DNA from: Erysipelothrix sp. HDW6C
GTDB lineage: Bacteria; Bacillota_I; Bacilli_A; Erysipelotrichales; Erysipelotrichaceae
NCBI RefSeq assembly: GCF_011299615.1
Contig: NZ_CP049861.1
Span: forward strand, 2,046,001 to 2,110,000
DNA length: 64,000 nt
Direction: 5' to 3'
A model generated the notes under the pieces. That model made no database searches, was not told where the DNA came from, and saw only the letters and a list, made by a program, of their open reading frames with translations. Both the position numbers and the translations under genes were made by a program. This document shows positions 1-64,000 of this stretch, one piece after another (within the stretch, counting starts at the first letter, position 1; each line of letters begins with the position of its first letter).

Positions 1-17
1 GCGTGAGACTCTCTTTA

Positions 18-860
18 CTAAAATCCGCGTCCTTTACCACCATGTGTTCGTCCAGAACTTGAACGATGGGTTGTACTGCGTGGTGCACTAGATCGTGAAC
101 GGGTAGCACTACTCGAACGATACGTGGCTCTTGGAAGTGGAGAATATGCAGATGAAGTATTCGTATCAATCAATTCAGTCTCTGCTTCCCCAGGCATGTA
201 CTCCGCGTTATAATGGGATGCAAGATTAAATCCTGGGATTGTGGGATTGTATTTCTTAGTGAGTGAGCGCCGTCTAAAGAAGGCAATAATTCCGCCTGTC
301 GCGGCTCCTCCAAGAGTGGTTGTAATAGGGTCAACTTCCTCTTTTACTTTTTCAGGAAACGTATTTGATCCATCATCAAATCCGAGTTCTACAAATGTTC
401 CAATATCAGTGAGCGCAATTTGAAAGGCATCTGTATACTTGGCTTTTGAAACTTTCGGTGTCATATGATCAAGAATTCTGTCCAACCGTTCATCAGAAAG
501 ATAATTAATCATACGTCCTGTTGTAGAAATATAGACCATACGGTTATCCATGTCTACAAGAATTAATGCACCTGAGTAATCACTTCCAATACCATAACCA
601 TTGTAGTCATAATAATCATCCGCATAGGCTTCTGATGTTTTCCCTTGAGCATCATTGGTTGTAACAATTACAAGATCCATATTATGGTGCTTGATAAATG
701 CCTCAACTTCAGCCTGAAGTGTTGCGACATCTGATTCTGTGATAATTCTTGCATCATCGATGACACGAACCCCATCATCAGCTTGAGTTTCGGCACGTAC
801 AGTATGTGTTGTGAATACAAAAAAAAGACACATAAATAAGAGTGTAAATAGTTTCTTCAT
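18..860 (-). CDS. TPM-domain membrane protein (YdjH-like)
   Basis: 280 residues from the ATG at 860; an upstream in-frame start is possible, but this ATG has a GGCGGTGAT ribosome site and overlaps the upstream stop as TAATG. Order: signal peptide (about 1-23), TPM domain (about 25-155) with the family's typical VIVTT and GALILVDM strands, a membrane segment near 180-195 followed by RRR, then a Ser/Arg-rich tail ending in GGKGRGF. TPM proteins such as Bacillus subtilis YdjH and YgcG sit at the membrane and are linked to envelope stress; their biochemistry is unclear. Last gene of a three-gene operon with SPFH and zinc-ribbon partners. Good family call, function inferred. Confidence 0.85.
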   Translation of the reverse strand: MKKLFTLLFMCLFFVFTTHTVRAETQADDGVRVIDDARIITESDVATLQAEVEAFIKHHNMDLVIVTTNDAQGKTSEAYADDYYDYNGYGIGSDYSGALILVDMDNRMVYISTTGRMINYLSDERLDRILDHMTPKVSKAKYTDAFQIALTDIGTFVELGFDDGSNTFPEKVKEEVDPITTTLGGAATGGIIAFFRRRSLTKKYNPTIPGFNLASHYNAEYMPGEAETELIDTNTSSAYSPLPRATYRSSSATRSRSSAPRSTTHRSSSGRTHGGKGRGF

Positions 861-1905
861 TATATCACCGCCACAAGAAAGCCAAGAATTGCCATCGCAG
901 CAATCGTAAGCCATGTTTGTTTTCGTGCTCGTTTTGAATCTAACGGTACACGGCCAAATATTTTACCGGTTTGTCCATTCATCGCAAAGTAATATGGATT
1001 ATTCTCAAAATCATAGGTGAAGAGCCAAACAGGTAACAATGTATATTCCCACATCGTATCTTCATCACTGATTGCAACATGTTGATTGCTCACTGAATCG
1101 AATTGTCTCAATGCATTGACCATGTTAGTTGTTAGCGAATTTCGAACTGATGTACGCGTGGTAGCCTCAAACGCTTCTTTTTCAAACTGACGTTTCTCAG
1201 CTAACGTACCTGATAAGTAATCCATTGTAAACGGCTCAGCCGTCTTCAAATCAAACGGGTAGACACCAGTGATAATATCCATTGATTTTTTATCAATTGC
1301 TTTAAACACGAGATCATTAAAGTCTAACTTACCGGTACGCTTCACACGATAGGTCTCTGTTGTTGTGTTTACATAATCACCCAGACGAACTGATTTTCTA
1401 ATGATACCGGTTGTATCAACTTTACCCATTAAATCGCCGGATGCAATCCAAAAAGGTAAGTACACACCTTTCAGTTGTCCCGGAGCCTGACTAACAAAAC
1501 TCTTCTTTGCATATTTGTATGTTTTTAGCCACGCTGCAAGTTTTGTCTGTGCGGTCGCTTCATCAATACTAAAAGGAATGATTTTATCGGGGCAAAGTCC
1601 CCAGTGACTCTTCCTGTTAGCACAACAGGATTGTGACAATATACACAGGTTGTTGATGTCATCGTGGCATCGCAAATTACTTCAGCACCGCAGTTATCGC
1701 AATTGTATTGCTCAACTGCCTGTGCGTAAGCTTCTTTAACAGCACTTGATGTCGAAGATTTCGTATTTTTCGGTTCCACAGATTCATGGGATAGTTCCTC
1801 GACAGTAAAAGTGGAATTGCAAAAATCGCAGTCAAACGTGTTGGTGGCAGGATTAAAGATTAACCCTGCCGAACAGTTTGGGCACTTATTTGTATAGGTT
1901 GCCAT
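860..1905 (-). pseudogene. Frameshifted zinc-ribbon membrane protein (YdjG-like)
   Basis: Two overlapping frames form one protein. The N-terminal frame (1905 to about 1590) carries CPNC/CDFC and CDNC/CVYC zinc knuckles and reaches GDFAP. The rest (PDKIIPFSIDEATAQ onward, to 860) lies in another frame. Restoring one base in the four-base C run (plus-strand G run 1589-1592) gives GDFAPDKIIPF, as expected for this zinc-ribbon family. The C-terminal frame ends in one membrane segment. The start ATG at 1905 lies one base after the upstream TAA and the gene ends in TAATG into the TPM gene, so coupling is preserved. It may be a true null allele, a phase-variable site or a sequencing error. Confidence 0.8.
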
Positions 1906-1906
1906 A

Positions 1907-3094
1907 TTATGCGAGGCTAGTTCCGCAATTTGAGCAGAACTTCGCACTTGGATCTATCGCCTTTTCACCGCACTCAGAACAGAACTTAACTGTTGGTCGT
2001 GCTTCTCCACACTCGGAACAGAACTTCGCATTATCCGTGTTTCCGTGTCCATTTGAACATGTCCACTTTGGAGTTTCTGCTTGTTGAGTTTGTGCTTGGG
2101 TTTCTTCTTTTACTTGTTGCATTTGTTGGTTGTTATTTTCTGAGAATGTTGCAGCCATACCACCAGTTGTGTTTGCGCCCATTCCCATTCCCATAAATCC
2201 AGTCACAGCACCTGCATCATTAGCACCTGCTGACTCCATACCACGCGCAACAGAACCTTGTACGTATCCTTCGCGGATTGTTGGATCGGAAAGCATTGCT
2301 CCTTTATTTCTCATGTTGATGAGTTCTTGTGATGTCTCATCGTAGGAAACACTCGCAATACCGACATTCAATACTTCGAATCCGCGGGTATTATTCCACT
2401 CATCGTCCAAAGTTTGTGCCATATATTTGCTTAATTCACGACTCTTTGAGGTTACATGAGAAATGCGCTCGCCATCAACAGAAAGTTGATTGATTGAGCT
2501 TTGTAATGCATCTAAGAACTCGCTGACAAAGTCTTGAGAAATCGTATTAAAATCTAATGACTGTGCATTACGTGGGACAACCTCTTGGTAAAACTTGATT
2601 GGATTGGTAATTTTAATGGAATATGTTCCATGTAATCGTAAAAACAACTCTGAGTTATAGAAATTATCAAAGTAGTTTATGGCATTGCGTGTTCCAAACT
2701 TTACGCCACGAATTTCCGCAAGATTGATGAAATATACTTGTTGCTTTGCAGAAGGAACACCCGCAAATTGAATACGTGATAATGTTTCTTTAAGAGACGC
2801 TCCAAATTCTCCATTGAAGAATGAAGGCGCGGATTCGTTATCAACCGTGTAATAGCCTGGTTCGGCTGTATAGTCAATAATCTTTCCACCATCTGTTAAA
2901 ATCATGAATTGGTTATCGTAAACATGAATAATTGACTTATTGGTAATTACTGAGTATTCCTTTTTGCTGCCGTTGATATTGACACCTTGTGTAAACACCG
3001 TTGTGCCACCCATATCATCGGCTTCAAATATCTCTTTCCACTGGTCTTTCAAGTTACCAGAGATTGCCTTAAACGTTGCCTTAATAATTCCCAT
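1907..3094 (-). CDS. SPFH-domain protein with C-terminal zinc ribbons (YdjI-like)
   Basis: 395 residues, start ATG at 3094 with GGAGGAAG upstream. An SPFH/virion-core-protein domain fills about residues 30-280; a Gly/Met/Gln-rich linker follows, then two CxxC zinc ribbons (FCSECG and KFCSECG...KFCSNCG) at the extreme C-terminus. SPFH proteins organise membrane microdomains; B. subtilis YdjI belongs to the sigma-W-controlled pspA-ydjGHI operon. Here it leads an operon ydjI, ydjG (frameshifted), ydjH, and no PspA gene is next to it. The family is well supported. A scaffold role in envelope stress is inferred from the B. subtilis parallel. Confidence 0.85.
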   Translation of the reverse strand: MGIIKATFKAISGNLKDQWKEIFEADDMGGTTVFTQGVNINGSKKEYSVITNKSIIHVYDNQFMILTDGGKIIDYTAEPGYYTVDNESAPSFFNGEFGASLKETLSRIQFAGVPSAKQQVYFINLAEIRGVKFGTRNAINYFDNFYNSELFLRLHGTYSIKITNPIKFYQEVVPRNAQSLDFNTISQDFVSEFLDALQSSINQLSVDGERISHVTSKSRELSKYMAQTLDDEWNNTRGFEVLNVGIASVSYDETSQELINMRNKGAMLSDPTIREGYVQGSVARGMESAGANDAGAVTGFMGMGMGANTTGGMAATFSENNNQQMQQVKEETQAQTQQAETPKWTCSNGHGNTDNAKFCSECGEARPTVKFCSECGEKAIDPSAKFCSNCGTSLA

Positions 3095-3122
3095 GATACT
3101 TCCTCCATATTGTTGTATTTCT

Positions 3123-3152
3123 ATTATACCTTAAACACATTCACATAATCAA
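3123..3152 (-). promoter_or_regulatory. Promoter of the SPFH/YdjI-like operon
   Basis: On the minus strand TTGATT (3147-3152) and TATAAT (3123-3128) are separated by 18 bases, about 30 bases before the start codon at 3094. This is a good housekeeping-sigma match rather than the sigma-W type known for B. subtilis ydj genes. Confidence 0.7.
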
Positions 3153-3174
3153 AGCTTACTCTATCCCAATGAGT

Positions 3175-3204
3175 AATAAAAAAGACCATCCATTGGATGG
3201 TCTT
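3175..3204 (-). terminator. Terminator of the cold-shock gene
   Basis: A perfect stem, AAGACCATCC/GGATGGTCTT with a 3-base loop (3182-3204), is followed on the minus strand by a T run (3175-3181). It lies 12 bases after the cold-shock stop codon and just before the promoter of the next operon. Confidence 0.85.
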
Positions 3205-3215
3205 AAAATGGTCAA

Positions 3216-3416
3216 TTAAGCAACGCGAACGTTGACTGCTTGATCACCACGTTGTCCTTGTTCGATGTCGAACTCAACAACGTCACCCTCGTTAAGGGAT
3301 TTGTAGCCGTCACCAGCGATTCCTGAGAAGTGTACGAATACATCTCTTCCTGAATCTGTTGTGATAAAGCCGTAGCCTTTTTCAGCGTTAAAGAATTTTA
3401 CTTTTCCTGATTCCAT
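3216..3416 (-). CDS. cspA: Cold-shock protein, CspA family
   Basis: 66 residues, the usual length of a single OB-fold cold-shock protein that binds single-stranded RNA and acts as an RNA chaperone in the cytoplasm. RNP1 (KGYGFI) and RNP2 (VFVHF) are intact. The start ATG at 3416 has ACCTCC on the plus strand at 3426-3431, a strong ribosome site. It is monocistronic: its own terminator follows and about 220 bases of AT-rich leader precede it. Such long leaders are typical of cold-inducible csp genes and fold differently with temperature; that regulation is inferred. Confidence 0.95.
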
Positions 3417-3638
3417 AATCTATTTACCTCCATTCCAGATCATTAGGAATGAAATAACTATTTAAATATAAATTATTACTTCACTTAACTATCTTTTACA
3501 TCATAACATATTTTTTCTGCAAATTCTAACGGATTCTCTTTTTTTATTGCCTTGACGTTTAATTGTTATGAAATCGCTTAGATTTTTCCTAAACTTGTGA
3601 GATTTTGTCAATTTTTAATAACTATTTCACACGTGAAA
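3417..3638 (-). promoter_or_regulatory. Long AT-rich leader of the cold-shock gene
   Basis: About 220 non-coding bases between the upstream terminator and the csp start. A possible -10 (TATGAT, minus strand near 3501-3506) is visible without a convincing -35, so the transcription start is not fixed. No open reading frame of note lies here. A thermosensing 5' UTR is the likely content, from family knowledge only. Confidence 0.4.
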
Positions 3639-3659
3639 AAGAAGGACAATGTCCTTCTT
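3639..3659 (-). terminator. Terminator of the CofE-like gene
   Basis: The stem AAGAAGGAC/GTCCTTCTT with a short loop sits just after the stop codon at 3665 and is followed on the minus strand by TTTTTC. Confidence 0.8.
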
Positions 3660-3664
3660 AATTA

Positions 3665-4858
3665 TTACTCATTTGCAAAGTTATCAAAGTAACCTTGGAC
3701 AAACACAATTGGAGTTCCCTTATCACCAGAACCACTTGTGAGGTCACACAGTGATCCAATAAGGTCGACAAGACGACGCGGCGTTGTTCCTTGTGCCGCC
3801 ATATTACCGACTAGATTATCGCCTTTTTTCTTTATTTCCTCGGAAATTGCATGGCGAAGCTGTTCACCACTCAAATCTTTGAAATCATTATCTGCAAGAT
3901 ATTTGAGTTTCAGCTCGTTTGGTGTTCCATCAAGTCCTGCTGTATACGCAGGCGCAACTGTTGGATCCGCAAGTTCCCAAATTTTTCCCATTGGGTCTTT
4001 GAATGCACCATCACCATAAACCATGACTTCAATATGTTTTCCGGTTTGTTTTAATACTCGAGCTTGGATGTCTTCAACCAAGTCAAAGCAATCGCGTGGA
4101 AAGAGTTTGACAGAGTCTTCTGTTGATTTATTGGAACCGAGTAAACCATATTTTTCATTATAGCCACTGCCATCAATGCTTTCAGTGACAATGTCATCAA
4201 GTCCAAATACTTTTTCTGCACCACTTGCCTTTAGAATTCGCTTTGTACGTGCATTGGAATGAATATCACATGCAAGGACGCTCTTTGTATAGTCAAGAAT
4301 CGTACGGGGATTATTTGAAAAGATTATTTCTACTTCTGTTCCGACTTCAGTAATGATTTCACCAAAGTAGTCAACATAGTCAATCCCTGTAAACGGATGA
4401 ATTGTTGCACCAAAATGGTGGCGGTAGGATTCAAGTGTCAATACATCACTGTAAGGATTTATCCCTGCAGCATCAATTTGATCGATACTTACAAGTTCAT
4501 TCCCGACTTCATCGGATGGATAGCTCAACATTAAAACAATTTTCTTTGCACCTTTTGCAATCCCTCTCAAGCATACAGAGAATCGATTACGGGATAAAAT
4601 TGGGAAAATTACCCCAACAGTGTCATCACCGAATTTTGATGCAACATCTTTTGCAATTGCTTCCACTGGAACATAGTTCCCCTGCGCACGTGCAACAATA
4701 GATTCTGTAATTGCAATAATATCGTGGTCCCCTACTTGGAACCCTTCACTTTCACCAGCAGATATTACACTGTCTGTAACAATCGCAGCGAGGTCATCAC
4801 CCTCACGAATTATCGGGCAACGAATTCCCCTTGAAACTGTTCCAACTTTTCTTTCCAT
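3665..4858 (-). CDS. CofE-like (F420-0:glutamate ligase family) protein
   Basis: 397 residues, ATG at 4858 with AAAGG ten bases upstream. The N-terminal half matches the fold seen in CofE/FbiB (IIREGDDLAAIV, then GDHDIIAITESIVARAQG), the enzyme adding glutamate to coenzyme F420. Related long versions are common in Bacillota that do not make F420, so the real substrate is unknown; a GTP-dependent amide ligase is the family expectation. The C-terminal half has acidic VYGDGAFKDPMGKIWELADP and a TSGSGDKGTP stretch. Single gene with its own terminator and no F420 genes nearby. Family call good, function uncertain. Confidence 0.75.
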   Translation of the reverse strand: MERKVGTVSRGIRCPIIREGDDLAAIVTDSVISAGESEGFQVGDHDIIAITESIVARAQGNYVPVEAIAKDVASKFGDDTVGVIFPILSRNRFSVCLRGIAKGAKKIVLMLSYPSDEVGNELVSIDQIDAAGINPYSDVLTLESYRHHFGATIHPFTGIDYVDYFGEIITEVGTEVEIIFSNNPRTILDYTKSVLACDIHSNARTKRILKASGAEKVFGLDDIVTESIDGSGYNEKYGLLGSNKSTEDSVKLFPRDCFDLVEDIQARVLKQTGKHIEVMVYGDGAFKDPMGKIWELADPTVAPAYTAGLDGTPNELKLKYLADNDFKDLSGEQLRHAISEEIKKKGDNLVGNMAAQGTTPRRLVDLIGSLCDLTSGSGDKGTPIVFVQGYFDNFANE

Positions 4859-5027
4859 AAGTAAACAACCTTTCTATATGCAATGGACCCCACTGATTAC
4901 CATAGACCATTTTACCATTTCTTAGTTTATAAGCAACCACATGAAGAACATTGTTTTCTACGTTTCTTATTCTAGCATCTTGGGCCATGTCGCGCATAGA
5001 TTTTTTTCATAAATACACATAAAATTC

Positions 5028-5417
5028 TTAATTCTCGATGATTAATGCTTTCAAACGATCTGTATCAAGCTCAAACTTAACAATCTCTTGATTATCAAAA
5101 AACTTATCACCGGGATAACGTGGTATGAGGTGTTCATGGAAATGTGTCCCCGCCATCATTGTTCTTCCATTATTTCGTTCTAGGGTAACTCCTAAAACAT
5201 CAAAATTTGCTTCAATAATCGTCACTAAAGACTGTTCAAGTTTCCCAAGTTCCAACAACATCGTTTCATCCAGATTAACCACATTCATAATGTGTGCCTT
5301 TGATATAATCAGAAGATGCCCTTCTTGGACAGGATTGATATCAAATAGAACATAGAAGTTCTGTGTTTCCATCAATTTGTTTTCGCTAGGGATATTACAA
5401 AAAATACATGAATTCAT
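5028..5417 (-). CDS. HIT-family nucleotide-binding protein
   Basis: 129 residues with an N-terminal CIFC pair and the histidine-triad active site in GTHFHEHLIPRY near residue 90. HIT proteins hydrolyse or transfer nucleoside monophosphates from substrates such as AMP-lysine, adenosine phosphoramidates or Ap4A. The LFDINPVQEGHLLIISKAH stretch is the family's conserved core. Start ATG at 5417 with GAGGG upstream. Monocistronic and divergent from the phosphatidyltransferase gene. The 170 bases downstream, before the CofE-like gene, hold no supported feature. Confidence 0.9.
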   Translation of the reverse strand: MNSCIFCNIPSENKLMETQNFYVLFDINPVQEGHLLIISKAHIMNVVNLDETMLLELGKLEQSLVTIIEANFDVLGVTLERNNGRTMMAGTHFHEHLIPRYPGDKFFDNQEIVKFELDTDRLKALIIEN

Positions 5418-5486
5418 CAGTTTTACCCTCGTTTCTTTTCTTTACTTAGTATACCATAGAGTTATCAAATACCAGTGAGGTGTCTT

Positions 5487-6014
5487 ATGATCCGCAAAAT
5501 TCCGAATATTTTGTCCTTGTTTCGAATTGTTCTCGTTTTTATCGTATGCTTTCTACCGATAAACTCAACGTACTTTTTACCCTTGTATCTCTTCATGGGT
5601 TCAACAGATATTCTGGATGGATTTATAGCACGTAAGTTCAATGCTCACAGCGAACTCGGCGCCGCGTTGGACAGCATTGCTGATTTCTTCATGTATTTAC
5701 TCATCGCCACGATTCTCATCCCAACCCTAACACTCCCCCAACAATATATATTTCTTTCAATCATTCTATTTACGCGTCTCATTGCAATCACAATTGGCTA
5801 CGTTCGTTTTAAAACTCTTGTATTCATTCATACTCTTGCCAACAAGGCTTCTGGACTCTTAGTTTTCTTTTTGCCTATCTTGACACAAGCACATTTCTAT
5901 TTGCTCGCGTTGACTATTTGTTGTATTGTTGCACTCATTGCAGCGCTCGAAGAATTGGTCATCATTGCGACTACGAGCAAACTCAATCGTGATCAAAAAT
6001 CACTCCTAATGTAA
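5487..6014 (+). CDS. CDP-alcohol phosphatidyltransferase
   Basis: 175 residues, integral membrane. The signature DGx2ARx8Gx3Dx3D is complete: DGFIAR, then G at the correct spacing, then DSIAD. These enzymes swap CMP of CDP-diacylglycerol for an alcohol head group in phospholipid synthesis. Short length and sequence resemble PgsA-like proteins, but the alcohol cannot be told from sequence. The ATG at 5487 is preferred over an in-frame GTG at 5475 because GAGGTG lies properly upstream of it. About five hydrophobic segments follow the motif. Single gene. Confidence 0.85.
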   Translation: MIRKIPNILSLFRIVLVFIVCFLPINSTYFLPLYLFMGSTDILDGFIARKFNAHSELGAALDSIADFFMYLLIATILIPTLTLPQQYIFLSIILFTRLIAITIGYVRFKTLVFIHTLANKASGLLVFFLPILTQAHFYLLALTICCIVALIAALEELVIIATTSKLNRDQKSLLM

Positions 6015-6040
6015 TGAAACCGCAAGGGTTCATATCATGC

Positions 6041-6443
6041 TTAAAAGAGTTCCTTGCCAATGTAAAGATTTATAACGGATACAAACTGATCCCACTGCGG
6101 AGGATACGCATTCGATCCGAATAGTTCCCTCACACTACCATCTTCACAGTAAATTTTTATCTGCAATTATGTTCCATCTAAAATGAAAGGATCCATGTAT
6201 TCCTCGTCCCAATTCTTGAGATTTATATGTTTTAGTTCAGTCTGAAATGCTTACACCTGCAACGTTGATAATGTGCTTTCTTGTTCTTCAAAATGACCGA
6301 AAGTGGGTTCATCAAAAACATAGTGTCTACCAGCTTTACTTTATACAAAACGAATACTCATTTCATTCGTATTTACAGATAATTTTACATAATTGGAGGG
6401 TCCTAAAAATCCACCTTCAAAATCTGCAATTTTAAACGTTCAT
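6041..6443 (-). pseudogene. Decayed gene of an unnamed conserved family
   Basis: Read on the minus strand, one frame gives coherent protein text (KIADFEGGFLGPSNYVKL, then HYVFDEPTFGHFEEQ, then DGSVRELFGSNAYPPQWD) interrupted by three in-frame TAA codons at 6341, 6251 and 6167 and ending in a fourth at 6041. A start (ATG at 6443 with AGGAG upstream) is one base out of frame. The GSNAYPPxWD block recalls a small hypothetical family in Bacillota; I cannot name it. At least four lesions make this a clear remnant, not an expressed gene. Confidence 0.65.
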
Positions 6444-6661
6444 TCTTTGTTCTCCTATGACTCTTATCTTAAGATACCTTGCAACAACTCACGTCATCGC
6501 CTTCTAGAATTAGTTTTATTCTTAGTATCATTATAGCGCGTTTGTCTTCTGTCAAGGAATCTAAGAAACATAACACAGATTTCCTTTTATCGCGGCGAGA
6601 ATTACTATCTCTAATTCACTCTGTTCAATCGCAAATAGCGAAGGTAGCAGAGTGATTATAG

Positions 6662-6834
6662 TCTTGTACACTTGAGCTCAATCGATTACTCGTGTTATCA
6701 ACTTTGATTGAATTAAAAAAGAATGGTGGAGAACATTTGGATTCGAATTACGTATGAGTATGGCTGCAGTTACATGGCATAAAGATTATTGGAGTGTAAA
6801 TCAAGACACCATTGAGGATACGTACATCTGGTAA
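6662..6834 (+). pseudogene. Gene fragment split by a frameshift
   Basis: Plus-strand frames before and after the six-base A run at 6715-6720 join, with a one-base correction, into about 58 residues of protein-like text (LNRLLVLSTLIELKK, then EWWRTFGFELRM and DYWSVNQDTIEDTYIW) ending at a TAA at 6832. There is no convincing start or ribosome site, and a TAG lies directly upstream. I do not recognise the family. The rest of 6015-6890 holds only this remnant, the decayed minus-strand gene and a short inverted repeat (CACTCTG...CAGAGTG, about 6619-6653). Confidence 0.3.
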
Positions 6835-6853
6835 AGCCATCCTCGGTTGAGTA

Positions 6854-6862
6854 TGGTATAAT
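6854..6862 (+). promoter_or_regulatory. Extended -10 promoter of the Tim44-like gene
   Basis: TGGTATAAT, an extended -10 element, lies about 30 bases before the start codon at 6891. No good -35 is visible, which extended -10 promoters tolerate. Confidence 0.55.
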
Positions 6863-6890
6863 TGACTTACTATTGAAATAAGGAGTTGCT

Positions 6891-7790
6891 ATGAGAAAAT
6901 CAAGTTGGCTAAGAATCACGTTCGTTTTATTTGCATTATTCATAATTTCCCCAAGTTCCATAAAAGCCGATGTCGGCAACTCAGGCGGATTTGGTGGCGG
7001 AGATAGCGGTGGTTCTAGCGGCAGTTCAGGCGGAAGCTCAAGCAGCAGTTGGTCTGGAGGAAGTTCCAGCTATTATTCAGGTGGAAGCAGTAGTGGCAGT
7101 GGACCCTCGGGACTGCTCTTGGTCGGCCTTATTTCTTATGGAGTTATCATATTTCTTAAAAGTGATCGCGAAAACAAAAACGATTACAGCCCATCTCGAT
7201 TTAATTACGAGCACATTGATGAAGTATCAACTGTGGACTTAATCCAAAAAAACGACCCTTTATTCTCCGCTTCAAAATTTAAGTCTTTTGTCGGAACAAC
7301 ATTTGTCGGTGTTCAAGATGCATGGTCAAACCTTGATACTCAAGCAATGCGCCCGTTAACAACCGATTCATTATTTAAAATGTATGAGACTCAAATTAAT
7401 GACTACATACGATCAGGAAAGCGCAACGTATTATCACAACAAGAAGTCCGTAATATCACACTATCAAATTATCGCATTGATGGTGATCAAGAAGTAATCA
7501 CCGTTCGCGTAAACGCATCATTGACCGATTATGTAATCAATAATAAAACAAAATCGTTACTCAGCGGTAAGAAATATTTTGTATTCCAGCGTGCTTACAG
7601 TGTTGAATTTGTAAGGGATCGTGGCACAACATCTGACAACACAAATAAGATTGATTCAAATTGTCCAAATTGTGGTGCACCAATAACCGCAACGACACAA
7701 CTTGAATGCGAGTATTGCAATTCATTGTTAGGAAATTCAAACAATGGCTGGCGTATGAATAAGTACGGGGCATGGGTATGGAAGTTATAA
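6891..7790 (+). CDS. Tim44-like domain membrane protein with zinc ribbon
   Basis: 299 residues with an AAGGAG site. Order: signal peptide (1-26), a Gly/Ser-only low-complexity stretch (about 30-75), one membrane segment (about 78-92, LLLVGLISYGVIIFLK), a Tim44-like domain (about 120-245), then a CPNCGAP...CEYC zinc ribbon near the C-terminus. Bacterial proteins with this order occur in Bacillota; the Tim44-like fold binds lipids or proteins, and no reaction is known. The Gly/Ser stretch and zinc ribbon echo the ydj-type operon at the start of the window. Monocistronic, flanked by a bidirectional terminator. Domain call good, role unknown. Confidence 0.75.
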   Translation: MRKSSWLRITFVLFALFIISPSSIKADVGNSGGFGGGDSGGSSGSSGGSSSSSWSGGSSSYYSGGSSSGSGPSGLLLVGLISYGVIIFLKSDRENKNDYSPSRFNYEHIDEVSTVDLIQKNDPLFSASKFKSFVGTTFVGVQDAWSNLDTQAMRPLTTDSLFKMYETQINDYIRSGKRNVLSQQEVRNITLSNYRIDGDQEVITVRVNASLTDYVINNKTKSLLSGKKYFVFQRAYSVEFVRDRGTTSDNTNKIDSNCPNCGAPITATTQLECEYCNSLLGNSNNGWRMNKYGAWVWKL

Positions 7791-7808
7791 ACAACGAAGA
7801 ATTGAGTT

Positions 7809-7853
7809 AAAAAAGCGTTAGTACAGATTCTAAAGTCTGTACTCACGCTTTTC
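7809..7853. terminator. Bidirectional terminator between convergent genes
   Basis: AAAAGCGT-AGTACAGA pairs with TCTGTACT-ACGCTTTT around an 8-base loop, with A and T runs on the two sides. It can end both the Tim44-like gene and the surface-protein gene. Confidence 0.85.
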
Positions 7854-7870
7854 TTTATATTCACTTGTCT

Positions 7871-9631
7871 CTATCGTTTCCGTGGTTTGAGGTAGTTAAT
7901 CTCAAGCAGTATTGCACCAACGATTGCAACCGTCATTCCAACATGATTATGTGGGACTGCAGTCGGCGGCAGCGAATCCGCACTCAATGTTTTCGTATTC
8001 TCGGGTTTAGGAACAATTGAGTCGGGGTTATCTACTGGTTTAGCAGGATTTGTTGGATTCACCGCCCCTGTATCAGTTTTGATTAATGACCATCGGGCAT
8101 AAACAAATGCATGATCACTTACACCCTGATTAAAATCGTAAAGAGCATCTGCAGTTGGACTCAAATACCATCCTTGGAATGTGTATCCTTGACGTGTGGG
8201 AATCGATGGTAGAATAAACGTTCCCCCTTCTTCTACAGTTTGTTGAGCAACCGAAGTTCCACCTTGACTGTCAAAGGACAAGGTGTACTGTTGGAGCGGT
8301 TTCTTCTGAAGCATAAAGTTCAGATTTGAAATATGATGCAATGGCTGCTGACCGTCTTTCCAGTCAATCGTAGGTTGAACCACATCGCGTAAAAGTCTTA
8401 AATCGCCAATCTCAATGCGACTTCCCAATTCATATTTTAACTCAGCATTCTCTTTGAAACTAAATATAGAATCATAGCCGTCCTTCAAGACGACAACCCG
8501 CAAATTGTTGATTTTATTGAACGGATAATCAAATCGATAATTACCAAGATTATCTGTTTGCGTTTCAGCGACCAGAGTATCAGCACCATTTATTGTTTCG
8601 TATAATTGAACCCCTACTCCTGCATAAGGTGTGGCATTCTCCCAATCATTTGAACCGGTAGCATGTGTCCGCACAATTCCGCTGAGCGTTGGTGAGCTTA
8701 CGCGAACATTAGTGTTAATATTCACAGTATTCCGAATCAAAGATGTTCGATATTTCCATCCTGAAATTGGAGCATCACCCTGCGCTTCCGAGGGTGATAA
8801 AGCATCACGATTCATAGTCAGACTAAAGCTACTGATTATTGATAAGGAGTCTTTACCTAATACTGCTCCACCATCATTCAATAAGTCTTGTGAGAATTTT
8901 ATTCGAATGTAAAGGTGTGTTACTGCATCATTAACTGATACTTGATCAATTGGATCATAGCTAACACCATTGTCAGTGGAATAGAAATACTCAGGAATAA
9001 TGCCATTTTCTGCGAGATCAAGATAATCCGGATCCATACCTTCGATCATCTCATAATAGAGATCATCTTTTGCTAGATAGACATAGGTGTTCGGATTTGG
9101 ATTAATCGTAAACTTATTTCCCGGTGGAAGCGTTAAAATTGCAGTTGCAACCTTATTTTGCATTTTAATATACTTTCCATACTCTGCATAACTTAAATTT
9201 AGGCGCTCATCTGCATGCTCTGTATACACAATATTTCCACCAAACTCAGCTGTACTATTTTGAAATGGTGTATGACCAGTCAATGTATCAGCATACAAAC
9301 TCCGAAATTGCGGTGGTCCATTGTATGTATTCTGGCGATACTCAATTCGCAATACTTGATCTAAGTCACCGGTGTATGTATAAGCGACTGGACTTCGATT
9401 TTGGTAATAAGGACTTACAATCGGCGCAACTATAATTTGATCCCCAACATTACCTGTACGATACTCTGGGTCAGTAATTAAAACACCCAAATCATCGACA
9501 TGTTCAATTCTAAGATTGTGTGTACTATCAGCCATGACCTTAACATTGAATCCTGTCATGAGTAACATTACCACTGTCATTATTATCGGAAAAGCGGATA
9601 CTCTAAAAACATACACTTTGTGCGCTCTCAT
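7871..9631 (-). CDS. Surface protein with InlB-type repeat and atypical sorting signal
   Basis: 586 residues. Signal peptide (about 1-35), a long unassigned region (40-300), a Cna-B/SdrD-like domain (about 310-400: SGIVRTHATG, then QTDNLGNYRF), one Listeria/Bacteroides repeat (about 450-515: YTLSFDSQGGTSV, GYTFQGWY, YARWS), a Pro-rich spacer, and a C-terminal LPPTA, hydrophobic segment and KPRKR tail. The last part looks like a sortase signal, but the LPxTG Gly is Ala, so anchoring may be weak or use another sortase. Adhesion is plausible and unproven. Own promoter and terminator; RBS GAGGAGG. Confidence 0.8.
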   Translation of the reverse strand: MRAHKVYVFRVSAFPIIMTVVMLLMTGFNVKVMADSTHNLRIEHVDDLGVLITDPEYRTGNVGDQIIVAPIVSPYYQNRSPVAYTYTGDLDQVLRIEYRQNTYNGPPQFRSLYADTLTGHTPFQNSTAEFGGNIVYTEHADERLNLSYAEYGKYIKMQNKVATAILTLPPGNKFTINPNPNTYVYLAKDDLYYEMIEGMDPDYLDLAENGIIPEYFYSTDNGVSYDPIDQVSVNDAVTHLYIRIKFSQDLLNDGGAVLGKDSLSIISSFSLTMNRDALSPSEAQGDAPISGWKYRTSLIRNTVNINTNVRVSSPTLSGIVRTHATGSNDWENATPYAGVGVQLYETINGADTLVAETQTDNLGNYRFDYPFNKINNLRVVVLKDGYDSIFSFKENAELKYELGSRIEIGDLRLLRDVVQPTIDWKDGQQPLHHISNLNFMLQKKPLQQYTLSFDSQGGTSVAQQTVEEGGTFILPSIPTRQGYTFQGWYLSPTADALYDFNQGVSDHAFVYARWSLIKTDTGAVNPTNPAKPVDNPDSIVPKPENTKTLSADSLPPTAVPHNHVGMTVAIVGAILLEINYLKPRKR

Positions 9632-9658
9632 AGGGGTCCCCTCCTCATATATAGTTAC

Positions 9659-9688
9659 TGTATAACATAAAAACTTCAGTTTTGTCCA
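9659..9688 (-). promoter_or_regulatory. Promoter of the surface-protein gene
   Basis: Minus strand TGGACA (9683-9688), 18 bases, TATACA (9659-9664), about 27 bases before the start codon at 9631. Confidence 0.6.
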
Positions 9689-9748
9689 GTTATATTATTA
9701 CCAATAAACGACTGCGTGTTCGTTAAGGGCACGGTTTGGGTTCAAAAA

Positions 9749-9768
9749 AAAGTTCCTATTTGAACTTT
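9749..9768 (-). terminator. Terminator downstream of the M48 protease gene
   Basis: AAAGTTC/GAACTTT with a 6-base loop followed on the minus strand by eight T residues. It lies 125 bases after the protease stop codon at 9894. The rest of the 262-base gap holds only the surface-gene promoter. Confidence 0.7.
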
Positions 9769-9893
9769 CTTTCTCAATTATATTAAAATTCCGAAAATCA
9801 GTTCATTTACATAGTGAAATTTAGCACAAACAGATCCATGTGAGAGTGAAAATATATACAATTTGAAGAAGCAAGCAAACTATAATACAATCC

Positions 9894-11486
9894 TTATATT
9901 CCATTTACCCCCTTATTATCAAGCTTCCATAACAGTATTTGAACCAAATGTCGAACATATATGCTCTTTTTCCATTTTAAATTTGCGCGAGCATATGTGT
10001 TCCTAGATACAGCATTAGGATGGTAATCTGGATACTGATTTCTCTTAAATCTTCTATAGATGTATTTTTCGCGATTTAGCACTTCAGTTGTCTTCTGGTC
10101 CATCGTAAATTGGTTTAATGTCTTAAAAAATAGCCCAATTGTCTCAGGTTTGCAAATTATATTTAAACTATAATTGTCTGCTCTTAATTCAGCCATTTGC
10201 GCCCAGTAATTGGGTGATGAAATTGTTGGACCGATAGAAAATAATATCAACCAAAGAAATAAAACTATGTATATGAGTGCTGTTACCATTGGTGTATTTT
10301 GTAATTTGCTTAGACCAATTATCGTCATCATCGATGTCACAATTAAAATCAATAGTATTGTAGCTGAAAGTCTACTTTTAACTGGTATCCATTTAGCATC
10401 TCTATACTTCAAATGAGCAATTTCATGACATATAAGCATATTTAGAATGTCATCCATTACTATTTCACCTTCATATTCACGAATCAAACTTAAATGATTC
10501 CAGAGACCTGTGCTGATCGAAATTGTCGAATCTTCAACATTAGCATATGCATTTATTGAATTTAATTTGTAAGTTTTAAACGTTACTTTAGATATTCCAG
10601 CATTTTTACAGTATTCCCTAATTCTTTCTTCAAAAGAGCAATAGTTTAAATCATTGAATTTGATTTCAGCTTCATTACAAACACTTTTAGAAGATTTACG
10701 AATATCAATTATTGGTTTTATTAGATTATAGAGTAAATATACAACTACAAACATAATGGAAAAAATTGGAAAATATTCGCTTTCTATTAACTTGGAAGAA
10801 ATTGCATCCAACCAGTTTTGAAGCAAAAATATAACAATGTATATAAATGGGAGACATACTACTAATACAGCTATTTTAAAAATATCGCTATTTTCTATTC
10901 TTTTTCTTGGTTTAATATTTATATTATTTATTATTATGTCTTCATTTTCATTGAGATAATCAATAATAATATATGATCTTGCAATTACGATTGAAATCCC
11001 TTTTGCATACTCTTTCATCATACTATAGGTTATTTTAGCATTCACAACAGACAAAGCAATGAATAAAATTATCTTGCCCAGAATACTTTCATTTCCTACT
11101 TTGCTAAGAAAAAATGTTGTAATCACTGGTATAATTAATAATTCTAGAATCACTAAAGCTACATAGCCAATTATTTTTTGAAAATATACAAGTTCTACTC
11201 GAATATCTTCTAATTCATCATTTGCACTATAACCGAAGATTATCGAACTAAACACAGTCTTAAAATTATGTTTTGTGTGATGAAATATTCCTTTCACTAG
11301 TTTTGACAAAACTGGATTATACTCAAGCACATGACTTACTTCTTTTTTAATTACGTACCTATACCAATAGCTTATTACAAGATAGCAAATTATTGAAAAT
11401 AATATATAGCTCAATAACACTGTTAGCCCAACCTTCCTAGCGAAATAATGAAGCGCTCCTATTAATTTCCTTTTACTTAACCTCAA
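9894..11486 (-). CDS. Membrane-embedded M48-type zinc metalloprotease
   Basis: About 530 residues. Several membrane segments (near 20-42, 105-130, 210-235, 245-265, 375-395, 400-425) surround a catalytic HEIAH at about 354-358 and ELRAD at about 433, the zinc ligands and second motif of M48 (HtpX/Ste24-like) peptidases; HPNAVSR near 490 also fits. HtpX-type enzymes degrade damaged membrane proteins. The start is uncertain: TTG at 11486 lacks a clear ribosome site, while GTG at 11420 has AGGAAGG upstream. Ile/Asn/Lys-rich codon use differs from flanking genes. It lies on the same strand as the nuclease/methylase pair, 421 bases downstream; a joint role is speculative. Confidence 0.75.
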   Translation of the reverse strand: MRLSKRKLIGALHYFARKVGLTVLLSYILFSIICYLVISYWYRYVIKKEVSHVLEYNPVLSKLVKGIFHHTKHNFKTVFSSIIFGYSANDELEDIRVELVYFQKIIGYVALVILELLIIPVITTFFLSKVGNESILGKIILFIALSVVNAKITYSMMKEYAKGISIVIARSYIIIDYLNENEDIIINNINIKPRKRIENSDIFKIAVLVVCLPFIYIVIFLLQNWLDAISSKLIESEYFPIFSIMFVVVYLLYNLIKPIIDIRKSSKSVCNEAEIKFNDLNYCSFEERIREYCKNAGISKVTFKTYKLNSINAYANVEDSTISISTGLWNHLSLIREYEGEIVMDDILNMLICHEIAHLKYRDAKWIPVKSRLSATILLILIVTSMMTIIGLSKLQNTPMVTALIYIVLFLWLILFSIGPTISSPNYWAQMAELRADNYSLNIICKPETIGLFFKTLNQFTMDQKTTEVLNREKYIYRRFKRNQYPDYHPNAVSRNTYARANLKWKKSIYVRHLVQILLWKLDNKGVNGI

Positions 11487-11701
11487 GAATGATTGAAGTT
11501 AACTTCATAAAGATTTAATGCTATATCCATTTTTCCAACAGTCTAATGTAGACTTTATAAGTTTATTAATCAAAAAATCACACTCATTTTTCTACAGATG
11601 TTTACATTTCGTTTGTGAGCTATCAGACTTCGCAAAATATTATGATTTATCGTGCCTCTTCTAAATCATACAATCACTTTTCTGGATGAGTTGCTAATTG
11701 A

Positions 11702-11890
11702 AATAACTATATCACGTTTTCATTGTTTCTCAGTGGATTCGTTCGCCATTATTACGATGATATGACCCAAACTGAGGACTTATGAGAGTGGATAAAGCGA
11801 TATAAGACATACAAAAGTGCAATTTTGGTGCAATCTGATTAGATACATATAACTCAGCAACAAATTGATTCCAGCTTCAATATTTATTTT
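11702..11890 (+). pseudogene. Possible decayed reading frame
   Basis: One plus-strand frame reads FVRHYYDDMTQTEDL, a TGA (11783), EWIKRYKTYKSAILVQSD, a TAG (11840), then IHITQQQIDSSF. Text on both sides of the stops looks protein-like, suggesting a remnant, but the family is not recognised and chance is possible. Nothing else is seen in the 421-base gap 11487-11907. Confidence 0.25.
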
Positions 11891-11907
11891 TATTTAATAC
11901 TTATATT

Positions 11908-12549
11908 TCATATAATAGTTGAGAAGTCATACAATATATAATTCAGTTTAAGTTTTTGTTTATCTAAGTAACGGATGGCATTTAAGTAATTATCTTTGTT
12001 CTTAATCTGAATTTGCTTGCTTTCAATGCCCTCTAATTTTTGAATTTCAATTATTTCGTTATAAATTGATCCAAGGTTGCGACTTTGACTAACCACAAAC
12101 CCAAGTACTGTGCTTTGGTGGTAGTATGACGAGTATTTACCATTTGTAAACCGATTTATACCTTCTTTTACAAATTCTTTATTCAATTGTTTTTTTCCAT
12201 CTAGTCTTTTACATTCAATAATATAATAGGCGTCATTCTTACTGAAATCTCGCTTTAGTTTGACCCTAATATCTGCTCTCCCTTTGTAATCCATAATTTC
12301 GCTATCATAGTTTTCTTGGGTCTCAGGCTCAAAACGGTAATCTTTCATTTTGTGTTTTCGTCTGTGGTCTTCATGGTCTAGAAAATCTTCTAGAAGAACA
12401 TTTCTTATTTTGTTTTCGTTGTTAGGAATAAGCAATCCGTTACGAATATACTCTGTAGAAAGAGACTCACATGATGTAATAACATAACTTGTAACTCTCG
12501 AAGTAAACGCTTTGGTTACGCTGTTTATAAGTTTAATATTAAGATTCAT
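11908..12549 (-). CDS. PD-(D/E)XK nuclease-like protein of an R-M-type module
   Basis: 213 residues from the ATG at 12549, chosen because GTGGAG lies 11 bases upstream; it overlaps the methylase end by 11 bases. The core has the PD-(D/E)XK pattern: an N-terminal helix with Glu (VLLEDFL, about 54), GRADI with D93, then YYIIECKRL giving E112-x-K114. Such proteins cut DNA, and position next to an adenine methylase suggests the restriction partner. No DNA-recognition domain is obvious, so specificity may come from the methylase. Same AT-rich codon use as the methylase. The nuclease fold is inferred from motif spacing only. Confidence 0.6.
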   Translation of the reverse strand: MNLNIKLINSVTKAFTSRVTSYVITSCESLSTEYIRNGLLIPNNENKIRNVLLEDFLDHEDHRRKHKMKDYRFEPETQENYDSEIMDYKGRADIRVKLKRDFSKNDAYYIIECKRLDGKKQLNKEFVKEGINRFTNGKYSSYYHQSTVLGFVVSQSRNLGSIYNEIIEIQKLEGIESKQIQIKNKDNYLNAIRYLDKQKLKLNYILYDFSTII

Positions 12550-15445
12550 ATGTCTGATTCTCCACAAGTATCGCTTCAATCACTTCGTTACAGTCCCTAA
12601 TAGCTTGCGACAAATGCCAATTTTTTGAATAGTTTTTCTTTATTATGTATATACTATTATCCTTGTACTCAATTATATTCTTCGTTTGGTAAAATACATC
12701 GTTTATTTTACTATTGCTTATAATATCAACAAGTTGTTTGTCAATATTTATAAATTTATTTCGGGTATCTATATTGAAATCAATTACAAAAATATTATAT
12801 TTATCATTTATGTGGTCTGCCATATAGGTGTTTATAGGGACATCACTTCCCAGAATTTCAACCCAAGTACTTTGAAACATATCATTATACCTTGAATTTT
12901 CCTGATCAGATGATTTTGAGTTAGATGTCAGTTTCCCGGATGCTCTTGGTATTTGATATTCTAAAATGTATTCAACAAATGGATTTTTATACAAACCGAA
13001 CATCATTAGAACTTTGTCATTAAAGTCTTTTAAATCCTTTTGTTTGTCATTATAATTTAAACCATCTTTGAAATCCAAGGTCAGTTGGTCTACTAGCTTT
13101 ACAAGTTCAACATCAAATAGATACGGGAGTTGTTTCAACTCATTTAGAAAGGCTTGTTCTCTCTCAACGCCCGTAGATGATCCAGTTAGAAAATTTAAAT
13201 AAGCATATAAGGAAGAATTGAGAAGACCAGTAATATTTTTTAAAATGTCTTTTTGGTCTTCCGTTCCTTTGATACAGTTAATACTGTCTCGATAAACATA
13301 ACTTTCTTCACTATAAGCCGCACGACGCGTAAAATCTGAAGTTAACCCTTTCTTGAAAAGAACATAAGGTGGAACAAACAGTTCTGGATCTCTAGGTCTG
13401 TGTATAAATTCAGACTCAAACAATGTAAAATTGGAGCCATCAAGATAAAAATGATCAATTGCGTTCTTTGAAATTAATAACTTTTTCCCAATTAAATGAG
13501 AAGATGGATTTGGATCCCCCCCTGTAGTTTGAATTCCATTTTTAATTTGCAGTTTTTCCTCTTTCGCCAATAATTCAATTGTTTTATATTTACTCAATAA
13601 ATCACCCACTATTTCAAAATCCCAATAGCTACCATACACCATGGTCTTCCAAGCCCAATCATTTACAAGTAAATCTTTTTGCCTAATATATTTAACATCA
13701 TCAGGTTCGATCAGGATTAAGTTATAGTAGTTCAACAATTTATTTGGTTTAATCGATATATATAATATTTTATTGTTAATTGGATCAATATCGGTAGTTT
13801 TATTAGTAAAAGTAAAAATTGTCGCTGGTGCTACAGCATCCTTAAAAATCTGTTTTCTAACAGACGACAGTTCCACTACTTTATCAATTGTTGTTTCTTC
13901 TAAAAAAATCTCCCTGATTTTTTTAGAAGATTTGCGATCCTTGTATAGAATCTTAGATGGGATGATGAGACTACAAACACCTGTCTTAAGTATATTTTTA
14001 AGCCTTATCATAAATGAAACACATATCTCCTTATCAGGAACGTCGAAGCCAGTTTCTGTTTTGAAATAGTTCAAATATTTGGTTTGGGCTGCAACCTTGC
14101 CCCATGGTGGGTTCCCAAGTACAAAATCAAATTTATTTTTTTCAAATAATTTATCTATTGCTTCATCAAAAAAATCTGAGGTTATTAAATTACTTCCCTT
14201 AACGTTAGGAAATTTGAATCCATCTAGTTTTTTGGGGTTCTTAAAATCAAATAATGTCACATAAATCGAAAAAATGGTAACATCAATGGCTTCATCATTG
14301 CAGTCGATACCATAAATATTTTCAGTGACCAAATCATTTAACAAGATGTTATCAGAAATATAACCATCGCTTTCGGCATTTTTTTCAAGAATAAGTCTCA
14401 GTGACTTAACCAAGAAAATTCCAGAACCACAGGATGGGTCAATTATTTTTGATGTTTTGTTTGAGTACAGATGTTTTTTTACTGTATCGGCTAACATAAA
14501 GTCCACTAGATACTCAGGAGTATAGAATGCCTTGTCCTTTTTTTGCTTCTCACTACCAAGCACCACTTCATATACATTACTAATCAATTCAATTGGAATA
14601 ATATTAAAATCATAAAACTGGAACAAACTATACTGTCCATCACGCATTCGTACACTTGCTGAAAAAAACTCTTGGATTTTTGACAATACCATTTTTTCAA
14701 TTTGATGAATCTCTTCTTCTTGAGAAATGTCAAAAAGACTACCATTAAATTTGTTTTTCAGGTATTCAAATAAATCATACAATATCTCTCTATTACCAAT
14801 AATTTTTATGAAATTATCTCTGGAAGTCACTGTGTTTGATGTTAATCCTTCATAACCAATATCAATTCCTCTGTCAATCAAATATCTTATAAACAGCAAT
14901 CTTAGAACTATCTTATTTGCATAATCTAAATGAAATTCATCTCTCAGTACTTTAATTAAATAACGAAGATTATCCAGTAGATAGTCATTCATAGGTTTTT
15001 TTGTTAACTGTGTGTCATATTTTTCTAGAAAAACTTCATTTGTTATATTCCAATACGTTAACTCATTTGTAAGATAATCTTCGTTTTGCTGACCATCTTT
15101 TCTAATCCTATCAATCTCATTTAGAACCACTCCCGATTGATTTATAGATATACTTCTTGAAGAATATATCGCGATGTGATCACCATTATCTGACAAAATA
15201 AATGGTATTTGTGAGTTCCACAATTTGTTATCAATATTGTCATCTGTCTTTTTATTTATTAGATCATCAAAAAAAATCACAAGCGGTTCATTATTGGCAA
15301 TATATACAGCCATAGGATTTAGAATTTCAAGAACTCTTTTATTATGAATTGACAACTTTGATGATGAAATTTGTCGTTTATAAAGGATATTCTCGGACTC
15401 AGTATATCCTAAGTATCTCAGGATATCCTCAAAGTTGTTAATCAT
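12539..15445 (-). CDS. N6-adenine DNA methyltransferase, Eco57I-like
   Basis: 968 residues, ATG at 15445 with AGGAGG. The AdoMet motif DPSCGSG is at 336-342 and the catalytic NPPW at 445-448, both intact; FYTP (307-310) is the usual lead-in of this gamma-class family. Residues 1-300 are helical and lack a nuclease motif I can see; 600-830 probably form the target-recognition domain; the last 120 residues are unassigned. Type IIG enzymes fuse nuclease and methylase; here the nuclease-like part is a separate overlapping gene. Probably modifies adenine in a specific site to protect host DNA. First gene of the pair, with the insertion sequence starting 250 bases upstream. Confidence 0.85.
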   Translation of the reverse strand: MINNFEDILRYLGYTESENILYKRQISSSKLSIHNKRVLEILNPMAVYIANNEPLVIFFDDLINKKTDDNIDNKLWNSQIPFILSDNGDHIAIYSSRSISINQSGVVLNEIDRIRKDGQQNEDYLTNELTYWNITNEVFLEKYDTQLTKKPMNDYLLDNLRYLIKVLRDEFHLDYANKIVLRLLFIRYLIDRGIDIGYEGLTSNTVTSRDNFIKIIGNREILYDLFEYLKNKFNGSLFDISQEEEIHQIEKMVLSKIQEFFSASVRMRDGQYSLFQFYDFNIIPIELISNVYEVVLGSEKQKKDKAFYTPEYLVDFMLADTVKKHLYSNKTSKIIDPSCGSGIFLVKSLRLILEKNAESDGYISDNILLNDLVTENIYGIDCNDEAIDVTIFSIYVTLFDFKNPKKLDGFKFPNVKGSNLITSDFFDEAIDKLFEKNKFDFVLGNPPWGKVAAQTKYLNYFKTETGFDVPDKEICVSFMIRLKNILKTGVCSLIIPSKILYKDRKSSKKIREIFLEETTIDKVVELSSVRKQIFKDAVAPATIFTFTNKTTDIDPINNKILYISIKPNKLLNYYNLILIEPDDVKYIRQKDLLVNDWAWKTMVYGSYWDFEIVGDLLSKYKTIELLAKEEKLQIKNGIQTTGGDPNPSSHLIGKKLLISKNAIDHFYLDGSNFTLFESEFIHRPRDPELFVPPYVLFKKGLTSDFTRRAAYSEESYVYRDSINCIKGTEDQKDILKNITGLLNSSLYAYLNFLTGSSTGVEREQAFLNELKQLPYLFDVELVKLVDQLTLDFKDGLNYNDKQKDLKDFNDKVLMMFGLYKNPFVEYILEYQIPRASGKLTSNSKSSDQENSRYNDMFQSTWVEILGSDVPINTYMADHINDKYNIFVIDFNIDTRNKFINIDKQLVDIISNSKINDVFYQTKNIIEYKDNSIYIIKKNYSKNWHLSQAIRDCNEVIEAILVENQTYES

Positions 15446-15474
15446 TTTCTTTCCTCCTAGAAATCTTAATTTTA

Positions 15475-15480
15475 ATTATA
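15475..15480 (-). promoter_or_regulatory. Possible -10 element of the methylase gene
   Basis: TATAAT on the minus strand, 30 bases before the methylase start, within an AT-rich stretch. No clear -35. Confidence 0.35.
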
Positions 15481-15597
15481 CAATATTCTACATATATTAT
15501 CTATTAGAACAATAATGTGCCACAATTAATATATAACCCTATTGTTGTGAATATTGCCTTGCAACACAAAAATTACTGTTCTGCTATTACCAGGTCT

Positions 15598-15622
15598 AGT
15601 ATGGTGAGAGCCACACCATACT
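15598..15622. repeat. Perfect 9-bp inverted repeat
   Basis: AGTATGGTG and CACCATACT flank a 7-base loop; a run of seven C follows at 15628. There is no T run, so it is not a standard terminator. It lies between the methylase promoter and the insertion sequence; it could be an operator or a remnant of older mobile DNA. Confidence 0.5.
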
Positions 15623-15695
15623 CATCGCCCCCCCAAGATTCTAACAAGGATGGCAGAAAAACAGTAAAATCATAACAAATAAGTCAATAATATGT

Positions 15696-15722
15696 GGTTC
15701 TACATATTCTAGTGTTGGTGAG
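15696..15722. repeat. Left inverted repeat of the ISL3 element
   Basis: 27 bases starting GGTTCT, matching the complement of 17164-17190 at 23 positions. Confidence 0.8.
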
Positions 15723-15827
15723 AAATCATCAACACTTTTTTCTTGTTTAGTTTTAGACATAATAAAAGACATAGATGGCAAATACGTTATACTAGAGTTA
15801 CTACACAAAAGAAAGGTACTTGAATCT

Positions 15828-17091
15828 ATGTCCATCTCTAATTCTATACGTATTACACTCAACATTAAAGATCCAAATGTAATTTTCTCAAATAATTGTG
15901 TTTCTGAATTACCTATCAATGGTGTTCTTTCGCTTGTTTATGATGCCAAACTATCACCGCCTACTCCTGAACACTGTCAAAACTGCGGTGTTATAAACTT
16001 CAACTTCGATATCACCAAGAACGGATCTAAAAATAGTGCTTATCAAACTCCCATGTGTATCGAACCGAAAAACTATTTTACGTCTTAAGAAACAACGCTA
16101 TCTCTGCAAGCATTGCAACATAACATTCTGTGCTCAAACTGAGTTGACCGAGTTTAGACACACTATTTCTAAGAACACTTATTACGCTGCGATACTCGGT
16201 GCCAAAAACAAAATACCCATAAAGGACATTGCGAAAAGGCACGATATATCTCACGGCACCCTTAATCAGTGGATTCATCAACTTGATGATCAGTTTATCG
16301 TTAACTACAACTATCTACCAGAACACCTGTCTTTTGATGAGTTTACATCGGTAAAGTCTGTCCATCATAAAATGTCTTTTATCTACATGGATGCTACGAG
16401 CGGGAGAATCCTTGATATCGTCCAGGACAGACGTTTGAGCTTCTTAAAGAGCTATTTCTATCGTTATCCTAGCGATATTAGAGCTCATGTTAAGACAATC
16501 AGCATCGACATGAATGAACCTTACATCCAATTCATTCACTCGTGCTTTCCCAATGCTCAAATCATCGCAGACCGATTCCATATTGTTCAACACATCAACC
16601 ATGCTCTCAACTCCATACGCATTCAAATAATGAAAGATAATCCTAAGTACCATACACGTTTGGAACATTCTTGGGTGTTGATTCTAACTGCACATACTAA
16701 ACTAGATACAGAGAATTATCGTAAATTCATTGGCTATAACTATTTGATGACCGAGACTCGGGTCATTGATGATCTACTCAGACTATCCGCAGAGTTCGAG
16801 AACACCTATTGGCTCTGTCAGCAATTAAAACAGGCAGTTAAGCATCGTAATGCTGCACAATTCTCAAAACTACTCCATCAAGAGCATACTGCAATTTCTA
16901 GTCAAATTAAAACAGCATTGCGAACCTTCACGAAGCAAGAAAAGCACTTAACAAATGCTTTAAATTACCCTTACTCGAACGGAAAACTCGAAGGAACAAA
17001 TAATCTAATCAAGGTCATCAAGAGAACGGCATTTGGTTATCGCGACTTCTTTAATTTTGAGCTCGAATTGTACTTATTTCAAACACAATGA
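15828..17091 (+). pseudogene. ISL3-family transposase, frameshifted
   Basis: The first frame (15828-16088) has the N-terminal zinc finger start (CQNCGV) and reaches NGSK; the second (ending 17091) continues with CVSNRKTILRLKKQRY, CKHC, the helix-turn-helix IKDIAKRHDISHGTLNQWI, the DDE core (SIDM, then IADRFH with conserved D, then NGKLEGTNNLIK with catalytic E) and GYRDFFNF. Removing one A from the five-base run at 16029-16033 joins them into about 421 residues, normal for ISL3 transposases. The frameshift could inactivate the element or, less likely, be translationally bypassed; no classical slippery heptamer is visible. Confidence 0.85.
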
Positions 17092-17110
17092 GACACTTAA
17101 ACATAAAAAA

Positions 17111-17138
17111 ACCATCATCATTTAAACATGATGATGGT
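17111..17138 (-). terminator. Terminator inside the IS facing guaA
   Basis: ACCATCATCAT/ATGATGATGGT with a 6-base loop, followed on the minus strand by seven T. In this direction it would stop read-through from guaBA into the IS. Confidence 0.75.
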
Positions 17139-17163
17139 AGTAACTCTAAATATGTCGGATTAC

Positions 17164-17190
17164 CTCACCAACACTAGATTATAAAGAGCC
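17164..17190. repeat. Right inverted repeat of the ISL3 element
   Basis: Complement reads GGCTCT then TCTAGTGTTGGTGAG at its inner end, pairing with the left repeat. Confidence 0.8.
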
Positions 17191-17221
17191 TTTATTAAAA
17201 GGATTTCTAGCTCAGTAGAAA

Positions 17222-18754
17222 CTATTCCCACTCAATTGTTGAAGGTGGTTTTGAGGTTACATCATACACTACACGGTTAATACCCTTGATCTCATTTACA
17301 ATACGTACTGAGATAAGTTGTAAGACATCGTATGGAATACGTGCCCAGTCCGCGCTCATACCATCAATCGAAGTGACAGCACGAATTGCTAAAGTATAAT
17401 CATATGTTCTTTGGTCACCCATAACGCCGACTGAACGCATATTGGTTAATACTGTAAAGTATTGCCAAATTTCACGATCAAGTCCTGCTTTAGCAATTTC
17501 TTCACGAAGAATGAAATCACTATCTTGAACGACTTTAATCTTGTCTTCGGTAATATCACCGATAATACGGATTGCAATCCCAGGACCTGGGAATGGTTGG
17601 CGGTGAACAATGTGTTCTGGCAATCCAAGAACGAGACCCAATTGACGTACTTCGTCTTTGAACAATGAACGCAACGGTTCAATGAGTTTGAAGTCCATAT
17701 CTTCTGGAAGTCCACCAACATTGTGGTGTGATTTGATTGTTTGTGCAGTTTTTGTACCGGATTCAATCACGTCAGCATAGATAGTTCCTTGTGCTAACCA
17801 TTTTGCATCTTGGAGTTTCTTTGTTTCATCATCAAAAACATAAATGAATTCATTACCAATAATCTTACGTTTTTGTTCAGGATCAGAAACACCGGCAAGT
17901 TTATCTAAGAAGCGTTTCTGTGCGTCAACTTTGATGAGATTAATCTTAAAGTGATCACGGAATACTTCAACAACTTGATCTGCTTCATTCTTACGAAGTA
18001 AGCCATGATCAACAAAGATACATACGAGTTGATCACCAATTGCATGATGAAGTAGTGCAGCAACGACAGCACTGTCAACACCACCGGATAGTGCACAAAT
18101 AACTTGTTCACTTCCAACTTGTTCGCGAATCAGTGCAGTTTGCTCTTCAACATAGTTTTCCATTGACCAATCTGCTTCAGATTTACATACATTAAAGATG
18201 AAGTTTTTAATCATATCAATACCATTTTCAGTATTGCGAACTTCAGCATGGAATTGAATTCCGTACTGTTTCTTTTCATCGTTACCCATCATGACAATTT
18301 CAGTATTATCAGATGATGCATACGCATCAAATCCAGCAGGCACTTCTTTTACTTGGTCACCATGACTCATCCATACATTGTAGGATTCTGGTAAACCATG
18401 TGTTAAGACATTGTCGTGTTTCACAAAAATCGGTGCAAGTCCATATTCGCGTTTATCATGTGATTCAACTTTACCACCATTTTGATGAGCCATAAGTTGC
18501 ATCCCATAGCATACACCTAAGATTGGTAACCCTAAATTGAAAATCTCTTGATCTATATGATACGCATCGTCAGCATAGACCGAGTTTGGACCACCGGATA
18601 AAACGATCCCGGCAATATCTTTATCTGCACGAATCTCATCAGCAGTAATTTCATTATCAAGTAATTCACTGTATACGCCCAAATCGCGAATACGACGGAC
18701 AATCAACTGATTGTATTGTGAACCAAAATCTAAAACAATAATTTTATTTGCCAT
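17222..18754 (-). CDS. guaA: GMP synthase (glutamine-hydrolysing)
   Basis: 510 residues, normal length, from the ATG at 18754 ([13 protein letters not shown]). Class-I glutamine amidotransferase domain first (about 1-190) with the nucleophile in GVCYGMQ and FHAEV histidine; ATP pyrophosphatase domain next with the loop ALSGGVDSA; the dimerisation domain ends KPPSTIEWE. It turns XMP, glutamine and ATP into GMP in the cytoplasm, the last step of guanine nucleotide synthesis. It overlaps the end of guaB by 11 bases, so the two are translated together. The insertion sequence begins 31 bases downstream. Confidence 0.98.
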
Positions 18755-19877
18755 TGTAGTTTGGTGCCTCCTTGACGTTATCGACATCATGTGGATGGCT
18801 TTCGCGTAATCCAGCACCTGTGATTTTAACAAACTGAGCTTTAGCGTGCATTTCGGAAATGGTTGCACAACCACAGTAACCCATTCCAGAACGAAGTCCA
18901 CCTAACATTTGGTAAACAACATCACGGATTGAACCTTTAAATGGTACGGTTGCTTCAATACCTTCAGGTACAAGTTTTGAAAGTTCCTTAACACCACCTT
19001 GGAAATAACGATCACTGGATCCGCGTTGCATCGCACTGAGCGAACCCATTCCAACATAGGATTTAACTTTTTTTCCAAATACTTCAAGAATATCACCTGG
19101 AGTTTCCTCAGTTCCAGCTAACAGTCCCCCAAGCATAACGCAGTCTGCTCCAGCGGCAATGGCTTTAGAAATATCACCGGATAGTTTAATTCCACCATCG
19201 GCAATAACACCAACACCATATTGCTTGGCAACAAAGTAAACATCGTTCACGGCGGTTAATTGGGGAACCCCAACACCGGATACAACTCGCGTTGTACAAA
19301 TTGAACCGGGACCTACACCAACTTTAATGACATTGGCACCCGCATAAATTAAGTCAGTAGCGCCTTGAGCAGTAACAATATTACCACCAACGATATCTAA
19401 ATCAGCAAACTCACTGCGAATTGCTTTAATCGTCGAGATAACACCTTCTGAATGACCGTGAGCACTGTCAACCGCCACTATATCAACTCCAGCAGCAACA
19501 AGCTCTCTAACGCGCTCTATTGTTGTCTCACCAACACCAACGGCAGCACCAACTCGCAAACGTCCTTGTCCATCAACATTTGCATCAACAAAATCAGCTT
19601 CGACTGTCGCTTCTTTCACAATACGAACCATGTTCGCTTGATCTTCAATCGACATATTCTTGTGGATGAAACCCAATCCACCAAGCTTCGCCAACATCAA
19701 GGCCATGGCGTCCTCAGTCACCGTGTCCATTGCTGCCGAAACAATCGGAATATTCAGCGTAATTTTCTCAGTTAAACGCGTTTGTAAATTAACTTGAGCA
19801 GGTACAATTTGTGATTTTGCGGGAACTAACAGCAAGTCATCAAATGTATATGCTTCTTTAATTACTTTTCCATTCAT
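18744..19877 (-). CDS. guaB: IMP dehydrogenase lacking the CBS (Bateman) domain
   Basis: 377 residues against about 488 in most bacteria. The TIM barrel is complete: the catalytic loop GPGSICTTR with its Cys, [13 protein letters not shown], the [10 protein letters not shown] turn and the flap region RSGMGYCG. After the N-terminal strand the sequence passes from [12 protein letters not shown] straight into RLRVGAAVG, so the two CBS repeats that normally sit between them are missing. It oxidises IMP to XMP with NAD. Natural CBS-less enzymes exist (for example Borrelia), and CBS loss removes adenine/guanine nucleotide allostery. AAGGAGG precedes the ATG. Confidence 0.95.
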
Positions 19878-19907
19878 TTCTCTCTACCTCCTTAAATCTT
19901 ATGCTAT

Positions 19908-19913
19908 ATTATA
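19908..19913 (-). promoter_or_regulatory. -10 element of guaBA
   Basis: TATAAT on the minus strand 31 bases before the guaB start; the -35 is weak. It lies back to back with the promoter of the HAD gene. Confidence 0.55.
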
Positions 19914-19944
19914 CAGAAAAGAATCGGAACATGCTATCAAAATG

Positions 19945-19953
19945 TGGTAAAAT
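19945..19953 (+). promoter_or_regulatory. Extended -10 placing transcription start at the HAD start codon
   Basis: TGGTAAAAT, an extended -10. Transcription would begin about 7 bases on, at or next to the ATG at 19961; no ribosome binding site is seen, so the message is probably leaderless. Confidence 0.5.
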
Positions 19954-19960
19954 ATGAATT

Positions 19961-20764
19961 ATGAAAAAAGAAAACATAAAATTAGCCATTTTCGATATCG
20001 ATGGCACGCTTATAGAGCGCGGAAAAATAACAATTGAAGAAAGTGCGGTCACTGCAATTAACGGATTGCGAGCAAAAGGAATTGAAATTCTCATTGCAAC
20101 CGGACGTGCATACTACTTTATTCAAGATGATATCCACCAACGCATTCACCCAGACTTCTATGTAACGGTCAATGGGTCTACAGTATATGACATGAATCAC
20201 CATGTTATCCACGAAGTACCTATGCTCCTAACCGAGGTTAATGATTTGATTTCATTTGCTCGTCAACACAAATTGGGCATCGGATTGAAACTCAATGACG
20301 ATATGAAGATTTACAGTGACTTTAAAATTTTCACTGACGTTTATCTGCAAGGCAGTCCAAAAGTTCATATTCTTAAAGACTACATGGAAGCTCCGCTGCT
20401 AACGGAAAGTGATGAGTTGCCTAAAGGAATCTTTATGATGGGAGAGGAGTCATTAATTGAATCCGCAAAGTCATTCACAACAGATGCTCACATAACCAAA
20501 GCCTATACCAATGCATTTGATATTTACTCAAGACGCGCTGGAAAGATGAAAGGTATTAATGTAGTCCTTAATGAGCTCAATCTAGACTGGCATCAAGTAA
20601 TCGCATTTGGTGATGCAGCCAATGATATTGATATGCTCGAAGCAGCAGAAATCGGTGTCGCCATGGGTGATGCACCGCAACACGTTAAGGACGTGGCAGA
20701 TTTTGTCACCAAGAACCTCGACGAAAACGGTATTGCCTTCGCCATAGAATCTCTTATGCAATAA
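19961..20764 (+). CDS. Cof-type HAD phosphatase
   Basis: 267 residues, full length for the HAD-IIB (Cof) group. Motif I FDIDGTL with both aspartates near the start, motif II ATGR, a type-IIB cap in the middle, K in AGKMKG, and motif III/IV FGDAANDIDML. Family members dephosphorylate sugar phosphates, pyridoxal phosphate, FMN or similar small molecules; substrate cannot be read from sequence. Divergent from guaBA and probably translated from a leaderless message. Confidence 0.9.
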   Translation: MKKENIKLAIFDIDGTLIERGKITIEESAVTAINGLRAKGIEILIATGRAYYFIQDDIHQRIHPDFYVTVNGSTVYDMNHHVIHEVPMLLTEVNDLISFARQHKLGIGLKLNDDMKIYSDFKIFTDVYLQGSPKVHILKDYMEAPLLTESDELPKGIFMMGEESLIESAKSFTTDAHITKAYTNAFDIYSRRAGKMKGINVVLNELNLDWHQVIAFGDAANDIDMLEAAEIGVAMGDAPQHVKDVADFVTKNLDENGIAFAIESLMQ

Positions 20765-20768
20765 CTTA

Positions 20769-20798
20769 AAAGGTAGCAGACATCGTTTCGCTACCTTT
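20769..20798 (+). terminator. First hairpin after the HAD gene
   Basis: AAAGGTAGC/GCTACCTTT with a 12-base loop, directly after the stop codon. Its T run is short, so the next hairpin may do most of the work. Confidence 0.55.
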
Positions 20799-20819
20799 CA
20801 GTTACCCCATTTAATCTGA

Positions 20820-20863
20820 AAAAAGGACTTACAACTGCAAAATACAGCATGTAAGTCCTTTTT
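20820..20863. terminator. Strong bidirectional terminator
   Basis: A 14-bp perfect stem, AAAAAGGACTTACA with its complement, around a 16-base loop; A and T runs are part of the stem, so it can serve the HAD gene and the convergent lipoprotein gene. Confidence 0.85.
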
Positions 20864-20874
20864 CAATTAATTGT

Positions 20875-22020
20875 TTAGTTTGCAAATTCAGGTGAGTAGT
20901 CAAGAGTCATACTAATCATCTTACCGGTTTCATCAAAGATGAATCGGAGTGAACTTCCATAGTCACCATAGGATAATGTTACCCATGATTTATCAGAGTC
21001 ATCGAAGTCCCCTTTACCAAATGCTGTTTCTACATCTGCTACTGTTGAATTGGGTGTTATTCCTTTAGCAAGTTCGAAAGGAATTTTGGATGAGTAGTCA
21101 TCAAATTCAAATTCAGTTACAAATGTATTCTCTACAAGCTGAGCATTTTCATCATAGTTGGTAACATTTACGCTAATTGATTGATTTCCATTGCGTAACT
21201 TAACGCCCCATTTTGAGTCTTTTGCAGCTACGGGATCATTCTCTGAAACCAAAATCCATCCATCCGCAATCATTGTTGAAACCGGCGTTGGCAATTGATA
21301 AACATTATCACCGTACTTTATACGCCATTCGCGGAAATCTTCACCCAATGCTGTAGGCTTTTTGTAGTCTTTTACAATTTGTGGTGTTTCTTTTGAAACT
21401 TCATTATTTAGAGTGCCCTTTTGATCTTCATCTAGAGTACGTGTGTAAATTGAAATTTCTGTTAAGACAAAGCCCTTTTTATCATAGTTTGAGAACCAAA
21501 ACTCGTACCCGCCAGAGTAATCTGACATATCATAATCAAGAGAAATTGCAGTATCAGATTCATAAATATAACTTGGTTCACCAAAAGCTTCAATAACTGC
21601 TTCTTGAGTCGATTTCCCCGTAATACCCTTGCTTAACATAATATCTGGGGCTAGATTATTCTTATACGATTCAAGGTCAATGTAAACACGTGTTACGAAA
21701 CCATCTTTTGCTTCAATTGTGTTTTGGCTAAGATTATCGATTCCAACGCGAATCTCTTTCTTTCCATCTTTTCTAAATGCAATGCTTGATGAGTATTCAT
21801 TCGGTGCGATTTTCTCTGTAAGACGATCGCTTGTTTTCCATCCTGCAGTTTCGAGATCAGCAATGGTCATTGGAAGTTTGAAAACATCACCTTCTATAGA
21901 AATTGTGAAATCATAAATATCATCTGACAAGTCCGCTACTTTTTTGTCGTTGTTTGCACAAGCGACCAATACCAGCGAGGCAAGTACAATTACAAATACT
22001 TTTTTAAATAAATTTTTCAT
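20875..22020 (-). CDS. Lipoprotein with two copies of one domain
   Basis: 381 residues with a lipobox at LVLVAC (Cys about 21), so exported and lipid-anchored. The body is a tandem repeat: copy 1 (about 36-165: KLPMTIADLETAGW, then LSKGITGKSTQEAVIEAFGEP) and copy 2 (about 240-350: QLPTPVSTMIADGW, then LAKGITPNSTVADVETAFGKG), each followed by a short beta-rich end (SLDYDMSDYSGGYEFWF and TLSYGDYGSSLRFIF). I recognise no named family. The shared GIT-S-EAFG block suggests a small alpha/beta ligand-binding fold. Monocistronic. Confidence 0.75.
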   Translation of the reverse strand: MKNLFKKVFVIVLASLVLVACANNDKKVADLSDDIYDFTISIEGDVFKLPMTIADLETAGWKTSDRLTEKIAPNEYSSSIAFRKDGKKEIRVGIDNLSQNTIEAKDGFVTRVYIDLESYKNNLAPDIMLSKGITGKSTQEAVIEAFGEPSYIYESDTAISLDYDMSDYSGGYEFWFSNYDKKGFVLTEISIYTRTLDEDQKGTLNNEVSKETPQIVKDYKKPTALGEDFREWRIKYGDNVYQLPTPVSTMIADGWILVSENDPVAAKDSKWGVKLRNGNQSISVNVTNYDENAQLVENTFVTEFEFDDYSSKIPFELAKGITPNSTVADVETAFGKGDFDDSDKSWVTLSYGDYGSSLRFIFDETGKMISMTLDYSPEFAN

Positions 22021-22150
22021 GGTTACATCCTTTTCTAAATATCTGTCATTATCCTATCGTATTGCATTACAGTTTCGACCTCCCTGTAATCAAACGTCGT
22101 TTTTATGTCATGAATTTGTGAAAAATATTGTTTGTTAAGAACGAGCCCAT

Positions 22151-22174
22151 AAAAAAAGCCGCATTGCTGCGGTT
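22151..22174 (-). terminator. Terminator of the pyrophosphatase-like gene
   Basis: Minus-strand AACCGCA/TGCGGCT stem with a 4-base loop and seven T, three bases after the stop codon. Confidence 0.85.
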
Positions 22175-22177
22175 CTC

Positions 22178-22552
22178 TTAGTCTGTAATTGCCCACTCAG
22201 GCATTTCATTGCCACGGCGTACAAGTATTCCTTTTTGATAATCAGTTTGGTTGATGAATAGAAGGATTTCCTGTTCCTCTTCTTCACTACAACCCCACAA
22301 CAATTTGACTTCTAAATCTCTCTTTAAGATATCAGCCACAATCATAACTGCGTCTATCGTTGAACGTTTTACACTTCCTTTGAAAACTTTAATCGCTTCA
22401 ATGTCAGCCAAGTAGCCATAATCAACGGGATAAACCATGTTGTGGTACTTAGGATGGCGCGATCCTTTTTCTTGAGAAATCACTAAATTCGTTGATAAGA
22501 CGAGTGAATCGATTTTCTGCCAGAAGTATCCGTTGTTTAACAGTTCTTGCAT
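22178..22552 (-). CDS. Inorganic-pyrophosphatase-like small protein
   Basis: 124 residues from the ATG at 22552 (GAGGG upstream). SRHPKYHNMVYPVDYGYL matches the SRHP...YPxxYGYL block of a short family often annotated as inorganic pyrophosphatase, and KLLWGCSEEEEQEI plus a KGILVRR end also fit. True soluble PPases are about 170 residues and use a cluster of Asp residues around a DxxxxD motif that I do not see here, so pyrophosphate hydrolysis is doubtful. Single gene. Confidence 0.65.
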   Translation of the reverse strand: MQELLNNGYFWQKIDSLVLSTNLVISQEKGSRHPKYHNMVYPVDYGYLADIEAIKVFKGSVKRSTIDAVMIVADILKRDLEVKLLWGCSEEEEQEILLFINQTDYQKGILVRRGNEMPEWAITD

Positions 22553-22668
22553 ACTATCATCCCTCTTTCTCTCTTTCAATATTATACCCTTTGTTTCATG
22601 CCGTGTAAATAGGCTTCTTCTTTCATGAAAGGAATTTACAGATTATTGTAACAAGTTGACACATTAAA

Positions 22669-22692
22669 AGAGTAAGCGGTTATGCTTACTCT
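22669..22692 (-). terminator. Terminator of the stress-response operon
   Basis: AGAGTAAGC/GCTTACTCT with a 6-base loop and a TTTT run on the minus strand, directly after the htrA stop. It marks the end of the five-gene operon starting at 27473. Confidence 0.8.
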
Positions 22693-22696
22693 CTAA

Positions 22697-23809
22697 TTAT
22701 GCTTCTAAAGTTACAGAAATGGTCATTGTCTTACCATCGCGATTGACTTCAATTTCAACGGTTTCGCCAACTTTATGTTTGTAAAGTTCACGGCGGAAAT
22801 CTTTAAATGATGTAACCTCAACATCGCCAAATTTTGTCAAGATATCCCCTTCTTTTATACCCGCTTTATTTGCAGGTCCACCAGATGTAACCTCGGCAAT
22901 GAAGACACCTTTTTCAATGCCATCAGGGATGTTGTATGACTTTCTCATAAAGTCATTAAGATCTTCAAGTGAGACTGCTGAGATTCCAATAATCGGATAC
23001 GATACCTTTCCATTCTCAGCAATTTGTTCAATAATTGGAACAACTTCATTAATAGGGATTGCAAAGCCCATACCCTCAACATTTGATGAACTGAGTTTCA
23101 TTGAGTTTATGCCAATCAGTTCACCCTTCATATTAACCAGAGCACCACCACTGTTACCAGGATTAATCGCTGCATCGGTTTGCATAACAACCATATCCCA
23201 GTCGGCAATGCCATCATTATTCAAGTCAACGGGAATTGAACGGTCTTTTCCTGAAATAATACCAAATGTTACAGAGTTCGCAAATTCAATTCCCATCGGA
23301 CTTCCGACAGCAACTACAAATTCACCAACTTTTGAAAAGGAAGAGTCCGCAATTTCGAAAGGCTCGATATCAATATCGGCTTCAACTTCTAAGAGCGCTA
23401 AATCGGTATACGGATCAGAACCAATAACCTTAGCGGCGACTTTTTCACCATTTGAGAACTGAACATAGACTTTCTCATTGCCATCAATGACGTGATGGTT
23501 GGTAATAATCTGAAGTTTGCCATTTTCATTTTTATAAATTGCCCCTGAACCACTTCCAGCTGTTTGACCGCGTTGTTCATTGATAACACTGACGACCTTG
23601 TCGCGGACATCATCGGCGACTTTAGTAACATCTGTTGTCATCTGTGAAACAACTTTTTCTACAGTAGTGTTTGTCGATGGTTTATCACCGTTGTTACTTA
23701 CATTTTGTTGGTTTTGACGGGCATTGTACACTTCATACGTTAGATAACCATTCCATCCGAGCAACACGACCATAATTGCAATGATTCCATTCTTTAATCC
23801 TTTTTTCAT
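22697..23809 (-). CDS. htrA: HtrA/DegP-type membrane serine protease
   Basis: 370 residues from the ATG at 23809 (AAAGGAAG upstream). One N-terminal membrane anchor (about 8-28), a linker, the trypsin-like domain with His in TNHHVID, Asp in YTDLALLEV and Ser in NPGNSGGAL, then one PDZ domain (about 270-365; GPANKAGIKEGDILT). HtrA degrades or refolds misfolded exported proteins outside the membrane. It is last in an operon with a two-component system and an FtsX-type ABC pair, which suggests it is induced by the sensed envelope stress. A VDLNNDGIADWD insertion before the catalytic Ser resembles a calcium loop. Confidence 0.92.
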   Translation of the reverse strand: MKKGLKNGIIAIMVVLLGWNGYLTYEVYNARQNQQNVSNNGDKPSTNTTVEKVVSQMTTDVTKVADDVRDKVVSVINEQRGQTAGSGSGAIYKNENGKLQIITNHHVIDGNEKVYVQFSNGEKVAAKVIGSDPYTDLALLEVEADIDIEPFEIADSSFSKVGEFVVAVGSPMGIEFANSVTFGIISGKDRSIPVDLNNDGIADWDMVVMQTDAAINPGNSGGALVNMKGELIGINSMKLSSSNVEGMGFAIPINEVVPIIEQIAENGKVSYPIIGISAVSLEDLNDFMRKSYNIPDGIEKGVFIAEVTSGGPANKAGIKEGDILTKFGDVEVTSFKDFRRELYKHKVGETVEIEVNRDGKTMTISVTLEA

Positions 23810-23823
23810 TGTATGTCTTCCTT

Positions 23824-24474
23824 TCAATTGTTTTCTTTGATAAAAGTGAGATGACCGTTGTTCATTCCCCACAGTTCGTGGCAATACCGGGCAACGGTTC
23901 GTGTATGTGTCATTACAATCACAACACGTCCTTCCTCAGCCAATGATCTTAAGAGCTCTAATACTTGCAAACTCTCGTGAGCATCGAGATTTTCGGTTGG
24001 CTCATCTGCCAAAATTACATCGGGATTATGAGCAACAGCACGGGCAATGCTCACACATTGTTTTTGTTGCGCTGTAAGTTTGCTTACTTTTTTGTGAGCT
24101 TGGTCAGCGGATATACCAACTCGGTTCAAGAGTCCGTAAACCGCGGTTTCATGGTAGGGATAACCACTTATTTTTAATGTAAGCTGAATGTTGTCCATGA
24201 CCGTCGCATTTGCGATTAAGTTAAAGGTTGGAAAGATCATTCCCACTGCCATGGCGCGATAATCATCACGATTCAAAGTGGCCATATCGGTATTCTTGAA
24301 ACAGATGATGCCTTCACTGGGCGTATCCAAACCTGCAAGCAAGGAAAACAGGGCATCTTTGCCGGATTCTCTTTTTCCAATAACGGCATAGAATTTCCCA
24401 GCCATAAAATTAACGGTAATGTTGTTTAAGTGTTTGTCTTTATTTGAAAGTGATATTTTATCGAGTTGTAACAT
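23824..24474 (-). CDS. ABC ATPase with degenerate nucleotide-binding motifs
   Basis: 216 residues, LolD/MacB-like length. Walker B (VILADEPTENLD) and the switch His (VMTHTR) are intact. Walker A is GKRESGKD, with Asp in place of the Mg-binding Ser/Thr; the Q-loop Gln is Pro (MIFPTFNL where FQ is expected); the signature is LTAQQ in place of LSGGQ. ATP hydrolysis may be slow or absent, so it may act as a binding switch like FtsE-type signal relays rather than as a pump motor. TAATG overlap with the permease, and htrA 14 bases downstream. Confidence 0.8.
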   Translation of the reverse strand: MLQLDKISLSNKDKHLNNITVNFMAGKFYAVIGKRESGKDALFSLLAGLDTPSEGIICFKNTDMATLNRDDYRAMAVGMIFPTFNLIANATVMDNIQLTLKISGYPYHETAVYGLLNRVGISADQAHKKVSKLTAQQKQCVSIARAVAHNPDVILADEPTENLDAHESLQVLELLRSLAEEGRVVIVMTHTRTVARYCHELWGMNNGHLTFIKENN

Positions 24475-25820
24475 TACGAACTCCTCTCTGTGAACATATG
24501 TCGCGGTTCATAATACAGTGTATAGACGATTCCCAATGATGATACAAGTATAACCAGTGCGATTGAAATGAGTGCAGTATTTATGATTGCAGGTGCGTTT
24601 AGATTCAAAGTATAGGACATAGGTTCCGCAGTATTTATCAAGGGTGATACTATGGTTACATTTTCACCACGAGCATATCCAACCTTAGATAACAACGAAG
24701 TTGCGGGTTGTGCCAGCGCATAGCCAATTCCCAATCCAACTGATAAACTCACGATCAGCAGCGTTAGTGATTCGTAAAGATATGAACGGATGATTCTGCT
24801 TTTTCGCATACCGGCTGTTCTTAAGACGATTAACTCATTGCTGCGTCGATACGTATTGAATGCACTGAATGCAAGAAGCACGAGCGCACCAATGGGGAGC
24901 ACATACCAGAGATAGTGTGATGTCATGGACTGGAGCGTTGCAAAGGGTGCAACATTTTCTTGGTAAGCTTGGGCATCGGGTGCTAGTGTATACACGCGAT
25001 CCAAACCAATTTCATGAGCCTGATCAATAAATTGTTCAAGGGTTGACGCATCCTTGAGATAATAGGTAGCATCAAGACTCACCAAGGCGTCACTTTGAAT
25101 GTATTCGCTGTATACCTTAAGAGTATTGCTTGACATCAAAATTTCATTGTCACTGTTCAAATAGTCTGGATATTTCTTTTCAGTCTTTGTTTTATCTTGA
25201 AACAAGCCAGTAATGGTAAAGTTCATCTGTGGTAAGTAAGGATGCAATTCTGCTTTAAACGTTGTTCCTACAGCGAGCTTATTCGCCGCAGCAAATGCTT
25301 CACTGACGATAACTTCACCATCACTTGTAAACATTGTTCCTTCAACAAGAGTACGTGTACCCATTGCAAACCCAGGCATTATGCTTGGATTATTAACACC
25401 AATCAGCTGTGCTTTTGGCGTAAGACCGGCGGCAATATTGCCATTTGATGTGGGTTGGTAAACTGTCTCAGTACCCACGGATGCTAAGTTTTCATTCACA
25501 AGAAATGATCGGTAAATCAAATCACTATGGTCGACAGCACTTGATTGGCTCAAGGCTTCTTTAATTGCATGCGAGGTTGCAGGCATCGATGCGATGCGAC
25601 CAACCTCAGCATACTGTTCCATTAGAACACTCATATCTGTCTGAATTGTAACCTTAGCTCCGTATTGGTCCTGGTACTCTTTTTTCTTGATATCTGTCGT
25701 GGCATGAACCATCATTGCGATTGTTGTCGCGGCAATAAGGCTTACCAATACGATACCTACAAGAAGATTGCGAATGGTATTTCGTTTTAAACTGCTGATT
25801 GTGTTTCGTCCGATTTGCAT
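24474..25820 (-). CDS. FtsX/MacB-like permease
   Basis: 448 residues. One N-terminal membrane segment (about 20-40), a large extracytoplasmic domain (about 45-305) and three C-terminal segments (about 310-330, 355-380, 410-435), the classic FtsX topology. RTAGMRKSRIIRSYLYESL before the second segment is the conserved FtsX cytoplasmic coupling helix. Such proteins do not transport through a channel but transmit ATP-driven motion to the outside. It overlaps its ATPase by TAATG. Upstream is the histidine kinase, 40 bases away. Confidence 0.88.
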   Translation of the reverse strand: MQIGRNTISSLKRNTIRNLLVGIVLVSLIAATTIAMMVHATTDIKKKEYQDQYGAKVTIQTDMSVLMEQYAEVGRIASMPATSHAIKEALSQSSAVDHSDLIYRSFLVNENLASVGTETVYQPTSNGNIAAGLTPKAQLIGVNNPSIMPGFAMGTRTLVEGTMFTSDGEVIVSEAFAAANKLAVGTTFKAELHPYLPQMNFTITGLFQDKTKTEKKYPDYLNSDNEILMSSNTLKVYSEYIQSDALVSLDATYYLKDASTLEQFIDQAHEIGLDRVYTLAPDAQAYQENVAPFATLQSMTSHYLWYVLPIGALVLLAFSAFNTYRRSNELIVLRTAGMRKSRIIRSYLYESLTLLIVSLSVGLGIGYALAQPATSLLSKVGYARGENVTIVSPLINTAEPMSYTLNLNAPAIINTALISIALVILVSSLGIVYTLYYEPRHMFTERSS

Positions 25821-25860
25821 TTCGCAACCTCCTTACATGACAAGTCTATCATTTTAATTG

Positions 25861-26814
25861 TTAATCCAATGTTAACGCTTCGGGAAACGAAAGGTAAACG
25901 GACGTTCCAACGCCAATTTCACTCTCAACCCATACAACACCATTGCAAAGGTCACATACATGATTCACCAAGCTTAAGCCAATGCCATAGCCATCACTCT
26001 TCAAATCATTCAAACGCACTTTATGACCAAAGATTGCCTCGAGTTCATCTTCTTTAATACCAATCCCTGTATCTTCAACTTTAATGATCACAGAATTATT
26101 CTGGGTCTTAACACTGAGATTAACGGGTTCATTGCGTGAGTATTTCAAGGCATTATCGACAATGTTGGTAAGTGCTCGATACAACCATTTATCTTTTCCC
26201 ATAATAAGCGCCGTATCGTCAAACTCAAAATTGACTTCAGCATTTTCGCGATAGGAATCACACACCTCTGCACCAATGAGAACGACATCAATGCATTCAA
26301 GCGTCTCATCTTGACGCTCATCACTAAGTGTTAAAACATCATCGACAGTATCACGCAGTGTCGCAATATATTTAAGACCCGCCGCATCATGATTTTGTTC
26401 AAGATGGGTGCTCAGAATAGCAAGTGTATTTTTCTGTTCGTGTGATAGGTAAGAGTGCAGTCGTTTGTATGATGCTTCGTCTAATGTCTCTACTGCTTGT
26501 TCTGCTTTGCCCTTATCAAGGCGTCGCATTAATAGATAGAAGCCCACAGTTGCCCCACCAATTGCCAAGCCTGTCAAGATATAACGTTGCTTCATAGTAG
26601 CATTGCTTTGGCTCGTGTCAGCAGTTGTCTGAACAGACATCGCCTCTTGAAATCCCGTGCCGCCTTCTACCAAGGCAAACCCATTGGAAGATGCAGTCGG
26701 ATACAGGAGAAAATCATTATTTGCACTGGATTGATTGGTTGTATAAAGTAACATCAACAATGTCGCAATCATTAAAAAATAGGCACTGCTGTATATAATT
26801 TTTAATCTTCGCAT
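25861..26814 (-). CDS. Membrane histidine kinase
   Basis: 317 residues. Two membrane segments (about 8-26 and 78-95) enclose an extracytoplasmic loop of about 50 residues, too small for a standard sensor domain. The phosphoacceptor His is in SYLSHEQKNTL (about 127), followed by N box (NIVDNALKYS), G1 (DTGIGI) and G2 (GYGIGLSL). Small-loop kinases usually sense through a partner membrane protein, here plausibly the FtsX-like permease encoded next, as in BceS-BceAB systems. It overlaps the response-regulator gene by 13 bases. Confidence 0.92.
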   Translation of the reverse strand: MRRLKIIYSSAYFLMIATLLMLLYTTNQSSANNDFLLYPTASSNGFALVEGGTGFQEAMSVQTTADTSQSNATMKQRYILTGLAIGGATVGFYLLMRRLDKGKAEQAVETLDEASYKRLHSYLSHEQKNTLAILSTHLEQNHDAAGLKYIATLRDTVDDVLTLSDERQDETLECIDVVLIGAEVCDSYRENAEVNFEFDDTALIMGKDKWLYRALTNIVDNALKYSRNEPVNLSVKTQNNSVIIKVEDTGIGIKEDELEAIFGHKVRLNDLKSDGYGIGLSLVNHVCDLCNGVVWVESEIGVGTSVYLSFPEALTLD

Positions 26815-27473
26815 AGTTGGTATCCCTTTCCACGAATGGTGATCAAGAGATCGTGTTCACTCACCTCATTGAGTTTCTTTCTGATGCGAGCCATATGAAC
26901 ACGCAACACCGAGGAGAACGGATCAAATGTCTCATCGTAGACATGTTCCGCAATGGCTTCGGTTGAAACAACTTCAGGGTGCTTCATGATAATAAACTCC
27001 AAAATATCAAACTCTTTGGGTTTTAAGTCGATGCGTGTGTCGGCGTAGACGACTGTGCGACTTAAAGAATCTAATTCAAGATTGCCCACTTTCACACTTG
27101 AACTGCTTCTACCATAATAGCGACGCACCACAGCATTGATACGTGCATTCAACTCCACAAGTTCAAAGGGTTTGGTGATGTAATCATCGGCACCCAGATT
27201 CAGACCTTTTGTACGGTCGGTGAGACCATCACGAGCACTAATGATAATGATTGGTGTGTTGTTGGTGCTTTCGCGAAGCATGTTTAGGACCTCAAGACCA
27301 TCGACATCGGGAAGATTGAGGTCAAGCAAAATAACATCATAATCATTGATTGAAGCAAGCTCTTCACCATCAAGTCCCATGTGACAAACATCAACCTGAA
27401 AAGAATATCCTTCCAATCCAGATTTCATCGTTTTTGCTAACGCTATATTATCCTCAACCACTAAAACGCGCAT
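26802..27473 (-). CDS. OmpR-family response regulator
   Basis: 223 residues. Receiver domain with EDN acidic pair, phosphorylation Asp in DVILLDLNLP (about 51), switch Thr/Ser in IIISAR and Lys in ITKPF; winged-helix DNA-binding domain (about 125-222) with the LKPKEFDILEFI and RVHMARIRKKL helices. First gene of the operon with kinase, permease, ATPase and HtrA, so it probably autoregulates the whole unit. GGTGG ribosome site. Confidence 0.95.
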   Translation of the reverse strand: MRVLVVEDNIALAKTMKSGLEGYSFQVDVCHMGLDGEELASINDYDVILLDLNLPDVDGLEVLNMLRESTNNTPIIIISARDGLTDRTKGLNLGADDYITKPFELVELNARINAVVRRYYGRSSSSVKVGNLELDSLSRTVVYADTRIDLKPKEFDILEFIIMKHPEVVSTEAIAEHVYDETFDPFSSVLRVHMARIRKKLNEVSEHDLLITIRGKGYQLCED

Positions 27474-27494
27474 ACCAGCACCACCTTTATTTCT

Positions 27495-27500
27495 ATTATA
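27495..27500 (-). promoter_or_regulatory. -10 element of the stress operon
   Basis: TATAAT on the minus strand, 22 bases before the response-regulator start. No convincing -35, as expected of an activator-dependent promoter. Direct repeats for regulator binding were not certain. Confidence 0.45.
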
Positions 27501-27556
27501 ACGATTTATATGTTAATTGAATGTTTACTGTGTGAAAATACTCTAAAAATAGAAAA

Positions 27557-27576
27557 ATGCGCCTTAATAAGCGCAT
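27557..27576 (-). terminator. Terminator of the arsR-like gene
   Basis: ATGCGC/GCGCAT with an 8-base loop followed on the minus strand by TTTTT, four bases after the stop. Confidence 0.8.
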
Positions 27577-27579
27577 GTA

Positions 27580-27915
27580 CTATTCTTGGACATGGTCCAA
27601 GGCTTGTTTGAATATTTCCATTACATGGCTGTCAGCCAAAGAGTAAAATGAGTACTTACCAACCTTATTCACTTTCACAAGATTCATCTTGCGCAGTGAA
27701 GACAATTGGTGCGATACCGCTGATTGTGTCATTCCCAAAACCTCACGCAGATCATCAACACTTACGGTTGCATTGGATAGGATTGTGAAGATTCGCAAAC
27801 GCGTTGGGTCAGCAAACATTTTAAATAAGAGTGACAAGTCATTATAGTCATCATCGGAATGGAGTACTGCTTTCAGTGAATCCATCTCATGTGCTGTAAG
27901 TTCCTTATGGTCCAT
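27580..27915 (-). CDS. ArsR-family metal/redox-type repressor
   Basis: 111 residues, a compact winged helix. The DNA-recognition helix is QSAVSHQLSSLRKMNLV; FADPTRLRIFTIL leads into it, as in ArsR/SmtB proteins. No CxC metal site is visible; the D and H residues in the alpha-5 helix (DSHVMEIFKQALDHVQE) match the zinc-site pattern of CzrA/SmtB-type repressors (DxH...HxxE). It may therefore sense zinc or a similar ion. No efflux pump is adjacent, so the target is unknown. A TATAAT lies upstream (27936-27941). Confidence 0.88.
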   Translation of the reverse strand: MDHKELTAHEMDSLKAVLHSDDDYNDLSLLFKMFADPTRLRIFTILSNATVSVDDLREVLGMTQSAVSHQLSSLRKMNLVKVNKVGKYSFYSLADSHVMEIFKQALDHVQE

Positions 27916-27973
27916 TGTATCACCTTCTTATATCTATTATAGCGCAGACTTTCTCATTCACCTAATCGAAGGC

Positions 27974-28747
27974 TCACTTATGGTTTTGAGCCATTGCATG
28001 GTGTAATGCATCGCCAACCGACTCCACAATCGTATCGGCATATTTCTTCATCGCATCGACTCCATTGCTCATAACATACCCATAATATGCTTTAATCATC
28101 GGCAAATCATTGAAACTATCACCAACTGCGTACACACTGCCTTCCAATTGGTAGTGGTCAACAATCTTAGCAATACCGGTTGCTTTTGTAACGCCTGCAA
28201 CACCTACATCGACATTCTCAACATTTGGAAAGGATACGATGCCTTTATGCTCATACAGATCATTTATCCGGTCCGACAATGCAATGGCTTTATCACCACC
28301 ACTTGTGTGAATGTAAAAGCCACTGGTCCCAGCCTTTACAATTTCTTCCAATTCTGTAATCTCAATATTGGGTTCAAATTCGTCAAGGGCATCTTCATTC
28401 CCGTAAACACGGCACAAACGATAGCCATCAGTCACTCCATAAAATTCAATACCGAAATCATCAATCGTTTGTATCATTTCACGTGCCAAAGACTCATCCA
28501 TGCTGGACGCGAAAATTTCTTCAAGTTCATGTGTTAGGACAGCACCGCCATTAATTCCAATGACAAAATCAAAGGGAATGCCGTATTTTCTCATTTCAAA
28601 AAGAATTGAATCGATGCTTCGTCCTGTGCATATTCCAAATTTATGGCCTTGCTCACGGAAGGTTTCAATTGCATTCAAATCATAATGTGTTACCTCATGA
28701 TTCTTAAATAATGTTCCATCAAAGTCACTCACAAATACATGTTTCAC
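27974..28747 (-). CDS. HAD-IIB phosphatase
   Basis: 257 residues from a GTG at 28747, chosen because GAGGAATG precedes it and it starts one base after the upstream stop. Motif I is DFDGTLF, motif II CTGRS, and GDSFNDLPMI is motif III/IV. The cap is type IIB. Substrate unknown, probably a sugar or cofactor phosphate. Co-transcribed with the oxidoreductase upstream. Confidence 0.85.
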   Translation of the reverse strand: MKHVFVSDFDGTLFKNHEVTHYDLNAIETFREQGHKFGICTGRSIDSILFEMRKYGIPFDFVIGINGGAVLTHELEEIFASSMDESLAREMIQTIDDFGIEFYGVTDGYRLCRVYGNEDALDEFEPNIEITELEEIVKAGTSGFYIHTSGGDKAIALSDRINDLYEHKGIVSFPNVENVDVGVAGVTKATGIAKIVDHYQLEGSVYAVGDSFNDLPMIKAYYGYVMSNGVDAMKKYADTIVESVGDALHHAMAQNHK

Positions 28748-28748
28748 A

Positions 28749-29621
28749 CTACATTCCTCGTTTCTTATGGCGAATATACGCAATCATAGCATACCCCGCA
28801 ATGCAGCCATCCGAGACGGCCTTCGCAATTTGTTGAACACCCGGTGTACAATCTCCAGCTGCGTATAAACCGGGAAGGTTGGTTGCCATTTCTTCATCAA
28901 CAACAAGACGACCATTTTGAACCTCAACGCCTAATTTTGTGGCAAGGTCAGTGGAACTTGCTAAACCAATGGCAATAAATATGCCATCCAGATCGAGTGT
29001 TGCTTTTTCAAGTTCTACGCCACCCACTTTTTCTTCACCATATACTGCAATGACCTTGTCCGTTATAATCTCACAACGCGGATCAAAGTTACCTGTTGGC
29101 GCTTCACCATTTGTGAGGACATAGACCTTCTCAGCAATTTCCACAAGTTCTGCCGCTTCACTGGCAGCGTAATCCGCACTCCCAATAACTGCTACAGTTT
29201 TCTTACGATAAAAAAATCCATCACAGACTGCACAATAGGAAACACCTTTACCATTATAGTTTCGAATCTTTTTAATTCGCGGAATGTTGCGATGTGAACC
29301 GGTAGCAATAAGCACACTCATTGCTTGATAGGTTTCTGTTGTTGTACGGACACTGTACCCTGCTTCATCAAAAGCAATGGATACAACTTCATCACTAATT
29401 ACAGGAATACCCAATTGTTCTGCTTGATCAATGCCACGTTCAATCAACTCGGGACCGCCAATTGATGGAAAGCCATAAAAATTATCAATCACTCGGGCTT
29501 GTTCACTTGCACCAATTCCTTTACCGATTACCAGTGGATCTACATTTCCACGTTTAAGATAGACTGCAGCCTGAATCCCAGCTGGTCCTTTTCCTATAAT
29601 TAATGCGTCTGTTTTAATCAT
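28749..29621 (-). CDS. Thioredoxin-reductase-like flavoprotein
   Basis: 290 residues. FAD site GKGPAG at the N-terminus, redox pair CAVC (SYCAVCDGFF, about 133-136), NAD(P)-site AVIGSADYAASEAAE, and the FAD C-terminal AAGDCT. Full two-domain thioredoxin reductase shape, about 20 residues shorter than TrxB, and the NAD(P) dinucleotide motif is GSADYA rather than GxGxxA, so cofactor use may differ. It may reduce thioredoxin or a similar partner. Own promoter. Confidence 0.85.
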   Translation of the reverse strand: MIKTDALIIGKGPAGIQAAVYLKRGNVDPLVIGKGIGASEQARVIDNFYGFPSIGGPELIERGIDQAEQLGIPVISDEVVSIAFDEAGYSVRTTTETYQAMSVLIATGSHRNIPRIKKIRNYNGKGVSYCAVCDGFFYRKKTVAVIGSADYAASEAAELVEIAEKVYVLTNGEAPTGNFDPRCEIITDKVIAVYGEEKVGGVELEKATLDLDGIFIAIGLASSTDLATKLGVEVQNGRLVVDEEMATNLPGLYAAGDCTPGVQQIAKAVSDGCIAGYAMIAYIRHKKRGM

Positions 29622-29648
29622 TGCCCATCGCTCCTCATTCGTTACCTT

Positions 29649-29677
29649 ATTATATGATAACAGGGAGTACCCTTCAA
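29649..29677 (-). promoter_or_regulatory. Promoter of the flavoprotein gene
   Basis: TTGAAG (29672-29677), 17 bases, TATAAT (29649-29654), 28 bases before the start codon. Confidence 0.7.
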
Positions 29678-29723
29678 GCGAAATTGAAAAGCCTGTGGTA
29701 TTATAAAATAAAAGAGGAACACG

Positions 29724-30182
29724 ATGAAATCAAAAGACGGATACATCATAAATCAAGGACTGACACAACACATTCATAACGGAAGATATGATTCTGCTTA
29801 CAATGGTTGTGGATGGATTGCTGCTTATAATTTTCTTAAAATAAACGGTGTTTCCATGCGCTCGGAAAAAGTACGAACACAACTTCGCCTCATAATGAAG
29901 GGGAAATTCGGTACAAATCCTTTTTCACTCTATCGCTTCTTACGTAGAAATGGTTTCCCCGTTCAGCGTACCTACAGACTTCGTAAAAGCAAAAACTATA
30001 ACTCTGGGATCGTACTGTACTTTACAGGAAAGACCCTACACTACGTTGCATTTTATAAGACATCCGAAGACACCTATCGATTCTTGAATGCCACATATGG
30101 CTTGGAAAACGATATCCGAGCGTTCCCGCAATTTATTGATGAATCCACGAAATTTCCACTTGGAATGATATTAAGTATTTAA
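29724..30182 (+). CDS. Small papain-like cysteine-peptidase-fold protein
   Basis: 152 residues without a signal peptide. NGCGWIAAYNFL near residue 29 is a Gly-Cys-Gly helix start as in C39/papain-like peptidases, and LHYVAFY near 112 supplies a His in a beta strand; FLNATYG near 127 could give the Asn. It lacks transporter or leader-binding parts, so it is not a C39 bacteriocin exporter. Similar stand-alone proteins occur in Bacillota without known substrate. AGAGGAA ribosome site, own terminator. Confidence 0.5.
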   Translation: MKSKDGYIINQGLTQHIHNGRYDSAYNGCGWIAAYNFLKINGVSMRSEKVRTQLRLIMKGKFGTNPFSLYRFLRRNGFPVQRTYRLRKSKNYNSGIVLYFTGKTLHYVAFYKTSEDTYRFLNATYGLENDIRAFPQFIDESTKFPLGMILSI

Positions 30183-30203
30183 GCCACATTGTGGCTTTTT
30201 TTT
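30182..30203 (+). terminator. Terminator of the cysteine-peptidase-like gene
   Basis: AGCCACA/TGTGGCT followed by eight T, starting at the last base of the stop codon. Confidence 0.85.
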
Positions 30204-30232
30204 CTGTCAAAGAAGAAATCCAATGATATGTC

Positions 30233-30261
30233 TTGACAAAGGTCGTTTACAACTGTAATCT
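30233..30261 (+). promoter_or_regulatory. Promoter of the drug-type ABC transporter
   Basis: TTGACA (30233-30238), 17 bases, TAATCT (30256-30261). The first operator box covers the end of the spacer and the -10. Confidence 0.7.
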
Positions 30262-30285
30262 ATAGATGTGTTTACAGTTGTAAAC
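30245..30285 (+). promoter_or_regulatory. Two operator-like palindromes (GTTTACA-NN-TGTAAAC)
   Basis: Box 1 at 30245-30260 (GTTTACAACTGTAATC) and box 2 at 30270-30285 (GTTTACAGTTGTAAAC) share the core TACA-NN-TGTA and lie 25 bases apart. Box 2 has perfect 7-bp arms. The core matches the BlaI/MecI/CopY operator pattern. Placement over and just after the -10 predicts repression of the transporter. No such repressor gene is in the window. Confidence 0.65.
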
Positions 30286-30298
30286 AAGGAGGAACCTT

Positions 30299-31249
30299 AT
30301 GGATAACATTATTCAGGTTAGGAATTTATCAAAGCATTACACAAAGAAGAATGGGGAAGTCTTCGAAGCCGTTCGTGGAATTGACTTCGATGTCCGGCGT
30401 GGTGAAATATTTAGTTTCCTTGGACCCAACGGTGCAGGAAAGAGTACTACAATCAACATGCTTACAACACAAAAAATACCAACATCAGGAACCATAACAA
30501 TCGATGGCAAGTCATTACTTGATGATCCAATCTTTGCACGCAGTAAAATTGGTGTTGTTGCCCAACATAACAATCTTGACCGTGGCTTAACGGCTCGGGA
30601 AAATCTAATCTTTCATGCTCAATATTTTGGCATGAATCTCGCTGATGCCAACCGCAAAGCTGACGAGCTCTTGGAGCGCTTTGGGTTACTGGAATGGCAA
30701 CACGAGTATGTCAAAAGTTTCTCGGGAGGAATGGCACAACGTCTTAAAATTGCCAGAGCAATCGTTCATGACCCTGATGTACTATTCTTAGATGAACCGA
30801 CTACTGGACTCGATCCAGCATACCGAAACATTCTGTGGGAACAAATGATAGCACTCAATAAAAAGGGAACAACCGTTTTTCTCACAACACATTATATGGA
30901 AGAACCCGAACAATTCTCTGATCGCATTGCGATATTTAGTAATGGTGTGATTCAAGCCATTGGCACGACAGAAGAACTCAAAAAGTTGACTCCTTCAAAG
31001 AATATTATCACGATTGCTTTGGAAACACTTGAAGATTACACACTCAATCAAGCCAAGAAACAACATGGCGTTAATGATGTTGTACGTCACAACGAAACAA
31101 CCATGATTCTCTACATGGATGATCTTGAGAATACATCGACCATTCTAAATTGGGTTAACACTCTTGAAATCACCATCAAAAATTTTAGTGTTAGTTCCGC
31201 AACACTTGACGATGTCTTTGTCCATTTGACAACTAAAGGAGCCAAATAA
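30299..31249 (+). CDS. ABC transporter ATPase, DrrA type
   Basis: 316 residues, ATG at 30299 with AAGGAGG. Walker A GPNGAGKST, Q loop VAQHNNL, signature SGGMAQRLKIARA, Walker B VLFLDEPTTGLD, H loop TTHYMEE: all intact. The C-terminal extension (about 225-316) is typical of daunorubicin-resistance (DrrA) ATPases. It drives the membrane partner encoded 2 bases downstream to export hydrophobic compounds. The paired palindromes in its promoter suggest induction by ligand or metal. Confidence 0.93.
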   Translation: MDNIIQVRNLSKHYTKKNGEVFEAVRGIDFDVRRGEIFSFLGPNGAGKSTTINMLTTQKIPTSGTITIDGKSLLDDPIFARSKIGVVAQHNNLDRGLTARENLIFHAQYFGMNLADANRKADELLERFGLLEWQHEYVKSFSGGMAQRLKIARAIVHDPDVLFLDEPTTGLDPAYRNILWEQMIALNKKGTTVFLTTHYMEEPEQFSDRIAIFSNGVIQAIGTTEELKKLTPSKNIITIALETLEDYTLNQAKKQHGVNDVVRHNETTMILYMDDLENTSTILNWVNTLEITIKNFSVSSATLDDVFVHLTTKGAK

Positions 31250-31251
31250 TC

Positions 31252-32040
31252 ATGACACAAAACCACAAATGGTTAACATTCAAAACAATGATCAAACGTG
31301 ACCTCTTAATTCAAGCGCGTGATAAAAATGAATTTATTTTCCGCGTCGCGATGCTTCCACTTATCCTTATCTTTATTTATGGGTTCGTCTTGCCTCGTAT
31401 TGGTGTTGTATCCTCCGAATTTGCAGCAAACATGTTCCCCGGAATGGTGGGCATGTCCCTTCTCTTAACAGGCATTCACGGTACCGCAGTACCACTGACA
31501 ATGGATTTCAACAACTCTCGCGAGATTGAGGACCGTCTCCAAGCTCCTGTCGATACAAAATACATCGCACTTGCAAAGATGTTTGTAGGAATTGTGGAGG
31601 CATGGATTGGCGCGTTAATTGTCTTACCCATCTCCCTTCTCTTTATGAGTCAGCATTTATCGTTTACATTGGCAGGATGGGACTTCGTTGTCTTATTTGG
31701 AATCTTGCTCCTCGCTTCGCTTGCATCTGCTTCACTTGGGCTCCTAGTCGGCACAATTGTAAAACCAATGCAAATTGCAGCAATGTTTCCAGGATTCCTG
31801 ATGCCATTAGTATTCACTGGGGCTATCTTCTTTACATGGAACGCATTGACACCTCTTCTACCTGTCAAGATGTTTGTTCTTATCAATCCTCTCGTTTATA
31901 TTAATGAAGCACTCCGTGGCATCATGAACAGCAATGTTACTTCAATGCCTTTCATTATGAGCATTGGTGGTATCGTATTCTTCACTGTTGTTATGAGTTC
32001 ATTGGGATTCAAGAGATTTATGAAATTAGCAAAGGCATAG
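31252..32040 (+). CDS. ABC-2 type permease, DrrB type
   Basis: 262 residues with six membrane segments and an N-terminal cytoplasmic helix (KTMIKRDLLIQARDKNEFIF) typical of ABC-2 permeases. Forms the exporter with the ATPase upstream; gap of 2 bases. Substrate probably an amphipathic drug or lipid-like molecule. Confidence 0.92.
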   Translation: MTQNHKWLTFKTMIKRDLLIQARDKNEFIFRVAMLPLILIFIYGFVLPRIGVVSSEFAANMFPGMVGMSLLLTGIHGTAVPLTMDFNNSREIEDRLQAPVDTKYIALAKMFVGIVEAWIGALIVLPISLLFMSQHLSFTLAGWDFVVLFGILLLASLASASLGLLVGTIVKPMQIAAMFPGFLMPLVFTGAIFFTWNALTPLLPVKMFVLINPLVYINEALRGIMNSNVTSMPFIMSIGGIVFFTVVMSSLGFKRFMKLAKA

Positions 32041-32043
32041 AAA

Positions 32044-32065
32044 AAGGACACCGCAAGGTGTCCTT
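32044..32065. terminator. Terminator between convergent genes
   Basis: AAGGACACC/GGTGTCCTT with a GCAA loop. The minus strand has TTTTT after it, so it mainly ends the surface-protein gene; it may also slow plus-strand transcription. Confidence 0.8.
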
Positions 32066-32071
32066 CATCAA

Positions 32072-33805
32072 TTATTTACGTTTCTTTTGAATCGCTACTA
32101 CTGCAAGACCAAGTCCTACAAGCAAGATTCCACCGCTATGGCTTGCAACGCCTGTTGCAGGCAAAGTAGGCCCTGGAGTTGGTTTCACTTCCGGGGTTAC
32201 CTCTGGTTTTACTTCAGGGGTTGGATTGACACCATTAGGTGTCCATGTTGCTTTTAAGAGCATATTTCCATTGACAGCGTCAGTTGCAAAATTCCACGCA
32301 ACACCATTGTACATCCATCCACTGAATGTATAGCCAGCTTTTGTTGGCACAGTTGGTGCACTAATCGTTGAACCTGCGACGATATTTTTGAGTGGCGCAA
32401 CAGCACTTCCACCATCTGAGTCAAAGCTTACTGTATAGGATAAGACAACAACTGGGTTCTCTTCCCACACTGCAACAAGTGTCATATCACCCATTACTTG
32501 GTCACTCATAAAGTTCCATGCAACACCATTGTGGGTCCATCCTGTTAAGGTATAGCCATCTTTCGTTGGCATTGGTGGTTGAATTGACGATCCTTCCGCT
32601 ACATCTGTAAGCGGAAATACTTCGCTTCCGCCATTACTATCAAATGTAACAGTGTATGTTGGAACCGGTAATTGTGATACGCCATATTCATAGTGAATAT
32701 CCAATTTATGTCCTGTCATCCAATTTGCGGGTGGCCAATAAGGAACAAATTCAGGATTATCAAATGGATCACCATCCATTTCAAATGGATATGCCCCCAA
32801 TTTGTCATGACTTGCTTCGTCATTTAAATATAATGTTTCACTTACTGTAGGGTTCTTCCACTCAGGATTATTGTTTCCCGAGACAAAGCCAACAGATGCA
32901 CCCGATGTAACGGAACTGCTTGGGTTTACATCCTGAACTGGACTGCCGAAATCGTCAACATGGTAGAATGCACCAATATATGTGCGTGCTGGTAAATCTT
33001 GAGTAACAACATAACTGTCTGTTTCATAGAAAACAGAGTCAGCTCCGAATATTCCAAGATGTGATAATTCTCCAGTACGTCCGCGTTCTGTTCGAGTGTT
33101 ACCAACATTGTGACGGCTTTGGATTAGAATCGGTGTATTCTTCATCGCACTGATTCCTGTAGAAAGATTATTGTATGCAAAGAAATCTTCTTTTGATTTG
33201 ATTTCTGTTTCTGTTTTTCCTACTGGTGATGGATTTTCACGATCTTGACGGTTCATGTATGTCGAGATTGTAATACTACGTGTGATTTTCTCACCAATAA
33301 GTAATTTAACAGTATACTCATTATTTACACCATCATATGCAGGAACCAAACTCTTCAATCCATCAATTCGTACCATGACGATATTTGATGTAGGAAGCGC
33401 AAGTCCATGCTCTGTATTTAATTGAGCAACTGATTTATAATAGTCAGAGAAATATTCATCATAATCAACGTACCCTGACTCGGTTGCAACCAAATCATAG
33501 GTATTATAATCACCATAGTAGTATTCAATATTTACTTTGGGACGGTGACGTGTAATGGTTACCGAATCCAATTCGTATAAGTCACGACCACGTGTAAATG
33601 TTGTAACATCTTCACCAAGATGATTGATAAGTAAGTTTGTGTTTGCATCTAATGCGATGCTTTGTGTAGACCCCATTGGGCTATCTTCAATATTCGCTGA
33701 CGATTCAACATTAACAGCATCAGTTTCATCTGCATTAATACGCAGCGATCCAATTCCTATAATTAACGTTAACGCAACGAACAAGGGCATGATTCTCTTG
33801 TACAT
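32072..33805 (-). CDS. LPATG-anchored surface protein with two InlB-type repeats
   Basis: 577 residues. Signal peptide (1-25), a unique region (about 45-375), two Listeria/Bacteroides repeats (about 385-455 and 460-530; YTVTFDSNGG...GWTHNGVAWNF...AVW and YTVSFDSDGG...GWMYNGVAWNF...ATW), a Pro-rich wall span (repeats of PEVKPEV), then LPATG, a hydrophobic stretch and KKRK, a canonical sortase A signal. Exposed on the cell wall; adhesion or matrix binding is likely by analogy to internalins and unproven. AAGGAGG before the ATG. Confidence 0.88.
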   Translation of the reverse strand: MYKRIMPLFVALTLIIGIGSLRINADETDAVNVESSANIEDSPMGSTQSIALDANTNLLINHLGEDVTTFTRGRDLYELDSVTITRHRPKVNIEYYYGDYNTYDLVATESGYVDYDEYFSDYYKSVAQLNTEHGLALPTSNIVMVRIDGLKSLVPAYDGVNNEYTVKLLIGEKITRSITISTYMNRQDRENPSPVGKTETEIKSKEDFFAYNNLSTGISAMKNTPILIQSRHNVGNTRTERGRTGELSHLGIFGADSVFYETDSYVVTQDLPARTYIGAFYHVDDFGSPVQDVNPSSSVTSGASVGFVSGNNNPEWKNPTVSETLYLNDEASHDKLGAYPFEMDGDPFDNPEFVPYWPPANWMTGHKLDIHYEYGVSQLPVPTYTVTFDSNGGSEVFPLTDVAEGSSIQPPMPTKDGYTLTGWTHNGVAWNFMSDQVMGDMTLVAVWEENPVVVLSYTVSFDSDGGSAVAPLKNIVAGSTISAPTVPTKAGYTFSGWMYNGVAWNFATDAVNGNMLLKATWTPNGVNPTPEVKPEVTPEVKPTPGPTLPATGVASHSGGILLVGLGLAVVAIQKKRK

Positions 33806-33993
33806 TGTGCCTCCTTGGATTGTTTGTTTAATTTAACAATCTTCACAAGCATATAATAACAATACACAAACCACATATTCTTCAAATGTAATGAGAATGG
33901 CTATCAATGTCATGAACGTACCGTTTTCTATCATATCGATGTTTTCGTGCAATTTAGTTTCCGCAATTATTTCTTGATTTTACCAAATAAGTA

Positions 33994-34021
33994 TTGAATT
34001 TTAACACCATAGCGTTATAAT
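33994..34021 (+). promoter_or_regulatory. Promoter of tRNA-Lys
   Basis: TTGAAT (33994-33999), 16 bases, TATAAT (34016-34021), 10 bases before the mature tRNA. Confidence 0.7.
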
Positions 34022-34031
34022 ATACTAGCAT

Positions 34032-34107
34032 GCTCCGTTAGCTCAGTCGGTAGAGCAACTGACTCTTAATCAGTGGGTCCACGGTTCGAGCCCGTGACGG
34101 AGCACCA
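34032..34107 (+). tRNA. tRNA-Lys (anticodon CTT)
   Basis: Complete cloverleaf: acceptor GCTCCGT/ACGGAGC, D arm GCTCAGTCGGTAGAGC, anticodon stem-loop CTGACTCTTAATCAG with CTT, T arm with GGTTCGAGCC, discriminator A and encoded CCA at 34105-34107. Confidence 0.97.
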
Positions 34108-34118
34108 ATGATACATTT

Positions 34119-34141
34119 AACCACCTAAAGGGTGGTTTTTT
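34119..34141 (+). terminator. Terminator of tRNA-Lys
   Basis: AACCACC/GGTGGTT followed by six T, 12 bases after CCA. Confidence 0.85.
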
Positions 34142-34166
34142 CATGGTTAACACTCTGCATAAGAAA

Positions 34167-34185
34167 AGACAGCACTTCGCTGTCT
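34167..34185 (-). terminator. Terminator of uppP
   Basis: AGACAGC/GCTGTCT with a 5-base loop followed on the minus strand by TTTTC, 6 bases after the stop. Confidence 0.7.
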
Positions 34186-34191
34186 CTTTTA

Positions 34192-35025
34192 TTATTTAAT
34201 AAACGCAAACACAATCAGTACAACGATTCCCAAGGCAATACGGTACCAACCAAATACTTTGAAGTCATGTTTTTTAATGTAGTTCATGAGGAAGCGAATG
34301 GCAAAGACAGAAACTACGAATGCTACGACCATTCCAACAATTAATAAGATTGCCTCTTGGAACGTAAATGCGAAGCCCATTTTAACAAGTTTTAGAAGGC
34401 TTGCTCCAAACATTACGGGAACTGCCATAAAGAACGTAAACTCTGCTGCAACATAACGTGACACACCAATCATTAATGCACCTACAATAGTGGCTCCTGA
34501 GCGTGATGTTCCTGGGAAAATTGCTGCGATCAATTGGAACACACCAATGATAATTGCCGTTTGATAAGTAATTTCTGATATTTTTGTAATCTTAGGTTTT
34601 CGACCCTTGTTGCGATTTTCTACAACAATAAAGAATATACCAAATAGAATTAACATGATTGCAACACTTGTTGAGTTGTAGAAGTATTTGTTGAACACGT
34701 CATCAAATAGAATACCGATAACCGCTGCAGGCACACATGCTACAACAATCTTCATCCACATGCTGAAGATTTCCGGGGAAATTGTCACACCATTTCCTTT
34801 GCGTTTAAACGGCCACAACTTATTCCAGTACAGTACAACAACTGCTAATATCGAACCCAATTGAACAACAACTAGGAAAACCGACATGAACTGTTCGCTG
34901 ACCGAAATTTTCAAAAATTCATCCACAAGAATCATGTGTCCTGTGCTACTAATTGGCAACCATTCTGTAATTCCTTGTACAACACCTAGAAATATTATTT
35001 TAAGTAAATTAATAAAAAACTCCAT
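34192..35025 (-). CDS. uppP: Undecaprenyl-diphosphate phosphatase
   Basis: 277 residues, eight or so membrane segments. Both BacA/UppP signature regions are intact: [14 protein letters not shown] near residue 20 and [10 protein letters not shown] near 175, which supply the catalytic Glu, Ser and Arg. It recycles the C55 lipid carrier for peptidoglycan synthesis and gives bacitracin tolerance. Monocistronic. Confidence 0.95.
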
Positions 35026-35181
35026 AAGTCCTCCTCATTAATACAACACTTCCTAAATTCTACCATAATTACAATTGAAGTACGATATTCATTCGTACTT
35101 TCTTTGTTACAGTTTTGTTAGGAAGCAAGTGAATATATCTTCAATTCTATCGACACTGAATGAATGCATCATTCTAATAAA

Positions 35182-35200
35182 AAACACACTGAGTGTGTTT
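35182..35200 (-). terminator. Terminator overlapping the lemA stop
   Basis: AAACACAC/GTGTGTTT with a 3-base loop; the stop codon at 35199-35201 overlaps the outer end of the stem. Confidence 0.75.
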
Positions 35201-35741
35201 AGTCTTGCAAGTCAACAATAGGCAAAGCATGTTCAGCTGCCTCTGCTTCAAAGAATACTCCTGGCTTCATCTTAACGGTTGCATTAAAGAGTGTCCCTGG
35301 GAACGTTGAAATCGCAGTATTCAACTCAGCAACCTTGCGATTCAGCAATCGGCGTGCGGCTTGGAGGTGTTCTTCAACATCAACTAATGCTTTTTGTAAA
35401 TTTAGAAATTGTGTGTCTGCCTTCAAGTCTGGATATGCTTCCGCGATTGCAAGGACACGATTCACCACTTCATTCATTTGTTCATTGTAGGTATCGCGAT
35501 TGATCAATGCTTCATTGCGTTTCGTTACAACAAGTTCAAGCACACGCTTCTCGTGTTCCATATAACCCTTAACTGTATTTACAAGGTTGGGAATCAATGC
35601 AAATCGTTTTGACAAAGCAACATCGATACCTGATGATGCTTCTTGCATTTCAATATTTAACCGTTTCACACGATTGTAGAAACCAATATACATGATAACG
35701 ATGATTCCTATAATTGCGAGCAGTATCCAAATAAATTCCAT
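35199..35741 (-). CDS. lemA: LemA-family protein
   Basis: 180 residues. One N-terminal membrane segment (about 3-22) then a long helical cytoplasmic domain with the family core FALIPNLVNTVKGYMEHEK and LNTAISTFPGTLFN. LemA forms helical bundles, widely conserved, role unknown, often linked to the envelope. TAATG overlap with the DUF3137 gene, a recurrent LemA partner. Confidence 0.92.
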   Translation of the reverse strand: MEFIWILLAIIGIIVIMYIGFYNRVKRLNIEMQEASSGIDVALSKRFALIPNLVNTVKGYMEHEKRVLELVVTKRNEALINRDTYNEQMNEVVNRVLAIAEAYPDLKADTQFLNLQKALVDVEEHLQAARRLLNRKVAELNTAISTFPGTLFNATVKMKPGVFFEAEAAEHALPIVDLQD

Positions 35742-36646
35742 TATGTTTCCTCCTTAAACAACGTATTGTCCAAATCCAATTCCGTGATGATTTCTTTGAT
35801 GACGCGAACATCCATCGCAACTGCACGGGTGTAGTCAATGTCGATTTCTCCAAATAGTGGTGCTTCGAACGAATCTCGACTCGTATAAAGGGCCAAATAC
35901 AAGATGCCCTTACGAATAACAAGACTGATTTCACACCCAACTGCTTGCCGTAATTGTTTTACCTTATTCATAAAATGCGGTGTAAAAATATAAAATGCTT
36001 CATGTTCGTCATTGCTGAATGTCACAAACATTTCGTTGAATTCTGTATCTTCAAATTTCATTTTGCGAGAGCCGTCTGTACGTCTGCCCTTTGAGAACTT
36101 ATTCCACATTCCTGCATCTCGGATTCTTACATAATTATGCGATGGCTTATGAAAATCAAAAACATAGACTTGCCCTTTAAAATAGGTGATTGTTGTGGTT
36201 GTCTTGCCTGACTGTTGAACATTTTGCGACAAGACATCACAGCGTTCAAAATCAACGCCTTTATAATTCCCTTTCATCAGGTCATTGGAACTGAATCGAT
36301 TCCCCGTATCAATAACCCCTGTTTCAATCATAAGATCTTTACCTAATCCCGATTGGGGATTAAAGGATACACCGTTAAATTCACGACTGAATACCTCAAG
36401 CATAATATAGTCTTTAACTTTACTGCGATATCTTTTTGTACAGCTGTGGGTATACATAATGTATAAGCCCACATTGATGATGAGTGCTAAGAAGAAAAGT
36501 CCAAATCCCTGTTGGACTGCACCGGTAAGAAATGAGAATAGCATTAAAACAACACTCGCGATCCCAACACATGTTTGGATCGTGATTGCTCGGGATAATG
36601 CTTTGCGTTCATTTGCTACATAGTGGTTCAGTGCATCAGTATCCAT
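35741..36646 (-). CDS. DUF3137-family membrane protein
   Basis: 301 residues with two membrane segments (about 24-45 and 48-68) and a cytoplasmic domain of alternating strands (KGNYKGVDFERCDV, KGQVYVFDFHK). Matches the DUF3137 family that pairs with LemA. The TAATG junction with lemA shows joint translation. Function unknown; a shared membrane assembly with LemA is inferred. Confidence 0.75.
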   Translation of the reverse strand: MDTDALNHYVANERKALSRAITIQTCVGIASVVLMLFSFLTGAVQQGFGLFFLALIINVGLYIMYTHSCTKRYRSKVKDYIMLEVFSREFNGVSFNPQSGLGKDLMIETGVIDTGNRFSSNDLMKGNYKGVDFERCDVLSQNVQQSGKTTTTITYFKGQVYVFDFHKPSHNYVRIRDAGMWNKFSKGRRTDGSRKMKFEDTEFNEMFVTFSNDEHEAFYIFTPHFMNKVKQLRQAVGCEISLVIRKGILYLALYTSRDSFEAPLFGEIDIDYTRAVAMDVRVIKEIITELDLDNTLFKEET

Positions 36647-36657
36647 GTTATTTTCCT

Positions 36658-37521
36658 TTACTTCACATCGAGTGTGTTGAGATAGTGTTGGTAGTCAAGA
36701 ACTTCCTTTGTATTGACTTGGTTGATGATTGCCTTGATAAGTGTATCAAGGTGTTCCCCTTCACGATAGTCAGCTGCAGCAAAATAGCGAATACGGTGTT
36801 CCTTTATCATGCGGTGTACTTTGACCTTGTCATTTGTATAGGGATTGTATACACCAATTGAGTGTCCACCATTCATATTAACCAAGCGCATGCAGGGAAT
36901 ATCAGTATCACTGTCGCCAATATAAACCATTTGAGAAAAGGGAACACGGTGTTCACCGGGTTTATAATAACTGTTGACTTCTTGATCGTTTACATCTAGC
37001 ACGCCTTTTTCAATGCGAAATAGAAACTGCGTTTTGTTGGTATAGTTAATGGCTTGTGCAGGCCAAACGGCAATACCTTTTTCGTCATAATAAAATGATG
37101 ACGCATAAATTCGTTTGAACACGCCTTCTTTTCCAAGTACGGTGCCTTCAATCATTTCCTTCAGCCCCGAGGAAATAATGTAATGTTCTACATCAACCCC
37201 CATGATGTCACCATATTTATTAACACGGTCAAACCATGATTCGACACCCGGAAACAATTCAATTTTCGCACCATAGTCTTCCATGCTTTTACGATCAAAA
37301 ACGTGTTTCCCCCGTGCTTCTTCAACCATCTTATACATGTAAGCAAGGTTGGTATCCATATCATTTTCTTCTGCCATGCGATTTACCTCTTGCCAAAAGT
37401 CTTGGACATCATAACCCACCGATTGAATAAATCCTTGGGCTTGCATGTCATCTGGTGTTAAGGTTTTATCAAAATCATAACATATTGCAATTACAGGTCT
37501 GTCTTCAGGTTTTCTTCTCAT
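36658..37521 (-). CDS. HAD-family hydrolase
   Basis: 287 residues from the ATG at 37521 (AGAGGT upstream; an earlier in-frame start has no ribosome site). Motif I YDFDKTLTPDD, motif II ISSG, K in TNKTQ and motif III/IV YIGDSDTDIPCM. Longer cap than Cof enzymes; resembles a group of cytoplasmic HAD proteins whose substrate is not known. Separated from the DUF3137 gene by 11 bases, so co-transcribed with it and lemA. Confidence 0.85.
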   Translation of the reverse strand: MRRKPEDRPVIAICYDFDKTLTPDDMQAQGFIQSVGYDVQDFWQEVNRMAEENDMDTNLAYMYKMVEEARGKHVFDRKSMEDYGAKIELFPGVESWFDRVNKYGDIMGVDVEHYIISSGLKEMIEGTVLGKEGVFKRIYASSFYYDEKGIAVWPAQAINYTNKTQFLFRIEKGVLDVNDQEVNSYYKPGEHRVPFSQMVYIGDSDTDIPCMRLVNMNGGHSIGVYNPYTNDKVKVHRMIKEHRIRYFAAADYREGEHLDTLIKAIINQVNTKEVLDYQHYLNTLDVK

Positions 37522-37582
37522 TGTATTACCTCTACTTATCACTATTCTACCATTTCTGATGGCTGATTGTTAGCGAAAATAA

Positions 37583-37602
37583 AAACCAGCCGAAGCTGGT
37601 TT
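37583..37602 (-). terminator. Terminator overlapping the lipoprotein stop
   Basis: AAACCAGC/GCTGGTTT with a 4-base loop. The lipoprotein stop codon (37601-37603) overlaps the stem; a short T-rich tract follows. Confidence 0.8.
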
Positions 37603-38362
37603 ACTGAATCTTGAAGCGTGAGAAATTGGGGAAATCTAATTTGACCGCGTCATCAAATCCATTGTATTTAACAGATAATTTCAACTGGATTGGTAGATTA
37701 TCCGGTCCACCTTTGAGTGCAATGCTTGCAGTCAATGTTTGGAAATCAGCAGTTTCATTGATATCCATCACAAAAGAAATATCTTCAATGCTTAATTCCA
37801 TTTCTTCGAGATAAGATGCAAAGACTGTGTTCAATCCCGCAACGGTCTCTTTTGTTGAGTCATTGACTGTGTATTGATACCCAGTGGCAGTTCGTTTGGC
37901 TTCCATTCCAGCAATTGCATCTGTTGTTAATTGCAATTTGTTAATATCAGTCAGATTAAGAATTGTATTCATCGTCGGCACCAATTCCTGTGATCGCTCG
38001 CCAATTACAAAACGGCTGGGTTCAACTTGGTCACCATCCTCATACAGAACGCCATCATGTCCGTAAAGGTTAACACCCATACTGACACCATGAGATCCTG
38101 CTGTAAATTTCGCGATGAATTCGAGATCATCTACAGATTTAAGTATTTTATTTCCTTGGTAAGAACCCGTGAAAGTCATGGAATCTCCAAGTGGCAATCC
38201 TTCCATTTCTACATCCAAAGTGACAGCAACATCCATTTTCTGATGGTTTTGATGATTTTTTAATGCATCGTTAAAGACAGCAGTTTTATCAAATTCAGCA
38301 GGCTTTGCTGCACATCCAACAAGAACAAGTGCAGAAAGTACAAGTGCAAGTAATTTTTTCAT
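37601..38362 (-). CDS. Lipoprotein of LppX/LolA-like beta fold
   Basis: 253 residues from the ATG at 38362 (GGAGGAATTGAG upstream). Lipobox ALVLVGC with Cys at about 17. The mature part is beta-rich, with repeated alternating strands (MDVAVTLDVEM, DSMTFTGSYQG, FIAKFTAG, LQTLTASIALKG type) as in Gram-positive DUF6612/LppX-like lipoproteins that bind lipids. Family call by pattern only. Single gene. Confidence 0.65.
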   Translation of the reverse strand: MKKLLALVLSALVLVGCAAKPAEFDKTAVFNDALKNHQNHQKMDVAVTLDVEMEGLPLGDSMTFTGSYQGNKILKSVDDLEFIAKFTAGSHGVSMGVNLYGHDGVLYEDGDQVEPSRFVIGERSQELVPTMNTILNLTDINKLQLTTDAIAGMEAKRTATGYQYTVNDSTKETVAGLNTVFASYLEEMELSIEDISFVMDINETADFQTLTASIALKGGPDNLPIQLKLSVKYNGFDDAVKLDFPNFSRFKIQ

Positions 38363-38434
38363 CTCAATTCCTCCTTGTACGCTCAGTATAGCATTGCGTA
38401 AAAGTAGGAACATGACACATTTGTAAGGTAAGAA

Positions 38435-38457
38435 AAAAAGTGTCTAAGACACTTTTT
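38435..38457 (-). terminator. Terminator overlapping a stop codon
   Basis: AAAAAGTGTC/GACACTTTTT with a 3-base loop; the stop of the unnamed gene lies within it; T run on the minus strand. Confidence 0.8.
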
Positions 38458-39016
38458 GAGTCGGACGTTCTGTGAAACCATCCACATACCATGCTGCATA
38501 AGCGGTTGTACGATCGTGCATTTTGAGAATTGCATACGGATTGTAGCCAACTTCAAGCAACCGTTCTTTCGTATACAAGAACTCTGCTTCATTATCGCAA
38601 AATATATAACTATACGTAACACTGCGGTCAATGGCTTCAATAAAATCTGTGAGGATTGATGTCACTGCTTCTAAATCTTCGAGAGTGCGGTCTTTAAACA
38701 TACCCTTGTCTGCGATTTCCAACTTCATCACAGCAACATCCGATTCGTTTGTTAAACTCAAACGTGCTTCAACAACACGTCCACCTAAATCTAACATCAT
38801 ATCCGCATACGACGTGCGGTAGGTCAAGTAATCAATCACATCATACAGACGGCCTTCAATTGCTTCATGTTGCCAGTCGTTGAGATCGCCATCCTTTGGG
38901 TAGGTCACCACAATTTCTTGTGCATGATTCTCCAACAAATCCATAATATTCTCTAATTCATTTGCGAGTGATTCGTCGTTCTTTAAGACAACACCCAATC
39001 CAATATAAGTATCCAT
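38444..39016 (-). CDS. Hypothetical acidic protein
   Basis: 190 residues from the ATG at 39016 (TGAGGTT upstream). No signal peptide or membrane segment. Acidic and mixed alpha/beta; contains LKNDESLANELENIMDLL, WQHEAIEGRLYDVIDYLTYR and WYVDGFTERPTQKV. No motif I recognise. It follows the ECF S-component gene by 44 bases on the same strand and may be co-transcribed. Confidence 0.6.
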   Translation of the reverse strand: MDTYIGLGVVLKNDESLANELENIMDLLENHAQEIVVTYPKDGDLNDWQHEAIEGRLYDVIDYLTYRTSYADMMLDLGGRVVEARLSLTNESDVAVMKLEIADKGMFKDRTLEDLEAVTSILTDFIEAIDRSVTYSYIFCDNEAEFLYTKERLLEVGYNPYAILKMHDRTTAYAAWYVDGFTERPTQKVS

Positions 39017-39060
39017 ACATAACCTCATTCTTTGTGCGTAAATTATAACATATCTGTCAA

Positions 39061-39624
39061 TTACTTTTTAATAACGCGGCGTAATGCCATAACGGTTGGT
39101 GTTACGATGAGAACCACAATAACACTCTTTATCAACGTGCTGGTTGAGATTGCACCAATAATCAGACTCACTGCGCTGTTTCCAGATTGCTCTAAAATTG
39201 CTTGTGCATAAATTAAATAGAGCATCGTATAGACTCCGAATGTATTGGTTAAATTTCCCAACAAGGTCGAAACCATGATACCAACCTTCGAATCTTTCTT
39301 GAAGAGACGACTTACATAATAGGTTGTCACTGGGATAAGTACTCGTGGTAAAACGGAAATCAATGGATTTGCGAAAAAAGGATCCAATACAGAGGTAGGC
39401 GAAATTATTGCAATAAACATTGACGTAAGTGCAAAGGATAACGACACCATAATCCCTTGTTTAAGTCCCAAAACAAGCGCCGCAACAATGGTAGGAATGT
39501 GGGCGATTGTTACACTGACAACAGGAAGGCGCAGCGTTCCCAAGGGGGTAAACATCATGACGACTGTAAGTGCCATAAACATCGTCGTTACAATCATGTT
39601 CTTTGTTTTTCCAGTTTGATTCAT
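39061..39624 (-). CDS. ECF transporter S component
   Basis: 187 residues from the ATG at 39624 (GGAGGG upstream). Six membrane segments. The segment FTPLGTLRLPVVSVTIAHIP then FANPLISVLPRVLIP is typical of one S-component group (COG4684-like) and gives substrate capture for energy-coupling-factor uptake of vitamins or related compounds; the vitamin cannot be named. The ATPase/T module is not in the window, as in group II systems with shared modules. No riboswitch is seen upstream. Confidence 0.8.
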   Translation of the reverse strand: MNQTGKTKNMIVTTMFMALTVVMMFTPLGTLRLPVVSVTIAHIPTIVAALVLGLKQGIMVSLSFALTSMFIAIISPTSVLDPFFANPLISVLPRVLIPVTTYYVSRLFKKDSKVGIMVSTLLGNLTNTFGVYTMLYLIYAQAILEQSGNSAVSLIIGAISTSTLIKSVIVVLIVTPTVMALRRVIKK

Positions 39625-39747
39625 ATAACCCTCCATTTTCATGTCATATTATAACGTATGTATTCCTACTTTAAAAGACATAGACACCTACCTTCTTTAT
39701 AGGATACAAACATCAATTCGTGATACACTATTATGAGGAGGTATCTT

Positions 39748-40497
39748 ATGAACATCATTATCAACGAACATACTCTCAATGGATTCAACTACCTGGAATT
39801 GATTGATACCACATGTGTCGACCAACCAGCACCCCTTGTTTTCTTTTTGCATGGTTACACCAACAACAAAGAACTTTCAATAATTAGCGGTTACAAGTTA
39901 GCTCGAAATGGTTACCGGGTTATCCTCTTGGATGCAAAATACCATGGTGAACGTCGCATTAACAATCAACGCGTTCCTGAATATCGCTTGCCCGAGATTA
40001 TCAATCAAAGTCTCAAAGATATCGATGCAATTCATAACGAGCTTACAACACGAAACCTGGTGATTGTTGGCCGTGTTGGTGTAACAGGAGAGTCATTGGG
40101 TGGCATTACAACACTCGCAGCACTCACACAATTTAAATGGATTGATGTTGCTGTATCACTGATGGGTACACCCTCAATCTATCAATTCTTCAAATCACAA
40201 TTACAACACCTGGATCTAGGTGAAGTTACCAAGAAAATTGGTGGTGCAATAATTACCGGTCTTAAAGACATTGATCTTAGCCGTCATCCTGAAACGCTTG
40301 CCGGACGCAACGTACTCTTGTGGCATGGTGATGTTGATCAAACCGTTCCTTATTATGACGACTGGGCATTTTATAAGACTGCGAAGCACCATGATTATGG
40401 TACCAACCTGTCATTCGAATTGACCCATAATGTGGGCCACTATGTTGGCCGTGATACAACTGATATGATGGTTGCCTACTTCAAAGCAAACTTATAG
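39748..40497 (+). CDS. Alpha/beta hydrolase (YitV-like esterase)
   Basis: 249 residues from the ATG at 39748; GAGGAGGT lies upstream. HG oxyanion loop (FFLHGYTNN), nucleophile elbow GESLGG, Asp in LWHGDVDQTV and His in THNVGHYV form a complete Ser-Asp-His triad. Cytoplasmic. Probably an esterase acting on small esters; natural substrate unknown. Confidence 0.85.
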   Translation: MNIIINEHTLNGFNYLELIDTTCVDQPAPLVFFLHGYTNNKELSIISGYKLARNGYRVILLDAKYHGERRINNQRVPEYRLPEIINQSLKDIDAIHNELTTRNLVIVGRVGVTGESLGGITTLAALTQFKWIDVAVSLMGTPSIYQFFKSQLQHLDLGEVTKKIGGAIITGLKDIDLSRHPETLAGRNVLLWHGDVDQTVPYYDDWAFYKTAKHHDYGTNLSFELTHNVGHYVGRDTTDMMVAYFKANL

Positions 40498-40547
40498 TAC
40501 ATAATTGCTAAAAGTGGCGTATAATAAATTCTAGAAATGAGGTACTT

Positions 40548-41297
40548 ATGATTTCAATTAAATCACAACGCGAAATTGAAGGCATGTACGAGTCGGGTCA
40601 ACTTCTCGCACGTATTCACGAAGCACTTCGCGATTTTATTAAAACAGGTATTACAACACATGATATTGATCAGTTTGTGCATACAATGATTACCGAGAAT
40701 GGTGGCATTGCTGCTCAAATTGGTTATGAAGATTATCCTTATGCGACATGCATTAGCGTCAACGACGCGATGTGTCATGGCTTCCCTACCCACGATAAAC
40801 TGAAAGATGGCGACTTGGTTAAAGTTGACTTTTGTATCGATTTACGCGGTTTCCTATCCGATTCATGCTGGGCATACAGTGTCGGTACACCTTCAGATGC
40901 TGTACGGAAACTTATGGAAGTCACTGAAAAAGCTCTTTATCTTGGGATTGAACAAGCTCAAATCGGAAATCGTGCAGGTGATATTGGTCATGTTATGGAC
41001 ACCTATGTAAAACAGTTTGGCTACAATATGTCACTTGAGTTCTCAGGACATGGTCTGGGACCCACGATTCATGAACCCCCAATGATTCCTTTTGTGGGAA
41101 AACCGCATACAGGAGCACGTCTTAAAGAAGGCATGGTTATCACCATTGAACCTATCGTGAACGTTGGTTCACCCTATGCCACGTTGGATGACAATGGATG
41201 GACAGCACGAACAACAGACGGAAGTCTCAGTTGTCAATATGAGCATACCTTGGTAATCACCAAAGAAGGCCCAAGAATTTTAACCTTACAAAAATAG
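40548..41297 (+). CDS. map: Methionine aminopeptidase, type I
   Basis: 249 residues. Metal ligands of the pita-bread fold: the His in MCHGFP, Asp in VDFCIDL and SDSC, His in GHGLGPTIHE and Glu in TIEP plus the last Glu in CQYEHT are all present. Removes N-terminal Met from nascent proteins. The catalytic core only, without the SH3 or zinc-finger N-terminal extension. ATGAGGT upstream. Own terminator; 50 bases after the hydrolase gene. Confidence 0.96.
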   Translation: MISIKSQREIEGMYESGQLLARIHEALRDFIKTGITTHDIDQFVHTMITENGGIAAQIGYEDYPYATCISVNDAMCHGFPTHDKLKDGDLVKVDFCIDLRGFLSDSCWAYSVGTPSDAVRKLMEVTEKALYLGIEQAQIGNRAGDIGHVMDTYVKQFGYNMSLEFSGHGLGPTIHEPPMIPFVGKPHTGARLKEGMVITIEPIVNVGSPYATLDDNGWTARTTDGSLSCQYEHTLVITKEGPRILTLQK

Positions 41298-41300
41298 TGA

Positions 41301-41335
41301 AGAATGTGCGGTGTTGATGCCGCACATTCTTTTTT
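41301..41335 (+). terminator. Terminator of map
   Basis: AGAATGTGCGG/CCGCACATTCT with an 8-base loop and a run of six T. Confidence 0.9.
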
Positions 41336-41428
41336 GTAACCGCAATTGACCATCTCATGCCACCACACCCAATCTCAATAAAGAATAGCGTAGAATGAGA
41401 CTATTGTTTTATCGCAATGGAGGTTATT

Positions 41429-42163
41429 ATGATACACAATCGAAAAATCGCTTTACGGTTTCGAATCGTAAGTTTTGGGTTCGTTTTACTTGGACTCTTG
41501 TTAAGTATGAAGGTCTTTGAAGGGCAATTACATCTTGCACAATTTATGTACTACACCATTCAAAGCAACTTCCTCGGGTTAGTTTTATTTGCACTGCTTA
41601 TTTTTAAGACACAGCGAGAACGCAGACATTTTGGGGATGATGGGAGTGCGAGTTACTACCCACGATTTGAAATGGTCGTTGTTATTGATTTACTGCTCAC
41701 GCTCATTGTTTATTGGGTGATGCTTGCACCACAATCCTTCTCAATGGACGCCAATACAAATCTGTTTACGCTAAGTAATCTCACCGTCCATCTGATTACA
41801 CCCCTACTTTGTCTTGTTGATTATGTATTGTTCGCAGATTCTGGACATCTAAAGTATCGCGATGTATATGCGGTATTAATCTATCCACTTTGCTACGTCC
41901 TCTTTTCATCAGCAGCTGGTTTGCTTGGTTATGTTTATCGCATTTCAACTGCAGACGGGCTGCCGGTTCGTTTCCCCTACTTCTTTTTTGATTTTGATCG
42001 CATCGGAATGAAGTCTCTTGGATATATCGCAGCATTGGTTGGTTTCTTTCTTGTCATCAGTCATATCTTTTACATTATTGATCACCGCTTTAGAAAGCCA
42101 GTGCTTATTCCCCGACCACACACTTTGAATTCCGCATTCCAAAAGAAAAGTAAGAAATATTAG
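41429..42163 (+). CDS. Pr6Pr-family membrane protein
   Basis: 244 residues from the ATG at 41429 (GGAGG inside the upstream in-frame start). Six membrane segments with the family pattern FMYYTIQSNFLG, TVHLITPLLCLVDY and YPYFFFDFD-like motif (FPYFFFDFDRIG). Pr6Pr-type proteins are small integral membrane proteins, role unknown. Single gene. Confidence 0.75.
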   Translation: MIHNRKIALRFRIVSFGFVLLGLLLSMKVFEGQLHLAQFMYYTIQSNFLGLVLFALLIFKTQRERRHFGDDGSASYYPRFEMVVVIDLLLTLIVYWVMLAPQSFSMDANTNLFTLSNLTVHLITPLLCLVDYVLFADSGHLKYRDVYAVLIYPLCYVLFSSAAGLLGYVYRISTADGLPVRFPYFFFDFDRIGMKSLGYIAALVGFFLVISHIFYIIDHRFRKPVLIPRPHTLNSAFQKKSKKY

Positions 42164-42227
42164 ATAATGTGCAATGACACCGTCTGTCTCACATGATAGG
42201 ATGGAGTTGTAAGGGAGATTATTTATA

Positions 42228-42689
42228 ATGGATTTACTCACAATAAATGAAGAAAACTTCGCTGCTGTTTTAAAATGCGAAGTCAGTCCGGAGCAAGCGA
42301 AGTATGTAGCTCCCAATGTAAAAAGTCTTGCCGAGTGTTATCTTTACCGTAACGATGGGGTGATGCCTTTTGCACTAAGTGTTAACGGCACCATTGTTGG
42401 CTTTGCACTTTTAGATATTGATGATGAGGAACGCGATGTGACAATCTGGCGCATTATGATTGATCACAATCATCAAAATAAAGGCTACGGACGCCAAGCC
42501 ATTGAAAAAATAAGTGCATGGGTCATCATCAACACGCCCTATCGGGATCTTTATATCGATTATGTACTTGGCAATGAGCAAGCGAAGCATCTCTATGAAA
42601 AAATGGGATTCCAACCCGTGCGTATTAATGAGCATGGAGAACAAGTGATGATGCGAACACTCGAAAAGAAAGGAGAAATCTTAAATTGA
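42228..42689 (+). CDS. GNAT-family N-acetyltransferase
   Basis: 153 residues. The acetyl-CoA motif A is QNKGYGRQAIEKI, with the preceding strand DVTIWRIMID, and motif B is LGNEQAKHLYEKMGF; close to the SpeG/PaiA-like small-molecule acetyltransferases. Substrate unknown, polyamine possible. Convergent with the reductase gene and overlapping it by 9 bases. Confidence 0.88.
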   Translation: MDLLTINEENFAAVLKCEVSPEQAKYVAPNVKSLAECYLYRNDGVMPFALSVNGTIVGFALLDIDDEERDVTIWRIMIDHNHQNKGYGRQAIEKISAWVIINTPYRDLYIDYVLGNEQAKHLYEKMGFQPVRINEHGEQVMMRTLEKKGEILN

Positions 42690-44288
42690 TTTCTCCTTTT
42701 CTATTGCATCTAAAATCTCATCCATTGTCTTTGAACCAAAGACAATGTTTTTATTATCGATTAAAATTGCAGGTACACTCATTATTTTCTTGGACTTCAT
42801 CCATGTTTGAAAGATGCCGGTATCAACCATTTGTGCTGACACCTTTGGATTGATTGATGCAATCCTTTGACAGCTCGCAACAACATCTGGACAAAAATGG
42901 CAAGTTAATGAAACAGCAATGTCAAGCGAAACCTCTGGAAGTGCTTGAATGCGGACGCGTTGACTCTCAGTGATTTCTTGCCCAGGCCCGCCAATGTTAT
43001 AAATTCCCAACACTAAAGAATTTAACTCATGCCCACTGGGAATTCCTGCATATGAAATACCAGTACCCTGCAGTTGAATTCGTGGAACAAAATCTGTTTG
43101 GTTGTACGTGACTTCACCCCGTTCAAGATGGTCACTCAAGCTTACAAACTCGTCAACAAATGAGAGCATTTCTGAAGATTTTTCACTTTGGTCAAGAAAC
43201 AAATCCAAGTGGACGGTTTCATGGAGCCTTGAAAATATTCCCGACAGTTGGTTGCGGATTGTTTCACTAAACCACATTCCCGTCTTTTCGAGTTTTGGTG
43301 CATCATTAACGCGTTCCTTAACAACACGTGGTTGCGAAACAATGTTGTGCTTCTGTTTGTACTCGGTGATGTATTTTTCAGCTTCGGTGGCAGCAATTGC
43401 ACCATCTGAGACTGCAGTTACAATTTGGCGAAGATGCTTAACACGAATATCTCCGATGGCGTAAACCCCAGCAATATTCGTTTCCATGGCTTCGTTTGTA
43501 GGAATGTAGCCATCTTTTTCAATTTTTACTTTACCACTGAAGATGTCACTTGCTGGTTTGGTTCCTGCAAAAACAAACATTCCAAATCCTTCTTCAGCAT
43601 CGAATGATGTCTCTTTTCCAGTCTGATTGTTTACAAATTCAGCATGGGTGAGCATTCCTTCTCCATTAACTAATTTTACTTCTGTATTGTAGGTTATCGC
43701 AATATCTTTATGAGCCTTTACACTATCTGCGGTTGCTTTCGCGGCTGTAAAATCTGGTTCGCGAATAATCATATGAACTTTTCGCGCAAATCGCGTTAAG
43801 AATACAGCCTCCTCAGCGGCAGCAAATCCGCCACCAATTACGAAGATATCCCGACCCGTAAAGAATTCGCCATCACATGTGGAGCAATAGGCAATGCCTT
43901 TTCCACGATAGTCTAATTCCCCAGGAAATCCAATTGTACGTGGTGATGCACCAGTCGCAATCATCACAGCATAGCCTTTAATAACACCACGGTCAGTCTC
44001 TATCACTTTAACCCCAGTATCTAAGGATACATCACTGACGGTTGCTGACTTGAATTCAACACCGAAGTCCTCTGCTTGTAAACGCATTTCCGTCATGAGT
44101 GCCTCGCCTTGAGTGTGACGCATCCCAGGATAATTTACGATATCTGTTGTGGTTGTAACTTGGCCACCCCAGCGATCTTTTTCAATAATGAGAACATGTT
44201 GACCCGATCGTGCGGCGTAAATTCCCGCACTCAAACCAGCAGGTCCACCCCCAAGAATGACGGCATCATAAATCAAGTCGGTGCTCAT
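42681..44288 (-). CDS. AhpF-like peroxiredoxin reductase, permuted domains
   Basis: 535 residues. The N-terminal part (about 1-310) is a thioredoxin-reductase flavoprotein: GGGPAG, redox CSTC (SYCSTC-type, about 140), GGGFAAAEEA and AIGDIR. The C-terminal part (about 345-535) is the tandem thioredoxin-fold module with CHFC. In enteric AhpF the thioredoxin module comes first; here it is last. It takes NAD(P)H electrons to reduce AhpC encoded just upstream (TAATG coupling). The first thioredoxin fold lacks a CxxC and is structural, as in AhpF. Confidence 0.88.
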   Translation of the reverse strand: MSTDLIYDAVILGGGPAGLSAGIYAARSGQHVLIIEKDRWGGQVTTTTDIVNYPGMRHTQGEALMTEMRLQAEDFGVEFKSATVSDVSLDTGVKVIETDRGVIKGYAVMIATGASPRTIGFPGELDYRGKGIAYCSTCDGEFFTGRDIFVIGGGFAAAEEAVFLTRFARKVHMIIREPDFTAAKATADSVKAHKDIAITYNTEVKLVNGEGMLTHAEFVNNQTGKETSFDAEEGFGMFVFAGTKPASDIFSGKVKIEKDGYIPTNEAMETNIAGVYAIGDIRVKHLRQIVTAVSDGAIAATEAEKYITEYKQKHNIVSQPRVVKERVNDAPKLEKTGMWFSETIRNQLSGIFSRLHETVHLDLFLDQSEKSSEMLSFVDEFVSLSDHLERGEVTYNQTDFVPRIQLQGTGISYAGIPSGHELNSLVLGIYNIGGPGQEITESQRVRIQALPEVSLDIAVSLTCHFCPDVVASCQRIASINPKVSAQMVDTGIFQTWMKSKKIMSVPAILIDNKNIVFGSKTMDEILDAIEKEKSI

Positions 44289-44854
44289 TAGATTTTCCCT
44301 ACAAGATCCAAACTTGGTTCAATAGTATCTTCTCCCGGTTGCCAGTTTGCTGGGCATACTTTATCTCCATGTTCGGCAACAAATTGGGCAGCCTCAACTT
44401 TCCGTAAGAGCTCCTCTGCGTTGCGACCGATTCCCATATCGTGAATTTCATAGGCCTTAATTTTTCCTTCAGGAGAGATAACAAATGATCCGCGATATGC
44501 CTGACCTGCTGATTCATCCATCACCCCAAAGAAGCGTGCAAGTCCACCCGTTGGATCAGCAAGCATTGGATAACGAATCTTACCAATTGTATCTGTTGCA
44601 TCTGCCCATGCTTTATGAACAAAGTGCGAATCACACGAAACAGAATATACCTCACAATTGTTATTCATGAATTCTCCGTAAAGGTCTTGAAGTGCTCCTA
44701 ATTCGGTAGGACATACAAATGAAAAATCCGCAGGGTAGAAAACCACAACTGACCATTTTCCCAACATATCTGTGTTGGATACACTGATAAATTCCCCATT
44801 TTGATATGCGTCCACACGAAACTCTGGTAATACTGCATCGATTAAGTTCAACAT
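44288..44854 (-). CDS. ahpC: Peroxiredoxin AhpC
   Basis: 188 residues, usual length. Peroxidatic Cys in FSFVCPTEL (about 48) and resolving Cys in GDKVCPANW (about 167). Reduces H2O2, organic peroxides and peroxynitrite in the cytoplasm and is recycled by the reductase encoded next. AGAGG precedes the ATG. A palindrome at the -35 suggests peroxide or metal control. Confidence 0.96.
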   Translation of the reverse strand: MLNLIDAVLPEFRVDAYQNGEFISVSNTDMLGKWSVVVFYPADFSFVCPTELGALQDLYGEFMNNNCEVYSVSCDSHFVHKAWADATDTIGKIRYPMLADPTGGLARFFGVMDESAGQAYRGSFVISPEGKIKAYEIHDMGIGRNAEELLRKVEAAQFVAEHGDKVCPANWQPGEDTIEPSLDLVGKI

Positions 44855-44878
44855 ATTGAATACCTCTTTTCTATCAAA

Positions 44879-44907
44879 ATCTTAACACTCGCCACCCGAT
44901 CAGTCAA
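44879..44907 (-). promoter_or_regulatory. Promoter of ahpC
   Basis: TTGACT (44902-44907), 17 bases, TAAGAT (44879-44884), 25 bases before the start. Confidence 0.7.
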
Positions 44908-44923
44908 TAGTGATTATCACTAT
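44907..44923 (-). promoter_or_regulatory. Fur-family-like palindrome at ahpC
   Basis: ATAGTGATTATCACTAT is a perfect 8-1-8 palindrome touching the -35. Its TGATTATCA centre resembles Fur/PerR boxes (7-1-7 inverted repeats), which commonly control ahpCF. Exact regulator unknown. Confidence 0.55.
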
Positions 44924-45003
44924 CACATAAGTCTCAACATTCTCATATTTTACACACTTCAAGTTTTATCTTTTGATATGATATCCACAGAAAAGGTGAT
45001 GTC

Positions 45004-45567
45004 ATGAAACGAAAAAAGCGAAACCAACACGATACAATCAAACAACTCCTTGCCCTTGCGGTATGTGTTGTTGCTTTCTTCATTGTTCTCTTTACCTATG
45101 AATCTCACAAAGAGCCCAGTTCTGAGACGCAATTCATCACATCAATTGCGGATGCAGCAATTGTCTCTGGAAAAGACTCAGAAATTCTTCCCAGCATTAT
45201 TATTGCGCAAGCAATCCTTGAGTCAGAGTGGGGACGAAGTACTTTAAGCACTGATGCAAACAATTATTTTGGCATCAAAGGTTCCTACGAGGGTGCATCA
45301 GTCGAAGTTGCAACAACTGAATTTTATGATGATGTTGAACATGATATCTACGATGTATTTAAAGTCTATCCTTCAATTGAGGCCTCAATGCGCGATCATG
45401 CCCTACTTTTAACAACAGAAAATTACAGTTCAGTTCGTTCAGCAACCTCCTATACTGAAGCTGCCATTGCTCTACGAAACGCTGGCTACGCAACCGATCC
45501 CATGTACGCTGAAAAGCTAATTGATATTATTGAATCATACCGCCTCTTTATCTATGATACACAATGA
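45004..45567 (+). CDS. Membrane-anchored endo-beta-N-acetylglucosaminidase (GH73)
   Basis: 187 residues. One N-terminal membrane segment (about 14-32) after a KRKKR start, then a single GH73 domain with the catalytic Glu in AQAILESEWGRS (about 74) and YFGIKGS. Cleaves between GlcNAc and MurNAc in peptidoglycan on the outer face. Minimal length, without cell-wall-binding repeats, so it probably trims the wall near the membrane. AAAGGTGA ribosome site. Confidence 0.9.
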   Translation: MKRKKRNQHDTIKQLLALAVCVVAFFIVLFTYESHKEPSSETQFITSIADAAIVSGKDSEILPSIIIAQAILESEWGRSTLSTDANNYFGIKGSYEGASVEVATTEFYDDVEHDIYDVFKVYPSIEASMRDHALLLTTENYSSVRSATSYTEAAIALRNAGYATDPMYAEKLIDIIESYRLFIYDTQ

Positions 45568-45778
45568 CGCATCATTTATTTGTGTGTTGATTATTTAGTT
45601 TGTAATGAAATGTATGTTTTATGTAATGAACAGCCTTTTGTTCATATTTCTTTATAATATTTATAGATTATACGTCTTAAAGACCTAGTTTAGTGGATAT
45701 AAACGAGGGCTTTGTTATGATTAATAGGTAGGGTACGTGCATTTTAGTACCGAACTTTGAAATGGAGGACGTATTTTT

Positions 45779-48418
45779 ATGAAGAAAAAGTTCACAATTG
45801 GAATCTTTTCACTCGCGCTTGTATTGGGTTCTGTAATGGTTCCACTTATGGCGGAAGAAGCTGACATCGATTCCTTACCGGTCAACGATGTACAGGAGAG
45901 CATCGATGAAATTACAGAGGAAGTAACAACTGAAACAGTTGTAGATACTCCCGAAGTTGTCGAAGAAGAAGCAGTGGATGCTGCAGTGGATATACAAACG
46001 ATTGATGTACTTGACAACGAATCTATCAGTCCAGTCGTAGAAGCACCCGTTAAAACACCCCGTGCTACCACAATTGATGATTATGCTGGACTTGTCGCAG
46101 CACTTGCTAACGCACAAGGTGATGCAACACTTGTTATTAGCGGTGGGAGTCGAATTGTTTTAAACGATTCACTTAAAATCAATACTGCAAAAGTAACATC
46201 TCTTGAATTTGTTTCCAGTGATGGTACTGAAGTGGTGTTTATCAATGCAAAAGATAAAAAGCATTTGGAGACAACAGGGAATGGATCACTGAATCTAACC
46301 TTTACAAATGTTGTCTTAAGTGGAAATCGTGAAACGGGCTTAACAGGTGGTGGTATTGCAATCACATCATCAACAGGAAATCATATTATCAATGGTTTGG
46401 TAGTCCGTGAAAGTACTGCTAAAGGATGGGATGCTGGTATCTTGCAATATACTGCCCTTAATGGCGGGTCACTGAGTGTTGTGGACGCAACATTTACAGG
46501 CAATGTCATTCCCGATCGCAACAGTGCAAGTGCAGCTATTATTATGGTAGATCTTGCCAATGGCGCAAATGCTTCCTTTACAAACATTACAATGGATCGC
46601 AACGAAACTGTCAATCAAAATGGTGCAGCAATTGGATTCTATAATAAAGATGGCGTTGTCACTGTCGATGGTTTACATATATCCAATCACAAAGCCAGCA
46701 GCATGTCAGGTGGTATGAAGTATACAGGCTATACAACTTCAACACTAACACTAACAAACAGTAGTTTTAAAGATAACACTAATATTGAAGGAACGGCTGG
46801 TGCACTTAGCATCAAACAAACCGCACAATCCAATGTTTCAATTACAAACACAACCTTCACCAATAACTACGCACACCGTGGTGGTGGGGCAATCATGCTG
46901 AATGCTGATGGAAGTGCTACAACAACGACGCTTGATAATGTAACATTCGAAAACAACAAAGGGGGATTGATTGAATACAATCCCGAAACTGGCGAGCAAA
47001 CAGGACTTCCAAGTTCTGGTGGTGCGCTCAACATTGTACAATCATCCGGTAGAACGACACTTGTCATCAAAAACTCACGTTTCTTGAATAATACAGCTGT
47101 AACCGGTGGCGCTATTGCACTTAGCAATAATAATGGCGGAATCACCGATCTTACACTGGAAGACAGCATCTTGAGCGGAAATATTTCTGATTATCATGGT
47201 GGTGCAATTGATTTCAGTTATGGAACTGGCGAAAACATCCCCGGCCTCTTTACAATTCGCAACACCGAGATTACAAACAACACAGTAACCGGACGTGATA
47301 CCGGTCCTGGATACTACGAAGGTGGCTACGGTGGTGGTATCGCAATCACTGGCTACAAAGAGTATCCCGATGTTCTTGTATTGGATGGGGTAACATTCAA
47401 CAATAACACTTCGCTATACCCTGTGGTTTGGAACCTTAATGCTGAAAGTTCAAGCCTGTTGCAAACTTCATATCGTAACAATGTGACCGACACGACATTC
47501 AGTCAGTCATCTCATGCATTCCTTGCAGGATACAATAACGCATTTAACGGCGATGATGTCTATATTGATTATGATGGTATTGCATATTTTGATTTGAATC
47601 CCGAGACAATTGCAGATTTAGATCTCGAAAATTATACAGAAATGTCACATTATAATTTATCGTTTAAAAATGAGTTAATTCTTGAACCCATAACACCAAT
47701 CTCTGCAAATTATACATTCTTAGGTTGGTATAACGAAAGTGATGTACTGTGGGATTTCGCAACAACCAATCAAACAGAAACACATCAATATTTGCACGCA
47801 AAATGGGAACGCAAACCTGAACCTGTAGCTACATACAATGTTTCATTTGATTTAAATGGTGCAACATCTGCACAACCAGATGCACAAGCGTTAACAGCCG
47901 GAAGTACAGTTTCTCAACCGGTTCAACCAGTGCGTGATGGATTCACATTCCAAGGTTGGAGTACAACTCAAGATGGAAGTGTTGGCTTATGGAACTTCGC
48001 TACAGATACAACGCCTTCAAGTAACATGACACTCTTTGCGCAATGGAAACCTATTGCGACAACATCATACAATGTATCGTTCAACTTAAATGGTGGCGAC
48101 GGTATTGCGCCAGCATCGCAAGTCATTGATGCAGGCGCATGGGTAAGTCAACCGTTCACAGTATCCCGTAATGGGTACACGTTTATCGGATGGAGCCAAA
48201 ACGCTCAGCCAGGAAGTCCTCTTTGGGATTTCAAAACAATGACCGTAAGTTCTGACATGGTACTCTATGCACAGTGGCAACCTGTCACACCAACACAACC
48301 AACGACACCCGAAAAACTTCCAAGTACAGGATATTCAAATGGACTTCCAATATTCGGATTACTGACAATTGCAACAGGACTTAGTGTTCTTGCATTGAAA
48401 CGTCGTAAAAACAATTAA
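45779..48418 (+). CDS. LPSTG-anchored beta-helix surface protein with InlB-type repeats
   Basis: 879 residues. Signal peptide (1-25), an acidic linker rich in Val, Glu and Thr (about 26-100), a right-handed parallel beta-helix (about 105-620) seen as repeated ladders of NxTF/NTS and GGA(I/L) turns (GGGAIML, SGGALNI, TGGAIAL, HGGAIDF), a degenerate InlB repeat (about 630-680), two complete ones (about 685-760 and 765-835), then LPSTG, a hydrophobic stretch and KRRKNN. Sortase-anchored. Beta-helix folds often bind or cleave polysaccharide; no catalytic residues are identified, so adhesin or glycan binder. Confidence 0.85.
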   Translation: MKKKFTIGIFSLALVLGSVMVPLMAEEADIDSLPVNDVQESIDEITEEVTTETVVDTPEVVEEEAVDAAVDIQTIDVLDNESISPVVEAPVKTPRATTIDDYAGLVAALANAQGDATLVISGGSRIVLNDSLKINTAKVTSLEFVSSDGTEVVFINAKDKKHLETTGNGSLNLTFTNVVLSGNRETGLTGGGIAITSSTGNHIINGLVVRESTAKGWDAGILQYTALNGGSLSVVDATFTGNVIPDRNSASAAIIMVDLANGANASFTNITMDRNETVNQNGAAIGFYNKDGVVTVDGLHISNHKASSMSGGMKYTGYTTSTLTLTNSSFKDNTNIEGTAGALSIKQTAQSNVSITNTTFTNNYAHRGGGAIMLNADGSATTTTLDNVTFENNKGGLIEYNPETGEQTGLPSSGGALNIVQSSGRTTLVIKNSRFLNNTAVTGGAIALSNNNGGITDLTLEDSILSGNISDYHGGAIDFSYGTGENIPGLFTIRNTEITNNTVTGRDTGPGYYEGGYGGGIAITGYKEYPDVLVLDGVTFNNNTSLYPVVWNLNAESSSLLQTSYRNNVTDTTFSQSSHAFLAGYNNAFNGDDVYIDYDGIAYFDLNPETIADLDLENYTEMSHYNLSFKNELILEPITPISANYTFLGWYNESDVLWDFATTNQTETHQYLHAKWERKPEPVATYNVSFDLNGATSAQPDAQALTAGSTVSQPVQPVRDGFTFQGWSTTQDGSVGLWNFATDTTPSSNMTLFAQWKPIATTSYNVSFNLNGGDGIAPASQVIDAGAWVSQPFTVSRNGYTFIGWSQNAQPGSPLWDFKTMTVSSDMVLYAQWQPVTPTQPTTPEKLPSTGYSNGLPIFGLLTIATGLSVLALKRRKNN

Positions 48419-48438
48419 CCAGGCATGGCCTGGTTTTT
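48417..48438 (+). terminator. Terminator of the beta-helix surface protein
   Basis: AACCAGGC/GCCTGGTT with a 3-base loop and T run, starting inside the stop codon. Confidence 0.85.
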
Positions 48439-48455
48439 CTTTTGGCAAGAAAAAA

Positions 48456-48475
48456 AGAACTCCCAAGGGAGTTCT
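48456..48475 (-). terminator. Terminator overlapping the ABC exporter stop
   Basis: AGAACTCCC/GGGAGTTCT around two bases, with T run on the minus strand; the inner pairs open to form the loop. It overlaps the stop at 48474. Confidence 0.75.
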
Positions 48476-50225
48476 AAGATTCAAAAACAAATTGATTCTC
48501 ATAGAGTTCAGCATAATGTTGTTTTGCTGCTAAAAGTTCGTCATGCGTACCTTCTTCTATGATACGACCATGTTGTAAGACAACAATCTTATCTGCTTCA
48601 AGGATCGTTTTCAGACGGTGAGCAATTACAAAGCTTGTTCTACCTTTTGTAACTTCATCCATCGCTTTTTGGATTTGATGTTCAGTTACCGTATCAACAT
48701 TGCTTGTTGCCTCATCGAGAATGAGTAAATCTGGATCGACAATCATTGTACGAGCAATACTAATCAATTGTTTTTGACCAACACTCATACGACTGTTGCT
48801 TTCGCTGACGATTGTTTCGTAACCATCTTCAAGCGTCATAATAAATTCATGAATATGAGCGCGTTTTGCAGCAGACTCTACAGCCTCCTGGCTTGCCTCA
48901 GGATATCCAAAGGCTATATTCTCACGAATCGTTCCTGTAAACAGAACAGAATCCTGAAGGACAATCCCAACATTTTTACGCAAACTCGGCAATGATATAT
49001 TGCGAATATCGCGGCCATCAAATGAGATAACCCCTTTCTCGACATCGTAAAAGCGATTGAGAAGATTCATGATCGTAGTTTTACCAGAACCCGTATGGCC
49101 TACCAACGCAACCATTTGCCCTCGTGCAGCGGATATGTTGATGTTTTGTAGTACAGGTTCACCAGCGTCGTATTCGAAGCTTACATTGTCAAGAACAACC
49201 GTTCCCTCAATGCCATCAATCGTCACAACATCAGGACGGTCCACTTCATCCGTTTCCTTCAGAATTTCAAGAATTCGGTTAGCACCCGTTACGGCCAATT
49301 GGATTTGCGTGAATTGTGATGCGAGTTGCGATAGTGGTTGGTAAATCATTCGAACATATTGTGTATAGAGAAACAGTGTTCCCGCCGCATCCGAAATTGG
49401 CAAGCGTCCTTCCAATGTCATCCACGCACAGTAGAAGATAACAATCCCAGTTGTAATCATGGACAACCCTTGCAATGTTGGAAACAGAATATTGGAATAG
49501 AGTTGACCTTTAAATGTTGCTTGGTACAAGTTCTCATTGTATTCAACAAACTCTTTTTTGGTCTCTTCTTGAAGTCCGTTGGCGATAATAAGTTTTTGGC
49601 CAGAAAAACGCTCGTCGGCAAATCCATTTAGTTCCCCAACACGTTTTTGTTGGATTGTGACATATTTCTTTGCTTTAAGAATAATCTTCACAGCAACAAA
49701 CACAATAATTGGCGATGTTGATAACACAACCAAAGAGAGTTCCAAACCATTCATCATCATTAAGACGAGTGTTGTCCCCAACATAACAATGTTGGACATA
49801 ATCTCATGAATCGATTGGTTGAGTGTATTTGATATATTGTCGAGATCACTGGTGAATCGAGCGAGTATATCCCCATCATTAGACTTATCAAAGAACCGAA
49901 TTGGTAACCTTTCAAGTTTCGCAAAGAGGTCTTTACGCATTTCATGTGTTGCATCTCCAGCAATTTGCGACATAAAAATATTTTGGACGACGCCAAATAA
50001 CCATGATAAGATTGCAAACAAACCCAGTGTGAGTACGGTTGTCTCAAAAGCAGATTTGTCAGCAAATCCCATGATGAAGGCACCCAACTCATTAATACCG
50101 TCACTGATGATATCAGGCATGCGAACAACAAAATATGTGCTAACGAAAACTCCGATGAGGACCAAGAGTAATTTAAACTTAAACTTTTTAAGATAGTTCC
50201 AGAAATATTGGATTGAATTATTCAT
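48474..50225 (-). CDS. ABC exporter subunit, catalytically competent half
   Basis: 583 residues: six-segment membrane domain (about 15-310) and ATPase domain (about 340-575). Walker A GHTGSGKTT, Walker B LLILDEATS with catalytic Glu, H loop VIAHRL; the signature is MSVGQ rather than LSGGQ. Paired with the upstream half transporter, which has a complete signature and a weaker Walker B, it forms a heterodimeric exporter of TM287/288 or BmrCD type with one active site. Substrates of such pairs are drugs or lipids. GGAGGAGG ribosome site; 11 bases after the partner. Confidence 0.93.
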   Translation of the reverse strand: MNNSIQYFWNYLKKFKFKLLLVLIGVFVSTYFVVRMPDIISDGINELGAFIMGFADKSAFETTVLTLGLFAILSWLFGVVQNIFMSQIAGDATHEMRKDLFAKLERLPIRFFDKSNDGDILARFTSDLDNISNTLNQSIHEIMSNIVMLGTTLVLMMMNGLELSLVVLSTSPIIVFVAVKIILKAKKYVTIQQKRVGELNGFADERFSGQKLIIANGLQEETKKEFVEYNENLYQATFKGQLYSNILFPTLQGLSMITTGIVIFYCAWMTLEGRLPISDAAGTLFLYTQYVRMIYQPLSQLASQFTQIQLAVTGANRILEILKETDEVDRPDVVTIDGIEGTVVLDNVSFEYDAGEPVLQNINISAARGQMVALVGHTGSGKTTIMNLLNRFYDVEKGVISFDGRDIRNISLPSLRKNVGIVLQDSVLFTGTIRENIAFGYPEASQEAVESAAKRAHIHEFIMTLEDGYETIVSESNSRMSVGQKQLISIARTMIVDPDLLILDEATSNVDTVTEHQIQKAMDEVTKGRTSFVIAHRLKTILEADKIVVLQHGRIIEEGTHDELLAAKQHYAELYENQFVFES

Positions 50226-50236
50226 AGTGCCTCCTC

Positions 50237-51979
50237 CTATAACGCTTCCGTTAGAAATGTGTCATCTAACATGGCGCGTCCTTTTTGTGTTTCATAGATT
50301 TCTTGATAGACCGGTGAAGTCTCTAACAATTCGCGGTGTGTACCTTGTTGCACAAGGCGGCCTTCGTCAAGCACAAGAATTTTATCAGCATGAACAACTG
50401 AAGATATTTTTTGTGAGACAATAACTTTTGTCGTTTGACCCATTTCTGCTTTGAGTGCATCTTTTACATTTTTTTCTGACTTAGCATCCAAAGCACTTGT
50501 ACTGTCGTCAAGAATAAGAATATTCGGATTTCCTACAATACCGCGCGCGATTGAGATGCGTTGTTTTTGACCCCCAGAGAAGTTTGCCCCACGTTGGAAC
50601 ACTTCGGCATCAAATCCATCTTTTTCGTGTTCAATAAACTCCATTGCTTGAGCAATCGCAGCAGCATGTTTCATTTCTTCCAGTGTTGCATCTTTCTTAC
50701 CTTGGCGAATGTTGTCAGCAATGGTTCCTGAAAAGAGCGTCGGACGTTGTAAAACGAGTGATACATTTTTACGCAGTTCATCCTCACTAATCGTTTTGAG
50801 ATCATGATTATCAACGGTTACAATACCTGTTGATGGATCATAAATACGTGCAATCAATTGCACAAGTGTCGATTTTCCAGACCCTGTCGCCCCAACAATC
50901 CCCAGTGTTTCACCATGGTTGATTTCAAAGTTAATGTCTTCAAGTGTTGGGTGATCCAATTCATCATAGGTAAACGATACATTTTCAAATTTAATGCTTC
51001 CCGATGTAAGCTTGGTGTCATTAACCTCATATGTCATATCAACCTCAGTATCGAGGACTTCTTGAATACGTTTTAATGATACAAACGCACGTGAAGAGAA
51101 ACTTACCATCATCCCACCGATCATCAACGACATCATAATCATAACAATATAGTTGATAAACTTAATTGCGTTTCCTAAAACAGCCGGTGTCAAATTGGTC
51201 ATGTTACCAATAAACATCATAATAACCGCAGATCCCCCATCCATAATAAGGAAGAAGGAAGGCATAAGAATACTAAATACAAATCCAACACCAATAATTT
51301 CTTTTGTTAGACGTTTGCTCTCTCCCGTAAACTTTTCAATTTCACTATCTTCTTGAACAAAGGACTTCACAACGCGCATTCCGGTAAAATTCTCTTTAGC
51401 GATGGCGTTAATTTTTTCAATTAATTGTTGCATGCGTCCAAATTTTGGTCCCATAATTCCAAATGATACCATGACCATAAAGATAACCAAGAACATAATT
51501 ACCAATACAATCCACCATAATTCTGGCATCGCCATCATGGCAAGTATGAGACTCCCCACAAACATAACCGGAATTCGTGTCAGTGATTGCAGAATAATCA
51601 TGACTAAGCTTTGCGCTTGTTGTGAGTCATTGACCAATCTTACGACAAGGTTACTTGCAGAGAATTTCTCAATATTGCTGTAAGAAAACTCCTGCACTTT
51701 ATCAAAAACATCATTACGGATATCAGAACCCGTACGCTGTGCCATTCGCGCAGCAATGATTGTATTAATGATCCCCGCGGCAAATCCTGCAACAGCGAGC
51801 CCAATCATGATGAGGCCTTGTGTTGTTATTTGGTCTGTATCATTGGCAACAATTGCTTGAATGATATCAGACATAATTGTCGGTTGAATCAGCTGGCTTG
51901 TAACAGAGATTCCGACAAGTATAAAGGAAAAAACAATTGACCATTTATACTTTTTTAGATACTTCATAATTAATTTCAT
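50237..51979 (-). CDS. ABC exporter subunit with degenerate catalytic site
   Basis: 580 residues: membrane domain then ATPase. Walker A GATGSGKST and signature SGGQKQRIS are normal, but Walker B is ILILDDSTS (Asp in place of catalytic Glu) and the switch His is Gln (VIVSQKIS). These changes are the mark of the non-hydrolysing partner in heterodimeric exporters, and fit the intact site in the downstream subunit. Start ATG at 51979 with AAGGGG. First gene of the pair. Confidence 0.93.
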   Translation of the reverse strand: MKLIMKYLKKYKWSIVFSFILVGISVTSQLIQPTIMSDIIQAIVANDTDQITTQGLIMIGLAVAGFAAGIINTIIAARMAQRTGSDIRNDVFDKVQEFSYSNIEKFSASNLVVRLVNDSQQAQSLVMIILQSLTRIPVMFVGSLILAMMAMPELWWIVLVIMFLVIFMVMVSFGIMGPKFGRMQQLIEKINAIAKENFTGMRVVKSFVQEDSEIEKFTGESKRLTKEIIGVGFVFSILMPSFFLIMDGGSAVIMMFIGNMTNLTPAVLGNAIKFINYIVMIMMSLMIGGMMVSFSSRAFVSLKRIQEVLDTEVDMTYEVNDTKLTSGSIKFENVSFTYDELDHPTLEDINFEINHGETLGIVGATGSGKSTLVQLIARIYDPSTGIVTVDNHDLKTISEDELRKNVSLVLQRPTLFSGTIADNIRQGKKDATLEEMKHAAAIAQAMEFIEHEKDGFDAEVFQRGANFSGGQKQRISIARGIVGNPNILILDDSTSALDAKSEKNVKDALKAEMGQTTKVIVSQKISSVVHADKILVLDEGRLVQQGTHRELLETSPVYQEIYETQKGRAMLDDTFLTEAL

Positions 51980-52127
51980 AGGTAGCCCCTTTCGCGGAAT
52001 CGCACCCCATACGACATCCTCTTTTTTGCATCTAGGGTCTATTATACAGAAGTTATTTTTTATTGTGAAGTTTGATGCTAAGATGCAATATATTCCCGCT
52101 AAGTTGCAACTTTCTTTTGATTGAAAA

Positions 52128-52147
52128 TGACACCCTATTGGGTGTCA
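52128..52147 (-). terminator. Terminator overlapping the oxidoreductase stop
   Basis: TGACACCC/GGGTGTCA with a 4-base loop and TTTTC on the minus strand. It includes the stop codon at 52135. Confidence 0.75.
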
Positions 52148-53145
52148 AGAATGTTCATGTTAAGTTGGGTTAATTCAAGGAGTGATTCAACATCGATAAC
52201 ATCCGCAATCGTTATCAATCCTCGCTTTAAGGGCGCACTTACCATGCGTCTTGCGATAAGTGTAGCAACATCACCTGTAAATTGTGCTTCATCCGAACCA
52301 ACGACACTTATTTCATGGTGCCCACCTTGGATGCTGACTGCAAAGAGGTCCGATCCGACAACGGGACGCTTCATAGCACCTTGAATCAGATTGCGCATCC
52401 ACGTGGTTGTGGCAATGCGTATGAGTCCTGTTGTGCTAAGGGCATGAACAACCCAGGTTGCAAATCCCATATCAAACCCAAGTTTGGTTTTGATATTCTT
52501 ATCAGCGAACTCACGTTGGAGCATAAACTGATCTGCAAAATTAAAGTTGTAGGACTTGTATTTGCTGTTCGCAATTACAACCCGACCTCCTTCTTTAAAT
52601 GGCGTTAAGCGTTGATCTTGCCATTGATATTCTGTTACGAGGTTATCAATTGTCCATGTGATTGCCGCATCGCCATGTTTATCTCCCAACCCAAGAATGA
52701 TGTGAACATCAATATCCTTTACTTCAGGATACATACCAATAAAGTGATGGGTCAACAAATTGGTAAGGCCTGGTGCAAGTCCCACTCCAAAAATATACGT
52801 CCCTTTTTGTGATAGGGGTAATTGTGCAACTCTTTCGATGTACGTACTATTTGCAGTTACGTCCATATAATTAAGACCATGGTTATCACAATATTCTATC
52901 AACTGGGTATCCTCTTGATCAATACATACAATCATATGGGCCACATCTTCAAGAAGTGCTTCATCTAAAGGTTGGTTTATATCCATAACGCGTACTTCTG
53001 CTTCAAGTCGTTGTTGATTGAGGAAGTCATGAATTCTCGCTTCATTTCTACCCACCAATATGATTTTTTCACCCCTAAGGGCATTACTAATATGACGCCC
53101 AACATGTCCATGGCCGCCAACAATCATAATCTTATCTCGTTTCAT
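52135..53145 (-). CDS. Saccharopine dehydrogenase-like NAD(P)-binding oxidoreductase
   Basis: 336 residues. Rossmann start KIMIVGGHGHVGRHI (GGxGxxG-type), strand-end IILVGRNEAR, then FGVGLAPGLTNLL, the saccharopine-dehydrogenase pattern of binding and catalytic domains. Members reduce or oxidise varied carbonyl/imine compounds; substrate unknown. Downstream of a MarR regulator by 12 bases, so probably induced by that regulator's ligand. GAGGGAATGT ribosome site. Confidence 0.8.
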   Translation of the reverse strand: MKRDKIMIVGGHGHVGRHISNALRGEKIILVGRNEARIHDFLNQQRLEAEVRVMDINQPLDEALLEDVAHMIVCIDQEDTQLIEYCDNHGLNYMDVTANSTYIERVAQLPLSQKGTYIFGVGLAPGLTNLLTHHFIGMYPEVKDIDVHIILGLGDKHGDAAITWTIDNLVTEYQWQDQRLTPFKEGGRVVIANSKYKSYNFNFADQFMLQREFADKNIKTKLGFDMGFATWVVHALSTTGLIRIATTTWMRNLIQGAMKRPVVGSDLFAVSIQGGHHEISVVGSDEAQFTGDVATLIARRMVSAPLKRGLITIADVIDVESLLELTQLNMNILDTQ

Positions 53146-53157
53146 ACATTCCCTCTT

Positions 53158-53598
53158 TTAACGGTATTGCGTATCAATATCATGCAAAGCGTCCAATAGA
53201 ACATCAAGTCCTTTTTCAAAACCCGCCTGCTCTGTTTCACTCAATGATTCTCGCAGTTTCTGTTGTAAATCATGGTGAATTTGCAAGTGACACTCATAGT
53301 AATGATTCCCCAATTCTGTGAGTGTGAGCACTTTACTGCGCTTGTCTTTTTCAGATGGTGATTGCATAATCAAATCGCTTTTCGTAAGCGTTTTAACAAC
53401 TTGTGATACTGCTCCTTTACTAATAGATAACACGTTCCCAATCTCTTGAGCCGTTATCTGTTTGGCATCTCCTATTGTCTGAATAATATGCAACTCACTT
53501 GGTGTAATTGAACCATAACCCGGCACATGAATTCGTGTCCGTTCTTGTTCTCGCAATTTAAGGATTACACTCCCAATTCTATCATTTAACGTTTTCAT
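53158..53598 (-). CDS. MarR-family transcriptional regulator
   Basis: 146 residues. Winged helix with helix-turn-helix ITAQEIGNVLSISKGAVSQVVKTL and wing SPSEKDKRSKVLTLTELG, typical MarR. No ribosome site is seen before the ATG at 53598 and the predicted transcript start is only about 10 bases away, so it may be poorly translated or leaderless. A near-perfect palindrome covers the -10. Probably represses itself and the downstream oxidoreductase. Confidence 0.92.
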   Translation of the reverse strand: MKTLNDRIGSVILKLREQERTRIHVPGYGSITPSELHIIQTIGDAKQITAQEIGNVLSISKGAVSQVVKTLTKSDLIMQSPSEKDKRSKVLTLTELGNHYYECHLQIHHDLQQKLRESLSETEQAGFEKGLDVLLDALHDIDTQYR

Positions 53599-53603
53599 AA
53601 ATT

Positions 53604-53622
53604 TAGTTTAGCAACTATACTA
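53604..53622 (-). promoter_or_regulatory. Probable MarR operator over the -10
   Basis: TAGTTTAG-CAA-CTATACTA, an 8-3-8 inverted repeat with one mismatch; the -10 TATAGT (53614-53619, minus) lies inside it. Confidence 0.55.
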
Positions 53623-53681
53623 TTTTATTTCAAGGACTTCGCTCTCGAAATATATTATAATAAGTCTAGCGAGGTAACACT

Positions 53682-54200
53682 ATGCGACACATTGCACTTT
53701 TAAGAGGTATTAATGTTGGCGGTAAAAATAAGGTTCCCATGGATTTCTTAAAATCCTTGTGTGAATCCCTGGGTTATACACAGATTAAAACCTATATTAA
53801 TTCTGGGAATATAATTTTTGATACCGATGATTCCGATGCTAGCAAGAGAATTCATGATGGTATTTTACAGGAACTCAACTTAGATATAATTGTACATGTA
53901 ATTTCTGCATCCCAATTGGCTGCAGTACATGCATTGCTTGAAGATCACTGGGTAACTGATAAAACTGTACTCACAGATGTCATGTTTGTTATAGACCCCA
54001 CTATGGACATGGAAATGCCCTGTGTAGAGGGTATCGATACTATCATAAAACATCCTGATGCAATTATATGGCACCTAAATCGTGCCGATTATCCGCGTAG
54101 TGGTGTTGTAAAACTGATGCGATCGCCTGTCTACAAGAATGTTACAGTTCGAAACGCCAATACCGTACGGGCCATCTATGCGCTTGTAAATGAAACATAA
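53682..54200 (+). CDS. DUF1697-family protein
   Basis: 172 residues beginning with the family signature MRHIALLRGINVGGKNK and TYINSGNIIF; the end RSPVYKNVTVRN-type motif also fits. DUF1697 is a small ferredoxin-like domain of unknown function in many bacteria. TATAAT at 53656-53661 and GAGGTAAC upstream. Single gene. Confidence 0.9.
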   Translation: MRHIALLRGINVGGKNKVPMDFLKSLCESLGYTQIKTYINSGNIIFDTDDSDASKRIHDGILQELNLDIIVHVISASQLAAVHALLEDHWVTDKTVLTDVMFVIDPTMDMEMPCVEGIDTIIKHPDAIIWHLNRADYPRSGVVKLMRSPVYKNVTVRNANTVRAIYALVNET

Positions 54201-54212
54201 ACATAAAAAAAG

Positions 54213-54258
54213 CCCACAATGCACAATCACGATAATCTATCGTGAAGCACATTGTGGG
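54213..54258. terminator. Two-tier bidirectional terminator
   Basis: An outer stem CCCACAATG/CATTGTGGG encloses an inner stem CACGATA/TATCGTG. A and T runs flank both sides; it separates the convergent DUF1697 and permease genes. Confidence 0.85.
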
Positions 54259-54265
54259 TTTTTGT

Positions 54266-55429
54266 TTATCGAATGAGCGTTACAATAAGTCCTGTTACAA
54301 ATACCGAAGTAATTGTAACAGTAGAGAAACCTGCAATAATCATCTTTGGAAGAATCTGTGACTCAATTGCTTGAATCTCAGCCTCATCCGTTCCCACACT
54401 CTTCGCTGCTTCCTGACTAAGAATCATAGTTCCAGGGAAGCCATATAATGATGTTAGACCTACAGCAATCGCCATCAATGGGCTATACCCAAGCAATTTT
54501 CCTGCGATCGATGCAAATACAATACTTCCTGTTACACCAACAAGGAATGATAGCGTTAATGGAATGATAAGCTCAACTAAGTCTGTAACTGAGATTGTTG
54601 AAAGTGGACCAAAGATAATAATCATGATGGATAACATCATCAATCCATAAGCATCAATACCATTTAAGATGTTGGCTTTTAAGATTCCAAACTCACGAAG
54701 GGCAACACCCAAGATAAGTGCCACGATGAATGTGTTAAGAATCCCACCAGTAAGTCCGCTAATGTATGTTGCAAGTAACATGACAACCCCAACGATAAAG
54801 AGTGTTCCTGCTGTTGTTTGGAAGGCTGCAGGAAGCATCGTCTTGCTTCCATCTTCTTTTGCAACAACCTCAACAACCTCTAGGGTTCCATTGCGGTACT
54901 CTTTTTGAAGTCTTTGTGCTTCTTTCTTCAAAATAATCGATGTCAATGGGAATCCGATGATTCCTTGGAAAGCAGAAATTAAGACTGGTAATACCGCTAC
55001 GGACACAAGTCCTAAGGCTAATGCGGCATCTTGAACCATAATAATGGATATCGTTCCACCACTGATACCACCAATAGCGGCAATTGCGTAGTTCAAACTC
55101 TCAAACATTGGACCAAACACAAGTAATGCAACAGTTATCCCAATGATTGCCGAGACACCAATAACAACTGTTTTCCATTGGCTTTTCAACTCTTTGATGC
55201 TGATCATTGTTCCAATATGAATAATGATAAAACCAAGAACGGTTGTTCCCAGTGTTAACAAGGATGAACTCTGCAAGATATCAGCAGGAATAAAGTTTGT
55301 TTTAAAACCAATCAGAAAGATAACAGACGCTACAAATAATGATGATAAAAGCGATTTTGTTCGCTTGGCGATGATGTCACTGACCGTCCATATAAGCATG
55401 ACAGCAGTAAACGCTAAAACTGGATTCAT
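54266..55429 (-). CDS. GltS-like membrane permease
   Basis: 387 residues, about eleven membrane segments with two inverted halves. AIAAIGGISGGTISII and SLYGFPGTMILSQEAA are Gly-rich re-entrant loops as in GltS-type sodium/glutamate carriers, but the sequence is not a close match, so an amino-acid or peptide-linked carrier is only likely. Last of an operon with YitT and an M20 peptidase; perhaps takes up the peptidase product. Confidence 0.6.
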   Translation of the reverse strand: MNPVLAFTAVMLIWTVSDIIAKRTKSLLSSLFVASVIFLIGFKTNFIPADILQSSSLLTLGTTVLGFIIIHIGTMISIKELKSQWKTVVIGVSAIIGITVALLVFGPMFESLNYAIAAIGGISGGTISIIMVQDAALALGLVSVAVLPVLISAFQGIIGFPLTSIILKKEAQRLQKEYRNGTLEVVEVVAKEDGSKTMLPAAFQTTAGTLFIVGVVMLLATYISGLTGGILNTFIVALILGVALREFGILKANILNGIDAYGLMMLSIMIIIFGPLSTISVTDLVELIIPLTLSFLVGVTGSIVFASIAGKLLGYSPLMAIAVGLTSLYGFPGTMILSQEAAKSVGTDEAEIQAIESQILPKMIIAGFSTVTITSVFVTGLIVTLIR

Positions 55430-55447
55430 ATTTTTTCTCCTCTTATT

Positions 55448-56302
55448 TTAAACCACGGTCTGATAGGTAAACCCTAAGCCATGGACTTCTGAAACATTGT
55501 AGGCAATTACAAACGAACGCTTGTCAATTCCATCGATGATGGTCATGAGTTTTTGATACTCTTGACTTGATAGAACTACCATAAGCATTTCCTTATTGTT
55601 TCCGGTATAACCACCAGACACATTGAAGATTGTTACCCCACGGTTAATCTCCTTATAAATTGCATGCTTGATGGTATCAATATCTAATTCACTCATAATC
55701 AACACAGCTTTACTGCGCTTGAACCCCATTTCGAGGTAAGTCATGACAATGGATGTAATAATAAGTGAAACGACAGCATACAAGAATGCTTCTGTTCCAA
55801 AAACAAAAATATTGAAAATAACGATAATTGCATCCGTTATCAAAAGACCAACTGACTTGTTGATGTTGTAGTATTTTTTTAGAATCATAGGCGGAATTGT
55901 CGTTCCCCCACTTGATGCATTAATTTTATAAAGAATGGCAACTCCGGCTGCAAAGATGCTACTTCCGACTAATACCGAGAAGAAACGATCTTGAACAACC
56001 ATAATTTCTGGAACAAGTGCCAACGAAATCGGCAATAAGATACTCCCAATCGCTGTCCGAATAAACACATCTTTCCCCAATAAGAAGTAGGTAAGAATTA
56101 ACATAAGTCCATTCAGAACCATAACAGTTACTGCGCGATCAATCCCAGAGACTTGTTCTACAAGAATCCCAATCCCACTCACACCACCAGCAGCGATGTG
56201 ATGGGGTCCCAGAAACATATTGATACTGATTCCAATTAATGCGAGCGCAAAAGCTACAATGGGAATCTGTTTGATTACTTTTGTGATTTCGTCTTTACTC
56301 AT
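55448..56302 (-). CDS. YitT-family membrane protein
   Basis: 284 residues. Five or six membrane segments, with HHIAAGGVSGIGIL and INASSGGTTIPPMIL conserved, then a cytoplasmic DUF2179 domain (about 225-280; TIFNVSGGYTGNNKEMLMVVLS). YitT proteins are widespread and uncharacterised. ATGA overlap with the M20 peptidase gene shows coupling. Confidence 0.9.
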   Translation of the reverse strand: MSKDEITKVIKQIPIVAFALALIGISINMFLGPHHIAAGGVSGIGILVEQVSGIDRAVTVMVLNGLMLILTYFLLGKDVFIRTAIGSILLPISLALVPEIMVVQDRFFSVLVGSSIFAAGVAILYKINASSGGTTIPPMILKKYYNINKSVGLLITDAIIVIFNIFVFGTEAFLYAVVSLIITSIVMTYLEMGFKRSKAVLIMSELDIDTIKHAIYKEINRGVTIFNVSGGYTGNNKEMLMVVLSSQEYQKLMTIIDGIDKRSFVIAYNVSEVHGLGFTYQTVV

Positions 56303-57417
56303 GATGCGTAATCCATTGCGTTCTTAACCAATTGATAACACAGTTCAACTGCTTTATGGAGTTCTGCAACAGGAATATACTCATCAATTGTGTGTATATT
56401 TTCGTATCCAATGGATAAGTTAACAACTTCTTTTCCCCTGGCGTTGAAGATGTTTGCATCACTTCCACCGCCACTGACCTCAAAACGAGGGTCAATTTCT
56501 AAATCACGAATTGCTGCACTTGCTTTTGCAACAATCGGTGTTTCGCGATCAAAGTAATAACCAACAGATTTAATATCGTAAGCAAATGACACTTCTGCCC
56601 CAAATTCGTGGGCTACCGCTTCAAATACATCATTCATATGTTGAATTTGTGCATCGAATTGTGAACGTTCGATTGAACGTGCTTCTGCTTTAATAAATAC
56701 TTCCTCAGCAACAATGTTTGTTGCTGCGCCACCCGTAATGGTACCAATGTTTGCGGTAGTATAATCGGAAACACGCCCTAATTTCATACGTGAGATGGCA
56801 GTAGCCGCAACAGTAATGGCTGAAATTCCTTTTTCAGGTTCCAAACCAGCATGTGCAGTCTTTCCCTTAATATGAACATCAATTGATGCAAGTGTGGGGC
56901 TTGCGAGCGTAATGCTTCCTACAGGACCACCATTGTCTAGAACAAAGCCATGTTTTGCTTGCAAGAGATTGCTATCAAATGCGGCTGCTCCAATAAGTCC
57001 AATTTCTTCACCTGGTGTCAAAATAAATTCAATAGTTGTATGCGCAGCATTATTCTCAACAAGTCGTTCAATCAACTCGAGCATAATTGCGATACCTGCT
57101 TTATCATCAGCAGCTAAGATGGTAGGTCCGTCCGAATAAACGATGCCGTCCTTAACCTTTGGCACAATGCCGACTCCCGGCGAAACGGTGTCAGTGTGAG
57201 CTGAGAAGAATATGGGCGTTCCGTCCACATTCCCTGGTAGTGTGAATAAGAGATTGTTACCCCCAAGGCCAGTAGCACCCATTGAGTCATCCTCCATATA
57301 GTTCAATCCTAAGCTGGTGAATCTTTCAATTAAATAACGGTGAAACAAGCCTTCATTTCCTGACTCGGAATCTATGATGACCAAATCCATAAATGTTCTA
57401 ACTAATCTACTTTCCAT
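56299..57417 (-). CDS. M20-family metallopeptidase (tripeptidase T-like)
   Basis: 372 residues from the ATG at 57417 (GGAGGAGG upstream). Zinc ligands: His in FSAHTDTV, Asp in ADDKAG, Glu-Glu in TPGEEIGL, the Asp in GFVLDNGG and the last His in NIHTIDEYI, all present; a dimerisation domain sits between (about 180-290; KTAHAG). Cleaves short peptides or aminoacyl amides in the cytoplasm. First gene of the operon with YitT and the permease; divergent from the Rgg-like regulator. Confidence 0.9.
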   Translation of the reverse strand: MESRLVRTFMDLVIIDSESGNEGLFHRYLIERFTSLGLNYMEDDSMGATGLGGNNLLFTLPGNVDGTPIFFSAHTDTVSPGVGIVPKVKDGIVYSDGPTILAADDKAGIAIMLELIERLVENNAAHTTIEFILTPGEEIGLIGAAAFDSNLLQAKHGFVLDNGGPVGSITLASPTLASIDVHIKGKTAHAGLEPEKGISAITVAATAISRMKLGRVSDYTTANIGTITGGAATNIVAEEVFIKAEARSIERSQFDAQIQHMNDVFEAVAHEFGAEVSFAYDIKSVGYYFDRETPIVAKASAAIRDLEIDPRFEVSGGGSDANIFNARGKEVVNLSIGYENIHTIDEYIPVAELHKAVELCYQLVKNAMDYAS

Positions 57418-57611
57418 AACTACTATTTCCTCCTCCAAATTATGTAAATTCGCATTGTAGTCTTGCGGAAGTGTCGTTTCACAACCGCTGCCAATTACAA
57501 ATGAATCGTAACATGACGAGCTAAAGTGACACTTTCGTTAGTCATATATGACTTAGAAAAAGTTATTTTTTTTTTGCGCTTTTTTCCTCCGGTTCTTTGA
57601 AAGCCCTTATC

Positions 57612-57659
57612 TTTGTGAACATTTTATCGGAGTTCACAAAATACACAGTCTTGTTCACA
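57612..57659. repeat. GTTCACA half sites in the divergent regulatory region
   Basis: TTTGTGAAC (57612-57620) and GTTCACAAA (57632-57640) form a perfect inverted repeat with an 11-base gap; a further GTTCACA lies at 57653-57659, 21 bases (two helix turns) after the second. The 377-base gap also has a small palindrome AAAGTG-A-CACTTT (57523-57535). Likely regulator-binding sites for the Rgg-like protein or another regulator. Confidence 0.6.
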
Positions 57660-57794
57660 TTTCTCTTATATTTCTTATTTTACTGTTTCACTCAACAATA
57701 GCAATCATAACGATTTATTTTTTTAGATTGTTTGTGTCGAGTTACCCTAAAAAAAAGTGTATACTTATATTAACAATAAGGAGGGGTTCTGTTG

Positions 57795-58736
57795 ATGAGA
57801 ATGAACGCCTATTTCAATATGATTCAAGATAATACCGGAGAAACAATACGAACAATCCGGACTAACTCAAATTTATCCCAACGAGAAGTTGGAGAACCCT
57901 TTCTCGGACAATCAAATATTGCCAAGATCGAACAAGGATTGACCGATCCTTCATACATCAATTTCATGAAGATACTTTACAATCTCAATGTAACACTTAA
58001 TGAGTTTATGTTCCTTGCTGGTCATCATAAACAAAACCGTAAAGATAAAGTTCTAAACAACTTGGAACAATTTAATCATCTAAACGATATTAGCCTTGCC
58101 GAGGAAACCATTAAACTGTGTGATATTTGGTTTGCGGATACAGGCGATTTATTCTTCTCAGACTACGCAACTGTTCTTCGATGCTCTCTTTATGTCTCTC
58201 AGCACGAGCAGATTGAACTGGATACAACTCTTTTCGATCAACTCACAACTATATGGAATCGTATTCTCGCTATGGATGAGTGGTATTTGAATGAACTGTA
58301 TCTTATCTCTTATGTCATTCTCTTGGTTCCATTTGATGGTGTTGTCGACGTTGCTGAAGAAGCGCTAAGACGCTTGGACGTATATGACCTCCATCTTGCC
58401 GAGACAATTCGTCAGCAAATTCATGGTATGCTTACCATTATGTTAACCATGCGTGGACAATATGAACTTGCCATCGAATATGCAGACCGCTACTTCACAA
58501 CTAGTCAACACGCCATGTCTGGGAATGTGGCCATTTATACAAATATGTTTCGCGCCATCTCATACCTTCATTTGGGACAACGCGAAAAAGCAACCAAACT
58601 TGCGCGCATTTCAATTAGCATTGTTGCCCTTCTCCATCAAAATGAAAAAGAGACAATGTTGGAAGTCATGAAACGTGCAATAATCTCATTTCCTCCAGAA
58701 GAAATTGAACAGTGGTTTGATGATATTTATATTTAG
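57795..58736 (+). CDS. Rgg/GadR/MutR-family regulator
   Basis: 313 residues. The ATG at 57795 is preferred; AAGGAGGGG lies upstream. N-terminal helix-turn-helix (about 15-70; ETIRTIRTNSNLSQREV, FLGQSNIAKIEQG) then a long TPR-like helical domain that in Rgg proteins binds short peptide pheromones or acts ligand-free. No short hydrophobic pheromone gene was found beside it, so the signal is unknown. Possible target: the divergent peptidase operon, or the small membrane protein downstream. Confidence 0.85.
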   Translation: MRMNAYFNMIQDNTGETIRTIRTNSNLSQREVGEPFLGQSNIAKIEQGLTDPSYINFMKILYNLNVTLNEFMFLAGHHKQNRKDKVLNNLEQFNHLNDISLAEETIKLCDIWFADTGDLFFSDYATVLRCSLYVSQHEQIELDTTLFDQLTTIWNRILAMDEWYLNELYLISYVILLVPFDGVVDVAEEALRRLDVYDLHLAETIRQQIHGMLTIMLTMRGQYELAIEYADRYFTTSQHAMSGNVAIYTNMFRAISYLHLGQREKATKLARISISIVALLHQNEKETMLEVMKRAIISFPPEEIEQWFDDIYI

Positions 58737-58793
58737 CATATTTCTTCTCTTAAGATTCATCGCGTGATACGATAGATATAAGAAGGTGATAGC

Positions 58794-59081
58794 ATGAAAA
58801 AGTCAATGACCTATGCAGTGAGTGGGCTTGTATTTATAGTCCTTATGTTTCTTGCAACACTGCAAGAAACACGAAGTATCAACAGTGACATAACTCACCG
58901 TGGATCTCAAAACATTTCTCAACAAGCACCGCTACGACTTCACGAAGAAAAGGCTGCATATTATGCCATTCGCAAGGATGACTTCACATTTAAAATTGTG
59001 CTATCCGCTGTTGCTTCATTACAAGTATTCATTGTATTGAATAAATTTCTACCCATACAAAATGAGAAAGCGCACGACTAA
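58794..59081 (+). CDS. Small two-segment membrane protein
   Basis: 95 residues, AAGGTGAT ribosome site. Segment 1 about 6-22 and segment 2 about 63-80, with a 40-residue hydrophilic loop (SDITHRGSQNISQQAP). No family recognised. It follows the Rgg-like gene by 57 bases on the same strand. Its stop is inside the terminator stem. Confidence 0.6.
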   Translation: MKKSMTYAVSGLVFIVLMFLATLQETRSINSDITHRGSQNISQQAPLRLHEEKAAYYAIRKDDFTFKIVLSAVASLQVFIVLNKFLPIQNEKAHD

Positions 59082-59095
59082 GTCGTGCGCTTTCT
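59065..59095. terminator. Bidirectional terminator containing a stop codon
   Basis: AGAAAGCGCACGACT and its complement form a very long stem; A/T runs lie on both sides. It includes the stop of the small membrane protein and lies next to the NUDIX stop. Confidence 0.85.
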
Positions 59096-59581
59096 TTATA
59101 ATACTGGTTTTCCATCTGCATAAATCTGTATTCTTTCAACTTGATTTTTTTTCTCATCCCAATACATTTGATACTCGTAAGAGTCATGCTTCAACATCAA
59201 TTGAATTCGCGCCTTCATATCCTGCGGGATAGGCAGTGTCTCAATTTCACCAAGATCATACCAATCACACTGTCCCTCAGGACCATCACAAACCAATGTT
59301 CCAGTGAAATCATCACAAAAGTAGTCGTAATAGAGGTATTGTTCATTTTTTTCAGAATTGATATATCCCGACATCCCCTTTAATATGAGATCTTTGGCAT
59401 GAAGCCCAGTTTCCTCAAGCAGTTCACGTTGTGCCGATTCATAAAAAGTCTCTGGAAAATCAACTTTACCACCGGGTGCGACAAGCCCATCAAAATCGCC
59501 TTTGTTTCGATCAATAAGAAGGATTTTCTGATCCTTAACTACGACAACAATATTCCAAAACCGATAATTTGTCGTTCCCAT
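59096..59581 (-). CDS. NUDIX hydrolase
   Basis: 161 residues. The Nudix box is complete: GKVDFPETFYESAQREL then LEETG. Hydrolyses nucleoside diphosphates linked to another moiety; resembles MutT/8-oxo-dGTP-type proteins, but substrate cannot be told. WYDLGEIETLPIP is typical of such proteins. Single gene. Confidence 0.9.
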   Translation of the reverse strand: MGTTNYRFWNIVVVVKDQKILLIDRNKGDFDGLVAPGGKVDFPETFYESAQRELLEETGLHAKDLILKGMSGYINSEKNEQYLYYDYFCDDFTGTLVCDGPEGQCDWYDLGEIETLPIPQDMKARIQLMLKHDSYEYQMYWDEKKNQVERIQIYADGKPVL

Positions 59582-59723
59582 ATGCTACCTCGCTGTATCT
59601 CTTCAAACCATTATACAGGATACTTGATACTTTTTCGATGGTTATCTTTGCATGAGCGTAGAAATAAATATCATGAAATGGTATATTCTAGTAAAGAGTG
59701 TCCGACACTAAAGGAGTATTATC

Positions 59724-60266
59724 ATGAATCCAGAACTACAAGAACTACTTGAGACATTAGAAGCACGTTTCCATTCACACCCTGAGAGACATCAGGGCAT
59801 ATTATGGGATGATGTTGCTGCTCGTTTGCATGACAACCCTGAAAAGCTTCGTGTTTTGTTTGAAATGGAACTAACTGGCGGAGAACCTGATGTAGTCATG
59901 GTTGATTCTAAAACCAATGCTTTTGTATTTTTTGATTGCAGCAAAGAAAGCCCAAAAGGACGACGCAGTGTATGCTATGATCATCCAGCATTGGAAGCGC
60001 GTAAAGAGCACAAGCCAAAGAATAGTGCACTTAACATGGCAAAAGAAATGGGAATCACGATGCTTGATGAAGCACAAACACGGTTTCTTCAAACACTTGG
60101 TGATTTCGATACAAAGTCATCCAGTTGGATCATCACACCACCTTCGATTCGTAATTTAGGCGGTGCAATCTTCAGTGACTTCCGTTATCAAACCGTCTTT
60201 GTATACCATAATGGTGCCGATTCTTATTATGGCGCGCGTGGATTCCGAGGGGCAATCTCTATCTAA
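59724..60266 (+). CDS. DUF4256-family protein
   Basis: 180 residues with the family pattern ARFHSHPERHQGI-like start, GGEPDVV and KESPKGRRSVCYD. Bacterial family of unknown function; soluble, no motifs of catalysis visible. Single gene; AAAGGAG ribosome site. Convergent with the channel gene. Confidence 0.8.
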   Translation: MNPELQELLETLEARFHSHPERHQGILWDDVAARLHDNPEKLRVLFEMELTGGEPDVVMVDSKTNAFVFFDCSKESPKGRRSVCYDHPALEARKEHKPKNSALNMAKEMGITMLDEAQTRFLQTLGDFDTKSSSWIITPPSIRNLGGAIFSDFRYQTVFVYHNGADSYYGARGFRGAISI

Positions 60267-60270
60267 TTAA

Positions 60271-60290
60271 AAAGGCGCTTAGGCGCCTTT
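60271..60290. terminator. Bidirectional terminator
   Basis: AAAGGCGC/GCGCCTTT with a 4-base loop between the convergent DUF4256 and channel genes; overlaps the channel stop at 60289. Confidence 0.8.
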
Positions 60291-61143
60291 ATTCATGCTC
60301 ATTATTTTGTAAGGGTTGACCACAACACGGACAATAACTCATTTCATCGGTAATAACTGGGAGTTTCGAGTTTTTGGGTTGTTGGAGTACTTTTGACTGT
60401 TCGATAAATCCTGCTGAAACAATACCCGTTGGAATGGCGGTTAAACCAATTCCTAAAAAGGTTATGACAGCACTCAAAATACGTCCCAAACTGGTTATGG
60501 GATAGATATCACCATAACCAACAGTTGTGATGGTGGACATCGCCCACCACATCGCCGACAGGGCATTGTTAAATTTATCCGGTTGAGCGACATGCTCTAC
60601 ATCATACATTAACATTGAAGCTACAAATATCAAGACAACAATAACGATAATGGATGACGCGAGCTGTGATGCTCGTGTTTTTAATACCCTCCCAATCAAG
60701 GTCAATGAGTTTGTATAACGATTAATTTTAAAGATTCGCAACAGACGCACAAGTTTAATTACTTTCAAGGTACCCACACTGATTCCAAAGAATGGAAGAT
60801 AAAATGGGAGGATTGAAAACAAGTCAATCAAAGCCATTCCTGAACGTGCATACTTCAGTCGTGCCTTAGTTGGGGATAGATCAGGATAAATCAACTCTGC
60901 GGTCCACAATCTCAAGATGTACTCGATCGTAAAGAGAATAACAAAAACAGTCTCAGTTCCGTTCAAGAGTGATTTAAATTCAGTAGATATCTCAAATGTA
61001 TTTAAGAATGCAACGATAACACTGATGATGACAAGAATCATTAAGAATGTATCGACAAGATTGGCAACAAATGTATTTTCATCATCCTCACGAATGATAT
61101 TATAGATTCGTTGTTCAATAATTTTGTTATGTGTATGTTTCAT
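60289..61143 (-). CDS. Voltage-gated potassium-channel-type ion transporter
   Basis: 284 residues from the ATG at 61143, with GGGGG upstream. Six membrane segments: S4 has spaced Arg/Lys (LVRLLRIFKINR), and the pore loop holds TTVGYGD, the potassium filter. A C-terminal CPCCGQPL half zinc knuckle is unusual for the family. Likely a homotetrameric K+ channel in the cell membrane. Single gene. Confidence 0.92.
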   Translation of the reverse strand: MKHTHNKIIEQRIYNIIREDDENTFVANLVDTFLMILVIISVIVAFLNTFEISTEFKSLLNGTETVFVILFTIEYILRLWTAELIYPDLSPTKARLKYARSGMALIDLFSILPFYLPFFGISVGTLKVIKLVRLLRIFKINRYTNSLTLIGRVLKTRASQLASSIIVIVVLIFVASMLMYDVEHVAQPDKFNNALSAMWWAMSTITTVGYGDIYPITSLGRILSAVITFLGIGLTAIPTGIVSAGFIEQSKVLQQPKNSKLPVITDEMSYCPCCGQPLQNNEHE

Positions 61144-61206
61144 ACCATACCCCCTGACCCCATGTACTGGTTTCATTATATCAATTTCATGTACGTTTAC
61201 AATATA

Positions 61207-61235
61207 AAAGCAAACGAAGCGAAATCGTTTGCTTT
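61207..61235 (-). terminator. Terminator of the phosphonate-type operon
   Basis: AAAGCAAACGA/TCGTTTGCTTT with a 7-base loop and T run on the minus strand, after the metallophosphatase stop. Confidence 0.85.
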
Positions 61236-61243
61236 ATGAGTGA

Positions 61244-62326
61244 TTAGGGTTTAAAAACATGATGATAATAGAGATCAAAGATATTGGCAACAGTGAATGC
61301 GCTCAGACGGTATGCATCCAATTGACGATTCGTGACAATACAGGCATCATCTCGTACTGTACACCACGGAAAGGACGCCAACTCAAATCCGTTGTATGTG
61401 TAAGCACGCATGGGGTAAACGGATGAAAATGCCGTTATCATTGCCTGAACTGTATTGTCTTCCAATTCAAAATCGTAAACATCTCCGTTTAGAAACTGTC
61501 TTACAAATGCTTCAAGATGACGCGTATCAACGGTAGACTCAAGCCACTTATTATAAGCTTCATCCTCACGAATACGTGATTGTGGTATTACCCAGGATAA
61601 GGCATAAGGGGCATGAGAAGTGATCTCAGCAATTTTTTTGAGCCGATCTGGCACTTGAATAACATGACAATCCTTTACATAACCGGAGTTTTCACGATGT
61701 TGATGTCCACAAATAAGAATATCAATTCCCGTGATCGAACGCGCAATCTTATACGCCTCATCTTCTCCAGTCTGGTATTGCGTTTCATGTCCCGTAGATA
61801 AATCACATTCGATACCCCCGTGATATGAAACAACAATGACATCTACAGTGTCGCGAAGTGCTTCAACGTATTTCGCAATCCATTGTGGTGCTGACTGGCA
61901 GCGCAAATCTTTTGTATTGGCAAATGACGTCAACTGGGAGAGATTTGATGTTACTGCACCAATAATCGCAATGCGTTGTTTGCCTTTGGTGATGATTGTA
62001 TACGGTTCAAAAAGATGATTATCTTGGTTATCGAAAATATTACAAGCAATAACCGGCATATCCAACTCTGACACACGATCTAAATAAAAATCTAAGCCAT
62101 AGTCAAAGTCATGATTGCCAGGAACCATTGCATCAAATTTTATAGTATTAGCAATCTTAACGAGTTGATTCTCTCCTGCTTGATGATTCCAATATGTTGC
62201 ATGCGGACTTCCAATAAAGAAGTCACCATTATCGATAAGAATCGTATTTTCAAAATCCCGTTCCAACAATACGTCAAGTCGCTCGGTGTTGTAGCCATGA
62301 ATGTCAGAGGTCGCATAAATTTTCAT
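61244..62326 (-). CDS. Metallophosphatase (5'-nucleotidase/UshA-like), cytoplasmic
   Basis: 360 residues from the ATG at 62326. All metal-binding blocks: SDIHG, IDNGDFF, GNHDFDYG, SYHGG and GHQH. The C-terminal domain corresponds to the 5'-nucleotidase substrate domain (YTYNGFELASFPW), somewhat short. There is no signal peptide, unlike UshA, so it acts inside. It starts 1 base after the phnE stop, linking phosphonate-type uptake to phosphate release from an imported phosphoester or nucleotide. Confidence 0.88.
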   Translation of the reverse strand: MKIYATSDIHGYNTERLDVLLERDFENTILIDNGDFFIGSPHATYWNHQAGENQLVKIANTIKFDAMVPGNHDFDYGLDFYLDRVSELDMPVIACNIFDNQDNHLFEPYTIITKGKQRIAIIGAVTSNLSQLTSFANTKDLRCQSAPQWIAKYVEALRDTVDVIVVSYHGGIECDLSTGHETQYQTGEDEAYKIARSITGIDILICGHQHRENSGYVKDCHVIQVPDRLKKIAEITSHAPYALSWVIPQSRIREDEAYNKWLESTVDTRHLEAFVRQFLNGDVYDFELEDNTVQAMITAFSSVYPMRAYTYNGFELASFPWCTVRDDACIVTNRQLDAYRLSAFTVANIFDLYYHHVFKP

Positions 62327-62327
62327 A

Positions 62328-63101
62328 TTATTTGAGTCGCTTTCTAAGCATTGCAGCGAATGTGTCAATAACAAACACTGTAACAATCACACCTAACAGA
62401 ATAATACTTACACGGCCCCAGTTTCGCGCTTGAATCGCGAAAATGAGCGGTGCTCCAATACCACCTGCACCAACCAGTCCAAGGGTCGAAGCAGAACGAA
62501 CGGCAATTTCGAAGTGGTTGACGATTAGACTTGCGAATATTGCAAGGACTTGAGGAATTCTGGCGAAGAAGAGGGTTTGCAAGAATCCAGCTCCGACTGA
62601 CTCCATCGCCTCCACAGGTCCAAAGTCAATGGCCTCCATCTCTTCTGCGAAAAGTTTCCCCAGCATCCCAATTTGATGGGTTGCAATAGCAAGTACACCC
62701 GCAAAAGGTCCCGGACCGACAACTTTAACAAAGATGATCGCATAGATTAGTTCTGGAAAAGCTCTGAGTACACTAAGTATTATTTTAGCAACACGAGATA
62801 TCACACCACCATTTTTCCATAAATTTTGCGCACTTAGGATTCCCACTGGAACTGCAATGATACTGGCAAAGAACGTTCCTAAGAAACCAATCCCCAAGGT
62901 AAGTATGAGAAGTGAAAACACATCTTCACCACTTCCATCATAAAAATACGACCATTCTGGTTTGAGTAGTCCTGAAAATACACCCCGTGCCAAGTCCCAC
63001 GAAATCGAAGATAGCATGCTGTAGTCGACAGATATAAATGAAACGATAACAATCACAGCCAATACAGCCATAACCCATTTGTCTTTAATCATGCGTAACA
63101 T
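62328..63101 (-). CDS. phnE: Phosphonate-type ABC permease (second PhnE)
   Basis: 257 residues, six membrane segments, with the coupling motif EAMESVGAGFLQTLFFARIPQVL and GLVGAGGIG, typical of PhnE. It pairs with the other PhnE protein of the operon to form the membrane pore. One-base gap to the preceding stop. Confidence 0.92.
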   Translation of the reverse strand: MLRMIKDKWVMAVLAVIVIVSFISVDYSMLSSISWDLARGVFSGLLKPEWSYFYDGSGEDVFSLLILTLGIGFLGTFFASIIAVPVGILSAQNLWKNGGVISRVAKIILSVLRAFPELIYAIIFVKVVGPGPFAGVLAIATHQIGMLGKLFAEEMEAIDFGPVEAMESVGAGFLQTLFFARIPQVLAIFASLIVNHFEIAVRSASTLGLVGAGGIGAPLIFAIQARNWGRVSIILLGVIVTVFVIDTFAAMLRKRLK

Positions 63102-63102
63102 A

Positions 63103-63882
63103 TTACATCACCTTCTTTCGTAGTGATTCACTGATAGCATCACATAAGAAGACAATTGCTAAAATGATAATTATAATTACTGAAACACGATCATAGCGAT
63201 CCTGAGCGAGTGCAGTACTTAAAAGGACACCAATCCCTCCAGCACCCACGTAACCGAGAATTGTCGAAGCACGTACGTTTACTTCTACAGCGTATATTGC
63301 ATAACTAATGATACTTGGGAGTACCTGTGGGAATATCGCCCACCCCGCCGTTTGCAAACGGCTCGCTCCGATACTTTTCGTAGCCTCAATGGGTCCCAAA
63401 TCGATGGTCTCAATGCTCTCATAGATAAGCTGCGAGACCATCCCAAATGTAAATACGGCAATCGTTAGAATACCTGTGACTTCGCCAATTCCAATGATTG
63501 CAACAAATAATGCAGCAAGAAGTAAGTTTGGAACTGTTCTAACAATACCAAGTAAAAACCGGATGATCTGTGAAAAGATATTATTTTCAGTCGCAAATTT
63601 TGTGGCTAGAAACGCAAACGGAATGGCAAATGCAGTTCCTAAAACTGTCCCGACAATTGACATTTGGATTGTTTTTATAACTGGATTAATGAGCTGGGGA
63701 ACGTAAGAAAAATCAGGTTGCATAAACCGTTTCAAAAAAAGGACCATTTGATCAAGATTGCCCAACAATTCAAATAACGAAGCATCCGTTAATGAAATAC
63801 ACGCGGATACAAGAACCAACACCAACAATGTCGTCATAATCTGTTTGGGTAGTTTGTAATGTACTGTATCCTTAAGCTTCAT
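63103..63882 (-). CDS. phnE: Phosphonate-type ABC permease (first PhnE)
   Basis: 259 residues from the ATG at 63882, chosen because it overlaps the end of phnC by 11 bases; longer in-frame starts are inside phnC. Six membrane segments, EATKSIGASRLQTAGWAIFPQVL and YVGAGGIGVLL are PhnE signatures. Partner of the second PhnE; imports phosphonate, phosphite or a similar compound. Confidence 0.92.
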   Translation of the reverse strand: MKLKDTVHYKLPKQIMTTLLVLVLVSACISLTDASLFELLGNLDQMVLFLKRFMQPDFSYVPQLINPVIKTIQMSIVGTVLGTAFAIPFAFLATKFATENNIFSQIIRFLLGIVRTVPNLLLAALFVAIIGIGEVTGILTIAVFTFGMVSQLIYESIETIDLGPIEATKSIGASRLQTAGWAIFPQVLPSIISYAIYAVEVNVRASTILGYVGAGGIGVLLSTALAQDRYDRVSVIIIIILAIVFLCDAISESLRKKVM

Positions 63883-64000
63883 CTTGGACTTCCTCTTTAA
63901 GGATATCAGCCCCATAGATTCCCATAAGAACTTCATCCGTTGCTTCAGTTGGTGTCCCGTCAAATACAACCTTTCCATCACGCAAACCGATAATACGAGT
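63872..64000 (-). CDS. phnC: Phosphonate-type ABC ATPase, C-terminal end
   Basis: Partial: 42 codons at the window edge read RIIGLRDGKVVFDGTP then EVLMGIYGAD and stop at 63872-63874. This is the C-terminal end of PhnC-type ATPases. The rest lies beyond the window. It overlaps the first phnE start. Confidence 0.85.
   Translation of the reverse strand, partial: TRIIGLRDGKVVFDGTPTEATDEVLMGIYGADILKEEVQDEA

Follow-up and report, generated by a model that had tools for sequence, protein, structure and literature searches.

The window, by which we mean the whole 64,000-nucleotide stretch analysed here, encodes an adjacent methylase and nuclease that probably form a two-subunit restriction–modification system, type IIG-like in function, in which one target-recognition domain (TRD) would direct both the predicted methylation and the predicted cutting. 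Judged by its sequence conservation, the methylase–nuclease module is real, widespread, commonplace within its own methylase family and poorly catalogued; conservation of the pair across phyla excludes a chance association. Both genes lie on the reverse strand and show the following features:

12539–15445, reverse strand: methylase gene, 968 aa, predicted N6-adenine enzyme of Eco57I type with a C-terminal TRD (M/S subunit)
15056–15445, reverse strand: N-terminal alpha/beta domain, residues about 1–130, without a conserved ExK
14600–14998, reverse strand: helical connector, residues about 150–282, from the secondary structure of the model
13646–14599, reverse strand: methyltransferase catalytic domain, residues about 283–600, from the CamA alignment and Pfam
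14420–14440, reverse strand: AdoMet-binding motif I, DPSCGSG, residues 336–342
14102–14113, reverse strand: catalytic motif IV, NPPW, gamma-class N6-adenine type, residues 445–448
12992–13645, reverse strand: TRD, residues about 601–818, a cassette exchanged among relatives
12539–12991, reverse strand: C-terminal domain, residues about 819–968, kept across the family
12539–12549, reverse strand: 11 bp shared by the end of the methylase gene and the start of the nuclease gene
11908–12549, reverse strand: gene for the PD-(D/E)XK nuclease subunit, 213 aa, predicted BamHI-like fold
12415–12417, reverse strand: nuclease E45 in the first core helix, invariant in 69 sequences
12271–12273, reverse strand: predicted catalytic D93 of the nuclease, motif II, invariant in 69 sequences
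12208–12216, reverse strand: predicted catalytic E112-C-K114 of the nuclease, motif III, with E, C and K invariant in 69 sequences

Both open reading frames agree with the preliminary description, which had reported an Eco57I-like methylase overlapping a 213-residue protein. The overlap suggests translational coupling. By sequence inspection, a Shine–Dalgarno-like GGAGG lies upstream of the methylase start; the ATG of the nuclease is located 11 bp inside the methylase gene and is preceded at ~10 bases by a GGAG within the methylase end. In relatives, the ends of the two genes typically overlap by 4–60 bases.

The methylase matched two Pfam families above cut-off (N6_Mtase, 4e-21; Eco57I, 7.5e-21), and carries AdoMet motif I and an NPPY/F/W motif within a methylase fold, placing it among the Eco57I/N6_Mtase adenine methylases. 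In motif I, the residues D, P, C, G, S and G are invariant in 69 of 69 family members and position 338 is A or S. Motif IV takes the form NPP(W/Y), with N, P and P present in all 69 sequences and W in 65. The predicted structure (pLDDT 87) most closely resembles CamA of Clostridioides difficile (Z 27.6, 21% identity, residues 283–818), followed by MmeI (25.4), DrdV (22.6) and BpuSI (19.4). CamA, an orphan adenine methylase, is the nearest solved structure to the methylase–TRD part, but comprises only about 577 aa and lacks the N- and C-terminal extensions. The type IIG/IIL enzymes MmeI, DrdV and BpuSI share the connector–methylase–TRD architecture; they differ from the pair, in which the nuclease forms a separate chain and no ExK is conserved in the N-terminal domain. 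Structures of type I HsdM and BrxX align to the methylase from about residue 151 onwards. Within the C-terminal domain, K936 and D951 are invariant in the family alignment, and W943, H944 and A946 nearly so. A tract of seven G residues on the coding strand (13516–13522), near the start of the TRD, is a possible slippage site. We rejected phase variation through this tract, as the window holds two tracts of this kind, no more than chance would give, and relatives have none at this place.

The N-terminal domain of the methylase is conserved without the signature of an active nuclease. F58 and W76 are each invariant in 50 of 50 sequences, whereas the family alignment contains neither a conserved ExK nor a conserved Lys following D/E, in keeping with the earlier view that the methylase has no visible nuclease domain. 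Pfam and PDB profile searches gave no meaningful match for this domain. Its order of strands and helices is compatible with the remnant of a nuclease core, with the invariant F58 where an acidic residue would be expected, and many relatives show a 'PDA..D.KP.ILFF' pattern in the same domain. On the basis of this order and pattern, the domain is possibly a decayed nuclease domain. The methylase ORFs of three relatives (L067, L074 and L092) measure 1,237–1,276 aa, more than 200 aa above the others, and may include an extra N-terminal part or a start called too early.

For the small protein, structure prediction yielded a model with a pLDDT of 94 and a core consisting of helix 45–57, strands 71–82, 87–98 (with D93) and 108–116 (with E112 and K114), helix 120–135 and strand 145–152. 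All 69 sequences retain E45, D93, E112, C113, K114 and Y139 without exception. The top solved fold is BamHI (149 residues aligned over 8–212, r.m.s.d. 4.0 Å), at a Z score of 7.7 that lies within the range reachable by unrelated folds, values below 8 being weak by themselves. McrC follows (Z 6.3), and then Can2, PspGI, BstEII and Ecl18kI; this ranking was obtained with VIA-align, and plain Foldseek returned no significant match for the same model. BamHI acts independently as a homodimeric type IIP enzyme, and McrC functions together with the GTPase McrB; although they are the nearest solved folds, neither shows detectable sequence similarity to the nuclease. Taking fold prediction, conserved motif and identity of the fold matches together, we consider the predicted PD-(D/E)XK nuclease fold of the 213-residue protein firm, because predicted structure and family conservation combine. 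The preliminary assignment to this superfamily thus stands.

Catalogues hold little of this nuclease. A single-sequence Pfam search reached 22.2 bits for PF08011 (PDDEXK_9), below the cut-off of 25.5; no Pfam or NCBIfam family scored above cut-off, no PADLOC family matched, and relatives gave only isolated weak matches in PADLOC and NCBIfam. The single sequence found no match in the PDB, and a profile search against the PDB found nothing meaningful. Likewise, no PHROG, phage record or viral contig was matched. Near the C terminus, residue 204 is Y in the window protein and H in 97% of relatives.

To assess how widely the pair occurs, we scanned 84,980 species genomes for methylase relatives, obtaining at least 551, and counted linkage on the best 80 loci. 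By nuclease HMM, the nuclease lies directly downstream of the methylase in 76 of these best 80 loci, a count that includes L024 and L090. Three of the other four loci stop at a contig end, and the fourth (L093) has a truncated methylase ORF. Pairing in other genomes is thus confirmed, and the earlier impression of an uncommon layout does not hold: among the best 80 of at least 551 loci, a separate adjacent nuclease is the rule for this methylase family. Judged by record titles, these 80 loci cover about a dozen phyla, with Bacillota, Bacteroidota, Planctomycetota, Kiritimatiellota, Campylobacterota, Pseudomonadota, Aminicenantes, Parcubacteria, Gastranaerophilales and others represented, and more distant versions with unchanged gene order are found on alphaproteobacterial plasmids; in L021, the gene downstream of the methylase retains the D and ExK, with an HMM score below threshold. 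Occurrence is sporadic: a strict search of 395 genomes from one class found relatives in 5, and the nuclease was present in 2 of 296 genomes of the window's own class. In a relative of the same order (G257; L014 and L015), the methylase frame is broken near residue 660, through either decay or sequencing error, and an intact nuclease lies on a separate contig; the system is therefore not always kept intact. Most of the 80 loci show no recurrent third gene next to the pair, and the few recurrent flank families each occur in at most 10.

Exchange of the TRD beside a constant nuclease points indirectly to a single specificity for both proteins. Loci L040 and L046 share 94.8% DNA identity over 1,792 bp of their front part and 91.2% over 1,164 bp of their end, which includes the nuclease gene. 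The intervening TRD-encoding part has been replaced (38% protein identity), and the two nucleases are identical at 215 of 228 residues (94%). A like pattern is seen for L061/L096 and L061/L062, with identities of 0.87–0.90 in the catalytic domain, 0.32–0.42 in the TRD and 0.65–0.74 in the nuclease; L072/L087 present the converse, with 68% identity in the TRD and 41% in the nuclease. Over 53 close pairs, nuclease identity correlated with that of the N-terminal domain (rho 0.65), catalytic domain (0.64) and connector (0.62), and showed no correlation with that of the TRD (rho 0.20, p 0.16), locus pairs being mutually non-independent and the p-values indicative only. Over all pairs there is a weak residual association between nuclease and TRD (partial rho 0.28). 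The cassette exchanges appear to be stronger evidence for a single specificity than the correlations. After a TRD exchange, a nuclease that recognised its site independently would presumably kill the cell, so the nuclease most likely depends on the methylase for its specificity, in the manner of type IIG enzymes.

An ordinary type II system, in which the methylase and a stand-alone BamHI-like endonuclease would each find a common site unaided, with nothing but an operon linking them, is an improbable reading of the pair. Genes that encode M and R separately are the classical arrangement of type IIP/IIS, and the nuclease equals BamHI, its top structural match, in small size. Against this reading, the TRD swap beside a 94% identical nuclease in L040 and L046 would leave host sites unprotected and cut. 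Nuclease identity does not track TRD identity in close pairs, and the nuclease family is recognisable across many phyla; independent endonucleases usually diverge along with specificity. Nucleases with a BamHI fold are capable of recognising DNA unaided, which counts against the single-TRD model. The earlier suggestion that the nuclease lacks a recognition domain of its own thus gains indirect support from the TRD exchanges and none from size, because BamHI, equally small, reads DNA by itself.

A conditional nuclease, for example an abortive-infection effector restrained by the methylase or a modification-dependent enzyme, seems quite unlikely. McrC and the CRISPR-ancillary Can2/Cdn1 are among the proteins closest in fold, but nearly all loci link the nuclease to an active-looking, TRD-bearing methylase; this linkage and the exchange of TRD cassettes are both typical of restriction systems, and the flanks of the 80 loci contain no recurrent sensor gene. 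It is very improbable that the two genes are only part of something larger (a translocase-dependent type IIG-like system, a BREX-like one or one tied to type III Mod/Res) without which they could not restrict. In favour of this are the nesting of the pair between type III mod and res in five loci (L044, L052, L064, L082 and L091) and the use of translocases by related type IIG-like systems in the accessible text of PMC4752239; against it, most of the 80 loci have no other recurrent gene next to the pair, and no helicase gene borders it within the window.

In the five nested loci, mod lies upstream and res downstream of the pair with overlapping or closely abutting ends, forming an apparent four-gene operon, mod–methylase–nuclease–res. 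PADLOC confirmed mod and res of L044. Two further loci probably have a similar nesting, one with mod cut by the contig end (L085) and one with only res visible (L099). The four genes may work as one composite system, or the pair may simply sit as a cassette within the type III operon.

Under the favoured single-TRD reading, the methylase would bind a specific, probably asymmetric DNA site via its C-terminal TRD and modify an adenine, probably on one strand, thereby marking self DNA. The small nuclease would dock on the methylase; the docking surface may be formed by the N-terminal domain and helical connector, as hinted by the correlation of nuclease identity with that of both. When the methylase finds an unmodified site, the docked nuclease would be licensed to cut nearby, and phage defence would be the outcome. 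With one TRD serving two activities, specificity could be changed in a single step by TRD exchange, leaving the nuclease unchanged. As to origin, recruitment of a second nuclease appears to fit better than the splitting of a type IIG fusion, as had been proposed, because the methylase keeps an N-terminal domain at the place of the fused nuclease and the nuclease gene lies downstream; splitting is accordingly doubtful.

Strict type IIG enzymes combine nuclease and methylase in a single chain, and in principle share one recognition domain between methylation and cutting (PMC4081073). In the window and its relatives, the two are separate genes. In 2016, Blow et al. reported 76 type IIG-like systems, of which several carry the endonuclease as a polypeptide of its own (PMC4752239). 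A methylase–TRD protein without PD-ExK next to a separately encoded endonuclease, as found here, fits the definition of this type in the accessible text (PMC4752239). According to the same text, AchA6III fuses a PLD endonuclease with a translocase, OspHL35III has a translocase and a GIY-YIG nuclease, with several hundred members in REBASE, and another form combines HNH with two translocases (PMC4752239). Compared by their description in that text only, AchA6III and OspHL35III resemble the pair in having a methylase–TRD protein without an N-terminal PD-ExK and an endonuclease on another polypeptide, and may also resemble it in their single recognition domain, as TRD exchange indirectly suggests for the pair; they differ from its small PD-(D/E)XK nuclease and lack of a translocase. 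No helicase lies beside the pair in the window, in contrast to the translocases of OspHL35III, AchA6III and MexAMORF1192P, and across the 80 loci the only recurrent one is type III Res, at a few of them. BREX is a poor match as well: NCBIfam PglX models reached 44 of 400 bits, and PglZ/BrxC-type genes do not recur with the pair. The proposed split type IIG of Haloferax volcanii, HVO_A0006/HVO_A0237, also has separate PD-(D/E)XK and methylase parts, but its nuclease represents a fragment of a type IIG N terminus and is located 231 genes from the methylase in one lineage (PMC4389544); in the present pair, the nuclease gene is adjacent and its conservation spans phyla.

A separated type IIG, as had been suggested, thus has a published precedent in the 2016 systems; the lone, translocase-free PD-(D/E)XK form is not among the examples in the accessible text of that report, and it may stand in REBASE (PMC4752239). 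A literature search, with REBASE and supplementary tables outside its range, found no description of the exact two-gene form. Tentatively, and with more doubt than confidence, the pair might represent a distinct and widespread type II subtype, with an N-terminal nuclease decayed into a docking platform, a recruited BamHI-fold cutter, evolution by TRD cassettes and, in some lineages, four-gene type III composites (mod–methylase–nuclease–res).

Current annotation would miss the cutter. Two PADLOC models named 'REase_MTase_IIG' (PDLC03603 and PDLC03623) match methylase relatives over their full length and the window protein over residues 8–794, so that these methylases carry a type IIG label, and no model covers the nuclease. 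Methylases without a nuclease motif are thereby catalogued as complete type IIG enzymes, while the actual cutting enzyme would be a protein of ~220 aa that is encoded next door and lacks annotation. Once the pair is recognised, annotation could be corrected in many genomes and a new nuclease family added. The pair would also offer a two-gene system in which exchange of one domain alters specificity and the nuclease is kept, and it allows a direct test of nuclease licensing by a methylase at unmodified sites with no motor protein present.

Within the window, the pair has a GC content of 0.31, compared with 0.39 for the whole 64 kb, and no methylase relative was found in twelve other genomes of the genus. 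The source strain's genome itself gave one match above cut-off to this type of N6 methylase. Together with its low-GC neighbourhood, the pair looks like an acquired island. Just downstream lies a gene for an M48-like peptidase (9894–11486; 530 aa, membrane, GC 0.29), which does not recur beside relatives of the pair in the flanks of the 80 loci. On the other side is an ISL3-type transposase (16036–17091). This ISL3-family gene is apparently split by a frameshift, with a zinc-ribbon start in one ORF (15828–16088) and the DDE part in the other (16036–17091).
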